DNA of 64,000 nucleotides from Polaromonas sp. CG_9.7 (GTDB lineage Bacteria; Pseudomonadota; Gammaproteobacteria; Burkholderiales; Burkholderiaceae_C): contig NZ_JADOVG010000007.1 in the NCBI RefSeq assembly GCF_015752205.1, positions 124,001 through 188,000 on the forward strand. The letters run 5' to 3'. The notes beneath the pieces were generated by a model. The model had not been told where the DNA came from, searched no databases, and saw only the letters and a list, made by a program, of their open reading frames with translations. Of the stretch, positions 1-64,000 are shown piece by piece. Each line of letters opens with the position of its first letter. Position 1 is the first letter of the stretch. A program made the translations under genes and the position numbers.

Positions 1-249
1 CTTACTCCTTCGGTAATATTGCGGGAAATCGGCAGGATCGACGGCGAATCCTCTGTCGAACTGCCCTCTGTCGGAACCGAAGGTGCAACCGTCAATAAAT
101 ACATTAACCTGGCGCGTGAGGGGCATCATGCCTTGATGGTCAAGGCACCCTCAGATGACGATGCGAAACGACTGATGACAGTGGTGAGGGAATTCCCTTT
201 TTCATATGCCCAAAAATACCACATGCTGGCCATGGAAGACCTTGAATAA
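1..249 (+). CDS. Hypothetical protein, C-terminal part (cut by window edge)
   Basis: The reading frame is open from the first base and ends at TAA 247-249, so only the last 82 residues are visible and the true start lies outside the window. The fragment ends in a conserved-looking stretch with the segments HHALMVKAPSDDD and FPFSYAQKYHML. The pattern of a short alpha/beta unit with a polar tail resembles small stress-type proteins, but I do not recognise the family. It converges on dnaB with a 133-bp gap that holds a palindromic repeat. Real coding is likely because the frame is open to the edge and codon use resembles that of its neighbours. Confidence 0.55.
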   Translation, partial: LTPSVILREIGRIDGESSVELPSVGTEGATVNKYINLAREGHHALMVKAPSDDDAKRLMTVVREFPFSYAQKYHMLAMEDLE

Positions 250-309
250 GCTTCCAATGGCGGCTTTGAGCGTTATTCAAATTAATAATAAACATTGCTC
301 TACACCTTG

Positions 310-343
310 AAAAGCCTTTATTTTTAGCTATTAAATATATAGC
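310..343 (-). repeat. Dispersed palindromic repeat, copy 1 (core 327-343)
   Basis: The 17-bp core has GCTAT at 327-331 and ATAGC at 339-343, separated by 7 bases. The related flank, T-rich with a GGCTTTT end, reads leftward. It sits between the converging unknown gene and dnaB. It belongs to the repeat family found across this window. Confidence 0.65.
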
Positions 344-382
344 AAACTCTGCTTATCCAGTATGCGCCAAGATCGATTTTTA

Positions 383-1792
383 TCAAAAATCACCCGAACT
401 GTGGGCCAAGCTTTCAAATTTCGTGATCCGGTTGATAAAGGCCAGTTTGACGGTTCCTGTGGGTCCGTTACGTTGCTTGCTGATGATGACCTCAGCCACA
501 CCCGGTTCCTTGCAAGCCTCTTTTGTGTAGTACTCATCGCGATAAATGAACATGATGATGTCGGCATCTTGCTCGATGGCTCCGGATTCACGCAGGTCGC
601 TCATCATCGGTCGTTTGTCGGTACGCGACTCAACCCCACGGCTTAACTGCGACAGCGCGATCACAGGGCATTGAAGCTCTTTGGCCAGCATTTTCAGACC
701 GCGTGAAATTTCTCCCACGGCAGTTGCCCGGTTTTCATCCGCCATGCCGCTTGATACGCTCATCAGTTGAAGATAATCGACGACGATCAAACCGAGTTTG
801 CCGCACTGGCGCGCCAAGCGTCTTGCATTGGCACGCAGTTCACTGACCGTTAAGCCTGCAGTCTCGTCAATATGGAGCGAAATAGTTCTCAGCTTTTCTA
901 TGGCTTCCGTCAGTCGCGGCCATTCCTCATCGGTCAAGGCGCCGGTACGCAAATGCGTCTGATCTATGCGGCCAATCGAGCCGACGATACGCACTGCCAA
1001 TTGAGAGGCCCCCATTTCCATGGAGAAAACAGCAACCGGCAGTCCTTCATGCAATGCGACATGCTCGGCGATATTGATGGCGAGTGCAGTTTTTCCCATG
1101 GAGGGACGTGCAGCCAGAATGATCAGGTCACCCGCCTGGAATCCCGATGTCATACGGTCCAGGTCAACAAAACCGGTGGGCACGCCGGTGACATCGTTGG
1201 GATTCTCAGACATCTCGGTGACGCGGTCCAGCAGGTCCACCACCAGCGTATCCATACTCTGAAAGCCCTGCTGTGACCGGCCGCCTTGCTCGCCAATGTT
1301 CAGGATTTTTTGCTCGGCCTCATCAAGAATTACCGTGACGGACTTGCCTTGCGGATTGAAGGCATTGGTCGCGATCTCGTCCGATGCGGCCACCAGTTTG
1401 CGCAAGATAGAACGTTCCCGCACAATTTCGGCATAACGCCTGATGTTGCTGGCACTGGGAACATACTGGGCCAGTGCGTTGAGGTAGCTCAGTCCGCCTA
1501 TTTCGTCATTTTTGCCCAGACTCTGCAGACGTTCGAAGACAGTGATGATGTCAGCCGGCTTGGACGCATTGATGAGCCAACCAATGGCACCATAAATAAG
1601 CTGGTGTTCATGACGGTAAAAATCCTGATCTGCAAGAAGATCGCCAACACGGTCCCATGCGCTGTTGTCGAGCAACAGACCGCCCAAAACACTGGATTCG
1701 CCTTCAATAGAGTGCGGTGGAATTCTGAGTTGGGCAATCTGGCGGTCAGCGCTGTAAGCTGAATCAGAAAAAGGAGAAAGTACGGCAGACAT
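383..1792 (-). CDS. dnaB: Replicative DNA helicase DnaB
   Basis: This is the hexameric 5'-3' helicase that unwinds DNA at the replication fork. The 469-residue product has the normal family length. An N-terminal DnaB domain spans about residues 24-126 and is followed by the RecA-like ATPase core. The Walker A motif ARPSMGKT lies near residues 228-235 and the Walker B motif LIVVDYLQL near 335-343. The ATG at 1792 gives a full N-terminal domain. The gene lies downstream of rpsF-priB-rpsR-rplI on the same strand, but a strong terminator between rplI and dnaB suggests that dnaB has its own promoter in 1793-1940. The link to priB, which encodes a primosome protein, is functionally coherent. Confidence 0.98.
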   Translation of the reverse strand: MSAVLSPFSDSAYSADRQIAQLRIPPHSIEGESSVLGGLLLDNSAWDRVGDLLADQDFYRHEHQLIYGAIGWLINASKPADIITVFERLQSLGKNDEIGGLSYLNALAQYVPSASNIRRYAEIVRERSILRKLVAASDEIATNAFNPQGKSVTVILDEAEQKILNIGEQGGRSQQGFQSMDTLVVDLLDRVTEMSENPNDVTGVPTGFVDLDRMTSGFQAGDLIILAARPSMGKTALAINIAEHVALHEGLPVAVFSMEMGASQLAVRIVGSIGRIDQTHLRTGALTDEEWPRLTEAIEKLRTISLHIDETAGLTVSELRANARRLARQCGKLGLIVVDYLQLMSVSSGMADENRATAVGEISRGLKMLAKELQCPVIALSQLSRGVESRTDKRPMMSDLRESGAIEQDADIIMFIYRDEYYTKEACKEPGVAEVIISKQRNGPTGTVKLAFINRITKFESLAHSSGDF

Positions 1793-1941
1793 GGGATTCC
1801 TTGGGAAGGCTGAATGTTAAGCCTTAAGCCTTGAAACGCACGAGACGAACGTTTGTGAATTTGGAAAATCAGGTGAAAATGTGGTCGAAAGCCGTTTGCA
1901 CTCTCGTTTCACAGCCTATCGATTACCTGTTTACTCCAAGA

Positions 1942-1969
1942 AAAAAGCCGCTCCGAAGAGCGGCTTTTT
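1942..1969 (-). terminator. Rho-independent terminator of the rpsF-rplI operon
   Basis: A 12-bp perfect stem (1942-1953 with 1958-1969) surrounds the tetraloop 1954-1957. Its GC-rich part, GCCGCTC/GAGCGGC, is flanked by A and T runs, so it can work in both directions. It lies 21 bp past the rplI stop and separates this operon from dnaB. Confidence 0.9.
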
Positions 1970-1990
1970 AAAAGGGATCAGACAACCTGA

Positions 1991-2443
1991 TTAGGCAGTT
2001 TCGCCGTAAACCGTCACGGTGATGTCGACCACCACGTCAGTGTGCAAGGCGACGTTGACCAAGTGGTCGCCGACTGTCTTTATCGCGCCATTTGGCAAGC
2101 GAATCTGCGATTTGGAAACCACAAACCCTTGCTTAGTCACCTCTTGGGCGATGTCAGCATTGGTAACAGAGCCGAACAAGCGGCCGTCAACACCTGCTTT
2201 TTGCGTCAGCTTGACGGTGGTACCACCGAGCTTTTCACCTTGAGCCTGCATTTCAGCCAGTTTGGCTGCAGCAGCTTTTTCAAGCTCGGCACGCTTGACT
2301 TCGAATTCCTTGATAGCCGCTGCGGTAGCGCGGCGGGCGCGGCCGAAAGGGATCAGGAAATTGCGTGCATAGCCGTCTTTAACTTTGACGACGTCACCCA
2401 GATTTCCAAGGTTCACGACTTTGTCGAGCAGAATAATTTGCAT
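1991..2443 (-). CDS. rplI: 50S ribosomal protein L9
   Basis: L9 binds 23S rRNA in the large subunit and helps to maintain the reading frame. The 150-residue length is normal. The N-terminal signature is clear: [13 protein letters not shown] followed by the conserved [17 protein letters not shown] stretch. Next come the lysine/alanine-rich connecting helix (about residues 45-75) and a C-terminal domain rich in beta-strand residues. It is the last gene of the rpsF-priB-rpsR-rplI operon, 12 bp after rpsR, and is followed directly by a strong terminator. Confidence 0.98.
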
Positions 2444-2455
2444 GGTCGTATCTCC

Positions 2456-2740
2456 TTACAGGCTGCGGTGCTGATCGCTGTAAGGCAGCATCGCCAAGAA
2501 GCGAGCGCGCTTGACAGCGGTGTTGATCTGGCGCTGAAAAATAGCGCGAGTGCCGGTCAGGCGTGCGGGAATAATTTTTCCATTTTCAGAAACGAAATCG
2601 CGCAGAGTGTCGATATCTTTGTAATCGATTTCTTCAACGCCTGCAGCTGTGAAGCGGCAAAAGCGCTTGCGCTTGAACAACAGCGATTGAGTATTGCGCT
2701 TGGGGCGCTTGTCTTTGTTAAAACGTTTTGGTCCGGCCAT
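2456..2740 (-). CDS. rpsR: 30S ribosomal protein S18
   Basis: S18 pairs with S6 on the platform of the small subunit. The 94-residue product carries the family core from about residue 25 ([19 protein letters not shown]) through [14 protein letters not shown] basic N-terminal tail ([12 protein letters not shown]) precedes it. It lies 10 bp after priB and 12 bp before rplI, in the standard order for the S6 operon. S6 and S18 form a complex, which fits their shared operon. Confidence 0.98.
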
Positions 2741-2750
2741 GATGGACTCC

Positions 2751-3068
2751 TTAAATAGGGTTCAGTACTTGCTCTGCCTGAGGGATCGGGTGAAGAGCTT
2801 GAATATGAAAAACAACGCCTTTACTGGTACGCGCATTGATCAGAAATCCGGTAAACCTGAAGGACTTGGCTAGAGGAAGCTTGACGGCTTGCTCAGCCAG
2901 CGTTCCAAAAGCAACGGCCCTTATTGTCAACTTGACTTTCCTGTTTACTCCTGCCTCAAGAACTTCAGACTCATGTTCAAGAATGAAATTAATGGCGGAA
3001 ATTCCAGAGGGCGTGTATCGCAGAGGACTTAGCTCGGCGATACATGCATTCAAATCAACCTGGTTCAC
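2751..3068 (-). CDS. priB: Primosomal replication protein PriB (protein N)
   Basis: PriB is a small OB-fold single-stranded-DNA binding protein of the PriA-dependent replication restart primosome. The 105-residue product begins [13 protein letters not shown] and contains the YTPSGI motif near residue 18, as in other betaproteobacterial PriB proteins. Its position between rpsF and rpsR is the conserved one. The gap to rpsF is 46 bp and to rpsR 10 bp, so co-transcription is likely. I see no truncation. Confidence 0.93.
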
Positions 3069-3114
3069 TACGATTAATGTTCCACGTCACCTAGGCGTTC
3101 AACGGCATGAGCGG

Positions 3115-3480
3115 TTAACCCGCAAATTCCTGCTGTTGGGTTTTACGGGCTTCTTCCCTCTCGACATTACGCATCATGAGGGAAGGTCCGGTTTCGGCCT
3201 TCTTCTTCACCACGGTCAGGTGGCGCAACACGGCGTCGTTGAATTTGAACGCATGTTCAATTTCTTCCATCACGGCCTGGCTGGCTTCGATGTTGATGCA
3301 GAGGTAATGGGCTTTGGCCAATTTCTGGATCAGGTACACCAACTGGCGGCGACCCCAATCTTCAACGCGGTGCACAGTGCCGCCGCCGGCGGTAATCATG
3401 CCCTTGTAACGCTCCAGCATGGCTGGGACTTGCTCACTTTGATCCGGATGGATCAGCAAGACGATCTCGTAATGACGCAT
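3115..3480 (-). CDS. rpsF: 30S ribosomal protein S6
   Basis: S6 is the small-subunit platform protein that binds S18. The 121-residue product starts [19 protein letters not shown] and has the family features [12 protein letters not shown] near residue 63 and [15 protein letters not shown] near residue 96. The acidic C-terminal tail is replaced here by a short basic and glutamine-rich one. It is the first gene of its operon, preceded on the same strand by a short AT-rich leader and a possible -10 element at 3559-3564. Confidence 0.98.
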
Positions 3481-3558
3481 AACTCTCCTTTTGGTTAATT
3501 TAAGCTGCCCCAGCGTCGAACCTGAATGGTTTTTGGGTGCAGCAAGGCGAAGCCCATG

Positions 3559-3564
3559 ATTATA
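3559..3564 (-). promoter_or_regulatory. Possible -10 box for the rpsF operon
   Basis: Read on the minus strand, the bases spell a perfect TATAAT. They overlap the stop codon of the upstream symporter gene and lie about 80 bp before the rpsF start. No good -35 hexamer stands at 16-18 bp, so the call is tentative. Confidence 0.35.
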
Positions 3565-5740
3565 GCCCGTCGGGTATTTGCTTTTTTGATGTCTTGTCTT
3601 CTCGGTCTACTGATTCAGCAAAAGACCGTTGATGAACTTTCAAATCTGGGTACCGAATGTAGTCAACAAATGCCTGGATATCCTGAGTGGGTGGTTTTGT
3701 AATAAGGCTGACCAGAATGATCACGGCAAAACCAACCGGCACGCCAAAAAGTCCGGCCGAAATAGGGTCGATTCCCCACCAGAGCTGAACCGGAGAAACG
3801 ATTCCAAAGGTATCGCGTAACCATGGTTGATTGATCACCATGTAATAGGTTGTGACGCCCAGACCCGCCATCATTCCCATCGTGGCTGCTGGACCAGTTG
3901 CGCGTTTCCAGAAAATGCCAATGCTCAGTGCCGGAAAAAAAGAAGCGGCAGCAAACGAAAAAGCTGCAGACACCAGAAAAAGAATGTCGGCAGGCTTTTG
4001 GGCTGCCACATAGGCAGCGAGCAGGGCCATCACAAGCAGGAGTATTTTTGACAAGGTAACACGGCTGACAGTCGAGGCATTCGGATCAATCATCTTGTAA
4101 TAAAGGTCATGGCCCAAGGCGTTGGCAATGACGAGCAGCAGTCCATCCGCGGTAGACAACGCAGCGGCCAGTCCGCCTGCGGCAACCAGGGCTGAAATAA
4201 CATAGGGCAATCCCGCCAGCTCGGGCGTGAGCAACACCACGATGTCGCCGCCGATTGTCATTTCATTAAGCTGCAAGAGATTGTCCATGTTCACATCGAC
4301 CACGGACAGCAACGCCGGATCGACCTTGTTCCACTCATGAACCCATGCTGGCAACTGGTCAAAAGGGGTGCCAACCAGCACAGTAAAAATTTCGTACTTC
4401 ACCAGTACAGCCAGTGCAGGTGCAGTGCAGTACAAAAGAAAAACGAAGAACAGGGACCAGGTTACCGATTGCCGCGCTTCCCGAACACTGGGGACCGTGT
4501 AGTAACGCATCAGAATGTGCGGCAAGGCCGATGTTCCGACCATCAGGCAAAAAACCAGGGCCAGGAAATTGCGTCTTGACAGGTCATATATCGCTTGTTC
4601 TTGCGGCGTTCCCTCAGGATTGCCCAGGAACTGCGCTGCGTGGGCAGGCATGCCGTTCAGAGGCTGGCTTTTGATTTCGTTTGCGGCCTTAGAAACAGAC
4701 CATTCACGAAGCGCCGTTTCCTCATCTTTTGGCAGGGCTGCCAAGGCCTTGCCCGCCGCAGAAATTTCAGCTACCGATGCATTACCGGCCTTGAGCGCAG
4801 CTACCTTTTGGGTGGCGGCGAGTTTGTCGGCAGCCATGGCCCGCGCAGGGTTCTTCATTTTTTCATCCAGCGCTTTTGCACGTTGGCTGAATATGGCGCG
4901 AACCTCCAGTTCCTTGGGGTCAAACGTCAACTCTTTTTCCTTGGCAGTCACTTTCTCAAGTTGGTAGCCATAAATCGCCTGGGGAACCGGAATACCCGTC
5001 TGTTTGACCGACAGCCAGACCACCGGAATCAGGTAGGCAATCAGTAAAATTATGTATTGCGCCACCTGCGTCCACGTCACCGCGCGCATTCCCCCCAAAA
5101 ATGAGCAGACCAGTAAGCCGCCAACCCCCAAAAAGATGCCCAGTTCAAAAGCGATGCCGGTCAAATAGGAGGTGATCAGACCCACACCGTAGATCTGTGC
5201 AACCAGATAAGTGAACGAGCAAAGTATGGCAGCAGCCAGTCCTATAAACCTTGGCAGATGGCCACCATAACGCTCACCGAGAAAATCCGGAATCGTGAAC
5301 TGCCCAAACTTTCTCAGGTAGGGAGCCAGTACCAATGCCACCAGGCAATAGCCGCCCGTCCATCCCATGAGGAACGCCAGCCCGCTGTAACCCGTCAGGT
5401 AAAGGGTACCCGCCAGCCCCAGGAAGGAAGCCGCCGACATCCAGTCGGCGCCTATCGCCATACCGTTGTAGATGGCCGGAACGCGCCGGCCGGCCACGTA
5501 ATATTCGTTGGCATCGGTGGTTCGGGTCAATATGCCGATGCCTGCATATGTGGCAATGGTTGACAACAAGAACGTCAGGCCAATCCAAACGTGCGGCATG
5601 CCCAGCTGTTCAAGTCCCCCCAGCAGTAATACGTAAATGACCACGCCGAGGGTGAACCATAAATAAATACGGTCCAGCTGGGATTTAAAGCTCTTTTTCG
5701 AACGCGAAGATGCTTCACGATGACCTGACAACCCAGCCAT
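3560..5740 (-). CDS. Sodium:solute symporter large subunit (VC_2705/ActP-like)
   Basis: This is a 726-residue member of the sodium:solute symporter family, closest in pattern to the VC_2705-type transporters that work with a DUF4212 small subunit. Substrates in this group are probably short organic acids such as acetate or lactate; the exact one cannot be read from sequence. The conserved segments [13 protein letters not shown] (about residue 77), [14 protein letters not shown] (about 98) and [12 protein letters not shown] are present. Between membrane segments at about residues 250 and 390 lies a long hydrophilic, alanine/lysine-rich insert that I would not expect in classical ActP. The gene follows the DUF4212 gene by 2 bp, which indicates a two-subunit transporter. 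Confidence 0.88.
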
Positions 5741-5742
5741 GT

Positions 5743-6006
5743 TTAGTCGTCCTTGTGATCAAGGCCATGCTCGGCATCCAGCTTATTCATGTACCAAGCA
5801 TAAAAACCGACCAATAAGCAATAAATCATCAAGGATCCTTGCGCGCCCATCCAAAAGCTGAACGGCCAGCCGAAGAAGTTAAAGGTCAGAAACCGCGCAA
5901 AATAAACAACTCCAAAGGTAGTGATGAACCAGACGATCAACAATACAGACGTGACCAAAAGGGTTTTCCGCCAGTAGCGACGATGCAATTCACCAGGTGT
6001 TGTCAT
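5743..6006 (-). CDS. DUF4212 protein, symporter small subunit
   Basis: The 87-residue membrane protein has two hydrophobic segments (about residues 15-42 and 51-75) and the DUF4212 pattern of ArgArgTyrTrp near the start and FPFSFW in the middle. Family members are the small partner of VC_2705-type sodium:solute symporters, and the symporter gene starts 2 bp downstream. I chose the ATG at 6006 because it overlaps the stop of the upstream TPR gene as ATGA, a sign of translational coupling. An in-frame start 12 codons earlier is less likely. Confidence 0.85.
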   Translation of the reverse strand: MTTPGELHRRYWRKTLLVTSVLLIVWFITTFGVVYFARFLTFNFFGWPFSFWMGAQGSLMIYCLLVGFYAWYMNKLDAEHGLDHKDD

Positions 6007-6632
6007 GCCCCAGTCCATTTTTCTGACGATTTGGCCAAGCAACCATGCTGTTCAATTTCGCGTTCGAGTTGCGCACCCACCTTCGGTTCAAACCGGCGCA
6101 GGTGATCAAGAACCTGAAGGGCTTTCTCTGGAGCCCCCAATGCCAAATCAACATGCGCCAGCCGATACCAACCATGGGGAGCCATAGGCTGCAGGCTCGT
6201 GACTTGCTTCAGTGCATTCCTGGCATCATGCAGCTTGTCCTGCCGGATCAGGACCAGTCCAAGGCCATACCAGGCCTGGTCCATGCTAGGACATTGTCCG
6301 ATAGCATTCTCAAATGCAGTACAGGCCTCTTCATGACGGTCTGTCTGCTGAAGCACATAAGCCAAATTGAACCAGACAGTTCCCAATTCCTCCTTCGATG
6401 CCACGATACGCGTGAGCTGTTGCAGAATCAAAACTGACTCATCAAACCGATTGAGATATGCCAGCACATGGGCGCAGCTGGCAAGCGCATGACAGTCTGC
6501 GGGCCAGAGTTCAAGAATTCTGTCGAATCGCGACAGTGCCTTTGTGTGATTGCCGAGTGCCAGCAGTACCAGCGCCTGCATTTTTAAAAAAAGGTACACA
6601 AGATGCTGATTCAGTGCTGGTTTTACTTGCAT
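6003..6632 (-). CDS. Tetratricopeptide-repeat protein
   Basis: The roughly 209-residue soluble protein is built largely of TPR-like helix pairs, with recognisable units around AWYGLGLVLIRQDKLHDA and GWYRLAHVDLALGAPEKA. TPR proteins act as protein-binding scaffolds, and no catalytic motif is visible. I prefer the ATG at 6632, which starts just inside the end of the preceding membrane-protein gene (10-bp overlap); an in-frame ATG at 6689 is possible. Its stop overlaps the DUF4212 start by 4 bases. Four genes therefore form a tight unit: small membrane protein, TPR protein, symporter small subunit, symporter large subunit. A role in assembly or control of the transporter is inference. Confidence 0.72.
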   Translation of the reverse strand: MQVKPALNQHLVYLFLKMQALVLLALGNHTKALSRFDRILELWPADCHALASCAHVLAYLNRFDESVLILQQLTRIVASKEELGTVWFNLAYVLQQTDRHEEACTAFENAIGQCPSMDQAWYGLGLVLIRQDKLHDARNALKQVTSLQPMAPHGWYRLAHVDLALGAPEKALQVLDHLRRFEPKVGAQLEREIEQHGCLAKSSEKWTGA

Positions 6633-6919
6633 AAATTCACACCCGTCTGGAGGCAGATGCCAATCTTGGCCATGCTGGCTGCGGTCCAAATGAGCAGCAT
6701 GAGGAAAAAAGCAACCAGCGGCAGATGGCGATCCAGCACTATTTTGGGTGAAAGCCAGCGAGCTGCTCTAACCCAAGGGTGTCCCAGCAATTGGAGAAAA
6801 GCATAAAAGGGATTGCCATTGCGTCTGGCACCCGTCAGAAATCCCAGAAGCCATTGTCCACACAGCGAAAGAAGCGCAATTTCCGCAACAAGTTTGAAGG
6901 CTGTGACCACAATCAACAT
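6623..6919 (-). CDS. Small membrane protein of unknown function
   Basis: This 98-residue protein has a hydrophobic N-terminal segment (about residues 1-27) and another near the C-terminus (about 68-90). Between them are a basic loop and the segment RAARWLSPKIVLDRHLPL. The layout is faintly like YggT-type membrane proteins, but I cannot assign a family. The ATG at 6919 is favoured; one in-frame ATG lies 7 codons earlier. It is the first gene of the symporter unit and overlaps the TPR gene. About 110 bp separate it from the ppsA stop upstream. Confidence 0.6.
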   Translation of the reverse strand: MLIVVTAFKLVAEIALLSLCGQWLLGFLTGARRNGNPFYAFLQLLGHPWVRAARWLSPKIVLDRHLPLVAFFLMLLIWTAASMAKIGICLQTGVNLCK

Positions 6920-7029
6920 GTTGGTCGGCACAAGAAACAAAAATGCACTTCGATTATCAAATAGTGAAATGCAAATGACTGACAGCCCGGATCAGTCAAG
7001 AAAATTCCTTGTGCGGCAGGTTGGTCAGA

Positions 7030-9429
7030 TCAATCAGCCAGACGTTTCCAAGTCTCGATCACGGTATCAGGATTCAACGAAATAGAACCAATTCCCTGTT
7101 CCTTGAGCCATTGGGCAAAGTCCGCATGATCGCTGGGGCCCTGCCCGCAAATACCCACATATTTCCCCTGACGCTTGCACGCTGAAATAGCCATGCTGAG
7201 CAAAGCCTTGACGGCTGGATCGCGCTCGTCAAAGTCCTTGGCCAGAATCTCCAGACCCGAATCGCGGTCCAGACCCAGCGTAAGTTGCGTCAGGTCGTTC
7301 GAGCCTATGGAAAAGCCGTCAAAAAACTCAAGAAATTGCTCGGCCAGCACCGCATTGCTCGGCACTTCGCACATCATGATGATTCGCAGGCCTTTTTCGC
7401 CGCGCTTGAGGCCGTGTTCAGCCAGCAAATCAGTAACGGCCTTGGCCTGTCCCAAGGTACGGACAAACGGCACCATGACCTCGACATTCGTCAGCCCCAT
7501 ATCATTGCGAACCCGCCTGAGGGCTTCGCATTCCATGGCAAAGGCTTCGCGGAAATCAGTGCTGATGTAGCGTGCGGCGCCGCGAAATCCCAGCATTGGA
7601 TTTTCTTCTTCAGGCTCGTAGCGCGAGCCGCCAATCAGCTTGCGGTATTCGTTGGACTTGAAGTCCGACAGGCGAACAATGACCGGCTTGGGCCAGAACG
7701 CCGCGCCAATGGTGGCAATACCTTCAGCCACCTTGTCAACATAAAACGCACGCGGCGACGCATGGCCGCGCGCTACGCTTTCCACTGCTTTTTTCAGGTC
7801 TGGGTCAACATTTGGATAGTCCAGAATTGCCTTGGGATGCACGCCGATGTTGTTGTTGATCACAAACTCCAGCCGCGCCAGACCCACGCCCTGATTTGGA
7901 ATCTGGCAGAAGTCAAAAGCCAGTTGCGGGTTGCCCACATTCATCATGATCTTGATGTCAATTGGCGGCATCTCGCCTCGCTCGACTTCCGTGATTTCGG
8001 TTTCCAGCAAGCCGTCGTAGATCGTGCCGGTGTCGCCTTCAGCGCAGCTCACCGTCACCAGCATGCCGTCCTTGAGTTGCCCGGTGGCATCACCGCAACC
8101 CACCACAGCCGGGATGCCAAGTTCACGCGCAATGATCGCCGCGTGGCAGGTACGCCCACCGCGGTTGGTAACAATGGCACTGGCTCGCTTCATTACCGGC
8201 TCCCAGTTGGGGTCAGTCATATCGGTAACCAGCACATCGCCTGGACGAACCTGGTCCATGTCCTTGATGTCGTACACGATGCGAACCGGGCCGGTGCCTA
8301 TTTTCTGGCCAATCGCGCGGCCTTCGGCCAGCACGGTGCCGGTTCCCTTTAGCTTGTAGCGCTGCTCAGCCTTGCCCTTGGCCTGGCTCTTCACGGTTTC
8401 TGGACGCGCCTGCAAGATATACAACTCACCGTCCGTTCCATCTTTACCCCATTCAATGTCCATCGGGCGGCCATAGTGGTTTTCAATGATCACCGCATAG
8501 CGCGCCAGTTGCTCGACATCCGCGTCGGTTAATGAAAAGCGATTACGCAGCTCAATCGGCACATCAGTGGTCTTGACCAGCTTGCCATTGGATTTTTTTT
8601 CTTCTGCTGTGGTGAACTCCATCTGCAGGAGCTTGGAGCCCAGGTTTCGGCGTATGACCGCACGGTTGCCAGCATTGAGCATCGGCTTGTGAACATAAAA
8701 CTCGTCCGGATTCACAGCGCCCTGCACTACTGTTTCTCCCAGGCCGTAACTGGAAGTGATGAACACCACATCCTCGAATCCGCTTTCGGTGTCGATGGTG
8801 AACATCACCCCGGCAGCGCCCAGGTCACTTCGCACCATGCGCTGCACGCCGGCAGAAAGGGCCACGTCGGAATGGGCAAAGCCCTGGTGGACACGGTAGC
8901 TGATGGCGCGGTCGTTGTAGAGGGAAGCAAACACCTCTTTCATCTTGTGCAGCACATCCTCAATGCCGACAACATTCAAAAAGGTTTCCTGCTGGCCGGC
9001 AAAGGACGCATCGGGCAGATCTTCTGCCGTGGCTGATGAACGTACAGCAAAACTGGCCTGCGAATTGCTCGCGCTCAGGCTGGCAAAGCTGCTTCGTACA
9101 GCCTGCTCGAATTCAGGGGGAAAAGGTTGTGCCTCTACCATTTGACGAATCTGCGCACCGGCTTGGGCTAGCGCCCGCACATCTTCGGTATCAAGCGCGT
9201 CAAGGACGGCATTGATTTTTCCATCAAGTCCGGCATGGGCCAGAAACTCGCGAAACGCGTGCGCCGTGGTGGCAAAGCCAGTCGGCACCTGCACACCCTG
9301 CGGACCGGTGGGCAGTTGCGAAATCATTTCGCCCAGGCTGGCATTTTTGCCGCCGACCGAATCGACATCGGTCATCCTCAGGTTTTCAAACGGCACAACC
9401 AAGGCGTTTGCGTCAAACAGGTTAGACAT
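7030..9429 (-). CDS. ppsA: Phosphoenolpyruvate synthase
   Basis: PpsA (pyruvate, water dikinase) converts pyruvate and ATP to PEP, AMP and phosphate for gluconeogenesis. The 799-residue product is full length. The N-terminal nucleotide-binding domain begins with [11 protein letters not shown] near residue 26. The phosphohistidine domain carries GGRTCHAAI with the catalytic His near 429. The C-terminal TIM-barrel domain ends with the [10 protein letters not shown] motif holding the catalytic Cys. It diverges from ppsR, which encodes its bifunctional regulator, across a 177-bp gap. Regulation by reversible phosphorylation of a Thr next to the catalytic His (here Thr427) is known for the family. 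Confidence 0.98.
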
Positions 9430-9606
9430 GGAAATACTCCGGGAGGTTAAAAATCGGCGATATCAGTGCAGTGCAGCCTTAAACCTGATTGTTCTTTTTG
9501 AGGGCTTGGCTGGCGCACTGAACCATAAACTGGATAATTGACCCGATTGTAGGGGGCTGTCATCCAACCCCCTTCCCTCGTTTTTCATCTGCCTGAATCG
9601 AGCATC

Positions 9607-10428
9607 ATGTCAAATCGCACCGTGTTTTTCATCTCTGACGGCACCGGCATCACGGCGGAAACCTTTGGCAACGCCATCCTGGCCCAGTTCGAGATCAATC
9701 CTCGCCATGTTCGCCTGCCCTTCATCGACACCGTTGACAAAGCCCATCAGGCGATCCGGCATATCAACCACACTGGCGACCTGGAAGGCAAGCGGCCCAT
9801 TGTTTTCACAACGCTGGTAAACATGAATATCCTGGCGGTCATCAAGGCGCAATGCAACGGCATGCTGCTGGACATGTTTGGCATGTTTGTCGCGCCTCTG
9901 GAAAGCGAACTGGGCATCAAGTCAAACCATCGGGTTGGCCGTTTTTCAGATGCCTCCAAGAGCAAGGCCTATGACGACCGTATCGAGGCAATTAATTTTT
10001 CGCTGGCGCACGACGATGGCCAAAGCCATCGGGACCTTGCGGGCTCTGACGTGATCCTGGTCGGTGTAAGCCGCAGCGGAAAAACCCCGACGACGTTATA
10101 CCTGGCCATGCAATACGGTTTGAAAGCGTCAAATTACCCATTGATTCCGGAAGACTTTGATCGTCGGCAGTTGCCACCGGCGCTGGTGCCTCATCGCAAA
10201 AAAATCTTTGGGCTGACGATCAATCCTGAACGCTTGAGTCAGATACGCAATGAACGTCGGCCTAATTCAACCTATTCCAGCCTGGCCAACTGCCGGCACG
10301 AAATTCATGAAGCCGAGGCCATGATGCGTCGCGAAGGCATTCGCTGGCTGTCCACTACGACCAAGTCCATCGAAGAAATTGCCACCACGATTCTTCAGGA
10401 AATCAAACCGGAACGGCTTGAGTATTGA
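9607..10428 (+). CDS. ppsR: PEP synthase regulatory protein (kinase/pyrophosphorylase)
   Basis: PpsR inactivates PpsA by ADP-dependent phosphorylation and reactivates it by phosphate-dependent removal of the phosphate. The 273-residue protein has the normal length and the family start [16 protein letters not shown]. It has a P-loop-like [19 protein letters not shown] near residue 155 and the C-terminal basic segment expected of the DUF299 family. The divergent arrangement with ppsA is common and supports the assignment. A repeat copy lies 39 bp downstream. Confidence 0.96.
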
Positions 10429-10466
10429 TTGTGTAAATTGCAGGTTTTTTTCATGTACAGCAGTTC

Positions 10467-10533
10467 GCTATGATTTAAATAGCAGCTCACATATGACCCT
10501 ATTGCGCAAAAGCCTGTTTATGCTGAAAATTTA
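10467..10533 (+). repeat. Dispersed palindromic repeat, copy 2 (core 10467-10483)
   Basis: GCTAT and ATAGC arms lie 7 bases apart, followed by the family-type flank containing a GCGCAAAAG segment and an A/T-rich end. It lies between ppsR and the ahpC promoter region. Confidence 0.75.
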
Positions 10534-10604
10534 GTTTTGCTTTGAATAAAAATTTCACCATTCCTGAAGCCTCAACGACGAAATAGCCATCCTCAATTCA
10601 ATGT

Positions 10605-10641
10605 ATAGATAAAACCTATTTTATTTATGTACTTATAAGTC
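10605..10641 (+). promoter_or_regulatory. Candidate OxyR binding site upstream of ahpC
   Basis: The first half, 10605-10619, is ATAG-N7-CTAT and matches the published OxyR half-site pattern ATAGnTnnnAnCTAT at every fixed base. A second, degraded half follows at the expected 7-base spacing (10627-10641, starting ATGT). The site lies about 50-85 bp before the ahpC start and could overlap a -35 region. OxyR control of ahpCF is well known in proteobacteria. The oxyR gene itself is not in this window. Confidence 0.55.
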
Positions 10642-10691
10642 TTAAACTATGGCTTCAGTTAGATTTCTAACCAACCCGAAAGTAAAAATTC

Positions 10692-11264
10692 ATGTCCCTG
10701 ATCAATACCGAAGTCGTCCCATTCAATGCCACTGCCTACCAAAATGGAAAGTTTGTACCGGTAAGCAACGAGAAGATCAAAGGCAAATGGTCAGTATTTG
10801 TTTTCTTCCCAGCAGCCTTCACTTTTGTATGCCCTACCGAATTGGGAGACCTGGCTGATAACTATGCTGAATTCCAAAAAATGGGTGTCGACATCTACGG
10901 TGTCTCAACCGACACCCACTTCACGCATAAAGCATGGCACGACAGCTCGCCTGAAATGAGCAAAGTCCAGTACGCTTTGGTGGGCGACCCGGCACATGTT
11001 TTGGCTAAAGGCTTTGACGTTTTGATAGAAGATGGCGACGCCGCCGGTCTGTGCCTTCGCGGTACGTTCATTGTCAACCCGGAAGGCAAGATCCAGACCA
11101 TTGAAGTGCACCCAGACGGCATTGGCCGCGACGCCAAGGAATTGTTGCGCCGCCTCAAGGCAGCCCAGTACATCGCCGCTCATCCTGGTGAAGTTTGCCC
11201 CGCGAAGTGGAACGAAGGCGCCGAAACGTTGAAGCCTTCGTTTGACCTGGTCGGCAAGATCTAA
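10692..11264 (+). CDS. ahpC: Alkyl hydroperoxide reductase subunit C (peroxiredoxin)
   Basis: AhpC reduces H2O2 and organic peroxides in the cytoplasm. The 190-residue typical 2-Cys peroxiredoxin has the peroxidatic Cys47 in FTFVCPTE and the resolving Cys near 169 in EVCPAKW. The C-terminal extension needed for the decamer cycle is complete. It is followed by a terminator and then ahpF, its electron donor. A strong OxyR-like half site upstream suggests peroxide induction. Confidence 0.98.
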   Translation: MSLINTEVVPFNATAYQNGKFVPVSNEKIKGKWSVFVFFPAAFTFVCPTELGDLADNYAEFQKMGVDIYGVSTDTHFTHKAWHDSSPEMSKVQYALVGDPAHVLAKGFDVLIEDGDAAGLCLRGTFIVNPEGKIQTIEVHPDGIGRDAKELLRRLKAAQYIAAHPGEVCPAKWNEGAETLKPSFDLVGKI

Positions 11265-11283
11265 GTAAACCTGTGAGCGCTAC

Positions 11284-11315
11284 AGCCCGGGCGCGAATGC
11301 ACCCGGGCTTTTTTA
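11284..11315 (+). terminator. Terminator between ahpC and ahpF
   Basis: An 8-bp stem (AGCCCGGG at 11284-11291 with CCCGGGCT at 11302-11309) is followed directly by a T run. It probably makes ahpC mRNA more abundant than read-through ahpCF mRNA. Confidence 0.85.
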
Positions 11316-11347
11316 TTTCTCTACGTAATTCTTAAAGTGGGACTTCC

Positions 11348-12946
11348 ATGCTCGACGCCAGCACAAAAGCACAATTGAACAGCTACCTCGAACGCGCTAC
11401 GCAGCCAATTGAAATCGTAGCCTCGCTTGACGAAAGCAAAGCGTCGGGAGAGTTGCAGTCGCTGCTAAAAGATATTGCCGACGTCTCCCCGCTGGTCAAG
11501 GTCAGCGAAAGTCGCGACGACAACCACCGCAAACCGTCATTTTCCATCAACCGTCCAGGCGAAAACCACGGCCCTCGCTTTGCCGGCCTGCCGATGGGCC
11601 ATGAATTCACCTCGCTGATCCTCGCCCTGTTGCAAATTGGCGGTTATCCGCCTAAGGTGGAAGCGGATATTCTTGAACAAATTCGCGCCCTTGATGGAGA
11701 CTTCAAATTCGAAATTTATGTCTCATTGACCTGCCACAGTTGCCCTGACGTGGTGCAGGCCCTTAACTTGATGGCTGTTCAGAATCCGCGCATCACTAAC
11801 ACCATGATCGACGGCGCATTGTTCCAGGATGAAGTCAAGGAACGCCAGATCATGGCGGTGCCGACCGTGTTTCTCAATGGCACTGAATTCAGCCAAGGGC
11901 GCATGAGCCTGGAAGAAATACTGGCCAAGATCGACACCAGTGGAGTTGAGCGCGAAGCCAGGAAAATCGCTGCCAAGGCGCCGTTTGATGTACTGATCGT
12001 TGGTGGTGGTCCTGCCGGTGCAGCTGCTGCGGTATATGCTGCGCGCAAAGGAATTCGAACCGGCGTCGCATCAGAACGCTTCGGTGGACAAGTGCTTGAC
12101 ACACTGGGCATCGAAAACTTCATTTCACTGCAACATACCGAAGGCCCGCAGTTTGCAGTCGCGCTTGAACAGCATGTACGTGATTACGATGTCGACATCA
12201 TGAATATGCAGCGCGCCAAGTCGCTGATTCCCAACGCCGGTCCGGGCAAGGACATGATCGAGATTCAGCTCGACAGCGGTGCTTCCCTTCAAGCCAGATC
12301 AGTCATCATTTCGACAGGCGCACGCTGGCGCAACATCAACGTGCCAGGTGAGCATGAATACAAGAACAAGGGTGTCGCTTATTGCCCGCACTGCGATGGC
12401 CCCCTGTTCAAGGGAAAACGCGTCGCGGTCATCGGAGGTGGCAATTCAGGCGTTGAAGCGGCCATCGACCTGGCAGGTATTGTTGGACATGTGACGTTGA
12501 TTGAATTCGACAGTGCACTGCGCGCTGATGCCGTCTTGCAGCGCAAGTTGCACAGCCTGAAGAACGTGAGCGTATTCACGCATGCTCAAACGACTGAAAT
12601 TACTGGTGACAGTCAGAAAGTGAACGGTTTGGTGTACAAAGATCGTTCAAGCGGCGAGTTACGCAAGGTTGAACTTGAAGGTGTTTTTATCCAGATCGGC
12701 CTGATTCCCAACACTGACTGGCTCAAAGGAACGGTTGAGCTGTCTAAGCATGGCGAAATTGTGGTCGATGCAAGGGGACAGACATCGTTGCCGGGAGTTT
12801 TTGCAGCGGGTGATGCAACAACCGTACCTTTCAAGCAGATTATTATTGCGGCCGGTGATGGTGCCAAGGCAGCATTAAGCGCTTTTGACCATCTGATTCG
12901 CACATCGGTGCCAGTGGTTGAATTGGAGCCAGTTTTGGCAGACTGA
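11348..12946 (+). CDS. ahpF: Alkyl hydroperoxide reductase subunit F
   Basis: AhpF is a FAD enzyme that passes electrons from NADH to AhpC. The 532-residue protein has the complete architecture. A tandem thioredoxin-like N-terminal domain carries the redox pair CHSC (residues 129-132). The FAD-binding motif [10 protein letters not shown] lies near 219, the thioredoxin-reductase-type redox pair CPHC at 346-349, and the NAD motif [10 protein letters not shown] follows shortly after. It lies 83 bp after ahpC, behind a terminator, so expression may rely on read-through or a separate weak promoter. Confidence 0.98.
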
Positions 12947-12955
12947 AGTTAACCA

Positions 12956-12987
12956 TGTGTATCAGGTTGCGCGTTGCCTGGTACACA
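12956..12987. terminator. Hairpin after ahpF, possible terminator
   Basis: Eleven-base arms (12956-12966 and 12977-12987, one mismatch) flank a 10-base loop, 9 bp past the ahpF stop. No T run follows on either strand, so termination by the intrinsic mechanism is doubtful. The rest of 12988-13237 shows no gene or clear signal. Confidence 0.4.
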
Positions 12988-13237
12988 TCGGTATGTCATA
13001 TCTTGAAATTGAAATTCATGTTTGGGCTACACGCTAACGCGCATGTCGGCACCCAAATTAAATCCGGATGCGAATCTTGGTCAGAGACACAAGCTTCAAT
13101 ATTCCCATAAAGCAGGTTTTTCAAACAGTGGATGACTGCTGACATATATCAGATCCAGATCACAAAACAAAAGCCCCAAATTATGTTGTTTGGACTTAGC
13201 TGAAGCTTATTGTCGCGAGGCTGAATTTGTGTTTGAT

Positions 13238-14452
13238 TTACTGTTGGTTTTTGACAGCATTTGTAGCTTCGTATACATCCATATATAACTCTTCCTGCTT
13301 CAGTGCAAGCCGACTCCACTGGTAGCAACTTGCAAATGCTGTCGCTCCCTTGCTCAACTTTTCACTCAACAGTGGTTGGTTCTGCAATTGCTCTAAAGCG
13401 CGCTGTAGCTTGAATGGGTCCAACGGATCGTCAAGGATCAGCGCATTTTCACCATCCTGAAGAAGACCGGCGACACCACAGTATTCAGCACTGCTTACCA
13501 CTACCGGCAGTCCGTATGACATGGCTTCAAGCACGACCATGGCAAAAGTGTCCTCAAGTGTTGGATGCGCAAGGCAATCGGCAGATTCATAAGCAGGAGC
13601 AACATTTTTCAATGAACCCAAAAAAAAGACCCTGGATGCTAAATTTAGAACTTTCACCTGCTCGTTGAAAGCAGGCATTTCAGTCAGATTTCCAACAACA
13701 GCCAAAATAAATCCAGTTGGGCATTTACTGAGTGCCGCTAGCAAGGTTTTTAGTCCTTTTTTGCGGTAGTCATTGGCGACAAACAATACGCAATATTTAT
13801 CCTCGGGCAAACCTAATAGCGACCTTGCCCTTTTTTTCCTTAGCTGCGTTAGTGGCAAAAGGGGCGGCGAAATTCCAGGTGTAACGACAGAAATCATCCC
13901 TTCGCAATCAGGATAGGTAGCGTCCACAATCTTCCAAAGACTTTCAGAAGTGACCACTATTTTTCTGTTGGGACGAAACTTGAACCGCAAATGCTCTAGT
14001 GCTAGGTAAGCCAGTAAACGTGGACTGGCCACTACCTTGATCCACCGAAAAACTTTCCGCCAGCCCCAAAGCTCGCGAAAAAGCGTGTATTTCACAGGTA
14101 ACACATGCACAGTTTGAACGTCACCATGCCATGTATTTTCATGGGAGTGAACGACATCGAAACCACTTCGAGTTGACCACCATGTGCAGGTGGCAAACCA
14201 CAACTGATTAACCCATCGGGGTTTGCGCATTGGCATTGAAACCCGGTGATAAGCGACGCCAGGCCAGTTATGGGCTATTTCCTGAGCAAATACATGAATG
14301 TCATGACGGGAAGCCAGTTGCTCAACCAGCGCAATTGAGTAGCGCTCTGCGCCACCACCAGTTGTAGAAAATGTCCGGTTGAAAACGGCAATTCGCAGCC
14401 GTTTTTTTTCACCAACAAAACTTTCAGCAGAATTTGGCGTGAGCGAACTCAT
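13238..14452 (-). CDS. Glycosyltransferase family 4
   Basis: This is a predicted GT-B fold retaining glycosyltransferase of 404 residues. The N-terminal Rossmann half has the loop STTGGGAERYS near residue 29. The C-terminal half has the donor-site segment LFVANDYRKKGL and the acidic motif HPTLEDTFAMVVLEAMSYGLPVV. The pattern recalls lipopolysaccharide-core or capsule transferases such as the WaaG group, but donor and acceptor sugars cannot be told. Its ATG overlaps the stop of the preceding polysaccharide deacetylase gene by 4 bases, so the two probably act on the same surface glycan. The pair is more AT-rich than the adjoining housekeeping genes. Confidence 0.88.
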   Translation of the reverse strand: MSSLTPNSAESFVGEKKRLRIAVFNRTFSTTGGGAERYSIALVEQLASRHDIHVFAQEIAHNWPGVAYHRVSMPMRKPRWVNQLWFATCTWWSTRSGFDVVHSHENTWHGDVQTVHVLPVKYTLFRELWGWRKVFRWIKVVASPRLLAYLALEHLRFKFRPNRKIVVTSESLWKIVDATYPDCEGMISVVTPGISPPLLPLTQLRKKRARSLLGLPEDKYCVLFVANDYRKKGLKTLLAALSKCPTGFILAVVGNLTEMPAFNEQVKVLNLASRVFFLGSLKNVAPAYESADCLAHPTLEDTFAMVVLEAMSYGLPVVVSSAEYCGVAGLLQDGENALILDDPLDPFKLQRALEQLQNQPLLSEKLSKGATAFASCYQWSRLALKQEELYMDVYEATNAVKNQQ

Positions 14453-15198
14453 TTTTTTCGGCGGTCTTCATAAGCAGTTGCAATCTTGAGCCAGAACACA
14501 GGCAGCGACGTTGAACGCAAGATAGGTACCCGGGGCAATTGCAGCATGTCCATTTCGGGATGACAACGGCTGCGCTGCGTGGTGGTGGCAGTCACAAACC
14601 CAAGGGTATCAACCATCCCAATATGTTCTGGTTGGTAGCGACCATACGGATAGCAAAAGTGCTGCACCGGAGTTTTCACTACCGATTCGAGCTCGGTTTT
14701 TCCCAAGGCAATTTCAAGACGACATTTGTTTTGGTCGTTAGCCGTTAGATCAATGTGCTGCCGGGTATGCGATCCTACTTCCTGCCCAGCAAAAACCCAT
14801 TGACGCAATTGAGCTTCATTCATCAATGCAGTCTGTGCAATACCCGTTTCTAAATCCCAGACATTGGTCTTGCCAAGCAGTCCGCTGAGGGCATAACAAG
14901 TCGAAGAAAAACCATGCTTCGTCAATGAGGGCAAGGCATTCGACAGGTTATTCAAGTAGCCATCATCGAACGTTATTCCTGCCACCTTGCCTTTTTTATG
15001 ACCATTCAAATAGGGTTCCAAAGCAGTCATGGACAATCCTTGATAGCCAAGCCGTTCAAGCCAAGCCATTTGCCTGGCAAAGGCTTGTGGCGCCACGTAC
15101 AGACTTCGAAAGGGGCTGCCCTTCGCCGGTGCGGCAGCAATCTGGTGGTAAACCAGAATCGGGATAGGCTGGGTGTTTGCGGTAAATCTGTTGGACAT
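14449..15198 (-). CDS. Polysaccharide deacetylase family protein
   Basis: This is a predicted carbohydrate esterase 4 (NodB homology) enzyme that removes acetyl groups from N-acetylated or O-acetylated sugars. The 249-residue protein has the metal-binding motif TFDDGY (Asp78, Asp79) and the HxxxH motif SHTRQH (His144, His148). The CYPYGRY segment that closes the active site follows. No clear signal peptide is visible, so it may be cytoplasmic or membrane-associated. It lies 18 bp after rng and overlaps the glycosyltransferase gene downstream, suggesting a joint role in cell-surface glycan modification. Confidence 0.88.
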   Translation of the reverse strand: MSNRFTANTQPIPILVYHQIAAAPAKGSPFRSLYVAPQAFARQMAWLERLGYQGLSMTALEPYLNGHKKGKVAGITFDDGYLNNLSNALPSLTKHGFSSTCYALSGLLGKTNVWDLETGIAQTALMNEAQLRQWVFAGQEVGSHTRQHIDLTANDQNKCRLEIALGKTELESVVKTPVQHFCYPYGRYQPEHIGMVDTLGFVTATTTQRSRCHPEMDMLQLPRVPILRSTSLPVFWLKIATAYEDRRKK

Positions 15199-15216
15199 GC
15201 TCGGACCGTTTGAATA

Positions 15217-16716
15217 TCAAAGCAATACGATGTCGTATTGCTCTTGGGCCATCACCGCTTCGGCCTGCAGGGAAATGGGTTTGCAAATAAATTCGCTCAG
15301 ACTCGCAAGGTGCTGGCTTTCCTCATCCAGAAATAATTCGATTACTTTGGGAGAAGCCACAATCCTGAATTCCCGGGGGTTGAACTGGCGTGCTTCACGC
15401 AAAATTTCACGCAGGATGTCATACGTCACACTGCGGGCCGTTTTGACAATTCCTTTTCCGCTACAGGCGTTGCAAGGTTCACACAGCTGATGCGCCAATG
15501 ACTCCCGCGTTCGCTTGCGAGTCATTTCAAGCAATCCCAATGCTGAAAACCCATTCACTGCGGTTTTGATTCGATCTCTCTCCAATTGCTTTTTAAATTC
15601 AGCCAATACCCCATCACGGTGATTTTCCTTACACATGTCGATGAAATCGACAATGACAATACCGCCCAGGTTGCGCAAACGGAGTTGCCGCGCAATGGCT
15701 TGCGCAGCCTCCAAATTGGTTTTGTAGATGGTTTCGTCAAAGTTTCGGGCACCAACGAAGCCCCCTGTATTCACGTCAACCGTGGTCAATGCTTCCGTCT
15801 GGTCAACCACCAGATAGCCACCGGACTTGAGGTCCACCCGACGACCCAGCGCTTTTGCAATTTCCTCGTCAATGCTAAACAGATCAAAAATAGGCCGCTC
15901 ACCACTGTAAAGATGAAGCTTTGAAACCGTCGAGGGCATGAACTCCAAAGCAAAAGCTTTGAGTTTTTCAAACTGTTCACGCGAATCGATGCGAATGGTT
16001 TGTGTATTTTCCAGCGCCATATCGCGCAACACGCGCTGCAACAGGCTCAAATCCTGATGCAAAACAGACGCTGCCGGCATGCGCAAGGAAGCCTGCTTGA
16101 TACGAAGCCAGGTTTTTCGCAGGTAAGCAATGTCTTCAGCCAGTTCAATGTCGGTGGCGTCCTCGCCATTAGTCCGAAGAATAAAACCACCGCCCATGTC
16201 GGCGACCAAAGACTGAACCCGCTGACGCAACTCTTCGCGCTGGCGGGGCAGAATTTTTTGCGAGACGCCAATGTGGTTATCTTGGGGCAAAAAAACCAGC
16301 AAACGACCGGCAATGCTGATCTGAGCCGTCAAGCGAGCACCTTTGGTGCCCATCGGATCCTTGAGAACCTGCACCATCAAAGCCTGTCCTTCGAACAACT
16401 GCTTCTCAATCGGCTGCAGTGAAGGACTTCCAGACGCCGCAGCGGTGGCACCCGGAACAGCTTCGGATTCGGCATGGCGGCTGTTGATACTGCTCATCAA
16501 ATCGGCCACATGCAAAAATGCGGCGCGGTCCAAGCCGATGTCGATAAACGCGGACTGCATTCCCGGCAGCACACGTACTACCTTGCCCAAGTAGACGTTG
16601 CCAACCAAGCCGCGCTCAAGCGTTCGCTCTACTTGCAATTCCTGCACGGCAGCATGCTCCACCACTGCAACACGTGTCTCTTGAGGCGACCAGTTGATCA
16701 GAATTTCTTGTTGCAT
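15217..16716 (-). CDS. rng: Ribonuclease G
   Basis: RNase G is an endoribonuclease that matures the 5' end of 16S rRNA and starts decay of some mRNAs. The roughly 499-residue protein has an S1-like RNA-binding region at the N-terminus (GNVYLGKVVRVLPGMQSAFIDIG) and the RNase E/G catalytic domain with the Mg-binding DVNTGGFVG and IVDFIDM segments. It ends with the Zn-link cysteines CEPCNACSGKG. I use the ATG at 16716, which has a GAGAA ribosome-binding sequence just upstream; the in-frame TTG at 16725 would overlap that sequence. It follows maf by 18 bp, the usual order in betaproteobacteria. Confidence 0.96.
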   Translation of the reverse strand: MQQEILINWSPQETRVAVVEHAAVQELQVERTLERGLVGNVYLGKVVRVLPGMQSAFIDIGLDRAAFLHVADLMSSINSRHAESEAVPGATAAASGSPSLQPIEKQLFEGQALMVQVLKDPMGTKGARLTAQISIAGRLLVFLPQDNHIGVSQKILPRQREELRQRVQSLVADMGGGFILRTNGEDATDIELAEDIAYLRKTWLRIKQASLRMPAASVLHQDLSLLQRVLRDMALENTQTIRIDSREQFEKLKAFALEFMPSTVSKLHLYSGERPIFDLFSIDEEIAKALGRRVDLKSGGYLVVDQTEALTTVDVNTGGFVGARNFDETIYKTNLEAAQAIARQLRLRNLGGIVIVDFIDMCKENHRDGVLAEFKKQLERDRIKTAVNGFSALGLLEMTRKRTRESLAHQLCEPCNACSGKGIVKTARSVTYDILREILREARQFNPREFRIVASPKVIELFLDEESQHLASLSEFICKPISLQAEAVMAQEQYDIVLL

Positions 16717-16734
16717 TGTTCTCAAACAGTAAGA

Positions 16735-17337
16735 CTAAATGGCAAGTCCAGCAGATCGAAGCAGCAAGGCCGTTTCCCATAATGGCAACCCCATGATTCC
16801 ACTGTAACTCCCGCTGATTCGGGTGATATGCATTGACGCTCTGCCCTGTATGGCATAAGCACCTGCCTTGCCCAGAGGCTCTCCAGTGGCTGCATAGCGG
16901 CTGATTTGTTCGGCTGTCATGGGCTCGAAGCTGACGTTTGAACTACTGAGAACGGAAAAACGCTCTTGGCCCGACTGAATATTGACCGCCGTCAAAACTC
17001 TATGCGTTTTACCAGATAGTTCAGACAGCATGCGCTCGGCATGACCCCTGTCATCGGGCTTGCCATAAATAGTGCAGCCGAGGGCCACGGTGGTGTCAGC
17101 GCAGAGGATAGGCGCTGATGGCAGTTGGCGCCGGGCCAAGCGTGCTGAAGCGCTATCGAGTTTGAGGCTTGTCACCCGTTTGACATAGCGTGCTGGCGCC
17201 TCGTTGTCCAATACCACTTCCAAGGCTTCAGTGTCTTCGGTCACATCGGGCAGCAGCAGTTCGTACCGAACACCTAATTGTTCAAGCAACTGCCGCCGTC
17301 TTGGACTTTGAGAGGCCAGATAAACAAACTGAACCAT
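16735..17337 (-). CDS. maf: Maf-like nucleotide pyrophosphatase
   Basis: Maf proteins hydrolyse non-canonical or excess nucleoside triphosphates to monophosphates. The 200-residue protein shows the start LASQSPRRRQLLEQLG (residues 7-22), the ADTTVAL motif with the catalytic acid, and the ending IMGLPLWETALLL. The start residues and ADTTV motif indicate the dTTP/UTP pyrophosphatase type (YhdE) rather than YceF, but this is inference. It lies between rlmH and rng, close to both. Confidence 0.94.
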   Translation of the reverse strand: MVQFVYLASQSPRRRQLLEQLGVRYELLLPDVTEDTEALEVVLDNEAPARYVKRVTSLKLDSASARLARRQLPSAPILCADTTVALGCTIYGKPDDRGHAERMLSELSGKTHRVLTAVNIQSGQERFSVLSSSNVSFEPMTAEQISRYAATGEPLGKAGAYAIQGRASMHITRISGSYSGIMGLPLWETALLLRSAGLAI

Positions 17338-17358
17338 GCTGAACTCGCCTGCAAAAAG

Positions 17359-17826
17359 TTATTCGCGATGGTAGGGATGATTGATCGTGATGCTCCAGGC
17401 ACGGTAAAGCTGTTCAATCAGCAATACACGTACCATGGCATGCGGCAAGGTCAAATCAGACAGGCGAATGCGTTGATGGGCCGACTGCTTGAAGCCAGCG
17501 TCCAGTCCATCCGGACCGCCAATCACAATGGCGATGTCATCCCCGGACAGCTGCCAGGTCTTTAGATTTTCTGCCAGCGCCATCGTGGTCACAGCCGTAC
17601 CACGTTCATCCAACGCCACGATCCGGCAGCCTCGGGCAATGGCACCTTCAATGCGGGTGCGCTCTGAGGCAAGCAAGGTTTCCAGGGTTTTAGATCCCCG
17701 CGGTTCGGTTTTGACCGCCCTAAGTTCAACTTTCAACTCGGGCGGAAAGCGTTTGGCGTAGTCGTCATAAGCCGTCTGCGCCCAATCGGGCACCTTCTGG
17801 CCAACGGCGACAATCGTCAGCCTCAT
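17359..17826 (-). CDS. rlmH: 23S rRNA (pseudouridine1915-N3)-methyltransferase RlmH
   Basis: RlmH is a SPOUT methyltransferase that modifies pseudouridine 1915 in helix 69 of 23S rRNA on the 70S ribosome. The 155-residue product is full length, with the family start [17 protein letters not shown]. The cofactor-knot segment FVIGGPDG-like (here [12 protein letters not shown]) lies near residue 99, followed by [20 protein letters not shown] and the terminal NHPYHRE. The start codon overlaps the rsfS stop by 4 bases, the usual coupling of these two ribosome-related genes. Confidence 0.97.
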
Positions 17827-18689
17827 TCGCTCCGGGTCGTGGTTTTCTTCACGGCTGTCTTTTTGGCAGCAGGCTTCTTGACGGACATCTTGACCGCAAC
17901 TTGCTTGGCTGCAACTTTCCTGGTCAGAGGAATTTTCACAATCGGTGTCTTGACAACAACCTTTTTGACAGCTGTTTTGGCTGCCAATGGCTTGGACTCG
18001 GCTGAAGCCACCCGGGAAGACGGTTTGCGTGCTTTGATCAGCTTCGCTTCAGGTTCGGTAGCCGGCGCACTCGCATTGCGCTTAGCCGTCCAGTCATGCG
18101 TTTTTCCAACGCGACCGACGTAAGTTCCATCATCGGTTCGTGCCAGCGTTGCGGCGTCCGACAAACTTTCGTCGTTGACGCTTTTTGTACTTTTTGACAG
18201 TTTGGCAGGAGATTTTGACTTGCCACCGGTTGCAACACGCGACTTGGCTGGCTTCATCTCAGCTTTAACCTCGACCTTGGCAGCCTTAGGCAGTGGAGTG
18301 GGGGCACCAAGCTTGAGTTTGATGGGCTTTTCGCCCCACAGTTCTTCGAGGTTGTAATACTGGCGAATCGTGGGTTGCATGATGTGGGCAACGGCGGCTC
18401 CGCAGTCAACGATGATCCACTCACCGTTGTCTTCGCCCTCAATGCGGGGCTTGGCAAAACCGGCGTCGCGCACAGCGTCGCGCACGCTGGCAGCAAGCGC
18501 CTTGGTCTGGCGGTTGGACGTGCCCGAAGCAACAATCACGCGCTCAAACAGCGATGTGATGTGTTCGGTATCAAACACCTGAATGTCTTGCGCCTTGACA
18601 TCTTCAAGCCCATCGATAATGGCGCGCTGAAGTTTTTGGACATCTTTTTTGCCCTCGGTGCTTGAGGTTTTGACAGTGGTGGGGGTCAT
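17823..18689 (-). CDS. rsfS: Ribosome silencing factor RsfS with a long basic C-terminal tail
   Basis: RsfS binds ribosomal protein L14 and blocks subunit joining when nutrients are scarce. The conserved domain covers about residues 14-122 ([20 protein letters not shown], then [13 protein letters not shown] and the ending [10 protein letters not shown]). Family members usually stop at about 105-140 residues. This one runs to 288 residues, adding a low-complexity tail rich in Lys, Ala, Val and Thr with repeated AVKK/PAAKK motifs like those of histone-H1-like proteins. The frame is intact and followed at once by rlmH with a 4-base overlap, so the tail is not an annotation artefact. Its function is unknown; RNA or DNA contact is plausible. 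Confidence 0.95.
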
Positions 18690-18718
18690 GCAATACTTTG
18701 CTTCATAGAGGTGAAAAA

Positions 18719-19351
18719 TTAACCGGCGTCGTACAGTTGATAGTGCGAAATATAACGTGCCACAGACTCAGGAACGAATTTTCTGGCGTCTTCCGCAGTG
18801 GCCGCGCCTGAAGCCATCATCTGACGAATCTGGGTGGCGCTGAAGGGCATCAAGGGTAGCTTGAGAATGAGAAACCGGGAATTGTGCGGCGCATAAATAT
18901 CAAACTCAGTTTGAGTCAGCGCGGATTCAGTGCGATCAGCTATACAAATTATAGCTATTTCAAGAATCTCTCTCCATTGATGCCATCGGTCAAAGCTCAT
19001 AAACTGATCAGCGCCTATGAACATATAGAGCTGGCACCCTGAATTCTCGGTTTGCAAAGCCTTGAGGGTATCAAGGGTAAATGTAGGTCCAAGGCGCTGC
19101 AATTCACGCGCATCTACCACGACACGCTCAATGTTGCCGAACGCCAGCCGAGCCATGGCCAGACGGTGTTCGGGGGCACTGAGCACACGGGCCTTGTGCC
19201 ATGCATGGCCGGTGGGAATAACATGCAGCACATCAAGATTGAACTGCTCCAGCGCAGCCTTGGCCAATGCCACATGGGCATTGTGTGGCGGGTCAAACGA
19301 ACCGCCGAACACGCCAATGCGTTTGGGCTGTCCAGCAGCGTTGGTGCTCAA
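18719..19351 (-). CDS. nadD: Nicotinate-nucleotide adenylyltransferase
   Basis: NadD converts nicotinate mononucleotide and ATP to deamido-NAD. The protein of about 210 residues shows the nucleotidyltransferase start [16 protein letters not shown] with its HxGH-like site, [20 protein letters not shown] in the middle, and the C-terminal [12 protein letters not shown] motif. The start is uncertain. I chose the TTG at 19351, whose TTGA overlaps the hemF stop. The first ATG at 19432 would give an unlikely 85-base overlap with hemF. A segment at about residues 133-153 is encoded by a palindromic-repeat sequence. It lies in the hemF-nadD-rsfS run. Confidence 0.93.
18893..18955 (-). repeat. Palindromic repeat copy inside nadD (core 18939-18955)
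   Basis: A core GCTAT-N7-ATAGC with the related 3' flank lies within the nadD coding frame and is translated as the segment containing [17 protein letters not shown]. The reading frame is kept through it. Whether it was inserted or arose by gene conversion cannot be told from one sequence. Confidence 0.55.
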
Positions 19352-20271
19352 ACCCAGTCCCGCCTGACAAGAAATTCTTTGTACAAGCGTTCCTCTGGTG
19401 ATCCGGCCACACTGGGCCGTTGGTAGGACCAACTTGCCAGCGGCGGCATCGACATCAGGATTGATTCAGTGCGTCCACCAGACTGCAGCCCAAAATGAGT
19501 TCCGCGGTCCCACACCAGGTTGAACTCGACATAACGGCCTCTGCGGTACAACTGAAAATCGCGTTCGCGTTCTGTGAAAATGCTGTCCTTGCGGCGTTTG
19601 ATGATTGGCAGATATGCCTGCAGGAATGAGTCGCCTACAGCCTGCATCATCGTCAAGCTTTGTGCCAGGCCAAGCTCCTGAAAATCGTCGAAAAACACGC
19701 CGCCGACACCGCGTTGCTCCTGGCGGTGCTTGAGAAAAAAATATTCGTCGCACCACTGCTTGAAACGTGGGTATTTGTCTTCGCCAAACGGTGCAAGCGT
19801 GTCCTTGCAAACCTGGTGAAAATGCACCGCGTCTTCGTCAAAACCGTAAAAAGGCGTCAGGTCCATGCCGCCGCCAAACCAGCAGACCGGCTCGGCGGCT
19901 TCACCAACAGGGGTTGCCGCCAGCATCCTCACATTCATGTGTACCGTCGGCGCATAAGGGTTGCGCGGATGGAACACCAGCGAAACGCCCATCGCCTCAA
20001 ACGGTGCGCCTGCCAACTCCGGTCGATGCTGGGTGGCAGAAGACGGCAGCCTGGGACCACGCACATGCGAAAAGCCGCAGCCGGCGCGCTCGAATACATT
20101 GCCCTGCTCGAGAATTTTGGTGATACCGTTGCCCTGAAGCATCTCGCCCGGTTCCTTTTGCCAGGAATCGCTGACAAAGGGCTGGCCGTCAATTTCAGCA
20201 ACGGCATTGGTGATGCGCTCCTGAAGATCCAGCAAAAAAACGCGAACGGCGGAAAGATCAATGCTGGACAT
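19348..20271 (-). CDS. hemF: Oxygen-dependent coproporphyrinogen III oxidase
   Basis: HemF decarboxylates coproporphyrinogen III to protoporphyrinogen IX with O2 during heme synthesis. The 307-residue product is full length. The segments [13 protein letters not shown], the central [11 protein letters not shown] and the terminal [14 protein letters not shown] to SMPPLASW are all present. It lies 9 bp after purD and overlaps nadD, part of the long leftward housekeeping operon. Use of HemF indicates aerobic growth. Confidence 0.97.
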
Positions 20272-20280
20272 AACTGGTTC

Positions 20281-21573
20281 TCAAGACTTGATGGCCCGGT
20301 AACCGATGTCCTTGCGATACTGCGCACCATCGAAATCAATGCCTCGGGCCACTTCGTAAGCCCGCTGCTGTGCTGCCTTGACCGTGCTGCCGAGCGCCGT
20401 TACGCAAAGCACGCGACCACCCGAAGTGAGCGTCGCACCGTTCTGCCGTTGCGTTCCTGCATGAAATACCATGCAGTCTTCAGCGGGTGCAGGCAAGCCG
20501 TGGATGGCATCACCCTTGCGCGGATGCAGCGGATAACCGTACGCAGCCATCACCACGCCCAGCGCTGGTCTGCGGTCCCATTCCATTTCCACCTTGTCCA
20601 GGATTCCCGAGGTGGCAGCCATCAAGACCTCGAACAGGTCGGTTTTCAAGCGCATCATGATGGGCTGGGTTTCCGGGTCGCCCATGCGGCAGTTGAATTC
20701 CAGCGTTTTGGGCTTGCCTTGGGCATCGATCATGAGGCCGGCGTATAAAAATCCGGTGAACGGAATGCCGTCTTTTTCCATGCCGCGGATGGTAGGCATG
20801 ATGATTTCGCGCATTGCCCGTGCGTGGACATCGGGCGTGACCACCGGGGCTGGCGAATAAGCGCCCATACCGCCCGTGTTAGGCCCCTGGTCGCCGTCAA
20901 GCAAACGCTTGTGGTCCTGGCTGGTGGCCATGACGGCTACATTCTTGCCGTCGCACATGACGATGAAACTGGCTTCCTCTCCTTGCAAAAATTCTTCAAT
21001 GACAACCCGCGCACCGCCTTCGTTGTGGCTCACGCCCAGCGGATTGAATTCCGGGTCCGGCGCCAGCATGAATTCGATTGCCTCGTGCGCCTCGTGCAGG
21101 GTCATGGCCACCACCACACCCTTGCCGGCGGCCAGGCCGTCAGCCTTGACTACGATGGGCGCACCTTTTTCGTCGACATAAGCATGCGCTGCTGCTGCGT
21201 CGTTGAAGGTTTCGTAATCGGCGGTCGGAATATGGTGGCGCTTCATGAAGGCCTTGGAAAACGCCTTGGAGCTTTCCAGTTGTGCCGCCGCCTTGGTCGG
21301 GCCAAACACCCGCAGACCGTGCGCGCGAAACTCATCGACGATGCCGGCGGCCAGGGGCTGCTCGGGACCAACGACCGTCAAGGCTATCTTTTCAGTAGCT
21401 GCCCAAGCACGTAGAGCCTTCGGATCAGTGATATTTATATTCTCAAGCCGGGAATCGAGAGCGGTTCCGCCATTGCCTGGCGCGACATAGACCGCCTGCA
21501 CCCTAGGCGACTGGGCCAGTTTCCAGGCCAGCGCATGTTCACGGCCACCGCCGCCCACCACCAAGACTTTCAT
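20281..21573 (-). CDS. purD: Phosphoribosylamine-glycine ligase
   Basis: PurD joins glycine to 5-phosphoribosylamine with ATP in purine synthesis. The 430-residue ATP-grasp protein starts MKVLVVGGGGREHALAWKL and has KADGLAAGKGV near residue 153. It also has the ATP-grasp core LEFNCRMGDPETQ, with metal-binding residues near 290, and a complete C-terminal domain. It lies between yebC (38-bp gap) and hemF (9-bp gap) in an operon-like run. Confidence 0.98.
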   Translation of the reverse strand: MKVLVVGGGGREHALAWKLAQSPRVQAVYVAPGNGGTALDSRLENINITDPKALRAWAATEKIALTVVGPEQPLAAGIVDEFRAHGLRVFGPTKAAAQLESSKAFSKAFMKRHHIPTADYETFNDAAAAHAYVDEKGAPIVVKADGLAAGKGVVVAMTLHEAHEAIEFMLAPDPEFNPLGVSHNEGGARVVIEEFLQGEEASFIVMCDGKNVAVMATSQDHKRLLDGDQGPNTGGMGAYSPAPVVTPDVHARAMREIIMPTIRGMEKDGIPFTGFLYAGLMIDAQGKPKTLEFNCRMGDPETQPIMMRLKTDLFEVLMAATSGILDKVEMEWDRRPALGVVMAAYGYPLHPRKGDAIHGLPAPAEDCMVFHAGTQRQNGATLTSGGRVLCVTALGSTVKAAQQRAYEVARGIDFDGAQYRKDIGYRAIKS

Positions 21574-21611
21574 GAGGAAGCTTTCATTGTTGTTGTGTTT
21601 TCTACAGGGTT

Positions 21612-22337
21612 TTATTCGGAAAGTTCGGCATTATGAAAGACATCCTGCGTGTCATCCATGTCTTCCAGCACATCCAGCAGTTTTTGCATCTTCTGGGAAT
21701 CTTCTCCGTTTAACTCGATGGCGTTGTCGGCGCGCATGGTGACTTCGGCCAGTTCGGCGACCAAGCCGGCGGCTTCCAAGGCGCTCTTGACAGTTTCCAG
21801 TTCGGTGTAAGGCGTCAGCACCTCAATGGCACCATCCTCGTGGGCAATCACATCGTCGGCGCCGGCTTCCAAGGCAATTTCCATCACTTGGTCCTCGTTC
21901 GTACCGGGCGCAAAAATAAGCTGGCCGCAGTGCTTGAACTGAAACACCACCGAGCCTTCGGTTCCCATGTTGCCGCCATGCTTGGAAAATGCATGGCGAA
22001 CTTCGGCCACGGTGCGCACCTTGTTGTCGGTCATGCAGTCCACCAAAATTGCGGCTCCTCCGATGCCGTAGCCTTCGTAACGGACTTCTTCGTAGTGGAC
22101 GCCTTCGAGATTGCCCGTGGCCTTGTCGATGTTGCGCTTGACTGTGTCGGCCGCCAGGTTAGCTGCCTTTGCCTTTTCAACAGCCAGGCGCAGGCGTGGG
22201 TTTGTGGCCAGGTCGCCGCCGCCCAAACGCGCGGCCACCATGATTTCGCGTATCACCCGCGTCCAGACCTTGCCGCGTTTGTCGTCCTGACGACCCTTGC
22301 GGTGTTGAATATTCGCCCATTTACTATGACCAGCCAC
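21612..22337 (-). CDS. YebC/PmpR family protein
   Basis: The 241-residue protein starts [18 protein letters not shown], the hallmark of the YebC family. It continues with the conserved [19 protein letters not shown] segment and the acidic ending. Members have been described as DNA-binding transcriptional regulators and, for some, as factors that relieve ribosome stalling; I cannot tell which applies here. It is the first gene of the leftward run yebC-purD-hemF-nadD-rsfS-rlmH-maf-rng, and it diverges from the YjgR-like ATPase gene across 92 bp. Confidence 0.96.
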
Positions 22338-22429
22338 GGAAAATCCTTCAGCAATTGATTTAATCTACAGCGTTCATTTTACTTTTCGCTTGTGCAACTT
22401 TCACGCCGTTTTATCAGGAACTCCACATC

Positions 22430-23947
22430 ATGGCCGAGCCGCTCCTCATTGCCAAAAATTCCCTGACTCAATGTGAGCTGCTGCCGGCACTGGCAAACCG
22501 GCATGGCCTGATCACCGGTGCCACTGGAACCGGCAAGACGGTTACCCTGCAGACACTGGCTGAAAGCTTTTCCAGAATCGGCGTACCGGTCTTCATGGCA
22601 GATGTAAAAGGCGATCTGACCGGCATAAGCCAGGCTGGCGTCATTGGTGAAAAACTGGCAAGTATTCTGAAAGAACGAGGGCTGGTGCCGCCCGGGCCGC
22701 TGGCATGTCCCGCCACGTTGTGGGATGTTTTTGGCGAGCAGGGCCATCCGGTGCGTGCTACGGTGTCCGACATGGGCCCCTTGCTGCTGGGCCGCATGCT
22801 CAACCTGAATGAAACGCAAGCCGGTGTGCTGAACCTGGTCTTCAAGATCGCCGATGACAACGGCCTGCTGCTGCTCGACCTCAAGGACCTGCGTGCCATG
22901 CTGCAGTACGTGGGAGACAACGCCAGCCAGTTCACCACCCAGTACGGCAATGTCAGTGCCGCCAGCGTCGGCGCAATTCAGCGCGGGCTGATGCAGATCG
23001 AAACCCAGGGCGGCGACAAATTCTTTGGTGAACCGTTGCTCAACATCAGCGACTTCATGCAGACCGACAGTGCAGGTCATGGCGTCATCAACATCCTGGC
23101 GGCTGACAAGCTGATGCATTCACCACGCCTGTACGCGACTTTTTTGCTGTGGATGCTGTCCGAGCTGTTTGAGCAGTTACCGGAAATCGGCGACCCGGAC
23201 AAGCCCAAGCTGGTGTTCTTCTTTGACGAAGCACATTTGCTGTTCAACGATGCGCCCAAGGCACTGGTCGAACGCATTGAACTGGTGGTGCGTCTGGTTA
23301 GATCTAAAGGCGTTGGGATTTACTTCGTGACGCAAAACCCGATGGATATTCCGGATTCGGTGCTGGCACAGTTGGGCAACCGCGTACAGCATGCCTTGCG
23401 CGCCTACACGCCGCGCGACCAGAAAGCGGTCAAGGCTACAGCACAAACCATGCGGCAAAACCCAGGACTGGACATTGAAACCGCGATCACCGAACTGGCA
23501 GTGGGCGAGGCGCTGGTGAGTTTCCTCGACACCAAGGGCCGGCCCAGCGTTACCGAGCGCGTCTTTGTGCTGCCTCCGGGCAGCCAGCTTGGCCCGATCT
23601 CGCCGCAGCAACGCCAACAACTGCTTCAAGACTCGCTGGTAGCCGGTGTTTATGAAAAGGAAATCGACCGCATATCGGCCTACGAGATGCTGCAGGAGCG
23701 CGCCAATACAGCGGCCAGCCAGCCAGCTGCCTTGCCGAATGGCGGTGCGGCAGGCCAATCGGCGTCAGGCGGCATGCTGGGCGGCCTGAACGACATGCTG
23801 TTTGGCCGCACCGGTCCGCGCGGTGCAAAATATGACGGATTGGCGCAAAGCATGGCCAAGTCTGCCGTCCGCACCATGGGGTCGACGGTCGGGCGCGAGA
23901 TTATCCGTGGTGTACTGGGAAGTCTGTTCGGCGGCAAAAAACGCTGA
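22430..23947 (+). CDS. YjgR/HerA-like ATPase (DUF853)
   Basis: This is a predicted P-loop ATPase of the HerA/FtsK branch, 505 residues. Walker A is GATGTGKTV near residue 28; the Walker B region is [13 protein letters not shown] near 260; an arginine-containing segment [17 protein letters not shown] follows. The C-terminus is glycine/alanine-rich with a short basic end. E. coli YjgR is the reference and its role is not established; HerA relatives pump or process DNA. The ATG at 22430 begins [10 protein letters not shown], as in relatives. It lies 37 bp before upp. Confidence 0.9.
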
Positions 23948-23984
23948 CAATCGGTTCCCGACACCCTAAGAAAGCCGTCCCTTC

Positions 23985-24614
23985 ATGAGCAATGTTCACC
24001 TTATCAACCACCCGCTGGTGCAGCACAAGCTGACGCTGATGCGCCGCAAGAACGCTTCGACCAGCACCTTTCGCACCCTGCTCAGCGAGTTGAGCAACCT
24101 GATGGCCTACGAAGTCACGCGCGACATGCCGCTGCAGGACATCCAGGTGGAAACGCCGCTGGAAACCATGACCAGCAAAATCATCGATGGCAAGAAGCTG
24201 GTTCTGGTGTCCATCTTGCGCGCCGGCAATGGTTTCCTCGATGGTTTCCTGAACGTCGTGCCTGGCGCCCGCGTGGGCCACATCGGCCTGTACAGAGACC
24301 CGAAAACCCTGGAGCCGGTTGAGTATTACTTCAAGATGCCGCAGGAAATGGAAGCGCGCGACATCGTCATTGTTGACCCGATGCTGGCCACAGGCAATTC
24401 GGCCATTTCGGCAGTGGCCAGGCTCAAACAACTTAAACCCAAGTCGATCAAGTTTGTGTGCCTGCTGACCTGCCCGGAAGGTGTGGCAGCCTTGCAAAAA
24501 GCCCATCCCGACGTGGCCATCTACACCGCAGCAATTGACCGGCAGCTTAATGAGCATGGTTACATCCTGCCGGGTTTGGGCGATGCCGGGGACCGTATTT
24601 TCGGAACCAAATAA
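23985..24614 (+). CDS. upp: Uracil phosphoribosyltransferase
   Basis: Upp salvages uracil with PRPP to make UMP. The 209-residue protein starts [18 protein letters not shown], as in the family. It has the [14 protein letters not shown] segment near residue 78, the PRPP-binding loop [13 protein letters not shown] near 128, and the terminal [10 protein letters not shown]. Nothing is odd. It is followed by a copy of the palindromic repeat that might act as its transcript end. Confidence 0.98.
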
Positions 24615-24662
24615 GGCATTTACGCATATGGGTATTGATTAAGCAGCTATTTTTTTCATAGC
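24607..24662 (-). repeat. Dispersed palindromic repeat, copy 3 (core 24646-24662)
   Basis: GCTAT (24646-24650) and ATAGC (24658-24662) flank a T-rich 7-base spacer. The family-type flank reads leftward and overlaps the upp stop region. It lies between upp and aat. Confidence 0.7.
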
Positions 24663-24713
24663 ATCGAAAATTGATGTTCTGACCGCTCCCGGCTATTTAA
24701 CCTGAAGCTTTTC

Positions 24714-25511
24714 ATGCCTTTTCCAAAGGAAACTTCCCAAGCCGTCATGCCTGCGCTGCCATGGCTTGGAGCTGGCCAGGATTTTCCCCCGTTGGAAAAC
24801 GCTTGGTGCATAGCCGATCCGGCGCCCGGCCTGCTGGCGGCTGGGGAAACATTGGATGCCGCAACCTTGATTCGGGCTTATTCAGGCGGTATTTTTCCCT
24901 GGTTCAGCCTGGGGCAACCGGTGCTCTGGTGGAGTCCTGATCCGCGCATGGTGCTTCAAACGGCTGACTTCAAACTGCACCGGTCGCTGCGCAAACGCAT
25001 TGTTCATTTCATCAACGATATCTGCTGTGAAATCAGGTTTGACACCGCCTTTGAGCGCGTCATCGGCGCTTGCGCCAGCAAAACCAGAATGGGCCAGTCG
25101 GGAACCTGGATTGTTTCGGAAATGGAACAGGCTTATGGCGAATTGCACCGCGCAGGACATGCCCACAGTGTAGAAACCTGGATCAATGGAGAACTTGCCG
25201 GTGGCTTGTACTGCGTCAACCTCGGCGGCATGGTTTTTGGCGAATCAATGTTTGCGCACCAGACCGATGCCTCCAAGATCGCCCTGGCCGCGCTGGTAGC
25301 TTTTTGCCGTGACAAGGGGATCACCATGATCGACTGCCAGCAGAACACCGGCCACCTTGCGTCACTGGGCGCGGTTGAAATAAGCCGCGCGACGTTTGCC
25401 GCTCACCTGCGCTGCCATGTGAATGAAAACACGCCCACATGGCATTTTGATTCTCTATACTGGCAAGAACTTTTGAAGGCAACAGCAATTGAGTTGCCCG
25501 CTACACCGTGA
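24714..25511 (+). CDS. aat: Leucyl/phenylalanyl-tRNA-protein transferase
   Basis: Aat adds Leu or Phe from charged tRNA to proteins with N-terminal Arg or Lys, marking them for ClpS/ClpAP. The 265-residue protein has the family segments [13 protein letters not shown] and [12 protein letters not shown] (about residues 51-82), [12 protein letters not shown], and VFGESMF-like (GMVFGESMF). It ends with [15 protein letters not shown]. Its stop overlaps the bpt start as GTGA. The two genes together cover the N-degron transferases of bacteria. Confidence 0.97.
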
Positions 25512-26266
25512 CGCATCTCAAAGACCTGCCGCTTCACACCTTGCAGTTTTACGCAACTGCGCCCTACCCCTGCAGCTACCTGCCGGCCCGGCAGGCCCGT
25601 TCGCAGGTGGCAACACCCAGCCACCTGATCCACAACGATACCTATTCCGAACTGGTCACGCAAGGTTTCCGGCGCAGTGGCATGTTCACCTACCGGCCTT
25701 ATTGCGATGGATGCCAAGCCTGCGTACCGCTTCGCGTGCCTGTCGACACCTTCGCGCCAGACCGAAGCCAGCGGCGTGCCTGGAAGCGTCATCAAACCCT
25801 TACAGCCGTCAGCCTCAAACTGTGTTTTTTGCCGGAACACTACCAGCTTTATCTGCGCTATCAGAACAGCCGGCACGCCGGCGGCGGCATGGACCATGAC
25901 AGCATCGACCAGTACACCCAGTTCCTGCTGCAAAGCCGCGTCAATTCAAGACTGGTGGAGTTTCGAGAACCCATGACCAACGGCGAGGCCGGCGCACTCA
26001 AGATGATTTCAATTCTGGATGTGCTGGAAGACGGAATTTCAGCGGTATATACCTTTTATGAACCTGAAGCCGGCGCAGGCTATGGTAACTACGGTGTGCT
26101 CTGGCAGATCGATCAAGCCCGACAACTCGGCTTGCCGTTTGTCTACTTGGGTTACTGGATTGCCCAAAGTCCCAAGATGAGCTACAAGCTCAACTTCAGT
26201 CCCAGCCAAATATTACTAAACGGCAAATGGATTGATTCGCGAACCATCAATGCCAACGCTGTATAA
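25508..26266 (+). CDS. bpt: Aspartate/glutamate leucyltransferase (Bpt)
   Basis: Bpt transfers Leu to proteins with N-terminal Asp or Glu. It is related to eukaryotic arginyltransferase ATE1. The 252-residue protein has the ATE-type zinc/cysteine motif [15 protein letters not shown] near residue 62, the central [10 protein letters not shown], and the C-terminal [17 protein letters not shown]. The GTG start at 25508 overlaps the aat stop by 4 bases. The pair is common in betaproteobacteria. Confidence 0.95.
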
Positions 26267-26360
26267 GCAAAATACACAATTCAGCGGCTAAGCTTTGTGC
26301 TTATTCAACAATAATCAGGCAATTTTTCACAAGGTAAAATTTGCTGCAGAAAGCCTGCAC

Positions 26361-27140
26361 ATGATAAAACCCGATAGCGATCTTCCCGCCAAACCGACCG
26401 TACAGGTGATCGAACGCATCTTTACCCTGCTGGATATTCTGGCCCACCATGAAGAAGCGGTTTCCCTCAAGGAAATCAGCGAACAGTCCGGTCTTCATCC
26501 TTCCACGGCGCACCGCATTTTGAATGATCTGGCGTTGGGCCGTGTTGTGGAACGGCCGACAGCGGGAAACTACCGCTTGGGCATGCGTCTGCTCGAACTT
26601 GGCAACTTGGTCAAAGCGCGTCTCAATGTCCGGGATGCGGCCCTCATTCCCATGCGCGAGTTGCACAAATTGACACAGCAACCTGTGAACCTGAGCATGC
26701 GTCAGGGTGACGAAATTTTGTATGTAGAGCGCACTTACGGCGAACGATCGGGCATGCAGGTGGTACGCACGATAGGCGGTCGGGCGCCACTGCATTTGAC
26801 GTCTGTAGGCAAACTTTTCCTCGCGTCCGACGATCCCCAGCGACTGGGCGCCTACGCCACACGGACGGGTTTGCCTGGGCAAACGCGCAACAGCATCACC
26901 GAATTGGGAGTGCTGGAACGCGAACTTTCCAAAGCCCGCCAGTACGGGTTTGCGCGCGACAACGAGGAACTGGAACTGGGGGTTCGCTGCATGGCGGCCG
27001 GCATTTATGACGACCAGAACAAGCTTGTGGCGGGCCTTTCGATTTCAGCGCCTGCTGACCGTCTGGACGACAACTGGCTGCCCAAACTGCAAGCCACAGC
27101 CAAGGAGATCTCGAAGGCGCTAGGCTATATTTCAAGATAA
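26361..27140 (+). CDS. IclR family transcriptional regulator
   Basis: This regulator of about 259 residues has an N-terminal winged helix-turn-helix (about residues 12-75: VQVIERIFTLLDIL, then SLKEISEQSGLHPSTAHRILNDL). A C-terminal IclR effector domain of GAF-like fold contains GGRAPLHLTSVGKLFLA. The effector is unknown. I use the ATG at 26361; the frame is open back to a TTG at 26295 but that adds residues without family resemblance. It is not close to a likely target operon: aat-bpt end 94 bp before it, and pbpG converges from the other side. Confidence 0.9.
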   Translation: MIKPDSDLPAKPTVQVIERIFTLLDILAHHEEAVSLKEISEQSGLHPSTAHRILNDLALGRVVERPTAGNYRLGMRLLELGNLVKARLNVRDAALIPMRELHKLTQQPVNLSMRQGDEILYVERTYGERSGMQVVRTIGGRAPLHLTSVGKLFLASDDPQRLGAYATRTGLPGQTRNSITELGVLERELSKARQYGFARDNEELELGVRCMAAGIYDDQNKLVAGLSISAPADRLDDNWLPKLQATAKEISKALGYISR

Positions 27141-27177
27141 AAAAACGAATATTTCGCTTACTGCTGCAATGTTCTTT

Positions 27178-27194
27178 GCTATAAATACTATAGC
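27178..27194. repeat. Dispersed palindromic repeat, copy 4
   Basis: The 17-bp core is GCTAT-N7-ATAGC in the 133-bp gap between the converging IclR and pbpG genes. The flank is AT-rich and its orientation is unclear. It could serve as a shared transcript end for both genes. Confidence 0.6.
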
Positions 27195-27273
27195 AATATA
27201 AAGTACAGTATTTAACGATTTTTCTTGAAAATACACATCGGCAGGCTTTATCCGGCTAGGCAATCGCGAACCA

Positions 27274-28362
27274 TTAACCGCTGGTGTGTTTGTCGGAAGC
27301 GCTAATCTTGATCTTTTGATCTGCCACCGGGTTGGTTTCGACCCAGCGCCGCACGCGCTCCGCATCGCCCAAGCGGCTCAGCTTGCCGGCCGAATCCAGA
27401 AACACCATAATCAACTTGCGGCCTGCGATTTTGGTCTGCATGACCAAGCACTGACCGGCTTCGTTGATGTAGCCTGTCTTTTGCAAACCGATGTCCCATT
27501 CCGGGTTTTTTACCAGTCGATTGGTATTGTTGTACTGAAGGGTCCGACTGCCAATCGCCACCTGATAACCCGGAGACGTCGTCAATTCACGGAGCACCGG
27601 GTCACCATGTGCTGCATTGACCAGCACAGCGAGGTCTTGGGCGCTGGACTGATTACGGCTGGAAAGTCCGGTAGGTTCAGCATAGCTGGTGTCGTTCATG
27701 CCCAACATCTTTGCCTTGGCGTTCATCAGACTGACAAAAGTCGCCATGCCACCAGGGTAGGTGCGACCAAGGGCATGTGCAGCCCGATTTTCGCTAGACA
27801 TCAGCGCCAGGTGCAGCATTTCTCCGCGCGACAGCGTGGCGCCAACGCTAAGCCGCGAACGGCTGTGCTTTTCAGTGTCCACATCGTCCTGCGTTACAGT
27901 GATCATTTCCTCCATGGGGAGCCTGGCCCCGCTGATGATTACGCCTGTCATCAATTTGGTCAAAGACGCAATGGGCAGCACCGCATGTTCGTTCTTGCTG
28001 AACAGCACTTCGCGCGTGTCTTGATCAATCACCAGCGCCACGCTGGATTTCAGATCCAGCGGATCAATTGCGCTGTGCAGGCCAGCCATCTGGCCAAAAG
28101 AAGGAATGGCGGGGATGATGGCCTGAATAATCGAAGGACGCTTGGCACGAGTTACCTTGGAGCTTGCTTCGAAACGTACGTTTTTCCGGACTGATGTTAT
28201 TTTTTTAAGAGCTTTCGATTTTTCGACATGTGGTTTCTTGACAATCGCCCGCTTGGATGACGATTTTGCCGATGCGGCGTGGGCTGTCGGTGCTACCAGA
28301 GCAAACGACAAAGCAAAAAATCCGACGATTTTTAGTGCGCGACTAAAAAGCTGTTTGGACAT
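27274..28362 (-). CDS. pbpG: D-alanyl-D-alanine endopeptidase PbpG-like (PBP7)
   Basis: This is a low-molecular-weight penicillin-binding protein of the S11 peptidase family that cuts peptidoglycan cross-links. After the start at 28362 comes a signal peptide (about residues 1-29, ending PTAHAA), then a basic linker of about 60 residues. The catalytic domain carries the three motifs: SLTK, SEN (SSENRAAHALGRTYPGG) and KTG (LQKTGYINEA). The SEN region closely resembles E. coli PBP7. An in-frame ATG 24 codons upstream would precede the signal peptide with non-signal residues, so I reject it. Location is the periplasm. Confidence 0.93.
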   Translation of the reverse strand: MSKQLFSRALKIVGFFALSFALVAPTAHAASAKSSSKRAIVKKPHVEKSKALKKITSVRKNVRFEASSKVTRAKRPSIIQAIIPAIPSFGQMAGLHSAIDPLDLKSSVALVIDQDTREVLFSKNEHAVLPIASLTKLMTGVIISGARLPMEEMITVTQDDVDTEKHSRSRLSVGATLSRGEMLHLALMSSENRAAHALGRTYPGGMATFVSLMNAKAKMLGMNDTSYAEPTGLSSRNQSSAQDLAVLVNAAHGDPVLRELTTSPGYQVAIGSRTLQYNNTNRLVKNPEWDIGLQKTGYINEAGQCLVMQTKIAGRKLIMVFLDSAGKLSRLGDAERVRRWVETNPVADQKIKISASDKHTSG

Positions 28363-28422
28363 GGTGAATATGGCCTGTTTGGGTTGCGATGGATAGAAAG
28401 GCTGAAGTGTATAGAAATAGAA

Positions 28423-28456
28423 AAAGTCACGCAATATCAGGAGCTTGCGTGACTTT
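28423..28456 (-). terminator. Terminator downstream of leuA
   Basis: The 12-bp perfect stem AAAGTCACGCAA (28423-28434) pairs with 28445-28456. Read leftward, it is followed by TTTTTC. It lies about 100 bp past the leuA stop and before pbpG, which must have its own promoter in the next 60 bp. Confidence 0.85.
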
Positions 28457-28555
28457 CTTAAATAACTACCAGAGTCTCTTGCTTAGACTGCCTTACAGAA
28501 CATAAGGCTCGTGCTAAGCCCTTGAATCTAAAAGGTATTGTTAAAAATTAAGCAC

Positions 28556-30094
28556 TTAACCCTGGGCAGCAACCTTGACAGCTTTACTTTGAAGTTTATT
28601 CAAAGCACTTAAATAAGCTTTGGCCGAGGCCACCACGATGTCAGGATCGGAGCCTGTTCCATTCACGACACGTCCGCTATTTTGTAAGCGCACTGTCACT
28701 TCACCCTGGCTTTCGGTTGAACCACTGATGGCATTTACCGAATAAAGTACCATTTCAGCACCGCTTTTGACATGGATTTCGATCGCCTTGAGCGATGCAT
28801 CTACAGGGCCATTTCCATCGGATTGTCCTTTGACCTCTTTTCCGGCGACAGTAAAAACGACGCAAGCCTGAGGACGTTCCCCAGTTTCGCTGTGCTGTGA
28901 CAGGGATACAAAACCATACTGCTCGTTACTGTGGGTAACGCTTTCATCGCTGACCAAAGCAAGAATGTCCTCGTCAAAAATATCACTCTTGCGGTCTGCG
29001 AGATCCTTGAATTTTACGAAGGCATTGTTGATATCGGTTTCGCTTTCCATAGCAACGCCAAGTTCCTGCAGGCGCTGCTTGAAGGCATTTCGTCCGCTCA
29101 GCTTGCCCAACACAATCTTGTTAGCCGACCAGCCCACATCTTCTGCACGCATGATTTCGTAAGTGTCGCGCGCCTTGAGCACACCGTCCTGATGAATACC
29201 AGAGGCATGGGCAAAAGCGTTGGCGCCAACAACCGCTTTGTTAGGCTGCACGACAAAACCGGTGGTCTGGCTCACCAGACGGCTGGCTGCAAGTATTTGC
29301 TGTGTATCGATTCCCAAGTCGAGATCAAAGTAATCCTTGCGTGTTTTGACCGCCATCACCACTTCTTCAAGTGAACAGTTGCCAGCGCGTTCGCCCAGGC
29401 CGTTGATGGTGCACTCCACCTGCCGGGCGCCGCCGATCTTCACGCCTGCAAGTGAGTTCGCAACGGCCATGCCCAAGTCGTTATGGCAGTGCACTGACCA
29501 GACCGCCTTGTCACTGTTGGGAATGCGCTCACGCAGGTTTTTTATGAAGTTGCCATACAACTCAGGAATTGCATAGCCCACGGTGTCAGGAACATTGATG
29601 GTGGTTGCACCTTCGTTGATGACTGCCTCAATTACGCGGCACAAAAAATCCGGATCGGAGCGATACCCGTCTTCGGGACTGAACTCGATGTCTGCCATGA
29701 GGTTGCGGGCAAACCGCACAGACATCTTCGCCTGTTCAAACACCTGGTCGGGGGTCATTCGCAGCTTTTTTTCCATGTGCAGGGCACTTGTCGCCAAAAA
29801 GAGATGCAAACGACCCGCATTCGCCGGCTTCAGCGCTTCGGCGGCCCGCGATATATCACGGTCGTTGGCACGAGCCAGCGAACAAATAGTGGAATCCTTG
29901 ATCACTTCTGCAATGGCCTTGACACATTCAAAGTCCCCGTTCGAACTGGCCGCAAAACCAGCCTCGATCACATCAACCTTCAACCGTTCCAGTTGTCGTG
30001 CAATGCGCAGTTTTTCGTCACGGGTCATGGAAGCGCCAGGCGATTGCTCTCCGTCGCGCAAGGTGGTGTCGAAAATAATGAGTTTGTCAGTCAT
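28556..30094 (-). CDS. leuA: 2-isopropylmalate synthase
   Basis: LeuA makes 2-isopropylmalate from acetyl-CoA and 2-oxoisovalerate, the first step of leucine synthesis. The 512-residue long-form enzyme has the catalytic HMGL-like barrel ([17 protein letters not shown] near residue 6; [28 protein letters not shown]) and a C-terminal LeuA allosteric dimer domain that senses leucine. The ATG at 30094 follows a GAGAGAA ribosome-binding sequence; the frame is open 13 codons further but without support. A leucine-rich leader and attenuator precede it. Confidence 0.97.
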
Positions 30095-30222
30095 GGGAAT
30101 TCTCTCGATTCGATGGGATTGGCAGGGTTGCAAAAGGGCAGCAAGGCTGAGGAAGAGCGTCAGGACATAACGTTAAGCAGGTTTTAATGACATTAAAGTG
30201 TCCGGTTATAAAAAACCAGCAA

Positions 30223-30259
30223 CAAAAAAAACGGCCCGTTGCTGGTGCAAACGGGCCGT
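30223..30259 (-). terminator. Attenuator terminator upstream of leuA
   Basis: A 10-bp perfect stem (30231-30240 with 30250-30259) with a 9-base loop is followed, on the minus strand, by eight T residues (30231 down to 30224). It lies between the leader peptide and leuA. Its 5' arm contains GCCCGTT, which can pair instead with AACGGGC inside the leader, giving an antiterminator. Confidence 0.88.
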
Positions 30260-30280
30260 CGAATCAGGTGTACGCGTACG

Positions 30281-30334
30281 CTACCGTCTCCGCCCGTTGG
30301 CAGATAGCAGTAGTGCTAGCGAAGTATTTTTCAT
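30281..30334 (-). CDS. leuL: leuA leader peptide (attenuation)
   Basis: This is a 17-codon frame with sequence MKNTSLALLLSANGRRR and a TAG stop. It starts 19 bases after the pssA stop and ends about 20 bases before the terminator stem. It has four Leu codons (CTA, CTA, CTG, CTA) within six codons; CTA is rarely used in GC-rich betaproteobacteria. The AACGGGC antiterminator segment lies just behind the Leu run, at bases 30292-30298. A ribosome stalled at the Leu codons would leave it free, while one that reaches the stop would cover it. No strong ribosome-binding sequence is visible. Assigned from structure, not homology. Confidence 0.78.
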   Translation of the reverse strand: MKNTSLALLLSANGRRR

Positions 30335-30353
30335 CAGTTCAATGTACCACAAC

Positions 30354-31166
30354 TTATTTGTGCAGGCCGCGTTCGTCAGGTTCGTCGGTTGAGGTTGAAA
30401 TCATACTGGTCTGCTGGCCATTCGCCTTGCGCCAGCCGTACAGCACATAACCCGACAATCCATAAATCACAAACAAACCGAATATTACTGTTGGAGGATC
30501 AATGTTGATGATGGCAATTCCAAGTGCGATCAGCACGATGACGAAAAAAGGAACGCTGTGCTTCATTTGCACATCCTTGAAGCTGTAGAAAGGCAAGTTG
30601 GTGACCATGGTCAGGCCGGCATACAGCAGCAATCCGAAGGTGATCCAGCGCACATCGTCGCCATCAATGCCCAAGTCGTTCATAAGCCAGATATACCCTG
30701 CCACCAGAGCGGCAGCCGCAGGAGAAGGCAAACCCTGAAAAAACCGCTTGTCGACCACTGCCGTGTTGACATTGAACCGTGCTAGCCGCAAAGCTGCGCA
30801 GGCGCAATAAACAAAAGCGCCAATCCAGCCCCAGCGACCAAGGCTGGTCAGTGCCCAGATATAAGCAATTAACGCGGGTGCTGCGCCAAACGAGACCATG
30901 TCTGACAGCGAATCCATCTGTTCACCAAAAGCGCTTTGGGTATTGGTCATTCGTGCTACCCGACCATCCAGACTGTCCAGCACCATGGCACAAAATACGC
31001 CGATGGCAGCCTGGTCAAACCGTCCGTTCATGGCCATGACAATGGCATAAAACCCGCCAAACAGCGCAGCCAGCGTAAACAAATTCGGCAGTATGTAAAT
31101 GCCTTTGCGCCGTTTACGTGGTAAAACTTCGTTGGCTGTTGTCAGATTTTCATCGCCATCATGCAT
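30354..31166 (-). CDS. pssA: CDP-diacylglycerol-serine O-phosphatidyltransferase
   Basis: PssA makes phosphatidylserine from CDP-diacylglycerol and serine in the inner membrane, the first step to phosphatidylethanolamine. The 270-residue membrane protein has several hydrophobic segments. It carries the CDP-alcohol phosphatidyltransferase motif DG-x2-AR-x8-G-x3-D-x3-D, here from LDGRVARM to DSLSD, near residues 65-88. It is the type II membrane-embedded enzyme, not the E. coli type. It lies between ilvC and leuA; a strong terminator after ilvC suggests its own promoter. Confidence 0.95.
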   Translation of the reverse strand: MHDGDENLTTANEVLPRKRRKGIYILPNLFTLAALFGGFYAIVMAMNGRFDQAAIGVFCAMVLDSLDGRVARMTNTQSAFGEQMDSLSDMVSFGAAPALIAYIWALTSLGRWGWIGAFVYCACAALRLARFNVNTAVVDKRFFQGLPSPAAAALVAGYIWLMNDLGIDGDDVRWITFGLLLYAGLTMVTNLPFYSFKDVQMKHSVPFFVIVLIALGIAIINIDPPTVIFGLFVIYGLSGYVLYGWRKANGQQTSMISTSTDEPDERGLHK

Positions 31167-31204
31167 AAAAATTACTCCTCAGACGCGGCCGATACGCGCA
31201 AATA

Positions 31205-31223
31205 GCTATTGAATTCATAGTGC
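31205..31223. repeat. Dispersed palindromic repeat, copy 5 (imperfect)
   Basis: GCTAT, a 7-base spacer and ATAGT form a core with one changed end base. It lies in the gap between ilvC and pssA, upstream of the pssA start. The flanks are poorly conserved. Confidence 0.45.
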
Positions 31224-31344
31224 AGCAAGTTAGGGTTCCACACAAGAAATTGCATTGTGAACAATGCGTTCTCAGCATAGGGGTTCATATGGGTCGGGAC
31301 AAATATCTATTTTCTGACCGCAGCAGTTTTCACCAACGCCATTG

Positions 31345-31377
31345 AAAAAGCCGCGCAATATTTTTGCGCGGCTTTTT
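31345..31377 (-). terminator. Terminator downstream of ilvC
   Basis: A 14-bp perfect stem (31345-31358 with 31364-31377) with a GC-rich GCCGCGCAA part and flanking A/T runs lies 24 bp past the ilvC stop. It separates ilvBNC from pssA-leuA. Confidence 0.9.
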
Positions 31378-31401
31378 AAAAAACCGTTGTGATCGAAATG
31401 A

Positions 31402-32427
<1,026 letters not shown>

Positions 32428-32484
32428 CTAAATAATCAGCAAAAAAATAAAACTGCCAGATCCAATATTGGGATTCCAGCCATA

Positions 32485-32976
32485 TCAGACCCTTAGAATT
32501 CGCTCGCCACGGCCTATGCCGCTTGAACCGGTTCTCACCGTCTCCAGGATGGCGCTGCGGTCGATTGCATCAAGGAACGCATCGTTCTTGGTTTGATCGC
32601 CCGTCAGTTCAATCGTGTAACTCTTCTCTGTCACGTCAATAATTCGCCCGCGAAATATATCAGCCATGCGCTTCATTTCTTCGCGCTCCTTGCCAACCGC
32701 ACGCACCTTGACCATCATGAGTTCCCGCTCGGTGTAAGAACCTTCGGTCAGGTCAACGACCTTGACCACTTCGATCAGGCGGTTCAGGTGCTTGGTAATT
32801 TGCTCGATCACGTCATCCGAACCCGAGGTCTGGATGGTCATGCGAGACAACGTCGGATCTTCGGTTGGCGCGACAGTCAGGCTCTCGATGTTGTAACCGC
32901 GCGCCGAGAACAGGCCGACCACGCGGGAAAGAGCGCCCGGCTCGTTTTCCAGCAAAACTGCAATGATGTGTTTCAT
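32485..32976 (-). CDS. ilvN: Acetolactate synthase small (regulatory) subunit
   Basis: This is the regulatory subunit that activates the large subunit and binds valine for feedback inhibition. The 163-residue protein begins MKHIIAVLLENEPGALSRV, an ACT domain (about residues 1-75), and has a second ACT-like domain at the C-terminus, ending GRGERILRV. The ATG at 32976 matches the family start; the frame is open 13 codons further back. It lies between ilvB and ilvC. Confidence 0.96.
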   Translation of the reverse strand: MKHIIAVLLENEPGALSRVVGLFSARGYNIESLTVAPTEDPTLSRMTIQTSGSDDVIEQITKHLNRLIEVVKVVDLTEGSYTERELMMVKVRAVGKEREEMKRMADIFRGRIIDVTEKSYTIELTGDQTKNDAFLDAIDRSAILETVRTGSSGIGRGERILRV

Positions 32977-33089
32977 ATAGATAGATTCCTCTTTTCGCTG
33001 CCCTCCCCTGCGCACGGTAATGCGCAGACTCGGCAGGCAATAGATTCGTCAGTTGACGGGGTGAATGAATAGGAGAAATTTCGATGCGA

Positions 33090-34868
33090 TCAGAGATCTT
33101 CCGAACCCAGCAGCATTTCAGTGATGCCTTTGCCGGCCTTGACCATCGGAAACACGTTTTCCGTCGGATCGGTTCTAAAGTCCATGAACACGGTGCGGTC
33201 CTTGAGCTTGCGCGCTTCACGAAGCGCCGGCTCCACATCTCCTGGCTTTTCGATCAGCATGCCGACGTGGCCATAAGCTTCAGCGAGCTTGACGAAATTG
33301 GGCAGCGCGTCCATGTAGCTGCTGCTGTAGCGGCCGGAATATTCGATTTCCTGCCACTGACGCACCATGCCAAGGTAGCGGTTGTTGAGCGAAACGATCT
33401 TGATCGGCGTGTTGTACTGCAGGCAGGTTGAAAGTTCCTGAATGCACATCTGCACCGAGCCCTCGCCGGTAATGCAAAACACTTCCGAATCCGGCTTGGC
33501 GAGCTTGATGCCCATGGCGTAGGGAATACCAACACCCATGGTGCCCAGGCCTCCCGAGTTGATCCAGCGGCGTGGCTCGTCGAACTTGTAGTACTGGGCA
33601 GCCCACATTTGGTGCTGCCCGACATCGGACGTAATGTAAGTATCTGCGTCCTTGGTCATGTTCCAGAGCGTCTCAACCACATACTGCGGCTTGATGACAT
33701 CGCCAGTGCCCATGCTGTACTTCATGCAATCCCGCGAGCGCCACGCATCAATCGTGCTCCACCAGCCGCCCAGCGCATCGGCATCAGGCTTGAGGCCCGA
33801 CTCGCGAATCATGGCAATCAGTTCGGTCAGCACATCCTTGACATCACCCACAATGGGAATATCAACTTTCACACGCTTGGAAATGCTCGACGGGTCGATA
33901 TCGATGTGAATGATCTTGCGTTCGTTTTGAGAAAAATGCTTGGGATTGCCGATCACGCGGTCGTCAAAACGTGCGCCGACAGCCAGTAAGACGTCGCAAT
34001 TTTGCATGGCATTGTTGGCTTCGAGCGTCCCATGCATGCCGAGCATGCCCAGAAATTTCTTGTCACTGGCGGGGTAAGCTCCCAGGCCCATGAGCGTGTT
34101 GGTGCAGGGGTAGCCCAGCATGTCCACCAGGGTGCGCAACTCTTGCGATGCATTGCTGAGCAGTACGCCGCCACCGGTGTAGATATAGGGACGCTTTGCC
34201 GCCATCAGGAGATGAAGCGCCTTGCGAATCTGCCCGGCATGGCCTTTGCGAACCGGGTTGTAGGAACGCATCTCGACGGTTTTTGGATACCCGGTGTAAA
34301 GCGTTTTGTTGAACGAAACGTCTTTGGGCACATCGACCACCACCGGACCGGGGCGACCGGTGCGAGCTATATGAAAAGCTTTTTTCATGGTCTCAGCCAT
34401 GTCACGCACGTCCTTGACCAGAAAATTGTGCTTCACGATGGGGCGGGTGATACCCACCGTGTCGCATTCTTGGAAGGCATCCAGGCCAATGGCAGCGGTC
34501 GGCACCTGGCCACTGATGATGACCATGGGAATGCTGTCCATATAGGCAGTTGCAATGCCGGTCACGGCATTGGTCAGGCCGGGACCCGAGGTAACCAAGG
34601 CCACGCCCACATCGCCAGTGGCGCGTGCATAGCCATCGGCGGCATGCACCGCAGCCTGCTCGTGACGCACCAGCACATGCTGAATGGAGTCCTGCTTGTA
34701 AAAAGCGTCGTAAATATGAAGAACCGCACCGCCAGGATAGCCCCAGATGTACTTGACACCTTCAGCTTGAAGCGATTTCACGAGGATTTCAGCGCCTCGC
34801 AGGTCTTGAGATTGAGTTTGAGCAGATGCTGCCGCGGCGGAAGCAATTTCCGCTTTTGTGATTTCCAT
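33090..34868 (-). CDS. ilvB: Acetolactate synthase large (catalytic) subunit
   Basis: This thiamine-diphosphate enzyme condenses two pyruvates, or pyruvate and 2-oxobutyrate, in branched-chain amino acid synthesis. The 592-residue protein has the N-terminal PYR domain with the conserved Glu in VLVRHEQAAVHAADGYARATG and the middle FAD-binding domain. The PP domain carries the diphosphate motif GEGSVQMCIQELST...LNNRYLGMVRQWQE. It is the first gene of ilvB-ilvN-ilvC. The roughly 326-bp gap to the divergent sigma-factor gene shows no leader peptide with a terminator, unlike leuA. Confidence 0.98.
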   Translation of the reverse strand: MEITKAEIASAAAASAQTQSQDLRGAEILVKSLQAEGVKYIWGYPGGAVLHIYDAFYKQDSIQHVLVRHEQAAVHAADGYARATGDVGVALVTSGPGLTNAVTGIATAYMDSIPMVIISGQVPTAAIGLDAFQECDTVGITRPIVKHNFLVKDVRDMAETMKKAFHIARTGRPGPVVVDVPKDVSFNKTLYTGYPKTVEMRSYNPVRKGHAGQIRKALHLLMAAKRPYIYTGGGVLLSNASQELRTLVDMLGYPCTNTLMGLGAYPASDKKFLGMLGMHGTLEANNAMQNCDVLLAVGARFDDRVIGNPKHFSQNERKIIHIDIDPSSISKRVKVDIPIVGDVKDVLTELIAMIRESGLKPDADALGGWWSTIDAWRSRDCMKYSMGTGDVIKPQYVVETLWNMTKDADTYITSDVGQHQMWAAQYYKFDEPRRWINSGGLGTMGVGIPYAMGIKLAKPDSEVFCITGEGSVQMCIQELSTCLQYNTPIKIVSLNNRYLGMVRQWQEIEYSGRYSSSYMDALPNFVKLAEAYGHVGMLIEKPGDVEPALREARKLKDRTVFMDFRTDPTENVFPMVKAGKGITEMLLGSEDL

Positions 34869-35194
34869 GATGAACCTTTGTGAATTTCTCTAACGAAATA
34901 CCTAGGGTGCCTCTTGGCTCGCTCTTGTGAAGCCGCGTCGAGACTTGAGGCCAAAACCATAAGCAGAAACATAATCTGCCGAGCCATGACCCGTTTGCCT
35001 TTTGATGTGCAGGCAGCATTATGGCATTGCGCGCGACTTGCCGACGTTTTTTAACCCGCCAATGTCCGAACAGGCAGTTCCGTAACAGGCGTAAACGCGA
35101 TGCGATAATTTCACACTGGCTATCGGCCGAAGGCAACGCAGCGACACATCAAGTCCTTAGCGCTTTGAAAACGCTGGACAACAGGGACTCACAG
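34869..35194. other. Divergent promoter region between ilvB and sigma-factor gene
   Basis: This gap of about 326 bp must hold the promoters for the leftward ilvB operon and the rightward sigma-factor operon. I see no terminator hairpin, no clear operator and no repeat copy. Open frames here are short and lack family resemblance. Confidence 0.5.
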
Positions 35195-35761
35195 TTGGCA
35201 ACTGAACAAGAACTTTCCGATTTTTTGAAAAGCGTTGAAAAAAGAGCTTTCAAGCGGAGTATTTACCACGTCCGCGATGAAGAAGCAGCGCTTGACATCG
35301 TTCAGGACAGCATGATGAAACTGGCCCAGTACTACGGCGACAAGCCGGCGGCAGAACTGCCCATGCTGTTTCAGCGAATTCTTTCCAATACGACGCTGGA
35401 CTGGTTTAGGCGCCGGAAGACGCGTAACGCCCTTTTTTCCAACTTGAGCGAGTTTTCTGTATCCGGAGAAGATGGAGATTTTGATCTTCTGGAAACTTTG
35501 GAGAGCCTGACCAACTCCGAAGGAACAGAAAGTGCGCAGGACGCCACTGAACGGGCGCAGATTTTGCGTGCAATCGAAGTTCAGATTCAGGCGTTACCGG
35601 ATCGTCAACGGGAAGCCTTTCTGATGCGTTACTGGGAGGAAATGGATGTAGCTGAAACAGCCGCTGCCATGGGTTGCTCTGAAGGCAGCGTCAAAACTCA
35701 CTGTTCTCGTGCAGTGCACGCTCTCAGCAAAGCGCTGAGCGCCAAAGGAATCAAACTATGA
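35195..35761 (+). CDS. Alternative RNA polymerase sigma factor (ECF-like)
   Basis: The predicted sigma factor of about 188 residues has region 2 (DEEAALDIVQDSMMKLAQYYG, then LSNTTLDWFRRRKTRN) and region 4 (ALPDRQREAFLMRYWEEMDVAETAAAMGCSEGSVKTHCSRAVHALSKAL). Regions 1 and 3 are missing, as in ECF types. I chose the TTG at 35195, with AGGGA 6 bases upstream, because the residues from ATEQELSDFLKSVEKRAFKR onward look family-like. The frame extends upstream to 35021 with basic, unconvincing sequence. The next gene, DUF3619, overlaps it by 4 bases and encodes a one-pass membrane protein, so it may be an anti-sigma factor. Confidence 0.88.
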   Translation: MATEQELSDFLKSVEKRAFKRSIYHVRDEEAALDIVQDSMMKLAQYYGDKPAAELPMLFQRILSNTTLDWFRRRKTRNALFSNLSEFSVSGEDGDFDLLETLESLTNSEGTESAQDATERAQILRAIEVQIQALPDRQREAFLMRYWEEMDVAETAAAMGCSEGSVKTHCSRAVHALSKALSAKGIKL

Positions 35762-36207
35762 AAATTTCTTCAAAGAAAATATCTGTCAATCTGCAAGACA
35801 GATTTGGTATCAAAACCGCATCCTATCTCTCCGCCGGTTCGGCAGAATTGCCCCATGACATTTCCGAACGGTTGCGGTCGGCCCGCGTGCAGGCAGTTTC
35901 CAAGCGCAAGATTACCAGCACCCAAACCGCAGTCGGAGTGATGAACTCAGGGGGTAGCGCAGCGCTGACATGGGGGTCCACCAGCGAAGGATTGAGCTGG
36001 TGGAACCGAATTGGCTCAGTGCTGCCCTTGATTGCACTGGTCGTGGGCCTGTTGGCAATCAATTCGTTTCAAAGAGACAACCGGACTCAGGAACTGGCCG
36101 AAGTGGATGCGGCGCTGCTGACCGATGACTTGCCGCCGGCTGCATTTGCTGACTCGGGTTTTGTTCAGTTCCTAAAAATTGCACGCCAGTCAGACAGCTC
36201 CAAATGA
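35758..36207 (+). CDS. DUF3619 protein, one transmembrane helix
   Basis: The 149-residue protein belongs to the uncharacterised DUF3619 family. It has a soluble N-terminal part of about 75 residues beginning with a family-type LQDRFGIKTASYLSAG segment. A single hydrophobic helix (about residues 84-101, SVLPLIALVVGLLAINSF) is followed by an acidic C-terminal part. Its ATG overlaps the sigma-factor stop and its stop overlaps the next gene, so all three are coupled. Position and topology resemble those of membrane anti-sigma factors, but no known anti-sigma domain is visible. Confidence 0.85.
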   Translation: MKISSKKISVNLQDRFGIKTASYLSAGSAELPHDISERLRSARVQAVSKRKITSTQTAVGVMNSGGSAALTWGSTSEGLSWWNRIGSVLPLIALVVGLLAINSFQRDNRTQELAEVDAALLTDDLPPAAFADSGFVQFLKIARQSDSSK

Positions 36208-36956
36208 TGCTCCCTGCTGATTTTTCCCCGCAGTTATGCACCGGCGTTTTTAATGGGGCGATAGCGCACCCAACGGTGGCTCCTGTGCGTTCAGTTTTGT
36301 TGGGGCTGGCGGTTGTCATTGTGCTTGCATGGCCACCCACCGCTTCATCACAACTTCAACATCCATCACCTTCAGCCAGCAGTGGATCGACTTCAGGCAA
36401 TACCTCGGCAACCGGCCCTTCCTGGTCCCAGTTGACGCCATCGCAACAGCAAGCACTGGCACCGCTGGCGTCGAGCTGGAACACCGGCATGAGCGATCCG
36501 CAAAAACGCAAGTGGCTGGAGATCTCAAAAAACTATGCTGCGTTCACCCCTCAGGCCCAAGCCACGCTGAACAGCCGCATGAATGAATGGGTTGCCCTCA
36601 GTCCCCAGCAGCGAGCACAGGCACGGTTGAATTTCGGCAAGACGCTGGAGTTGTCCAGACAGTTGACAGCCGAAGAGAAAAAAGCCAAATGGGACGCCTA
36701 CCAAGCCTTGAGTACTGAAGAAAAACAAAAACTTGCTGCTTCCGCCAGCCCGAAGCCAAGTGGCGCAGCCACTGCCGTGAAGCCCGTGGCACCGCAAAAG
36801 CTGGCAACTGTTCCGGCACGGGCTGTCAGCCAGCAGGTTTTAACCCCTACACCTAGAATCAACCCTTTGCCTTCAGCTCCAGTGCCACAACCGACAGCCC
36901 CGCCTCTGCCTCTGCCTCTGCCTCTGCCTCTGCCAGCAAATAGCTCGGCACAATAG
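36204..36956 (+). CDS. DUF3106 protein, secreted, proline-rich tail
   Basis: The 250-residue protein has a hydrophobic segment (about residues 28-47, VRSVLLGLAVVIVLAWPP) that may be a late signal peptide or anchor. A serine/glycine-rich linker is followed by the DUF3106 core: SWSQLTPSQQQALAPLASSW, repeated WxxLS/TPxQR-like units and AEEKKAKWDAYQALSTEEK. The proline-rich tail contains PLPLPLPLPLP, encoded by five perfect hexamer copies. It overlaps the DUF3619 stop by 4 bases. The function of DUF3106 is unknown. Confidence 0.82.
   Translation: MMLPADFSPQLCTGVFNGAIAHPTVAPVRSVLLGLAVVIVLAWPPTASSQLQHPSPSASSGSTSGNTSATGPSWSQLTPSQQQALAPLASSWNTGMSDPQKRKWLEISKNYAAFTPQAQATLNSRMNEWVALSPQQRAQARLNFGKTLELSRQLTAEEKKAKWDAYQALSTEEKQKLAASASPKPSGAATAVKPVAPQKLATVPARAVSQQVLTPTPRINPLPSAPVPQPTAPPLPLPLPLPLPANSSAQ
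36902..36931 (+). repeat. Hexanucleotide tandem repeat in DUF3106 gene
   Basis: Five perfect copies of GCCTCT encode alternating Pro-Leu residues near the C-terminus. Unit length keeps the frame when copies are gained or lost. Confidence 0.9.
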
Positions 36957-37045
36957 CGCCAAAGAAACGGCCACGCATAACAGGCCTTCCTTCTGGCCTA
37001 TCGGCGCAGCGGCTTCCTGCGCGCATTCACTATTAAGTTATTTCC

Positions 37046-37588
37046 TTGATTGCAAAAGATATTCAAATACCGTCTATTCCAAGGCGCATGGCCTGCTGGA
37101 TGTATGAAGGCATGCTCATGTTTGGCGTGGTGTTCATCGCAGGATATCTGTTCGGCACATTGAGCCAGACGCGCAATGCGCTGGACAACCGCCATCCATT
37201 ACAGGCATTCGTGTTTGTGGTCTTTGCTGTCTACTTTGTCTGGTTCTGGGCCAAAGGCCAGACACTGGCCATGAAAACCTGGCATATTCGCGTCGTCGAT
37301 ACCAATGGGCAACCAATCACCCAGCAACGCGCACTGCTTCGTTACTTGCTCAGCTGGATGTGGTTTCTGCCGCCCTTGGCAGCAAGCTGGATGCTGGGAG
37401 TGTCGGCAACCAAAGGCGCCTTTCTGACCCTGGCCTGGGTGGTTATTTGGGCCATCCTGGCGCGCTTTCATCCGCAGCGGCAATTTTGGCATGATGCCTG
37501 GGCAGGCACCCGGTTGATCACCTCGATCACCCCACCCAAGGCCAAACCTTCGGCATCCGCCAAGGCGGTAGTTTCAAGGTCTACCTGA
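37046..37588 (+). CDS. RDD family membrane protein
   Basis: The 180-residue protein has about four hydrophobic segments and the RDD-family arginine/aspartate pattern: PRRMACWMYEGMLMFGVV at the start, WAKGQTLAMKTWHIRVVDTNGQP in the middle, and RFHPQRQFWHDAWAGTRLI near the end. Family function is unclear; some members affect osmotic tolerance or ion exchange. The start is a TTG at 37046; no earlier ATG is better. It follows the sigma-factor group after 89 bp that hold a small AGGCC/GGCCT hairpin but no T run. Confidence 0.8.
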   Translation: MIAKDIQIPSIPRRMACWMYEGMLMFGVVFIAGYLFGTLSQTRNALDNRHPLQAFVFVVFAVYFVWFWAKGQTLAMKTWHIRVVDTNGQPITQQRALLRYLLSWMWFLPPLAASWMLGVSATKGAFLTLAWVVIWAILARFHPQRQFWHDAWAGTRLITSITPPKAKPSASAKAVVSRST

Positions 37589-37631
37589 AGCCATTTGTCC
37601 TGAGTCATAGTGCGCTGCGAAAATCATCGTC

Positions 37632-38036
37632 ATGCCTGAACAATTTCCTTTTTCCTCTCCTGCCAATCCCCAGAAAAGCCGCCGTGGCCTGAGCCGTATC
37701 TGGCATGCTGCCGGCTATTCTCTGGCCGGCTTGCGCACGGGGTGGAACGAAACGGCTTTCCGACAGGAGGCGCTGGCCTCAATGGTGCTTGTGCCGGCTG
37801 CATTCTGGTTGGGCCGCAGCTGGATGGAAATCGTCCTGCTGGCAGGAACCGTGATGCTGGTCATGATTGTCGAATTGCTCAACACTGGCATTGAAGCAGC
37901 CATCGACCGCATTGGGCCCGAATGGCATGAACTGTCCAAACGCGCCAAGGACACGGGCAGCGCCGCGGTACTGCTTTGCCTGCTGCTTTGCGCAGGCACC
38001 TGGACCTTGGCGCTGGCCAACCGATTTGGCATATGA
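37632..38036 (+). CDS. dgkA: Diacylglycerol kinase
   Basis: DgkA phosphorylates diacylglycerol to phosphatidate in the inner membrane, recycling lipid from periplasmic glycan synthesis. The 134-residue protein has three hydrophobic segments and the family core: AAGYSLAGLRTGWNETAFRQE (about residues 26-46), then EIVLLAGTVMLVMIVELLNTGIEAAIDR with the catalytic Glu and the terminal DTGSAAVLL. Its stop overlaps a possible start of the LOG-family gene. Confidence 0.95.
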   Translation: MPEQFPFSSPANPQKSRRGLSRIWHAAGYSLAGLRTGWNETAFRQEALASMVLVPAAFWLGRSWMEIVLLAGTVMLVMIVELLNTGIEAAIDRIGPEWHELSKRAKDTGSAAVLLCLLLCAGTWTLALANRFGI

Positions 38037-38644
38037 ATCTTGATATATCCAGTATGAACAATCCTTCTTTTTCCTTGTGCGTGTACTGCGGTTCGCGTTC
38101 CGGTAACAGCCCCGTATTTGCCGAACTGGCGCGGCAGGTTGGCACCTGGATTGGCCGTCATGGCGGCCAGCTGGTGTATGGCGGCGGTCACGCTGGTTTG
38201 ATGGGCATCATGGCCGATGCAGCGCTCGCGGCTGACGCCCGGGTGATCGGCGTGATTCCAAAAGCGCTGGTCGAAAAAGAATGGGCGCACACGGGTTGCA
38301 CAGAACTGCATGTGGTCGAAAACATGCACGAGCGCAAGCGCATCATGGCCGAGCATGCAGACGCTTTTCTGGCACTGCCTGGCGGCATCGGGACACTTGA
38401 AGAATTCTTTGAGGTCTGGACTTGGCGCCAACTCGGCTACCACGACAAGCCGGTCGGCCTGCTTAACCTGGACGGCTTTTACGACAGCCTGCTGACGTTT
38501 CTCGGATCAGCGGTCACCGACGGCTTCATGAATGAGTGGCAGATGGGACTGATTCGCACCGGCAGCGATGCAGATCAGCTGATGGCCGAACTGGTGCAGG
38601 CGGCTGGAACGGCCTTGCCGACAGTGCAGCTGGACCAGATCTGA
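38033..38644 (+). CDS. LOG family protein (TIGR00730, nucleotide 5'-monophosphate phosphoribohydrolase)
   Basis: The protein of about 203 residues is related to lysine-decarboxylase-like LOG enzymes, which release a base (cytokinin type in plants) from nucleoside monophosphates. The signature PGGIGTLEEFFEVWTW and the upstream MHERKRIMAEHADAF carry the catalytic Arg and Glu. The start CVYCGSRSGNSPVF is typical. Two starts are possible: ATG 38033, overlapping the dgkA stop, or ATG 38054. In bacteria the physiological substrate is mostly unproven; many probably act in nucleotide salvage. Confidence 0.93.
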   Translation: MNLDISSMNNPSFSLCVYCGSRSGNSPVFAELARQVGTWIGRHGGQLVYGGGHAGLMGIMADAALAADARVIGVIPKALVEKEWAHTGCTELHVVENMHERKRIMAEHADAFLALPGGIGTLEEFFEVWTWRQLGYHDKPVGLLNLDGFYDSLLTFLGSAVTDGFMNEWQMGLIRTGSDADQLMAELVQAAGTALPTVQLDQI

Positions 38645-38648
38645 GCGG

Positions 38649-39047
<399 letters not shown>

Positions 39048-39073
39048 TCACGAGGATGAATCGCGGCCAATCG

Positions 39074-40762
39074 TCATGCGCCAAACTTGCTGGTAATAGG
39101 ATAACGCCAATCCTTGCCAAAACTCCGGTGGCTCACACGAATGCCTACGGGCGCTTGGCGCCGCTTGTATTCGTTAATACGGATGAGCCGTGCCACCCGC
39201 TCGACCACAGCCCGCTCAAAGCCAGCGTCCACAATGGCATCCACGCTCTGGTCGTTTTCCATGTAGCGTTTCAAAATGGCGTCAAGCACTTCGTAAGGCG
39301 GCAAACTGTCCTGGTCCGTCTGGTCGGCGCGCAGTTCGGCGCTGGGCGGGCGCGTGATGATGCGCTCGGGGATCGGCGCGCTGCATGTACCGTAGGGGTC
39401 GTTTTCGTTGCGCCATTGCGCCAGCCGGAACACTGTGGTTTTCAGCAGGTCCTTGATGACCGCAAAGCCGCCGGCCATGTCGCCATACAGGGTGCAATAG
39501 CCGGTGGCCATCTCGCTCTTGTTGCCGGTGGTCAGGACGATGGAGCCGAATTTGTTTGACAGCGCCATTAAGAAAACGCCGCGGATGCGCGCCTGGATGT
39601 TTTCCTCGGTGGTGTCCTCGGGCAGCCCCTTGAATTCGCCGGCCAGCGAGGCTTTGAAGGCTTCAAATTCGGGAATGATCGAGATTTCGTCGTAACGTAC
39701 GCCCATGCGTTCGGCCATGTCACGCGCATCGATCCAGGAAATATCGGCCGTGTAGGGGGATGGCATCATCACCGTGCGCACCTTGTCTGGCCCCAGCGCA
39801 TCAACCGCAATGGCCAGCACCAGAGCCGAATCGATGCCGCCCGACAGCCCCAGAATCGCGCCGGGAAAGCCGTTCTTGCCAAGATAGTCGCGCACGCCCA
39901 GCACCAGTGCATCCCACAGGTCGGCCTCGGGGCTGCGCAAGGGCACGCTTTCTGCTACCATTTCAATAGCGCCTTGCACCCGTCCCGCCTGCGCAAAGAA
40001 CAGTTTTTCCTTGAAACTCTCGGCGCGGCCGGCAAGCGAGCCATCGGCCTGCAGGGCAAACGAATGGCCTTCAAAAACGATTTCGTCCTGTCCGCCAACC
40101 AGGTGTGCGTACACCAGCGGCAGACCGGTCGCCAGGCAGCGTCCGCGCATCATCAGTTCGCGCTCGCTGCCTTTGCCAACGTGGAACGGCGAAGCATTGA
40201 TCACCACCAGCAACTCGGCACCGGCCTGCCTGGCCAGTCGCGCCGGTTCCTCGAACCAAGCGTCTTCGCAGATCAACAGGCCGATGCTGACAGCACCAAC
40301 CCCTTCTCCGGCCTGAAATACGCAGGTGCCTTGTCCTGGCGTGAAATAGCGGCGCTCGTCGAACACCTGGTAGTTGGGCAGTTCGCGCTTGGCATAGGTA
40401 TCAATGACGCGGCCTTCGCGCAATACCCGGGCGGCATTATGACGTTGCTGCACCGCCACGCTGCGGGTGCGCAGGCCGAGTCCGCTGTCGCCGTGCGTGG
40501 GCGTGCCGACCACGACAGTCAGGCCTTTTAACCCGGCCAGTTCACGGGCCACGAGATTCACGGCATCATCACAGGCTTGGATAAACGATGTCCGCAAAAA
40601 CAGGTCTTCGGCTGCATACCCGCATATTGCCATTTCCGGCGTCAGTACCAGCCGGGCACCCTGTTGGTAGGCGGTGCGGGCAGCGGCGATAATTTTTTGC
40701 GCATTGCCCGTCATGTCGCCGACACAGTAGTTCAATTGGGCAACGCAGATTTTGAGTGACAT
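39074..40762 (-). CDS. nadE: Glutamine-dependent NAD+ synthetase
   Basis: NadE converts deamido-NAD to NAD with glutamine as nitrogen donor. The 562-residue two-domain protein starts MSLKICVAQLNYCVGDM. The N-terminal amidase domain carries the Glu-Lys-Cys triad (Glu in LTPEMAICGY, Cys in LLICEDAWFE). The C-terminal ATP-pyrophosphatase has LGLSGGIDSALVLAIA and the TGNKSEMATGYCTLYGD loop. ATG 40762 is used; a 17-codon extension has no support. The interdomain stretch (about residues 249-270) is encoded by a palindromic-repeat sequence. glnB follows. Confidence 0.97.
   Translation of the reverse strand: MSLKICVAQLNYCVGDMTGNAQKIIAAARTAYQQGARLVLTPEMAICGYAAEDLFLRTSFIQACDDAVNLVARELAGLKGLTVVVGTPTHGDSGLGLRTRSVAVQQRHNAARVLREGRVIDTYAKRELPNYQVFDERRYFTPGQGTCVFQAGEGVGAVSIGLLICEDAWFEEPARLARQAGAELLVVINASPFHVGKGSERELMMRGRCLATGLPLVYAHLVGGQDEIVFEGHSFALQADGSLAGRAESFKEKLFFAQAGRVQGAIEMVAESVPLRSPEADLWDALVLGVRDYLGKNGFPGAILGLSGGIDSALVLAIAVDALGPDKVRTVMMPSPYTADISWIDARDMAERMGVRYDEISIIPEFEAFKASLAGEFKGLPEDTTEENIQARIRGVFLMALSNKFGSIVLTTGNKSEMATGYCTLYGDMAGGFAVIKDLLKTTVFRLAQWRNENDPYGTCSAPIPERIITRPPSAELRADQTDQDSLPPYEVLDAILKRYMENDQSVDAIVDAGFERAVVERVARLIRINEYKRRQAPVGIRVSHRSFGKDWRYPITSKFGA
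39954..40018 (+). repeat. Palindromic repeat copy inside nadE (core 39954-39970)
   Basis: The core GCTAC-N7-ATAGC (one base changed) is followed by a flank with TTGCACC, TGCGCAAAG and a T-rich end, as in intergenic copies. It lies within nadE in the stretch between the amidase and synthetase domains. The nadE frame, read on the opposite strand, stays open. Confidence 0.6.
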
Positions 40763-40797
40763 GTGGAAACCGAACCCTGAAAAACGCCAAGAAACAC

Positions 40798-42084
40798 GTG
40801 AAAAAAAACTCAAACGATTATGTCATTCGCATTCTGGATTCGCCGCTGGCTGTGAATGCCGGTGAGTGGAATGGTTTACTGGCCGCACAAAGCCCGGCCG
40901 GCATCCTGAACCCTTTTATGCGCCACGAGTACCTGGCCGCGCTGCACACCAGCGGCAGCGCTACACCGAAAACCGGCTGGACGCCCCGCTTTGTCACACT
41001 CTGGCAGGGCGACACGCTGGTAGGCGCCTGCGCCCTGTATCTCAAGGCGCATTCCTATGGCGAATATGTTTTTGATTGGGCCTGGGCCAATGCCTATGCA
41101 CAAAACGGCCTGGACTATTACCCCAAGGCACTGATCGCCGTGCCGTTCACGCCGGTTCCCGGCGCACGGCTGCTGGCACGCGATGCGGCGGAGCGAGCGC
41201 TGCTGGTCAAGGCACTGGTGGCCTGGTGCGATGAGGAAAAACTGTCTTCCATGCATGTGTTGTTTGCCGACGAAGACGATGTGAAGGCCTGCGAGGACGC
41301 AGGGTTGATGCTGCGTCACACGGTGCAGTTTCACTGGACTGCCCCGCCTACCGGCTACCGCGACTTCGACGACTTCCTGATGACACTGAGCCAGGAAAAG
41401 CGCAAGAAAATCCGCCAGGAACGCCGCAAGGTGCGGGACGCGGGCATCACTTTTCGCTGGTCGCTGGGAGCGCAGATTTCAAGCGCCGACTGGGATTTCT
41501 TCTACCTCTGTTATGAACGCACCTACCTGGAACATGGCAATGCGCCTTATCTGAGCCGCGACTTCTTTCATTGCATGGAGCGCAGCATGCCGGAGAACTG
41601 GCTGCTCTTCGTGGCAGAACATGATGGCGCCGCCATTGCTACGAGTTTGATAGCAGTCAACTACTGCCCTGACTGCGCAAGCGGAACTTTTGATGCGAAA
41701 AATCTCACATCGGCAAAAGACAGCATGGAGAATCCGCTTTTTCAGGGGCTGACCGCTTATGGGCGTTACTGGGGCGCATTGGCACGGGTCGACTGCCTGC
41801 ACTTCGAGGCGTGCTATTACCAGCCCATCGAATGGTGCATTGCGCATGGCTTTCAAAGTTTTGAAGGCGGCGCCCAGGGCGAGCACAAGATGGCGCGCGC
41901 GCTCCTTCCCGTCAAGACCACCAGCGCACACTGGCTGGCGCACCCGTCTTTTGCCGACGCCGTCGAACGTTTCCTGGAACGCGAAGGTGCGGGCATCGAC
42001 CATTACCTGGAAGACCTTGAGCGGCGCAGCCCCTTCAAGGCACACGCTCCTCAGCCCCCTTCTGATTCGAGAATGCCCTCATGA
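40798..42084 (+). CDS. FemAB-like GNAT-family protein (DUF482/PF04339 type)
   Basis: The protein of about 428 residues is of the FemAB-like acyltransferase family, annotated as probable peptidoglycan or GNAT-related; the true substrate is unknown. Recognisable features are PFMRHEYLAALHTSGSA near the start, QEKRKKIRQERRKVRDAG in the middle, and YYQPIEWCIAHGFQSFEGGAQGEHKMARALLP near the end, with family-typical GlyGlyAla residues. I use the GTG at 40798; the frame reaches a GTG at 40756, which would overlap the divergent nadE start. Residues about 281-305 come from a repeat-like sequence. It overlaps the next gene by 4 bases. Confidence 0.83.
   Translation: MKKNSNDYVIRILDSPLAVNAGEWNGLLAAQSPAGILNPFMRHEYLAALHTSGSATPKTGWTPRFVTLWQGDTLVGACALYLKAHSYGEYVFDWAWANAYAQNGLDYYPKALIAVPFTPVPGARLLARDAAERALLVKALVAWCDEEKLSSMHVLFADEDDVKACEDAGLMLRHTVQFHWTAPPTGYRDFDDFLMTLSQEKRKKIRQERRKVRDAGITFRWSLGAQISSADWDFFYLCYERTYLEHGNAPYLSRDFFHCMERSMPENWLLFVAEHDGAAIATSLIAVNYCPDCASGTFDAKNLTSAKDSMENPLFQGLTAYGRYWGALARVDCLHFEACYYQPIEWCIAHGFQSFEGGAQGEHKMARALLPVKTTSAHWLAHPSFADAVERFLEREGAGIDHYLEDLERRSPFKAHAPQPPSDSRMPS
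41638..41705 (+). repeat. Palindromic repeat copy inside the FemAB-like gene (core 41638-41654)
   Basis: The core is GCTAC-N7-ATAGC, followed by a flank with the TGCGCAAGCGG, TTTTGATG and AAAAATCT segments found in other copies. The encoded residues include SLIAVNYCPDCASG and the frame stays open. Confidence 0.6.
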
Positions 42085-42410
42085 GTGAAAAAACTGCCCC
42101 CTACACCCTCCGGATGGTGGACGCCACCGGCATCAGCGCTGCCGAACGCAGCGCTGCCGAACTGCGTTTTCGCATGGCGCTGGAAGATGGCGTCGGCGGC
42201 CGCGAACTGGTTGTGCCCACGCTGCAGGCCTGCATGCTGGCGCGGTCACTCACCGGCCAGCTGACGCCCGAAGAACTGGCGCATGCCGACCATGATGCAG
42301 AGCGCGAAGTGATCGCGCTGTGGGAAAGCGCCGAGGACCAGGCCATCATGACAGCCCTGAAACCACTGAGCCGCGACACGGGCAATGCACGTTTCGAAAT
42401 CAGCCTCTGA
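42081..42410 (+). CDS. Hypothetical protein, small, soluble
   Basis: This 109-residue protein has no hydrophobic segment and is mostly helical in pattern: AERSAAELRFRMALEDGVGG, VVPTLQACMLARSLTGQLTPEELAHADHDAE, then IALWESAEDQ. I do not recognise a domain. Its ATG overlaps the stop of the FemAB-like gene, so translation is coupled. It is followed, after a repeat copy, by the PD-(D/E)XK-like gene. Confidence 0.7.
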   Translation: MSEKTAPYTLRMVDATGISAAERSAAELRFRMALEDGVGGRELVVPTLQACMLARSLTGQLTPEELAHADHDAEREVIALWESAEDQAIMTALKPLSRDTGNARFEISL

Positions 42411-42432
42411 ACATCAGTGATGCACTTTTACC

Positions 42433-42490
42433 GCTTCTTTATCGATAGCTGCTTATGCCCGCGCGGATTGCGCAAAACGCTTTTCTGACC
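42433..42490 (+). repeat. Dispersed palindromic repeat, copy 6 (core 42433-42449)
   Basis: The core GCTTC-N7-ATAGC is followed by the family flank (TGCTTATGCCCGC, TTGCGCAAAACGC, TTTTCTGACC). An ATG at 42455 lies inside the flank and is therefore a poor choice as the start of the next gene. Confidence 0.7.
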
Positions 42491-43291
42491 ATGAATTGCG
42501 TGTCCAGCCCCGAAAATTCTTTGCCCGCAGCAATCGCGCCTTTGGCAGAAGCTGTCGTTCAACCGGTCATCCCGCTTGGCCGCACCCATGCCCGGCGGCT
42601 GCGCGAGATTTACCGCTCGGCTGGCTGGCCCTGCCAGGACATGGTCGAGATCGAACTGCTGGCCGGCGGCATGCTGGAGCGCGTCGCCGGTCCAGCCGGC
42701 CACGAAACCCTGCGCGTGAGTGATGCGGGCGTTGCCTGGCTGGCGGCCACATTGGCCGTCAACCGCTCGTCCCTGTCGGCGCATGAAGCGCTGGTGGAAC
42801 GCGTGGCTTGCGAAATGGTGCGCGCCGGCCGCATCGCCTGGCGTACCCTGAGCCTACGAGCGCAACTGCCACCAGCCGCAGAAGGCGAAAAGGCCCGATG
42901 GTGCATGGTGCGGCCTGACGTGTTCTCAATCCGCAACACCACAGTCGAGACCTACCTGGAGCCAATCGTTCACGAGATCAAGGTCAAGCGCTCGGACCTG
43001 CTCGGTGACTTGCGCCGGCCCGACAAGCGAGGCGCCTACCTCGACCTGGGCGGCGAATGCTGGTACGTGCTGGGCTGCGACGCCAAAGGCCGGCCGATTG
43101 GCGCAGCCGATGAAATTCCTGTCGAATGCGGCGTGATGCAGCTTGAAAACGACCGTCTGGTGGTGAGCCGGGCCGCACCGCGACGTGCAAGGCAAAACCT
43201 GCCGCTGGGCGTTTGGATGGCGCTGGCCAAGGCAACGCCAGTGGCTGGAGTGAACGATGGCGTGCAGGGCCTGCTTGGCGAGTGCGGCTAG
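42491..43291 (+). CDS. Putative PD-(D/E)XK nuclease-like protein with N-terminal winged-helix-like domain
   Basis: The protein of about 266 residues has an N-terminal part that looks like a winged helix (THARRLREIYRSAGWPCQDM, LLAGGMLERV, LRVSDAGVAWL). A C-terminal part has the pattern of PD-(D/E)XK nucleases: ProAsp at about 142-143, then HEIKVK with Glu162 and Lys164, then YLDLGGECWYVLG. The latter resembles MmcB-like DNA-repair proteins. Catalytic activity is not shown. The ATG at 42491 is preferred because the one at 42455 lies in a repeat. It follows the FemAB-like gene and the 109-residue gene on the same strand. Confidence 0.7.
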   Translation: MNCVSSPENSLPAAIAPLAEAVVQPVIPLGRTHARRLREIYRSAGWPCQDMVEIELLAGGMLERVAGPAGHETLRVSDAGVAWLAATLAVNRSSLSAHEALVERVACEMVRAGRIAWRTLSLRAQLPPAAEGEKARWCMVRPDVFSIRNTTVETYLEPIVHEIKVKRSDLLGDLRRPDKRGAYLDLGGECWYVLGCDAKGRPIGAADEIPVECGVMQLENDRLVVSRAAPRRARQNLPLGVWMALAKATPVAGVNDGVQGLLGECG

Positions 43292-43712
43292 GGCGCAAAC
43301 CGAGGTGGACCCGGTCATTCGGCCCAGTTAACAAGTTTTTCAAGTGGCTTGTGCGGTATCAGCTGCCTTGGCCCACGGCGCTTGCATTTGGCTGAAGATT
43401 TGCGTGCAGCGTATTTTCAATAGCCAAACCTGGCGGCCCCGTACGATGGAGAGTTTGCGAAAAAGTGCGTATTGATCCTATTTTCTGTCACGGCCTGAAT
43501 TTTGCCGAGTTGGGTGCCCATGCATCAATGTCCATGCGGCCTGGAAGCGCAAGATTGGCGGCAGTCCCCAATCAGGGCAAGTAGTGCGCTTTGCGCAATT
43601 CTCAGGCAACCTTAAGCAACAGCGGCCAGAATCTGGATTTGACTGGCGCCACAAGGCAATCTTTGCATCTCGATTCCGGGCATGCGTTCGCTGCCCTGCA
43701 AGAACAACTCCC
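43292..43712. other. Gap with a possible degraded repeat copy
   Basis: This is a 421-bp stretch without a convincing gene. Around 43370-43424 there is a degraded copy of the palindromic repeat (minus orientation; one ATAGC arm at 43420-43424 and an altered second arm). The rest shows no terminator or recognisable fragment. The promoter for the CDF transporter gene must lie near its right end. Confidence 0.45.
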
Positions 43713-44681
43713 ATGAACTTCAACGACCTCGCCGACGATCCCGAAGACGCTCAACACACCCCGGCCGAGCGCGCGACAGCCGCTTCACGCAGCACCTGGG
43801 TCAGCGTGGCGGTCAACATCGTCCTGTCCGCTGCTCAGATTGGTGTTGGCATCCTGTCGAAATCCCAGGCACTGGTAGCAGACGGCATACATTCGCTGTC
43901 TGACCTGGTCTCTGATTTCGTGGTGCTATTTGCCGGACACCATAGCAAAAAGGATGCAGATACCGACCACCCGTATGGCCACCAGCGCTTTGAAACCGCC
44001 GCATCGTTGGCGCTGGGTGTGATTCTGCTGGCCGTGGGCGGCGGCATGCTGTCGTCGGCGGTGGGCAAGCTGCAGTCGCCAGAGACCGTGCCGCAGGTGC
44101 ATGCCAGCGCGCTATGGGTCGTGGGTGGTGCCCTGATTGCCAAGGAATCCCTGTTTCGCTACATGCTGGCTGTGGCCAAGCGCGTCAAGTCAAGCATGCT
44201 GGTGGCCAATGCCTGGCATGCACGGTCGGACGCAGCTTCGTCGCTGGTCGTGGGCATCGGCATCATTGGAAACCTGGCGGGCTACCCGATACTCGATCCG
44301 ATTGCAGCGCTGATTGTCGGCTTCATGGTCGCCAAAATGGGCTGGAGCTTTGGCTGGGACGCCATGCACGACCTGATGGACCGCGCCGTGAACGAGCAGG
44401 AAGTCGAGGCAATTCGGCGTACGCTGGTGGAAACACCCGGCGTCAGGAATGTGCATGACGTGCGCACCCGCAAGATGGGCGACATGATCGTGGTCGATGC
44501 GCATATCGAGGTTGATGCACTGATCACGGTGGAAGCCGGCCATGACATTGCCGTCAGAGCGCAGCAGCGCGTGCTCCAGCGACACCGGGTGCTGAACCTG
44601 ATGACACACGTAGACCCCTGGCGCCGTCCCGACCGGGACCATGGGCCGCCAATTCAATCTGCGCCTGTCGTCACGCCTTGA
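43713..44681 (+). CDS. Cation diffusion facilitator family transporter
   Basis: The 322-residue inner-membrane transporter of the CDF family exports divalent metals such as Zn, Fe, Co or Cd in exchange for protons. About six hydrophobic segments are present. Metal-site residues appear in LVADGIHSLSDLVSDF (HxxxD type) and ANAWHARSDAASSLVV (HxxxD). A cytoplasmic ferredoxin-like domain follows with MGDMIVVDAHIEVD. The ATG at 43713 gives the usual start; the frame extends 43 codons upstream without resemblance. The stop overlaps a frame leading into the next gene. Confidence 0.93.
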   Translation: MNFNDLADDPEDAQHTPAERATAASRSTWVSVAVNIVLSAAQIGVGILSKSQALVADGIHSLSDLVSDFVVLFAGHHSKKDADTDHPYGHQRFETAASLALGVILLAVGGGMLSSAVGKLQSPETVPQVHASALWVVGGALIAKESLFRYMLAVAKRVKSSMLVANAWHARSDAASSLVVGIGIIGNLAGYPILDPIAALIVGFMVAKMGWSFGWDAMHDLMDRAVNEQEVEAIRRTLVETPGVRNVHDVRTRKMGDMIVVDAHIEVDALITVEAGHDIAVRAQQRVLQRHRVLNLMTHVDPWRRPDRDHGPPIQSAPVVTP

Positions 44682-44812
44682 GCGCGGTCGAAGGCGATGC
44701 TCAGTCGCCCGCCGCCTACAGCATCCGTGAGTTCAGGCCGACGATGGCACTGGCAGGCACTTGGCAAACTGGTCGGGAAAATGCACTTGATATTTCAAGG
44801 CCACTAAAAACC

Positions 44813-45970
44813 ATGAACCTTCAACATTTCTATCAGCTTGCCAAAAAATCTGTCGTCGCCTGGATCGACGATTACGCGCCCAGCATGGGTGCAGCCATTT
44901 CCTACTACACGGTATTTTCGATTGCACCGCTGATGATCATCGTGATTGCAGTGGCCGGCTTTGTCTGGGGACGCGAAGCCGTCCAGGGTGAAATCGTCGG
45001 CCAGTTGTCCGGCCTGATCGGCAAGGAAGGTGCCCAGGGCATTCAGGCATTGATCGAAAGCGCCAGTCAGCCCACGCAGGGGCTGGTTGCCACGGCTATC
45101 AGCATCGTGGTGCTGGTGATCGGTGCGACCACGGTTTTTGCCGAATTGCAAAGTGCCCTGGACCGGATCTGGCAGGCGCCCAAGGCACCCCAGGTGTCAG
45201 GCATCTGGGCCATCGTTCGCAGCCGCTTGCTGTCACTCGGTTTCATTTTGGGTCTGGGCTTTTTGCTGCTGGTGTCGCTGGTCAGCGGCGCTGCCCTGGC
45301 TGCTTTTGGCAGCTGGATCGGCAGGCTGCTGCCCGGCTGGGAAAACCTGCTTTTCGTCATCAACATCGTGTTTTCCATCGGCATTGCGACGGTCTTGTTT
45401 GCGATGATTTTCAAGGTCATGCCGCAGGTCAAGGTGGGATGGCGTGACGTATGGACAGGGGCATTGGTCACTGCCGTACTGTTCGAGGTGGGCAAGTGGC
45501 TGATCAGCCTGTACATCGGCAAAAGCAGCATCACCTCCTCCTTCGCTGCCGCAGGCTCGCTGGTGGTACTGCTGGTGTGGGTGTATTACTCGGCTCAGAT
45601 TTTCCTGCTCGGCGCTGAATTCACCTGGGTATTTGCCAATGAACATGGTTCGCTGGCCGGTCAGCAAAAGCCAGAAACCGGCACCCTTGCGGCGCGATCT
45701 TCTGACTCAGCCAGCCGGCAGGACCAGAATCATCAGCCAGCCAGTAATTTGCCTGACCTGCCCTTGCGGGACGATCTGGTCGTCATCGGCCCGCTTTCGT
45801 CCCGCCCTGCCCCGGTCGACAGCGCGTTCAGCCCGAAAGCGCCGCGCCCTGTCAGCCTGAAGGAACGGGCCGTTGTGTACGCGGGCAGTGCGGCTGCCTA
45901 CCTGGCGTTGCGCTTGTTGTTCAAGCGCAAAGGGAAAGGCCGAAAACGCACCGGCTTGCCTGGCGCCTGA
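44813..45970 (+). CDS. YihY/BrkB family membrane protein
   Basis: The protein of about 385 residues has roughly six hydrophobic segments and the family core: AKKSVVAWIDDYAPSMGAAISYYTVFSIAPLMIIV at the start, FAELQSALDRIWQ in the middle, and SSITSSFAAAGSLVVLLVWVYYSAQIFLLGAEFTWVFA. A hydrophilic tail of about 85 residues ends in a basic cluster (FKRKGKGRKRTG). Family function is not settled, though once annotated as RNase BN by mistake. The ATG at 44813 is preferred; the frame is open further back to 44678. Confidence 0.92.
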   Translation: MNLQHFYQLAKKSVVAWIDDYAPSMGAAISYYTVFSIAPLMIIVIAVAGFVWGREAVQGEIVGQLSGLIGKEGAQGIQALIESASQPTQGLVATAISIVVLVIGATTVFAELQSALDRIWQAPKAPQVSGIWAIVRSRLLSLGFILGLGFLLLVSLVSGAALAAFGSWIGRLLPGWENLLFVINIVFSIGIATVLFAMIFKVMPQVKVGWRDVWTGALVTAVLFEVGKWLISLYIGKSSITSSFAAAGSLVVLLVWVYYSAQIFLLGAEFTWVFANEHGSLAGQQKPETGTLAARSSDSASRQDQNHQPASNLPDLPLRDDLVVIGPLSSRPAPVDSAFSPKAPRPVSLKERAVVYAGSAAAYLALRLLFKRKGKGRKRTGLPGA

Positions 45971-46338
45971 CGGAAAAAATCCATGGCGCCAAGAAAACCT
46001 TCAGTCGTTCTGTGTGTTCAGGCCGCAGTGTTAAAAATCCGGGATTCACCCACGGCCTGCCGGCGCAAAAACGGGTCCACTGGAAGCGAGGCATTCATGA
46101 AGTGCGAAGTGGGCTGGCAGCATGCTGGCCTTCATTGAACGCATTGGTGCCGGTCTCCAAACTGTTTTTTGTTATTAAACAGGCGGCACGCGCTTGTGTC
46201 CATTGCCTGAGCAGCTATGAATCCTGTAGCAAAATCTGTAGCTCACTTTGCGCGCCGCCTGGTAAAGCAAGCATTATTTGACCCATGGCTCGCAGTTGGA
46301 CTTGTCTGCACATGCAACCGGTGCAGGCGGCCACCAGG
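45971..46338. other. Gap between converging genes, with one repeat
   Basis: The 368-bp region holds a repeat copy at about 46165-46230 and no recognisable gene. Short open frames here lack family resemblance. Confidence 0.5.
46165..46230 (-). repeat. Dispersed palindromic repeat, copy 7 (core 46214-46230)
   Basis: GCTAT and GTAGC arms, 7 bases apart, have a leftward flank carrying GCTGCTCAGGC, ACAAGCGCG and a T-rich end. It lies between the BrkB-like gene and the DUF6817-like gene. Confidence 0.65.
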
Positions 46339-47436
46339 TCAATGACTGGCAGCGCGCAATGCCAGGTTGTTGAGCTTGTCCAGACGTTCCGGCCAGTTTC
46401 GTGTCTGCGCGCCCTGCAGCAGGATGCGGCCCCAGGCCAGCCAAGCATCCCAGCCAATGCGCTTGTCCCATGACGTTCCCCAACATGCCAGCATCTGCAG
46501 CCCGCTGGCGGCGGCGGCTTCGGCGCGCTCAAATTCACCGACCGTCAGGTACAACTGTGCCAGCACGATCTGTGGCTCGCCGACCCACGGATTGAGCGCC
46601 ACAGCCTGTTCGAGCACCGCGGTTGCCGCGTCGGCATCCACCAGCGGCTGGTCCTGCTGAATCACCGACCAGTACAGCGACAGGGCTGCCGCTTCGTCAC
46701 GCGGTGTCAACAGGTTGCGGCATTGGTCAAACACCGGCGGCATGGGCAGCAGGCCTTCGAGGGCCGGATGGCGAAGCGCTGCGCCAAGTTGGGCTGCCTG
46801 CGTGACCATGCGAGACGTTGGCCGCATCGGACCAGGCCAAAGCGACGCCGCCCAATGCACTGGCGCCGCCAGCGTGTTGCGGTGGTCGGGGTATCGCGAA
46901 AAGATGTCGTCCTGCCAGCTGTACCACTGCTCGGCGGTGTCAGCCATGGTGAGAACAGTGAAGGCCGCCACTTCTTCGGGCGCCAGCCGCTGCGCCTGTC
47001 CATCGCCCTGAAGCAGCAGGCTGCCATCGGCCGCCATGCCGCCTTGAAGCACAGCCTGCACAAAGCGGGTCCGCGACATGGTGCAAAACAGATGCACCAA
47101 GCGCTCCGCTTCTTCGCCGATCAATTCGCGCACACGGGCGCGCTCGCTGGCCGGGTCAAACTTCACCAGGTCAACATAGGCGTTGCCGTACACGCTATGC
47201 AGCAGACCCAGCATCCGCACATGCACCGGTTGCTGCCAGAGCGTCAGAGTGCGTGCCACGCCCTGCAAATGATGGCGAAAGGTGCCGGCCTTGTGCCAGT
47301 CCTGGCCCACATTGCGCGCCAGCACGGTGGGCACCACAGGACCCAGGTCGACATCGTGGGTCAGCCATTCTTCGTCAAGCAGTGTCACGGCTCGTTCAAA
47401 CAGGGTGTTGTCAAGGGAATGAAATTCAGGATTCAT
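46339..47436 (-). CDS. DUF6817/HD-like protein with C-terminal repeat region
   Basis: The 365-residue soluble protein has an N-terminal region with histidine pairs in TFRHHLQGVARTLTLWQ and GLLHSVYGNAYVDL (about residues 52-90), a pattern I associate with the DUF6817 family. It is reminiscent of HD-type metal sites. The C-terminal third has helical TPR-like features (EPQIVLAQLYLTVGEFERAEAAAASG). Function is unknown; an HD-type phosphohydrolase role is only a guess. It stands alone, converging on the BrkB-like gene. Confidence 0.68.
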   Translation of the reverse strand: MNPEFHSLDNTLFERAVTLLDEEWLTHDVDLGPVVPTVLARNVGQDWHKAGTFRHHLQGVARTLTLWQQPVHVRMLGLLHSVYGNAYVDLVKFDPASERARVRELIGEEAERLVHLFCTMSRTRFVQAVLQGGMAADGSLLLQGDGQAQRLAPEEVAAFTVLTMADTAEQWYSWQDDIFSRYPDHRNTLAAPVHWAASLWPGPMRPTSRMVTQAAQLGAALRHPALEGLLPMPPVFDQCRNLLTPRDEAAALSLYWSVIQQDQPLVDADAATAVLEQAVALNPWVGEPQIVLAQLYLTVGEFERAEAAAASGLQMLACWGTSWDKRIGWDAWLAWGRILLQGAQTRNWPERLDKLNNLALRAASH

Positions 47437-47570
47437 TGGTTCTCCATGGTGGAAACAGTCGGTTTTCAGGCCCCGCGCGACGTATGACGCTGCAAGGCCC
47501 TCCAGATTCGCTGTTCATTGTGACCCGTGAAGCCAAGCCGTGGGACAAACACTGGATTCGCAAAGCAGCG

Positions 47571-48098
47571 CTAGATGTCGCGCTCGGCAATCGCCGCTAC
47601 GGCCAGCCGCTCGCTTTCACGCAGGAAGTGCTTCGCCTTTTCAGGGCCGTGCCTTTTTTCAATTGCCTTGCCAATCGGCTCGATCAATGCCTTCAACTCC
47701 AGCAGCGTTGAGGCCCGTTCAATGCGAAGCTGGTGGATGAAACCGCGAAGCCCGAGCAAGGCTTTGGTTTGCTCGACCAGGTAGCCATACAGCGCATTGA
47801 ATCGTTCAAGCTTGCGGGTTGGCGTGGCCGTCACGGGTGTCACCGGTTCGGTCGGGGTCGATTTTTTCCCCTCGACCGGTGTGGCGCTGCCCTTGAATTT
47901 ACGGTCAATGAAGCCACCGTGCAACAAAATTTCCAGCCCATCGACCGGCAAATTGGCCTCCTGGATCAGCCGGTTGACTTCGTCCGACTCGCGCACGCTG
48001 TCCACCAGTATCAAGATACCGACCAGCCTCGCATCCAGGCTGTGCGTGGGGGCCAGCAGTTCATTCATGCCCTTTTCTGTCTTTTTATAAACGGCCAT
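47571..48098 (-). CDS. Hypothetical protein, helical
   Basis: The roughly 175-residue protein begins MAVYKKTEKGMNELL, has a central LVDSVRESDEVNRLIQEANL and LEILLHGGFIDRKFKG, then a Pro/Thr-rich linker (TPTEPVTPVTATPT). It ends with two amphipathic helices. The first third looks like a small helical module that occurs in other Comamonadaceae proteins, but I cannot name it. No hydrophobic helix or catalytic motif is seen. The ATG at 48098 is preferred over in-frame upstream starts. Confidence 0.65.
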   Translation of the reverse strand: MAVYKKTEKGMNELLAPTHSLDARLVGILILVDSVRESDEVNRLIQEANLPVDGLEILLHGGFIDRKFKGSATPVEGKKSTPTEPVTPVTATPTRKLERFNALYGYLVEQTKALLGLRGFIHQLRIERASTLLELKALIEPIGKAIEKRHGPEKAKHFLRESERLAVAAIAERDI

Positions 48099-48512
48099 AA
48101 AGGTGCACTTGTACAAAGCATTCAGTCTACAAAATTTGTCCGGCCTGCCAATTTCATGGCAGTCCATATATTGGCAGTTGAGCAGGCATCAACAGCACTG
48201 CGGCGTGAACCTTTTTCGCACCCACGAGTCATCAGGACGTTGCACTTGTCATAGCAGCATCAGCCATGGAATGCAAAATCTTCCCCTGCAACTGGCCCGA
48301 TTTTCCACTGATGCGTCGTTGGATTCAGCATTTCAAGATGAAAGGACAGGCAGCAAAAGTTTCTTGGTGATGCAAACAATCAGGGCAGTTATTTCAGCAG
48401 ACAGGCCGCTAATCCGGCAAGACATTCCTGAGTTATTTAGCTGAATCCCGGTTTTCGCTTGCGTTGCCAAAGGCCAGCAGGCGTGTCTTGATAAATGCGT
48501 TGCCACAAAACC
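48099..48512. other. Gap between divergent genes
   Basis: This 414-bp stretch lies between a leftward hypothetical gene and the rightward extensin-like gene. Promoters for both must be here. I see no repeat copy, terminator or decayed gene. Confidence 0.45.
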
Positions 48513-49295
48513 ATGCCTACACCCTCTTCTCCACCACCTCCCTCGGCTGGCCGGTCACGCAACTCGCACACCACGGCCATCGTTTTATGGAGCCTTGTTG
48601 TCGCAGCAGGCTATGGGCTTTACAGCGGACGCCTGGTAATTCCCGAGCGCTTTAACCCTTTGGCACCGCTTGATGTCATGGCGCCGCCAAACCTGTTGAC
48701 CCCCTACAAACTCTCGCGTGCCCGCAGCAGCCCTGAGCAATGCCTGGCATCGCTAGAGCAGACCGGCATGCAGTACGACGTGCTGCCCGACCGCATGACG
48801 GCGCCAGGCTGTGGTTTTGAAAATGCAGTCCGCCTGAAAAGCGCAGGTGTTCGCATCGGCTCACCGCTGTCACTCAGTTGCCCGATGGCGCTGTCGTTTT
48901 TCATGTGGGAAAAGCATGCACTTCAGGCCGCCGCGCAACAGCATTTCGGCCAGCGTGTCGCCGCCATTGACCACCTGGGCAGTTACGCCTGCCGCAACAT
49001 CAACCGGGGCGAAGGCAATTCACCGGACGCGCCAGGCGACGCACGAAGCCGGCATGCCACGGCCAACGCACTGGACATTGCCGGCTTCACGCTCGAAAAA
49101 GGCCAGAAGATCACGGTATTGAAAGACTGGTCGAACACTGATGATCCTTTGGTGGCGGGACCGCACGAGCAATTTCTGAACGATGCACATGCCGGGGCGT
49201 GCCAGTTTTTCAACGGCGTGCTGGGCCCTGACTACAACGCGGTGCACCGCAACCATTTCCACCTGGAAACCGGCGGCTACAGCATGTGCCGATAG
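48513..49295 (+). CDS. Extensin-like C-terminal domain protein
   Basis: The 260-residue protein has a hydrophobic anchor near the N-terminus (about residues 20-38, TAIVLWSLVVAAGYGLYSG) and then an extensin-like C domain (PF06904 type). Typical elements are CLASLEQTGMQYDVLPD, GCGFENAVRLKS, SRHATANALDIAGF and the end HRNHFHLETGGYSMC. The His/Asp pattern (SRHxxxxAxDI, HxxHFHLE) resembles LAS-type peptidoglycan peptidases, so a cell-wall role is plausible. It is probably periplasmic and anchored. Confidence 0.85.
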   Translation: MPTPSSPPPPSAGRSRNSHTTAIVLWSLVVAAGYGLYSGRLVIPERFNPLAPLDVMAPPNLLTPYKLSRARSSPEQCLASLEQTGMQYDVLPDRMTAPGCGFENAVRLKSAGVRIGSPLSLSCPMALSFFMWEKHALQAAAQQHFGQRVAAIDHLGSYACRNINRGEGNSPDAPGDARSRHATANALDIAGFTLEKGQKITVLKDWSNTDDPLVAGPHEQFLNDAHAGACQFFNGVLGPDYNAVHRNHFHLETGGYSMCR

Positions 49296-49313
49296 CGCAA
49301 GCCAGCCTCTTTT

Positions 49314-49375
49314 GCTATTCAATTAATAGCTAATAAGGCATAATCAGCTTGCGCAATAGATCAATTCAACACAAA
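49314..49375 (+). repeat. Dispersed palindromic repeat, copy 8 (core 49314-49330)
   Basis: GCTAT and ATAGC arms with a 7-base spacer have a rightward flank containing AGCTTGCGCAATAG and an AT-rich end. It begins 18 bp after the extensin-like gene. Confidence 0.72.
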
Positions 49376-49489
49376 TATTGACTTGTTGACCTGTCCGAAT
49401 CTAGACTGGCTGCCCCCTTCACGCCCTTACAAGCGCCGCGCCGCAACATGCCGCTAGGCCCGAAAGCGACGGGGCAAAGTGCTTCACAA

Positions 49490-49819
49490 ATTTCGGGGTT
49501 GACGTGGTGGCCGTTGCTGTAAAGCTAGCGCTGACAAAAATGGCCGTCGCCGCAAAGTGCATTGAACGGCAACGGCACCTGGTTGCCGACCTTGAGTTTT
49601 CCCTCGACGCACCTACTTCCTCAATCACGCGGGTGAACTCATGGCCAAAGGTGGTGCCCACACGGGTTTTGGGCACGAGGCCGTGGAACAGATGCAGGTC
49701 TGAGCCGCAGATGCAGGCGCGGTTGACGCGGATGATGGCGTCGCCCGGGTGTTCAATGCAAGCACGAATTTTTGCTCAGCGCGCACCCGGTGTAAGCCGC
49801 GGCAATTCATTGCCAGCAT
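49490..49819 (-). pseudogene. Zinc-type alcohol/formaldehyde dehydrogenase, 5' fragment with frameshifts
   Basis: Read leftward from ATG 49819, three frames in turn match the start of the zinc alcohol dehydrogenase family. First is MLAMNCRGLHRVRAEQK; then, in another frame, EHPGDAIIRVNRACICGSDLHLFHG and TTFGHEFTRVIEEVG, with the zinc-site Cys and the catalytic GHE. A third frame gives LKVGNQVPLPFNALCGDGHFC. At least two frameshifts and a stop break it, and the rest of the gene (over 250 residues) is missing. It lies between two palindromic-repeat copies. Confidence 0.75.
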
Positions 49820-50016
49820 GTTTTTCGCTAGTTTAAAAAGGTCGGTGGAGACAACTACGAAAACGAAAGCGGGTAACACCCGTCGTAGGCGGGTCAACGC
49901 AGCCAGGGTAAGAAGCGCCTGACAGAGCGTGGCCCGGAAGATGACAATTCCAGGACGCATCACTCGCTGCGGCGTTCTCGCTGCACGCAGGCAAGCCGCA
50001 GCGCATTTCCCGCTGA

Positions 50017-50079
50017 ATTCAAGTAAAAACACGCTGTAGCGCACGTTCTTATTGCGAAAGCAGCTATGGATTCAATAGC
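50017..50079 (-). repeat. Dispersed palindromic repeat, copy 9 (core 50063-50079)
   Basis: GCTAT and ATAGC arms with a 7-base spacer have a leftward flank with GCTGCTTTCGCAATAAG, GTGCGCTACAGC and a T-rich end. It lies upstream of the helicase gene. The gap 49296-50248 holds this copy, copy 8 and the dehydrogenase fragment, and otherwise nothing recognised. Confidence 0.72.
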
Positions 50080-50248
50080 ATCCGGAGGCAACGTCCGATG
50101 CCTGCCTGACGGGCGCACACGAATGTTGAACAGGCGCTGAAAGGTCGGGGCTTAAACTTGCGGGTTCTGGCGACAACCGGTCGCAGCACTTAACCGGCTT
50201 TTAGCGTCTTCCCTTTTGTCTTCTGCCTTCCTTCCGAGCCCCTTTTCC

Positions 50249-51517
50249 ATGCCTTTTTCATCCCTCGGCTTTTCGCCGGCCTTGCTGCCCGTGCTGTCGC
50301 GCGCGATTGCCGACATGGGCTACCTGGCGCCCACGGCAGTCCAGGCAGCGGCAATTCCCGCCATTTTGCAAGGCCGCGACATTGTGGCCTCAGCCCAGAC
50401 CGGTTCAGGCAAAACGGCGGCTTTCGCCCTGCCCTTGCTGCACCGGCTGGCCGAATCGCCCGTTGGTGCCCGGCGGCGAATTCGCGGCCTGGTGCTGGTG
50501 CCTACGCGCGAACTCGCGGCCCAGGTGGGCGAAGCCCTTGTCAGCATGGCCAAATACCTGCCGCAGCGGCTGAAGGTTGCTGTGGTGTTTGGCGGCGTGT
50601 CGATCAATCCACAAATGATGAACCTTCGGGGCGGGGCCGACATCATCGTCGCCACGCCAGGCCGGTTGATCGACCTGATCGACCACAAAGCGCTGACGCT
50701 GGACGCCGTTGGGACCCTGGTGCTTGATGAAGCCGACCGGCTGCTGGACCTGGGATTTGGCGAAGAGCTGGGTCGCATTCTGCAGCTGTTGCCGGTGCAG
50801 CGCCAGAACCTGTTTTTCTCGGCAACCTTTCCGCCGGCCATCGAAGCACTGGCCGCCCGCATGCTGCGCGAGCCCTTGCGCATTGAGGTGCAGGCTGCGC
50901 CACAAGCCGAGCCCGACATTGCGCAGCGCGCCATTGAGGTTGATCCGAGCAGGCGCACGCAGTTGCTGCGCCATTTGGTGCAGACTGAAAAATGGAGCCG
51001 AGTGCTGGTGTTTGTCGCGACCAAGCATGCCGCCGAGATCGTGGCCGACAAGCTGCGCAAGGCTGACATCGAGGCAGAACCCTTTCACGGCGAACTGAGC
51101 CAGGGCAAGCGAACGCAGGTGCTGCTCGACTTCAAGGAAAAGCGGGTGCAGGTGGTGGTGGCTACCGACGTGGCTGCGCGGGGCCTGGACATTGTGCAAC
51201 TGCCGGTGGTGGTCAACTTCGACCTGCCGCGCTCGTCAAGCGACTACACACACCGCATCGGCCGCACCGGACGGGCCGGTGAAAGCGGCATGGCGATCAG
51301 CTTTGTCAGCGCCGGCACGGACGCGCATTTCCGGCTGATTGAGAAGCGCCAGCGCCTGAACGTGCCGCGTGAACAGGTCGCCGGTTTCGAGCCTCTTGAA
51401 ATCGTTCAGCCCAATGCGGCAGATCCGCTGTCGGTAGGCGGTATCAAGGGCAAGCGCCCGAGCAAGAAGGACAAGCTGCGTGAAGCGGCCGGCCACATCA
51501 AGCCGGCGCAAGACTAA
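50249..51517 (+). CDS. DEAD-box ATP-dependent RNA helicase (RhlE-like)
   Basis: The 422-residue RNA helicase has all core motifs: Q-motif region SLGFSPALLPVLSRAIADMGYLAPTAVQ, motif I AQTGSGKTAAF, PTRELAAQ, ATPGRLIDL, motif II LDEADRLLDLGF, SATF, and in the second domain VLVFVATKHAAE, ATDVAARGLDI and HRIGRTGRAG. A short basic tail follows (KGKRPSKKDKLRE). It resembles the RhlE subgroup; roles include ribosome assembly and mRNA decay. ATG 50249 is used; the frame opens at a TTG 11 codons earlier. Confidence 0.95.
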   Translation: MPFSSLGFSPALLPVLSRAIADMGYLAPTAVQAAAIPAILQGRDIVASAQTGSGKTAAFALPLLHRLAESPVGARRRIRGLVLVPTRELAAQVGEALVSMAKYLPQRLKVAVVFGGVSINPQMMNLRGGADIIVATPGRLIDLIDHKALTLDAVGTLVLDEADRLLDLGFGEELGRILQLLPVQRQNLFFSATFPPAIEALAARMLREPLRIEVQAAPQAEPDIAQRAIEVDPSRRTQLLRHLVQTEKWSRVLVFVATKHAAEIVADKLRKADIEAEPFHGELSQGKRTQVLLDFKEKRVQVVVATDVAARGLDIVQLPVVVNFDLPRSSSDYTHRIGRTGRAGESGMAISFVSAGTDAHFRLIEKRQRLNVPREQVAGFEPLEIVQPNAADPLSVGGIKGKRPSKKDKLREAAGHIKPAQD

Positions 51518-51547
51518 TAATCTTTTGGTCGGGACTGTCTGCAGCGT

Positions 51548-51877
51548 TTATTCGAAGTCTGCGTCGTCGCCCGAATCGGCTTGAGCGCCCTGCGGCCGGG
51601 CGCTGCGGTGGCCATGCCTGGTGACCACCTCGACATAAAACTGCTCGGCACCTTCCAACACAGCCGTGTCGATCGATGTCATCAGCGCGGCAAAGTGAAC
51701 CACGGCCGCCGTGGCTTCGTTGCTGCCGAACTTGCACTCAAAATCCCAAAAATCCACGCCTGCGGGCAAAGCCCGGCTGCGTTCGCGCTTGACGTATTTG
51801 CGGATGTCGTGCTTGCTGGCTTCAACCAGACGGTCGCGGTTCTTGCCTTCGATGTTAAGGAGGAATGTTTTTCTCAC
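51548..51877 (-). CDS. DUF6172 family protein
   Basis: The 109-residue soluble protein begins MRKTFLLNIEGKNRDRLVEASKHDIRKYVKRERSRALP, a strongly conserved-looking basic start. FWDFECKFGSNEATAAVVHFA and an acidic tail follow. I recognise the pattern of an uncharacterised family called DUF6172. The function is unknown; the basic first half might bind nucleic acid. It converges on the helicase gene with a 30-bp gap and lies downstream of the DsbA-like gene. Confidence 0.78.
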   Translation of the reverse strand: MRKTFLLNIEGKNRDRLVEASKHDIRKYVKRERSRALPAGVDFWDFECKFGSNEATAAVVHFAALMTSIDTAVLEGAEQFYVEVVTRHGHRSARPQGAQADSGDDADFE

Positions 51878-51979
51878 GGAATGGTCCTAATGGGGGTTTG
51901 ATGCGATTCACCCCTTGCGGACGTGACTCAGAAGCGGACCATTATCGGTCCAGCGTTGGCAGCCTCTTGGCAGCCGGGT

Positions 51980-52531
51980 TCAACTGCGTTGCAGCAATGC
52001 CTTGTCAACCGCATCGTGCAGGTGCTGCAGTCCAAACGACACATCGATGAACGTGCCATTGACATAAAACGCAGGCGTCGAGCGCACAACCAGGTGCTGG
52101 CCGCCCAGCATATGCTCCTGCACCCGCTGGAGATAGACATGGTCGGACATTTCGTTGGTATAACGCGCCATGTCCAGACCAACCTGACCGGCATAGTCCA
52201 GCAAATGCTTTTCCTTCAGATGCTGCGCATGGGTGAACAGAAGGTCATACATGGGCCAGAAGCGGCCTTGCGCACCGGCTGCTTCGGCCGCTTCGGCCGC
52301 GAGTTCAGCACGCGGATGCACTTCACGCAGCGGAAAATGGCGAAACACAAAGCACAGCTTGTCGCCAAAATGAGCCCGCAGAATATTCACTGCGCCGTAG
52401 GCCTGGCAGCAAGCCGGGCATTCGAAGTCACCGTACTCAACCAGCGTGACCGGAGCGGATACCGACCCGCTGATGTGGTCAGTTGCCTCGTCAGGTTGCA
52501 GCACGGACACTTTTCTGGAATGGGGGTTCAT
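51980..52531 (-). CDS. DsbA-like thioredoxin-fold protein
   Basis: The 183-residue protein has the thioredoxin-fold start VTLVEYGDFECPACCQAYG with the CxxC motif CPAC near residues 38-41, an inserted helical region (FWPMYDLLFTHAQHL), and the cis-Pro region STPAFYVNGTFID. No signal peptide is seen, so it may work in the cytoplasm, unlike DsbA. It resembles the thioredoxin_4 group often annotated as DsbA family. It lies in a group of four leftward genes with a CxxC-rich protein upstream. Confidence 0.88.
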   Translation of the reverse strand: MNPHSRKVSVLQPDEATDHISGSVSAPVTLVEYGDFECPACCQAYGAVNILRAHFGDKLCFVFRHFPLREVHPRAELAAEAAEAAGAQGRFWPMYDLLFTHAQHLKEKHLLDYAGQVGLDMARYTNEMSDHVYLQRVQEHMLGGQHLVVRSTPAFYVNGTFIDVSFGLQHLHDAVDKALLQRS

Positions 52532-52679
52532 GACGGGTTTCCCTTTACATGTCGCTTGCCCTTGACTGACAAAAAATCCAGCAGGCCCGGGTTCGTACTA
52601 TGCACTGCCGGACATTGAAAAATCAAGTCTTGGCCAAGTCAGCGAATTCCGATGGCGAAATCGGCGAACCGGCGAGGCT

Positions 52680-52958
52680 TCAGGTCACGGACGCTGCGGC
52701 GGCTGCAGCAGCCGACGCAGCGGCAGCCGCCTCAAGCGCTTCGTCCAGCCCCTTGCAGGAAGGCGAGCATACAGCTTGGGACTTGCCCAGCACCTTGCGC
52801 GTGCCCATCAGAGAGCGAGCCCGATGCTTTCCGCACATGAAGCACGACATGGTAGCCGCGCCAAACGACGTGGTAGCCGCAAAGGGCGAACCCGAAACTT
52901 TGGATTTATAGCGCAGGCCGTCTGCGAGTACTGCGGTTTTTGCGTCAGCTCTTGCCAT
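52680..52958 (-). CDS. Small protein with paired CxxC and poly-alanine tail
   Basis: The 92-residue protein begins MARADAKTAVLADG. It has a likely zinc-binding pair, CFMCGKH and CSPSCKG, spaced about 24 residues apart, and ends in a run of Ala broken by Ser (about 17 residues). I do not recognise a family. The ATG at 52958 overlaps the end of the upstream gene by 14 bp, so the two are probably co-translated. The frame is open further back but that part would lie wholly inside the upstream gene. Confidence 0.65.
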   Translation of the reverse strand: MARADAKTAVLADGLRYKSKVSGSPFAATTSFGAATMSCFMCGKHRARSLMGTRKVLGKSQAVCSPSCKGLDEALEAAAAASAAAAAAASVT

Positions 52959-53322
52959 GGGTAGGGTCTTCCTTATGTGATGGATTGGAACGGTCCATGG
53001 CCCGACGCATCGCGCGGTCCAGAACCTCTTTGGCTTGCCGCTCTGCAGCGAGTGAAGCGTCCAGCGCCGAGCGGCAAAGCCCGGCATGCTGGTAATAAAC
53101 GTTCTCGTACAGTTCGGCTGCAGCAGGATGGCTGTCGAGCAAGGCGCCGAGCGCCGTTCCCGGCTCGACTTCGCCCAACTCGCTCACCAGATGCTGAACG
53201 ACCGAGCGGTACTGTTCGGCACCAACCGGAACAGCGCTGCGCTCCAGTCGCTCAAGCAGTTCAGCGAGCACATGGGTCACGGTCAGATCGGTTTTGCGGG
53301 CGTTTGGTTTAGTGGCGTTCAT
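52945..53322 (-). CDS. Hypothetical protein, helical
   Basis: This 125-residue soluble protein is mostly helical in pattern: VTHVLAELLERLERSAVPVGAEQYRSVVQHLVSEL, then ALLDSHPAAAELYENVYYQHAGLCRSALD and a basic/acidic end. I do not recognise a domain. It overlaps the CxxC protein gene downstream by 14 bp. Its start at 53322 is followed upstream by a gap of about 640 bp holding decayed genes. Confidence 0.65.
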   Translation of the reverse strand: MNATKPNARKTDLTVTHVLAELLERLERSAVPVGAEQYRSVVQHLVSELGEVEPGTALGALLDSHPAAAELYENVYYQHAGLCRSALDASLAAERQAKEVLDRAMRRAMDRSNPSHKEDPTHGKS

Positions 53323-53431
53323 GTTATAGATTTGGGGGTTCCATCCCCAAATTCAAGCACTTTGCCAGTCGGCGTCACCAGGGTTGGATCAGCGGCCGGG
53401 CCACTTAAAGCCCAGCCCGACAAACGTTATC

Positions 53432-53497
53432 GCTATATTATTTATAGCTTTTCACGCTTGCCTGTCGTGGGTTGGAGACGTATTTTACCGTTAAAAC
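53432..53497 (+). repeat. Dispersed palindromic repeat, copy 10 (core 53432-53448)
   Basis: GCTAT and ATAGC arms with a 7-base spacer are followed by a flank with TTTTCACGCTTGCC and a T-rich end. It lies in the gap with the decayed sulfonate genes. Confidence 0.7.
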
Positions 53498-53589
53498 CAA
53501 AGCAAGTCACTATCCCGGGTGGCAACGAGGTCTTTTCAGCCCCGTTTTCAGCCCGGCGGCCAGTCCGGACGCACGGCTTCAGCGGCACG

Positions 53590-53784
53590 TTAGCGCAATC
53601 AACACTCTGGAGGCGTGGACCCACGGCTCTTCGCGTAAGCGACCAGTGGGATCAGCACGCCGTCGTAGCCTTGCGTGTCGGCGGCCACGGCGACCTGTTT
53701 GAGGTAGTCAAAGCTGACTTCACTGGCACCTTTTCTGATACCAAGGTAGCGGCTGTCGCCGTGGGCGAGGACGAATCAGAAAAT
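53590..53784 (-). pseudogene. ssuD-like alkanesulfonate monooxygenase, 5' remnant
   Basis: Read leftward, one frame gives a Phe-stop-Phe followed by [22 protein letters not shown] and [16 protein letters not shown], which matches the start of SsuD. The conserved Trp appears to be a TGA stop at 53776-53778. After VLIP the match goes on in another frame as [13 protein letters not shown], so a base is lost near 53647. The rest of the gene is gone. SsuD releases sulfite from alkanesulfonates; this copy cannot do so. Confidence 0.75.
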
Positions 53785-53867
53785 TGCCTATTGAATGCTG
53801 CTTCATGCGTTGTTGGTGATTGCCCGAAGCGCTACTTGCTTCATACAGAGAAAGCATCATTCCCGCG

Positions 53868-53965
53868 ACCCGAACGGGCTGGGGAATCAGGCAGGGCTTG
53901 AAAAAGGTGTCGGCCACGCGCTGCCGGTCGGCCATGGAGGTTAGGCCAGCGGGCATGAAGCTCAC
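53868..53965 (-). pseudogene. ssuA-like sulfonate-binding protein, 3' remnant (tentative)
   Basis: A short frame contains GLTSMADRQRVADTFF and LIPQPVRVA, which resembles the C-terminal end of aliphatic-sulfonate binding proteins (ADxFxxLGLIPxPVxV). It lies just before the ssuD remnant in the usual ssuA-ssuD order, and directly after the sbp stop. The match is short, so this rests partly on context. Confidence 0.45.
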
Positions 53966-54993
53966 TTTTGCGTGTAGATCTGGTCGAACGAGCCACCATC
54001 GGCAAAATGGTCCTTGTCGGCCTTGGTCCAGCCGCCAAAACCCTGGTCAATCGTGAACAGTGTGAGCGTGGGGAACTGGCTGGCGTACTTGGCCTTGGCT
54101 TTTTCGCCGGTCGGTCGATAGTAGTTGCGCCCGGCAATGTCCTGGCCCTCGTCGGAATACAGGTAGTCCAGATACGCGGCGGCCACGGCGCGTGTGCCTT
54201 TCTTGTCCACGTACTTGTCGACCAGCGCCACCGTGGGCTCGGCCAGGATGCTGATCGACGGCACCACCACCTGGAACTTGTCGGCGCCAAACTCTTTCAG
54301 CGCCAGGAAGGCTTCGTTTTCCCAGGCCAGCAGCACGTCGCCAACGCTGCGCTGCACGAAGGTGATGGTCGAGCCGCGCGCGCCGGTGTCGAGTACCGGC
54401 ACGTTCTTGTAGAGCTGGCCGACGAACTCCCTGGCCTTGGCATCGCTGCCGGCGTTCTTGCGCTTGGCAAATTCCCAGGCGGCCAGGTAGTTCCAGCGCG
54501 CGCCGCCCGACGTCTTGGGGTTGGGCGTGATGACGGACACGCCGGGTCTGGCCAGGTCGTCCCAGTCCTTGATGGCCTTGGGGTTGCCCTTGCGTACCAG
54601 GAAAACGATGGTCGAGGTGTAGGGCGCCGAGTTGTGCGGCAGGCGCTTTTGCCAGTCCTTCGGAACCAGGCCGCCGTTCTTCACCAGCGCATCAACATCG
54701 CCGGCCAGCCCCAGCGTGACCACGTCGGCGTCGATGCCGTCGATCACCGAGCGCGCCTGCTTGCCCGAGCCGCCATGCGACTGCTTGATGCTCACGTCCT
54801 GTCCGGTCTTGGCCTTCCAGTATTTGGTGAAGGCGGCGTTGTAGTCCACATAGAGTTCGCGGGTCGGGTCGTAGGACACGTTAAGCAGCCTGACCGGCGC
54901 CGTCTGGGCTTGGCTGGACAGCACTGCCCCGGCCAAAGCCATGGCCAATGCGGTGCGGCCTGAAAGATTGATAAAGTACCTGCGTGAGTTCAT
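53962..54993 (-). CDS. sbp: Sulfate ABC transporter substrate-binding protein
   Basis: This periplasmic protein binds sulfate or thiosulfate for uptake by CysTWA. The 343-residue protein has a signal peptide (residues 1-29, ending SSQAQ) and the family signatures [47 protein letters not shown] and [19 protein letters not shown], whose Gly/Ser/Arg residues bind sulfate. ATG 54993 starts the signal peptide; a 15-codon extension is unlikely. No cysT, cysW or cysA follows; decayed ssu remnants do. An inverted repeat at 55073-55098 lies upstream. Confidence 0.96.
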
Positions 54994-55072
54994 GGTTTGC
55001 TTCCCTTGTTTTGAAAAATCGCATTCAAATGCGGACAAAATGGATTCTGGATGTCGGCAATGAAAAACATAA

Positions 55073-55098
55073 CGAATAAAAACTTAGTTCTTTATTCG
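55073..55098. promoter_or_regulatory. Inverted repeat between sbp and yggX, candidate operator
   Basis: CGAATAAA and TTTATTCG arms are separated by 10 bases. The repeat lies 80 bp before sbp and 45 bp before yggX. A related palindrome lies before the tauE-like gene at 58808-58821, so both may bind the same sulfur regulator (for example a CysB-type protein). No regulator gene is in the window. Confidence 0.4.
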
Positions 55099-55142
55099 AA
55101 AAAAATCTTTAGACTTTTAAACACCCCGAAAGAACTCTCTAC

Positions 55143-55424
55143 ATGGCACGTCTCGTTAACTGCATCAAGCTCGGCAAGGAAGCCGAAGGGCTGGACTTTC
55201 CACCGTATCCCGGCCCGCTGGGCAAGCGCATTTATGAAGAAGTCAGCAAGCCGGCCTGGGCGGACTGGATGAAGCAGCAAACCATGCTGGTCAATGAAAA
55301 CCGACTCAACCTGGCCGATGCGCGCGCGCGCCAATACCTGGCGCGGCAGATGGAAAAGCATTTCTTCGGCGATGGCGCCGATGCGGTGCAGGGTTACGTT
55401 CCGCCGACGCCGCCCGGCGCCTGA
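55143..55424 (+). CDS. yggX: YggX family Fe(II)-trafficking / oxidative damage protection protein
   Basis: YggX helps keep iron-sulfur clusters intact during oxidative stress and is linked to iron trafficking. The 93-residue protein matches the family throughout: [24 protein letters not shown] with the single conserved Cys7, then [21 protein letters not shown] and [15 protein letters not shown] proline-rich tail (PPTPPG) follows. It lies 9 bp before mnmC and is probably co-transcribed with it. Confidence 0.96.
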
Positions 55425-55433
55425 GCGCGGCCA

Positions 55434-57344
55434 ATGGCGGAGCGCATTGAATGGCTGGAAGACGGCGCGGCAGGCGTCAGCCCCTACAGCCCGCGCTTTG
55501 GCGACCACTACTGCAGCGAGAGCGGCGGGCTGGAACAGGCGCGCGAGGTTTTCCTCAAGGGCTGCGGCCTGCCAGGCGCCTGGCAAGCCCAGCCGCAATG
55601 GTGCGTCCTGGAAACCGGCTTTGGCCTTGGGCTCAATTTTCTCGTCACCTGGGCCGCGTGGAAGGCTGACCCGCAACGCCCGCGCCTGCTGCACTTTGTC
55701 TCAATAGAGTCTTTTCCAGCCAGCGCTGGCGACGTGCTGCGCAGCGCCTTGACGCATCCCGAACTGATTCCGTTCGCGCAAGCTTTGAAAGAGCAACTTT
55801 GGGGCCTGCTGCCCGGCGTGCACCGGCTGGTCTTCGAGAGTGGGCAGGTGCTGCTCACCCTGTGCATCGGCGACGCCAAGGCAATGCTGCGCGAATCCGC
55901 ATTCGAAGCCGATTCGGTGTACCTCGACGGCTTCAGCCCGCAGCGCAACCCTGACATCTGGGATATGCATACCTTCAAGGCCGTGGCGCGCTGTTGCCGC
56001 CGCGGCACGCGCATGGCCACCTGGACGATTGCGCGCAGTGTGCGCGATGCCCTGACGCAGGCTGGCTTCATCGTTCGCAAAGTTCCCGGTACTCCCCCGA
56101 AACGCGACACCCTACAGGGGGAATACAACCCGGTTTGGGAACCCAAAAAGACCCGGCCCGCGCTGGCGCGCACGCAAGCGGCACGCTGCATCGTCATCGG
56201 CGCGGGACTGGCCGGCGCGGCCGTCGCGGCCAGCCTGGCGCGACGCGGCTGGCAGGTCACGGTGCTGGACGCCGCCGACGCGCCTGCGACCGGGGCATCG
56301 GGTTTGCTGGCCGGCGTGCTGGCGCCGCATGTTTCGCCCGACGACAGCCTGCTGTCACGCCTGTCGCGCGACGGCATCAGAGCCATGCTGCAACAAGCAA
56401 AAAGCCTGCTCGAAAATGGCCGCGACTGGCGCCCAAGCGGCGTGCTGGAGCGCTGCGTGGAACATTCGCGCCAGTTGCCCGCCGCGTGGCAACACGGACA
56501 GGCGCTGGCCGATGCCGCGCGCGACTGGACGCAGCCGGCCACGCCGGCACAGCTCGCCGCAGCCGGCCTGCCCCCCGAAACCCCGGCCTTGTGGCATGCG
56601 CAGGGCGGCTGGATCAAGCCGGCGCGGCTGGTCGCGGCCTGGCTGGCCACGCCGGGCGTCACCTGGCGCGGCAACGCGGCCGTCAGCCAGCTGGTGCGGC
56701 ATGCCGGCGCATGGCAGGCGCTTGACGATGCAGGACATCTGCTCGCACAGGCCGGGCTCTTGGTGCTGGCAGCCGGCCCCGGCACGCGTGCGCTGGCCGA
56801 AAGCGCCGGACTGGAACATTCACTGGCGCTGCAACCGATTCGCGGGCAGGCCAGCTGGGCGTTACATGCGCCAGAAGACACCGCTGGCCAGGCCAGTCGG
56901 GCCAGGGCGATGCCGCCATTTCCGGTCAATGGTCATGGCAGCCTGGTGCCCGTCGTGCCGCTGGCGGGCGGGCTGGCCTGGGTCGCCGGCTCAAGCTTCG
57001 AACGCGACAGCACCAGCACCCGGCTGCGGCCTGCCGACGATCACCAAAATTTCAGCAAGCTGCAAACCCTGCTGCCCGCCGCCGCTCAGGCGCTGGCGCC
57101 GCAGTTTGACAGCGGCCAGGTGCAAGGCTGGGCCGGCATTCGCTGCGCCACGCCCAGCCGCCTGCCCTCGCTGGGAGCGCTCGAAGGTGTGCCGGACGCG
57201 TGGGTCTGCAGCGGCATGGGCTCGCGCGGGTTGACCTTCGCGGCCCTGTGCGGCGAGTTGCTGGCCGCCCGGCTGCATGGCGAGCCGCTGCCGCTGGAGC
57301 AGCGCCAGGCCGATGCCCTGCTGCCGCAGTACGTGACCCGCTAA
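55434..57344 (+). CDS. mnmC: Bifunctional tRNA-modification protein MnmC
   Basis: MnmC completes the mnm5s2U modification at the wobble base of certain tRNAs. The 636-residue protein has two domains. The N-terminal methyltransferase (MnmD; about residues 1-235) has FGDHYCSESGGLEQAREVFL, ETGFGLGLNFL and VYLDGFSPQRNPDIWD. The C-terminal FAD-dependent oxidase has IVIGAGLAGAAVAASLARRGW near residue 249 and the end GMGSRGLTFAALCGELLAA. The ATG at 55434 follows yggX by 9 bp. The gene is more GC-rich than those further left. Confidence 0.96.
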   Translation: MAERIEWLEDGAAGVSPYSPRFGDHYCSESGGLEQAREVFLKGCGLPGAWQAQPQWCVLETGFGLGLNFLVTWAAWKADPQRPRLLHFVSIESFPASAGDVLRSALTHPELIPFAQALKEQLWGLLPGVHRLVFESGQVLLTLCIGDAKAMLRESAFEADSVYLDGFSPQRNPDIWDMHTFKAVARCCRRGTRMATWTIARSVRDALTQAGFIVRKVPGTPPKRDTLQGEYNPVWEPKKTRPALARTQAARCIVIGAGLAGAAVAASLARRGWQVTVLDAADAPATGASGLLAGVLAPHVSPDDSLLSRLSRDGIRAMLQQAKSLLENGRDWRPSGVLERCVEHSRQLPAAWQHGQALADAARDWTQPATPAQLAAAGLPPETPALWHAQGGWIKPARLVAAWLATPGVTWRGNAAVSQLVRHAGAWQALDDAGHLLAQAGLLVLAAGPGTRALAESAGLEHSLALQPIRGQASWALHAPEDTAGQASRARAMPPFPVNGHGSLVPVVPLAGGLAWVAGSSFERDSTSTRLRPADDHQNFSKLQTLLPAAAQALAPQFDSGQVQGWAGIRCATPSRLPSLGALEGVPDAWVCSGMGSRGLTFAALCGELLAARLHGEPLPLEQRQADALLPQYVTR

Positions 57345-57406
57345 TCTTTATAAAAAGTGCTGTTTGCGCACAACCGGTGAACACAAGCAGCTATTGATTC
57401 AATAGC
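57342..57406 (-). repeat. Dispersed palindromic repeat, copy 11 (core 57390-57406)
   Basis: GCTAT-N7-ATAGC core has a leftward flank carrying GCTGCTTGTG, GTGCGCAAACAGC and TTTTTATAAAG. It fills the 67-bp gap between the converging mnmC and ABC-binding-protein genes and may act as a two-way transcript end. Confidence 0.75.
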
Positions 57407-57411
57407 AGGCA

Positions 57412-58614
57412 TCATTTCATCGCATCAGCCGGCCGGCGCGCCTTCACATACGCGTCGCTCGGCAAGTACGCCTTGCCGTCGGCATAGCGCCAATTTGTCA
57501 TCGTGCCTTTGCCGCCACGCAGGTCAAGCTTGCCGACGTAGGCGCCCATGGTCGATTGGTGGTCGATGGCGCGAAACTCGGCCGGGCCGAACGGGGTGCT
57601 GAATTTCAGGCCGCGCAGCGCGACGACCAGCTTTTCGTTATCGGTCGAATTGGCCTTCTTGATGCCGGCAAAAATGGCCTGCATGGTCGAATAGCCGACG
57701 ACCGAGCCAACCTTCGGGTATTCATTGAAGCGGCGGTAGTAGTTGGCGGCAAAACTCGCGTGCTCGCGCGAGTCGATCTGGTCCCAGGGATAGCCGGTGA
57801 CAATCCAGCCCCTGGGCGTTTCGTCTTTCAGCACGTCGAGGTATTCGGGCTCCCCCGACAGCAGAGACACCACCGGCACCTTGGGGAAAATACCGCGCTG
57901 GTTGCCTTCGCGCACCAGCTTGGCCAGGTCGGCGCCAAAAGTCACATTGAAAATCGCGTCAGGCTTGCTTTGCATGGTGGCTTGCAGGGCGGTGCCGGCG
58001 TCCAGCTTGCCCAGCGCCGGCCACTGTTCGCCGACAAACTCCACATCGGGCCGCTTGGCCTTGAGCAATTCCTTGAAGCTGGCGACGGCGCTCTGGCCAT
58101 ATTCGTAGTTGGGCGCAATCGTCGCCCAGCGCCTGGCGGGCATCTTGGCCGCTTCCTCGACCAGCATGGCGGCCTGCATATAGGTGCTGGGGCGCAGGCG
58201 GAAGGTGTAGCGGTTGCCCTTGTCCCAGACGATGGCGTCGGTCAACGGCTCGCTGGCGATGTACACGCGCTTGTTTTTCTGCGCGTGGTCGCTCAGTGCC
58301 AGGCCAACGTTGGACAAATAGCCGCCGGCCAGGACATCGACCTTTTCGCGCGCGGTGAGTTCGATGGCATGGCGCAGTGCTTCCTCGGGCTTGCCGGCGT
58401 CGTCGCGGGCAATCACCTCGACCTTGCGGCCCAGCAGGCCACCGGCGGCGTTTATTTCCTCGACCGCCAGTTGCCAGCCCTGGCGGTAAGGCAGGGTGAA
58501 CTGCGGAATGGTCGAGTAGCTGTTGATTTCGCCAATCTTGATAGTCTGGTCAGACGCTGAATGTGCACAAAGGGCTGTGGCCAACAACACACCGCCCAGC
58601 AAGGCAGGTTTCAT
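57412..58614 (-). CDS. ABC transporter substrate-binding protein, Liv (branched-chain amino acid) type
   Basis: The 400-residue periplasmic binding protein of the LivJ/LivK family has a signal peptide (residues 1-20, ending CAHSA), then IKIGEINSYSTIPQFTLPYRQGWQLAVEEINAAGGLLGRKVEVIARDDAGKPEEA, typical of the first lobe. The second lobe has WATIAPNYEYGQSAVASFKELLK and GWIVTGYPWDQIDS. Ligands in this family include amino acids, amides, urea and aromatic acids; the one here is unknown. ATG 58614 begins the signal peptide. No permease or ATPase gene lies next to it. Confidence 0.9.
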   Translation of the reverse strand: MKPALLGGVLLATALCAHSASDQTIKIGEINSYSTIPQFTLPYRQGWQLAVEEINAAGGLLGRKVEVIARDDAGKPEEALRHAIELTAREKVDVLAGGYLSNVGLALSDHAQKNKRVYIASEPLTDAIVWDKGNRYTFRLRPSTYMQAAMLVEEAAKMPARRWATIAPNYEYGQSAVASFKELLKAKRPDVEFVGEQWPALGKLDAGTALQATMQSKPDAIFNVTFGADLAKLVREGNQRGIFPKVPVVSLLSGEPEYLDVLKDETPRGWIVTGYPWDQIDSREHASFAANYYRRFNEYPKVGSVVGYSTMQAIFAGIKKANSTDNEKLVVALRGLKFSTPFGPAEFRAIDHQSTMGAYVGKLDLRGGKGTMTNWRYADGKAYLPSDAYVKARRPADAMK

Positions 58615-58807
58615 GAATGTCAAGATTTTCTCCAGAAGTAAAGCGATCGGGTGGTCGTATGGAGGCCATGCAGCAGAGCGGCCGCCATGCAAGCCCGTGA
58701 CTGTACAGCGGACAAGTCAACCTGCTCGCACCTGCAACATTAGGCGATGCGATGCGACTTGGGTATCGAACAGCAGAAAACCATACTCAGGCCGCATGCA
58801 GACGGGT

Positions 58808-58848
58808 GAATAAGCTTATTCGCATAAACGAACAACAAAACTGTTGTT
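58808..58848. promoter_or_regulatory. Palindromes upstream of the tauE-like gene, candidate operator
   Basis: A perfect 14-bp palindrome, GAATAAGCTTATTC (58808-58821), is followed by a second inverted repeat, AACAACA-N4-TGTTGTT (58831-58848). Both lie 36-77 bp before the tauE-like gene. The first shares its GAATAA/TTATTC arms with the repeat near sbp. A role in sulfur control is inference. Confidence 0.45.
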
Positions 58849-58884
58849 TGGTTTTATAAGCGCCGCCATTACATTTTTGTCCTT

Positions 58885-59676
58885 ATGCATGATTTCGCTT
58901 TTATCTTCGCCGGATTTTTCGTTGGGACCGTGGTGGGCCTGACGGGTGTGGGCGGCGGTTCGCTGATGACGCCGCTTCTGATCTTCGTGTTCGGCGTCAA
59001 GCCGCACCTGGCGATTGGCACCGACTTGCTGTTTGCCGCCTTCACCAAGATGGGCGGCACGGTAAGCCTGGCGCGCGCCCGGGTCGTGGACTGGCGCATC
59101 GTCGGGCAGACGGCGCTGGGCAGCATTCCGGCCTCGTTGGTGACCCTGTATTTTCTCCAGCGCCTGGGCCCTGCCAATCCGGCGACGCAGACGCTGATGA
59201 CCACGACTTTGGGCTTGGCGCTGCTGCTGACCGCCGCCTCCACCTTTTACAAGGTCGTTCGCGGCAAGTCGTCGCCCATTCGCGTTACGCCTGAACAACT
59301 GGCGCAGGCCACGCGTGCGCGCCACTGGAGTTTCCCTGTGCTGTTTGGCGCGGTGATTGGCGTGTTGGTGACGCTGACGTCAGTGGGCGCCGGCGCCATT
59401 GGCGTGATCGTGCTGATGCTGCTTTACCCTGCCCTGCCGTTGCCGCGCATTGTCGCCGCTGACATCGCGCATGCCGTGCCGTTGACGCTGGTGGCGGGCC
59501 TGGGCCATGCGGCCATTGGCTCGGTCGACTGGCTGCTGCTGGCCAAACTGCTGGCCGGCTCGCTGCCGGGCATTTTGCTGGGCACGTATTTGATGCGCAA
59601 GACGCCTGACCGGGTGATTCGCTCACTCTTGTCGGTGCTGCTGGCCTATGCCGGCGCCAAGCTGATTTCGTTGTAA
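58885..59676 (+). CDS. TauE/SafE family sulfite/organosulfur exporter-like protein
   Basis: The 263-residue membrane protein has seven to eight hydrophobic segments and the family repeats: GTVVGLTGVGGGSLMTPLLIFVFGV at the start and LVTLTSVGAGAIGVIVLMLLYP in the second half. Family members move sulfite, sulfoacetate or other small anions. Its position 56 bp before cysI points to sulfur traffic, perhaps export of surplus sulfite, which is inference. The candidate operator upstream may serve the entire cys unit. Confidence 0.9.
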   Translation: MHDFAFIFAGFFVGTVVGLTGVGGGSLMTPLLIFVFGVKPHLAIGTDLLFAAFTKMGGTVSLARARVVDWRIVGQTALGSIPASLVTLYFLQRLGPANPATQTLMTTTLGLALLLTAASTFYKVVRGKSSPIRVTPEQLAQATRARHWSFPVLFGAVIGVLVTLTSVGAGAIGVIVLMLLYPALPLPRIVAADIAHAVPLTLVAGLGHAAIGSVDWLLLAKLLAGSLPGILLGTYLMRKTPDRVIRSLLSVLLAYAGAKLISL

Positions 59677-59732
59677 TTCAAGCCATAACGACAAACCCTC
59701 TTTTTTAAATAATTTTTAGACTGCTGATCTCC

Positions 59733-61565
59733 ATGTACCAATACACCGAATTTGACCGCCAGTTTGTAAAAGCACGTGCCGACCAGTTCCGCGATCAGCT
59801 GACCCGCTGGCAGGCGGGCTCACTGGCCGAAGACGAATTCAAGCCGCTGCGCCTGCAAAACGGCTGGTATGTGCAACGCTACGCACCCATGCTGCGCGTG
59901 GCCGTGCCTTATGGCGAACTGTCCAGCCGGCAAATGCGCGTGCTGGCCAAAATCGCCCGCGAATACGACCAGCCCGACGCCGCCCTGCTGGCCGATGCTC
60001 AAGCCATGCAGGACAAGCTGGGCGCCGTGCCTTTGAGCAACGGCCTGTCGGTGCACACCAAGCTGACCAAGGGCTATGCCCACTTCACCACCCGCACCAA
60101 CGTGCAGTACAACTGGATACCGCTGAGCGACGCAGCCGACGTGATGGACCTGCTGGCCAGCGTGGACATGCACGGCATCCAGACCAGCGGCAACTGCATC
60201 CGCAACATCACCAGCGACGCGCTGGCCGGCATTGCACCCGACGAGATCGCCGATCCGCGACCGTTTGCAGAAATCATGCGCCAGTGGAGCACGCTGCACC
60301 CGGAGTTCGCCTTCTTGCCGCGCAAGTTCAAGATCGCATTGAACGGCGCCCTTGAAGACCGCGCCGCCATCGGCTGGTACGACGTCGGCCTGCAACTGCT
60401 GCGCAACGAGGCCGGCGATCTCGGCTTCAAGGTGCTGGTCGGCGGCGGCATGGGCCGCACGCCAGTGATTGGCAGCGTGATTCGCGAATTCCTGCCGTGG
60501 AACCAGGTCATGAATTACATCGAGGCGGTGATCCGCGTCTACAACCGCTACGGCCGTCGAGACAATGCATGGAAAGCGCGTATCAAGATCCTGGTGAAGG
60601 CTGAAGGCCAGCGCTATATCGACCAGGTCGAGGCCGAGTTCAAGCAAATCGTCGAGCAAGACGGCGCGCCGCACCTCATCACCCAGGCCGAGTTTGACCG
60701 CGTGTCCGCCTGCTTCGTCCCGCCTGTTGTTGTCCAGCGCGAGCGCACAGTGGACGAACAGGCCCAGCACGAAGCATTGCGTACGCAAGCACAGGGCAAT
60801 ACCGAATACGCCCGCTGGCTGCAACGCAATGTCAGGGCGCACCAAAACCCCGCGCTGCGCGCCGTTTCGCTGTCCTTCAAACGGCTCGGCCAAGCCCCCG
60901 GCGACGCCACAGGCGAACAGATGGACATCGCTGCCGATCTGGCCGACCGCTTCAGCGCCAGCGAATTGCGCGTCACGCACGAGCAAAACCTGTTGCTGCC
61001 GTGGGTGCATGCCGACGACCTGCCCGAGTTGTGGCAAGCAGCTAAAGCGGCCGGTCTGGCCCGCCCCAACATCGGCCTGCTGACCGACATGATCACCTGC
61101 CCTGGCGGCGATTTTTGTTCGCTGGCCAATGCGCGCTCGATTCCGATCGCCGAAGCCATCACCGAGCGCTACCAGGACCTGGACGAACTGCATGACCTGG
61201 GCGAGATCGACCTGCACATCAGCGGCTGCATCAACTCCTGCGGCCACCACCACAGCGGCCATATCGGCATCCTGGGCGTGGACAAGGATGGCAAGGAGTG
61301 GTACCAGGTGTCGCTGGGCGGCGCAGATGGCTCGCTGCTGTCCGGCCCGGCCATGCCAGGCAAGACCGTCGGCCCGTCGTTTTCAGCCGCCGAGGTGCCC
61401 GATGTGGTGGAAGCGCTGATTGACACCTATGTAGCGCAGCGCAACGGCCGTGAAACCTTCATCGACACGCTGCGCCGCGTGGGTCCTGACGCTTTCAAGC
61501 TGGCCGCCAATGCAACGCGCGTCAGCACCAAACGCAGTGAAAGCGCCGAAAGCGCTACCGCCTGA
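59733..61565 (+). CDS. cysI: Sulfite/nitrite reductase, siroheme [4Fe-4S] hemoprotein
   Basis: The enzyme reduces sulfite to sulfide in cysteine synthesis. The 610-residue protein has the two duplicated halves of the family. The siroheme and 4Fe-4S ligands are in the C-terminal half: TCPGGDFCSLANARS (Cys-x5-Cys) and SGCINSCGHHHSGHIGILG (Cys-x3-Cys). The segment YAHFTTRTNVQYNWIPL lies near the active site. It could in principle reduce nitrite, but the following DUF934, cysH, cysD and cysN genes make sulfite the likely substrate. The electron donor is probably ferredoxin, since no cysJ is near. Confidence 0.94.
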   Translation: MYQYTEFDRQFVKARADQFRDQLTRWQAGSLAEDEFKPLRLQNGWYVQRYAPMLRVAVPYGELSSRQMRVLAKIAREYDQPDAALLADAQAMQDKLGAVPLSNGLSVHTKLTKGYAHFTTRTNVQYNWIPLSDAADVMDLLASVDMHGIQTSGNCIRNITSDALAGIAPDEIADPRPFAEIMRQWSTLHPEFAFLPRKFKIALNGALEDRAAIGWYDVGLQLLRNEAGDLGFKVLVGGGMGRTPVIGSVIREFLPWNQVMNYIEAVIRVYNRYGRRDNAWKARIKILVKAEGQRYIDQVEAEFKQIVEQDGAPHLITQAEFDRVSACFVPPVVVQRERTVDEQAQHEALRTQAQGNTEYARWLQRNVRAHQNPALRAVSLSFKRLGQAPGDATGEQMDIAADLADRFSASELRVTHEQNLLLPWVHADDLPELWQAAKAAGLARPNIGLLTDMITCPGGDFCSLANARSIPIAEAITERYQDLDELHDLGEIDLHISGCINSCGHHHSGHIGILGVDKDGKEWYQVSLGGADGSLLSGPAMPGKTVGPSFSAAEVPDVVEALIDTYVAQRNGRETFIDTLRRVGPDAFKLAANATRVSTKRSESAESATA

Positions 61566-61608
61566 ACCCCTTGTTGATATTCATACCGAACCTTGAAACC
61601 GGAGAAAC

Positions 61609-61680
61609 ACCATGAAATTGATAGCATCCAACGACGACTCGATAAGCGCCAGCGGCCAAAATACTATTGAAATGGCGAAT
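61609..61680 (+). repeat. Palindromic repeat copy at the start of the DUF934 gene (core 61609-61625)
   Basis: The core ACCAT-N7-ATAGC contains the gene's ATG within its left arm (two bases changed from GCTAT). The flank holds ATAAGCGCCAGCGGCCAAAAT and a GAAATG end, as in other copies. It encodes the first 20 or so residues before the conserved domain. Confidence 0.5.
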
Positions 61681-62025
61681 GACGCTGATCCAAGTGAAGT
61701 TTCCCTGGAGGGGGTAGAGCGCGTGCAGTTGCACTTTCCCAAATTCAGCGACGGCCGCGCGTTCAGCCAGGCGTTTTTGCTGCGCCGCCGACTCGGCTTT
61801 CAAGGCCAGATTTTTGCCACCGGCGACGTGCTGGTCGACCAGCTGGCGCAAATGAAGCGCAGCGGCTTTGACGTGGCCGTGCTGCGCGCCGACCAGCCCC
61901 TGGACGTGGCGCAGCGCGTGCTGGCCGCCTACCCCGGCTACGGTGTGGGCAAGTACCAGGGCGACGCGGTCGACACCCGCCCCCATTTCGTCAACACCTC
62001 GCCAGTGACTGCACTGGCCGCTTAA
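61612..62025 (+). CDS. DUF934 domain protein (sulfur assimilation operon)
   Basis: The 137-residue protein has the DUF934 domain from about residue 35: VQLHFPKFSDGRAFSQAFLLRRRLGFQGQIFATGDVLVDQLAQMKRSGFDVAVLRADQ. A short tail ending YQGDAVDTRPHFV follows. The domain occurs with cysI-cysH in many proteobacteria; its task is unknown. The ATG at 61612 is preceded by GGAG. The first 20 residues are repeat-derived. It lies 46 bp after cysI and 11 bp before cysH. Confidence 0.88.
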   Translation: MKLIASNDDSISASGQNTIEMANDADPSEVSLEGVERVQLHFPKFSDGRAFSQAFLLRRRLGFQGQIFATGDVLVDQLAQMKRSGFDVAVLRADQPLDVAQRVLAAYPGYGVGKYQGDAVDTRPHFVNTSPVTALAA

Positions 62026-62036
62026 GGAGACCGTAC

Positions 62037-62822
62037 ATGAGTGCCATTTCGCTCTACGCACGACCTTCGCCCGACCTGGCACAAAAAATCGCGCACAGCC
62101 TGGCGCTGCTCGAATCAAGCGCCATCAAATATTCGCCGCTGACCCAGGCCTCCAGCCTCGGCGCCGAAGACATGGTGGTGACGCACCTGATGTACGAGGC
62201 CGACCTGTGCGCCGGCATGTTCGTGCTAGACACCGAAATGCTGCACGTAGAAACCATGGCCCTCATTGACCGCATCGAGGCACGCTACCAGCGCCGCGTC
62301 AGTGTGTACCGTCCCGACCCAGAGGCGGCGGCAGCCTTTGTGCAGGCCAACGGCGACGAAGCCATGTACCGGAGCCTGGCACTGCGCAAGGAGTGCTGCG
62401 ACATCCGCAAGATGGAGCCGCTGGCGCGCGCACTGGACGGCAAGAAGGGCTGGATCACCGGCCTGCGCCGCGAGCAGTCCAGCGCCCGGGCCGAAGTGCC
62501 CTACGTCGAGCACCAGGCGGGCCGCGCGAAGATCAACCCGCTGGCCGACTGGACGCTGGGCGATGTCTGGCATTACATCTCGGTCAATGCCATTCCCTAC
62601 AACCCGCTGCACGACCAGTTCTACCCCAGCATCGGCTGTGCGCCCTGCACCCGCGCCGTGACGCTGGGTGAAGATATCCGCTCTGGCCGCTGGTGGTGGG
62701 AAAACGAAAGCGCCAAGGAATGCGGCCTGCACGTCGCTGCCGACGGCACCCACGAAGCACAGGAACCCGCCGCGTTCGAACCGCTTTCCAGCATCATCCC
62801 TATCCGAGAAATACCCGCATGA
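62037..62822 (+). CDS. cysH: Adenylyl-sulfate (APS) reductase
   Basis: The enzyme reduces activated sulfate to sulfite using thioredoxin. The 261-residue protein has the PP-loop start SSLGAEDMVVTHLM near residue 39, the substrate segment TGLRREQSSARAEVP, and four cysteines for a 4Fe-4S cluster: CC at 120-121 and CAPC at 201-204. That cysteine set marks the APS-reducing type, so no cysC kinase is required. It follows the DUF934 gene by 11 bp with AAGGAGA before the ATG, and overlaps cysD by 4 bases. Confidence 0.96.
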   Translation: MSAISLYARPSPDLAQKIAHSLALLESSAIKYSPLTQASSLGAEDMVVTHLMYEADLCAGMFVLDTEMLHVETMALIDRIEARYQRRVSVYRPDPEAAAAFVQANGDEAMYRSLALRKECCDIRKMEPLARALDGKKGWITGLRREQSSARAEVPYVEHQAGRAKINPLADWTLGDVWHYISVNAIPYNPLHDQFYPSIGCAPCTRAVTLGEDIRSGRWWWENESAKECGLHVAADGTHEAQEPAAFEPLSSIIPIREIPA

Positions 62823-63772
62823 ACGCCCGACTGGAAATCAACCCCATCAGCCATGAACCCGACTTGCTGGCCAAGCTCAGCAATTCACACCTCGACGCGC
62901 TGGAGGAAGAAACCATCTTCATCCTGCGCGAAGTCGCCGCCGCCTTCGAGCGCCCGACGCTGCTGTTTTCGGGAGGCAAGGATTCGCTGGTGATGCTGAA
63001 ATGTGCCGAAAAAGCGTTTGGCATCGGCCGCCTTCCGTTTCCGCTCCTGATGATCGACACCGGCCACAACTTTCCGGAAGTGATTGATTTCCGCGACATG
63101 CGCGCGAAGGAACTGGGCGCCAAGCTGATTGTGCGCCATCTCGATGATTCGATGAAGCGCGGCACCGTGCGCCTGGCGCATGCCGACGAGCCGCGCAATG
63201 CGCACCAGTCGGTCACGCTGCTGGAGGCGATTGACGAATTCCGCTTTGATGCGCTGATCGGCGGCGCCCGTCGTGATGAAGAAAAAGCCCGTGCCAAGGA
63301 GCGCATCTTTTCGCATCGCGACAGCTTCGGCCAGTGGCAGCCCAAGGCACAGCGGCCCGAGTTGTGGACGCTGTTCAACACCCGGCTGCAGCCCGGCGAG
63401 CATTTCCGCGTGTTCCCGATCTCCAACTGGACCGAACTGGACGTGTGGCAGTACATCGAGCGCGAACACATCGCACTGCCCTCTCTCTACTACGCGCACC
63501 AGCGCCAGATCGTCGAGCGCAAGGGCCTGCTGGTGCCCGTCACCGAGCTGACCCCGGCCCGCGCAGGCGAAGAGGTGGTTGAAAAGACCGTGCGTTTCCG
63601 CACCCTGGGCGACATCACCTGCACCTGCCCGGTGGACAGCCTGGCCGCCACCGCTGCTGAAATCGTGATCGAGACGCTGGCCGCCGATGTCAGCGAACGC
63701 GGCGCCACGCGCATGGACGACAAAACATCCGACGCTTCGATGGAAAAGCGCAAGAAAGACGGGTACTTCTGA
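62819..63772 (+). CDS. cysD: Sulfate adenylyltransferase subunit 2
   Basis: CysD makes APS from sulfate and ATP, powered by the GTPase CysN. The 317-residue protein has the PP-loop [13 protein letters not shown] near residue 49, [21 protein letters not shown], and the family ending [16 protein letters not shown] through [12 protein letters not shown] 62819 overlaps the cysH stop as ATGA. An open frame continues upstream to 62693 inside cysH, which I reject. The stop overlaps the cysN start (TGATG). Confidence 0.97.
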
Positions 63773-64000
63773 TGACTACTATTGATTTGATAGCTGACGG
63801 CGAACAGCCAGTAAGCGCAACAGGCCGAAATGATCTGAAATCGGCGCTGAAGTTCATTACCTGCGGCTCTGTCGATGACGGCAAAAGCACCTTGATTGGC
63901 CGACTGCTGGTGGACAGCAAGGCGGTGCTGCAAGACCATCTGGCGGGCGTACAGCGCGCCGGCGAAACCGACCTGGCGCTGCTCACCGACGGCCTGTCGG
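63772..64000 (+). CDS. cysN: Sulfate adenylyltransferase subunit 1 (GTPase), N-terminal part
   Basis: CysN is the GTP-hydrolysing subunit that drives APS formation by CysD. The first 76 residues are present and the gene runs off the window. The GTPase P-loop [18 protein letters not shown] begins near residue 33. Residues 3-24 ([18 protein letters not shown]) precede the family core and are encoded by a palindromic-repeat sequence. ATG 63772 overlaps the cysD stop. Confidence 0.95.
63778..63843 (+). repeat. Palindromic repeat copy at the start of cysN (core 63778-63794)
   Basis: The core is ACTAT-N7-ATAGC (one base changed), followed by the flank TGACGGCG, AGTAAGCGCAACAGGCC and AAATGATCTGAAA, as in other copies. 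It starts 6 bases after the cysN start codon and is translated. Confidence 0.6.

Follow-up and report, generated by a model that had tools for sequence, protein, structure and literature searches.

The leu attenuator of enterobacteria controls leuA through four RNA segments that can fold in alternative ways (1:2, 2:3 and 3:4). In Salmonella and Escherichia coli its leader, leuL, is rich in leucine codons and uses the rare codon CUA (Carter et al., 1986, and Bartkus et al., 1991, as cited in PMC1183508). For trpL of Sinorhizobium meliloti (rnTrpL/peTrpL), it is known from experiment that the transcript begins at the leader AUG (PMC7298713; PMC10117765). Two actinobacterial systems are also pertinent: the LEU element found before leuA, a pseudoknot in which Leu codons pair with the Shine-Dalgarno sequence of leuA (PMC1262725), and the ilvBNC attenuator of Corynebacterium glutamicum, for which a branched-chain leader and a three-hairpin model have been described (PMC11857589).

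Here we describe a locus of Polaromonas sp. CG_9.7, contained in a window of 64,000 nucleotides (the whole stretch of DNA that was analyzed), which we read, with a probability of about 0.9, as a ribosome-mediated transcription attenuator that would sense charged leucyl-tRNA and control leuA. Like leuL, it combines a Leu-rich leader containing rare CUA codons with four-segment folds and the control of leuA. Unlike leuL, its leader is predicted to be leaderless and lies in the middle of an ilvBHC-pssA-leuA run; the peptide differs, and a fifth segment follows the U-tract. With trpL of S. meliloti it would share ribosome-mediated attenuation with a leaderless leader, the start being a prediction in our case, whereas trpL is alphaproteobacterial and concerned with tryptophan rather than leucine. 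The C. glutamicum ilvBNC attenuator, set beside our leader by description rather than by sequence, likewise has a branched-chain leader and three hairpins in its regulatory region, but belongs to another gene and another phylum. A leucine-run ORF before leuA also recalls the actinobacterial LEU element; identity with the latter is ruled out by the intrinsic terminator, the pairing of the Leu codons with segment 2, and the distance of leuA, whose ATG at 30094 lies ~190 nt past the leader stop. Two features thus set our element apart from the known attenuators: a leaderless start, predicted to be served by a promoter of the element's own, and a conserved fifth segment.

Rfam release 15 yielded no match at the leader at the gathering score and nothing above noise even at E <= 10; nor did it match any of 20 order-level loci. 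We found no description of a betaproteobacterial leuA attenuator in the literature covered; a previous mention in older comparative surveys is possible.

Gene order, leader peptide and alternative folds

Direct reading of the minus strand gives the order pssA, leader ORF, terminator and leuA (Table 1), and NCBIfam models identify leuA, pssA, ilvC, ilvH (acetolactate synthase small subunit) and ilvB in the gene run. The stop codon of pssA (TAA, 30356-30354) is separated by a spacer of 19 nt from the leader ATG, which begins at 30334. The leuA loci closest to that of the window belong to Polaromonas and other members of the Comamonadaceae. Elsewhere in the run, between ilvB and ilvH (32983-33050 of the window, strand -), lies the only Rfam match of the window, the ilvH RNA (RF02993; 92.6 bits), which is already known as a candidate cis-regulatory RNA. 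By eye, a leader ORF is not obvious in the region upstream of ilvB (34869-35020), and the ORF divergent from ilvB (35021-36207, strand +) resembles an RNA polymerase sigma factor and is followed by a short membrane-type ORF.

Table 1. Features of the pssA-leuA region, numbered by position in the window
Feature	Position	Strand	Details
pssA	30354..31166	-	gene upstream of the leader; TIGR00473, 119.8 bits (cut-off 107)
extended -10 TGTGGTACATT	30341..30351	-	hexamer TACATT 30346-30341, directly after the pssA stop; putative
leader ORF MKNTSLALLLSANGRRR	30281..30334	-	17 codons, probably leaderless; direct reading
segment 1 (CTACTGCTATCTGCC)	30299..30313	-	overlaps Leu codons; partner of segment 2, -15.1 kcal/mol
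segment 2 (AACGGGCGGAGACGGTAG)	30281..30298	-	antiterminator strand AACGGGC, 30298-30292; 2:3 folds at -15.4 kcal/mol
segment 3 (ACGGCCCGTT), terminator 5' arm	30250..30259	-	partner of 2 or 4; compensatory changes with 4
terminator loop TGCACCAGC	30241..30249	-	ACCAGC joins the 4:5 pairing
segment 4 (AACGGGCCGT), terminator 3' arm	30231..30240	-	3:4 stem, -20.5 kcal/mol
U-tract, eight T	30224..30231	-	first T is the last stem base; direct reading
segment 5 (GTTGCTGGT)	30215..30223	-	complement of ACCAGCAAC (terminator loop and upper 3' arm); in the window a T run comes next
leuA, 2-isopropylmalate synthase	28556..30094	-	regulated gene; NF002087, 895 bits (cut-off 729); TIGR00973 leuA_bact, 692 bits (cut-off 598.7)

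The leader has Leu at codons 6 (CTA), 8 (CTA), 9 (CTG) and 10 (CTA), that is, four leucines within five codons, and its stop codon occupies 30283-30281. A first-pass annotation made from the letters alone had described a 17-codon leader with four Leu codons, three of them CTA, 19 bases after pssA; direct reading agrees with this, and all the coordinates it gave are correct. CTA is a rare codon here: in 29 long window ORFs it makes up 1.1% of the Leu codons, in 653 ORFs from relatives 1.0%, and the binomial chance of finding three CTA among four Leu codons is ~5e-6. The leader, the Leu run, the AACGGGC copy and the terminator all recur upstream of leuA in ~90 relatives; a Leu-rich leader, an ACGGGC copy and a terminator are present in nearly all of the ~96 relatives with pssA upstream. 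Among 91 distinct regions the common form of the peptide is M(K/N)xISLALLLSxxGRRR (17 codons in 51, 18 codons in 28), and the leader was present in 66 of 68 further stretches that served as a held-out set.

CTA accounts for 218 of the 414 Leu codons in the leaders of relatives, a ~50-fold enrichment, and for 147 of 297 in the held-out genomes; across relatives it is frequent at codons 6, 8 and 10. Codon 8 pairs with the stop codon in the 1:2 hairpin, and codons 6 and 10 lie outside its outer stem. Hence, CTA at the latter two positions is not explained by structure alone, and the rare codon seems to have been selected as such. Moreover, GGGC lies a multiple of three nucleotides from the ATG in 84 of 86 relatives, while the terminator follows the stop codon at nearly any distance between 20 and 32 nt, with some up to 38 nt, which is the mark of a translated frame. 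The comparison of Leu codons upstream of leuA in related genomes, proposed with the first-pass annotation, has recovered both a conserved leader frame and an enrichment of CTA.

The four segments can form the hairpins 1:2, 2:3 and 3:4, of which 2:3 excludes both others, with segments 2 and 4 being copies of AACGGGC that compete for segment 3. The terminator by itself has a folding energy of -22.4 kcal/mol (z = -3.7), a value matched by 1 of 200 shuffles. In relatives, 3:4 shows 55 two-sided compensatory cells, a count that none of 500 shuffles reached, and the changes include AU to CG (32 sequences) and GC to AU (17 sequences). In 1:2, CTACTG pairs with CGGTAG and TCTGCC with GGCGGA; across relatives the two outer parts are kept in 96% and 81% of cells and the inner stem in 62%; overall, 76% of cells are paired, slightly above shuffles. 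This only partly conserved hairpin, with which the classical design would be complete, had gone unlisted in the statement of the first-pass annotation that all parts of the mechanism were present, which described 2:3 and 3:4; the pairing of AACGGGC with GCCCGTT in the arm of a 10-bp terminator with eight T was given there at the correct positions. As for the covariation of AACGGGC and GCCCGTT suggested as a check, 2:3 is complementary in 87% of cells, but no covariation beyond shuffles was seen in 86 relatives, because the core is invariant, with GGG in all of them. This conservation is compatible with an antiterminator without being proof of one.

The effect of a stalled ribosome was modeled by barring the stretch beneath it from pairing and folding the RNA before segment 4 is made. 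In this model 2:3 is the minimum-energy fold with the edge at nt 36 or earlier, and no longer from nt 39 on. With a textbook footprint, in which the front edge of the ribosome lies ~15 nt past the P-site codon's first base, stalls at codons 6 and 8 would place the edge at ~nt 29 and ~nt 35, leaving segment 2 free; codon 9 is borderline, a ribosome at codon 10 would cover half of segment 2, and one at the stop codon would cover segment 2. The calculation thus agrees with the earlier proposal that stalling would free AACGGGC and full translation would cover it. Whether or not the mask is applied, 3:4 is the more stable final fold, and the attenuation model accordingly rests on kinetics, as do all attenuators of this type.

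The promoter-like element and the predicted leaderless start

A conserved extended -10 (TGTGNTACATT) is found 6-7 nt before the leader ATG. Among the 91 relatives, 86 have an extended -10 of the form TGNTNNNNT before the leader start, and in 76 of these 86 the gap from the TGTGNTANANT-like element to the start codon is either 6 nt (46 cases) or 7 nt (30 cases). The held-out genomes (n = 66) have a gap of 7 nt in 33, 6 nt in 11 and 8 nt in 11. Positions left free in the search pattern, namely a TG two bases further 5' and the A residues of the hexamer, are also conserved, at 1.5-1.75 bits. We saw no conserved -35 upstream of the leader in relatives, and a consensus promoter scan, which requires a recognizable -35, lists no site at the leader. 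Leaders in other Burkholderiales families show similar spacing, with a TTGC -35 and a TATAnT -10. When a -10 ends 6 nt ahead of a given base, transcription starts at about that base; hence the AUG is expected at, or adjacent to, the 5' end of the transcript. A Shine-Dalgarno-like motif (AGGA, GGAG or GAGG) occurs in the 20 nt before the start in only 2 of 91 leaders. The leader probably has its own promoter and is probably leaderless, a reading based on the promoter spacing and the missing Shine-Dalgarno sequence, with trpL of S. meliloti as a precedent.

Alternatively, the attenuator might act mainly on read-through from ilvBHC-pssA, in which case TGTGNTACATT would not be a promoter and the leader would be translated by re-initiation or translational coupling after pssA. 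The location of leuA downstream on the same strand fits this, as does the short distance by which the leader of the window follows the pssA stop. However, in relatives the gap between pssA and the leader varies from ~18 to >100 nt, while that between the motif and the ATG mostly stays constant; together with the near absence of Shine-Dalgarno-like motifs and the recurrence of the TTGC...TATAnT pair at equal spacing in other families, this makes such a dependence on pssA unlikely.

For an attenuator served by its own promoter, we infer the transcription start, stalling, leucine response and insulation as follows. A sigma-70 RNA polymerase would start from the extended -10 after pssA, with +1 at or beside the A of the leader AUG, and a ribosome would load on the leaderless message. 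When leucyl-tRNA is scarce, this ribosome would stall at the Leu codons, best at 6 and 8, with its front edge short of segment 2; AACGGGC of segment 2 would then pair with GCCCGTT of segment 3 before segment 4 is made, no terminator would form, and leuA would be transcribed. When leucine is plentiful, the ribosome would reach the stop codon and cover segment 2, or leave and allow 1:2 to form, either of which would lead to 3:4 and a stop at the U-tract. Read-through transcripts from ilvBHC-pssA lack both a 5'-terminal AUG and a Shine-Dalgarno sequence before the leader and are therefore predicted to be mostly terminated whatever the leucine level: with the leader untranslated, 1:2 and 3:4 would form and the RNA would end at the U-tract. 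Thus insulated, leuA would depend on its own leucine-gated start. The earlier suggestion that the internal place of the attenuator lets leuA be tuned apart from its upstream neighbors survives in a refined form, in that the place would matter mainly through the apparent promoter and the leaderless start.

A covarying segment beyond the U-tract

Segment 5 consists of nine bases directly past the U-tract. As its varying spacing made a MAFFT alignment unusable for 4:5, we used an alignment-free test in which the tails were permuted between genomes, and repeated it on 66 stretches fetched later. Complementarity to the own partner was 6.81, versus 5.39 +/- 0.11 with tails exchanged between genomes (n = 90); in the held-out set it was 6.28 versus 5.14 +/- 0.13 (n = 66), with a maximum of 5.59 in 5000 permutations. 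The permutation ignores relatedness, for which the number of distinct perfect pairs makes up in part: there are perfect partners for ten different nine-base sequences, including ACCAGCAAC/GTTGCTGGT, ATTCGCAAC/GTTGCGAAT, AAACGCAGC/GCTGCGTTT, ACCAGCGAC/GTCGCTGGT and GCAAGCAGC/GCTGCTTGC. A good segment 5 partner is missing in roughly a third or more of the genomes. Segment 5 therefore covaries with the terminator loop and 3' arm, a result replicated on held-out genomes.

Covarying inverted repeats also arise at protein sites, and the permutation test cannot tell DNA from RNA; the repeat might thus be a DNA site for a dimeric protein rather than a pairing within the RNA. We regard this as improbable, given that segment 5 lies anywhere from 8 to 32 nt from the terminator core, with many values between, a spacing too loose for a fixed dimer, and that the other half of the repeat sits inside the terminator hairpin.

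If segment 5 pairs as RNA, its role may be one of several. T is enriched directly behind it (0.67, 0.53, 0.48 and 0.41 at successive positions, versus ~0.2), which partly supports 4:5 as a second, overlapping terminator, but a run of four T follows it in only 31 of 92 cases, as it does in the window. Other possible roles are a pseudoknot with the U-tract spanning the lower terminator stem or a 5' stabilizer of the leuA message. As a tentative and rather doubtful extension of the attenuator model, the element might be origin-selective and work with five segments. Because only a transcript starting at the leader AUG would have a translatable leader, the element would switch its own promoter by leucine but stop ilvBHC-pssA transcripts constitutively. 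In read-through RNA, segment 5 would invade the terminator loop and form either an overlapping second terminator or a pseudoknot by which the induced level is set or the leuA message protected. We know of no segment 5 in S. meliloti trpL.

Distribution and linkage to isopropylmalate synthase genes

A covariance model of the element (R1; 131 positions) has one strong match in the Polaromonas sp. CG_9.7 genome (134.1 bits; next best 20.3) and matches 163 of 201 genomes of the host's family at E <= 0.01. Across the order, in 150 genomes, strong matches (E < 1e-6) occur only in the host's family and one other, and no copy was found in the plasmid collection. In many relatives the attenuator and leuA are separated by another isopropylmalate synthase gene, one of the leuA_yeast class (TIGR00970), and there one attenuator may control two isozymes. 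In an example (L034:6206-7939) and similar loci, ~1.9 kb lie between pssA and leuA, an insert absent from the window. The element also stands directly before a leuA of this second class, as judged by the protein start downstream of it and named by TIGR00970, in five genomes with a weak best match to the window-type leuA and two of the other family; one genome (G045) has two copies, one per leuA class. The occurrence before both classes implies that the element travels with leucine synthesis and not with pssA.

Other Burkholderiales families have different Leu-rich leaders, mostly with CTG codons and ending in LLLRPAR or LLLRLAR, ~70-220 nt upstream of leuA (L113, L115, L120, L122, L128-L131, L134-L136, L139-L144, L149 and L151). 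Their TTGC-TATAnT promoter is usually placed 6-7 nt before the ATG, the U-tract terminator is mostly absent, and a C-rich stretch often follows the stop codon; these may be Rho-dependent or translational leucine switches. At two further loci (L116 and L117), an ATG placed 6 nt past the -10 is a possible start of the leader ORF (MLMNFS..., in frame with MNFS...LALSLKLGAGKA), and the U-tract terminator is clear (CCCCAGC..GCTGGGGTTTTTT); this is apparently a further version of the attenuator.

The leader might also be seen chiefly as the source of a short RNA or peptide that is released and acts in trans, with attenuation secondary, as reported for rnTrpL/peTrpL of S. meliloti (PMC7298713). The predicted leaderless attenuator RNA of ~110 nt does resemble rnTrpL, and the peptide is conserved, but its conserved residues are accounted for by the Leu codons together with those whose letters make up the antiterminator, and we consider a main product of this kind very unlikely. 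That the terminator is merely the plain end of the pssA operon, an ordinary thing to find after an operon, and the ORF a chance frame, is ruled out by the conservation of the peptide, the frame, the rare codons and the antiterminator copy, and by the presence of the element before the other leuA class.

The case for attenuation, built from comparative sequence evidence, combines the leader, its codon bias, the promoter-like element and its spacing, the covariation of the terminator and of 4:5, and the linkage to isopropylmalate synthase genes. The core of the first-pass interpretation, a classical leucine attenuator, is borne out by the leader frame, the rare Leu codons, the covarying terminator, the stall spacing and the same linkage. 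It is thus very probable that leucine synthesis is under classical attenuation, of which Rfam has no record, in a species-rich betaproteobacterial family whose members include common genera of soil and freshwater. The conserved promoter spacing makes the leaderless translation of a regulatory ORF directly testable in these bacteria, and the covarying segment past the U-tract is a testable puzzle regarding the events after the terminator is passed. More generally, the order-wide comparison points to a wide occurrence in Burkholderiales of leaderless leucine leaders before leuA, with the downstream switch differing between families.
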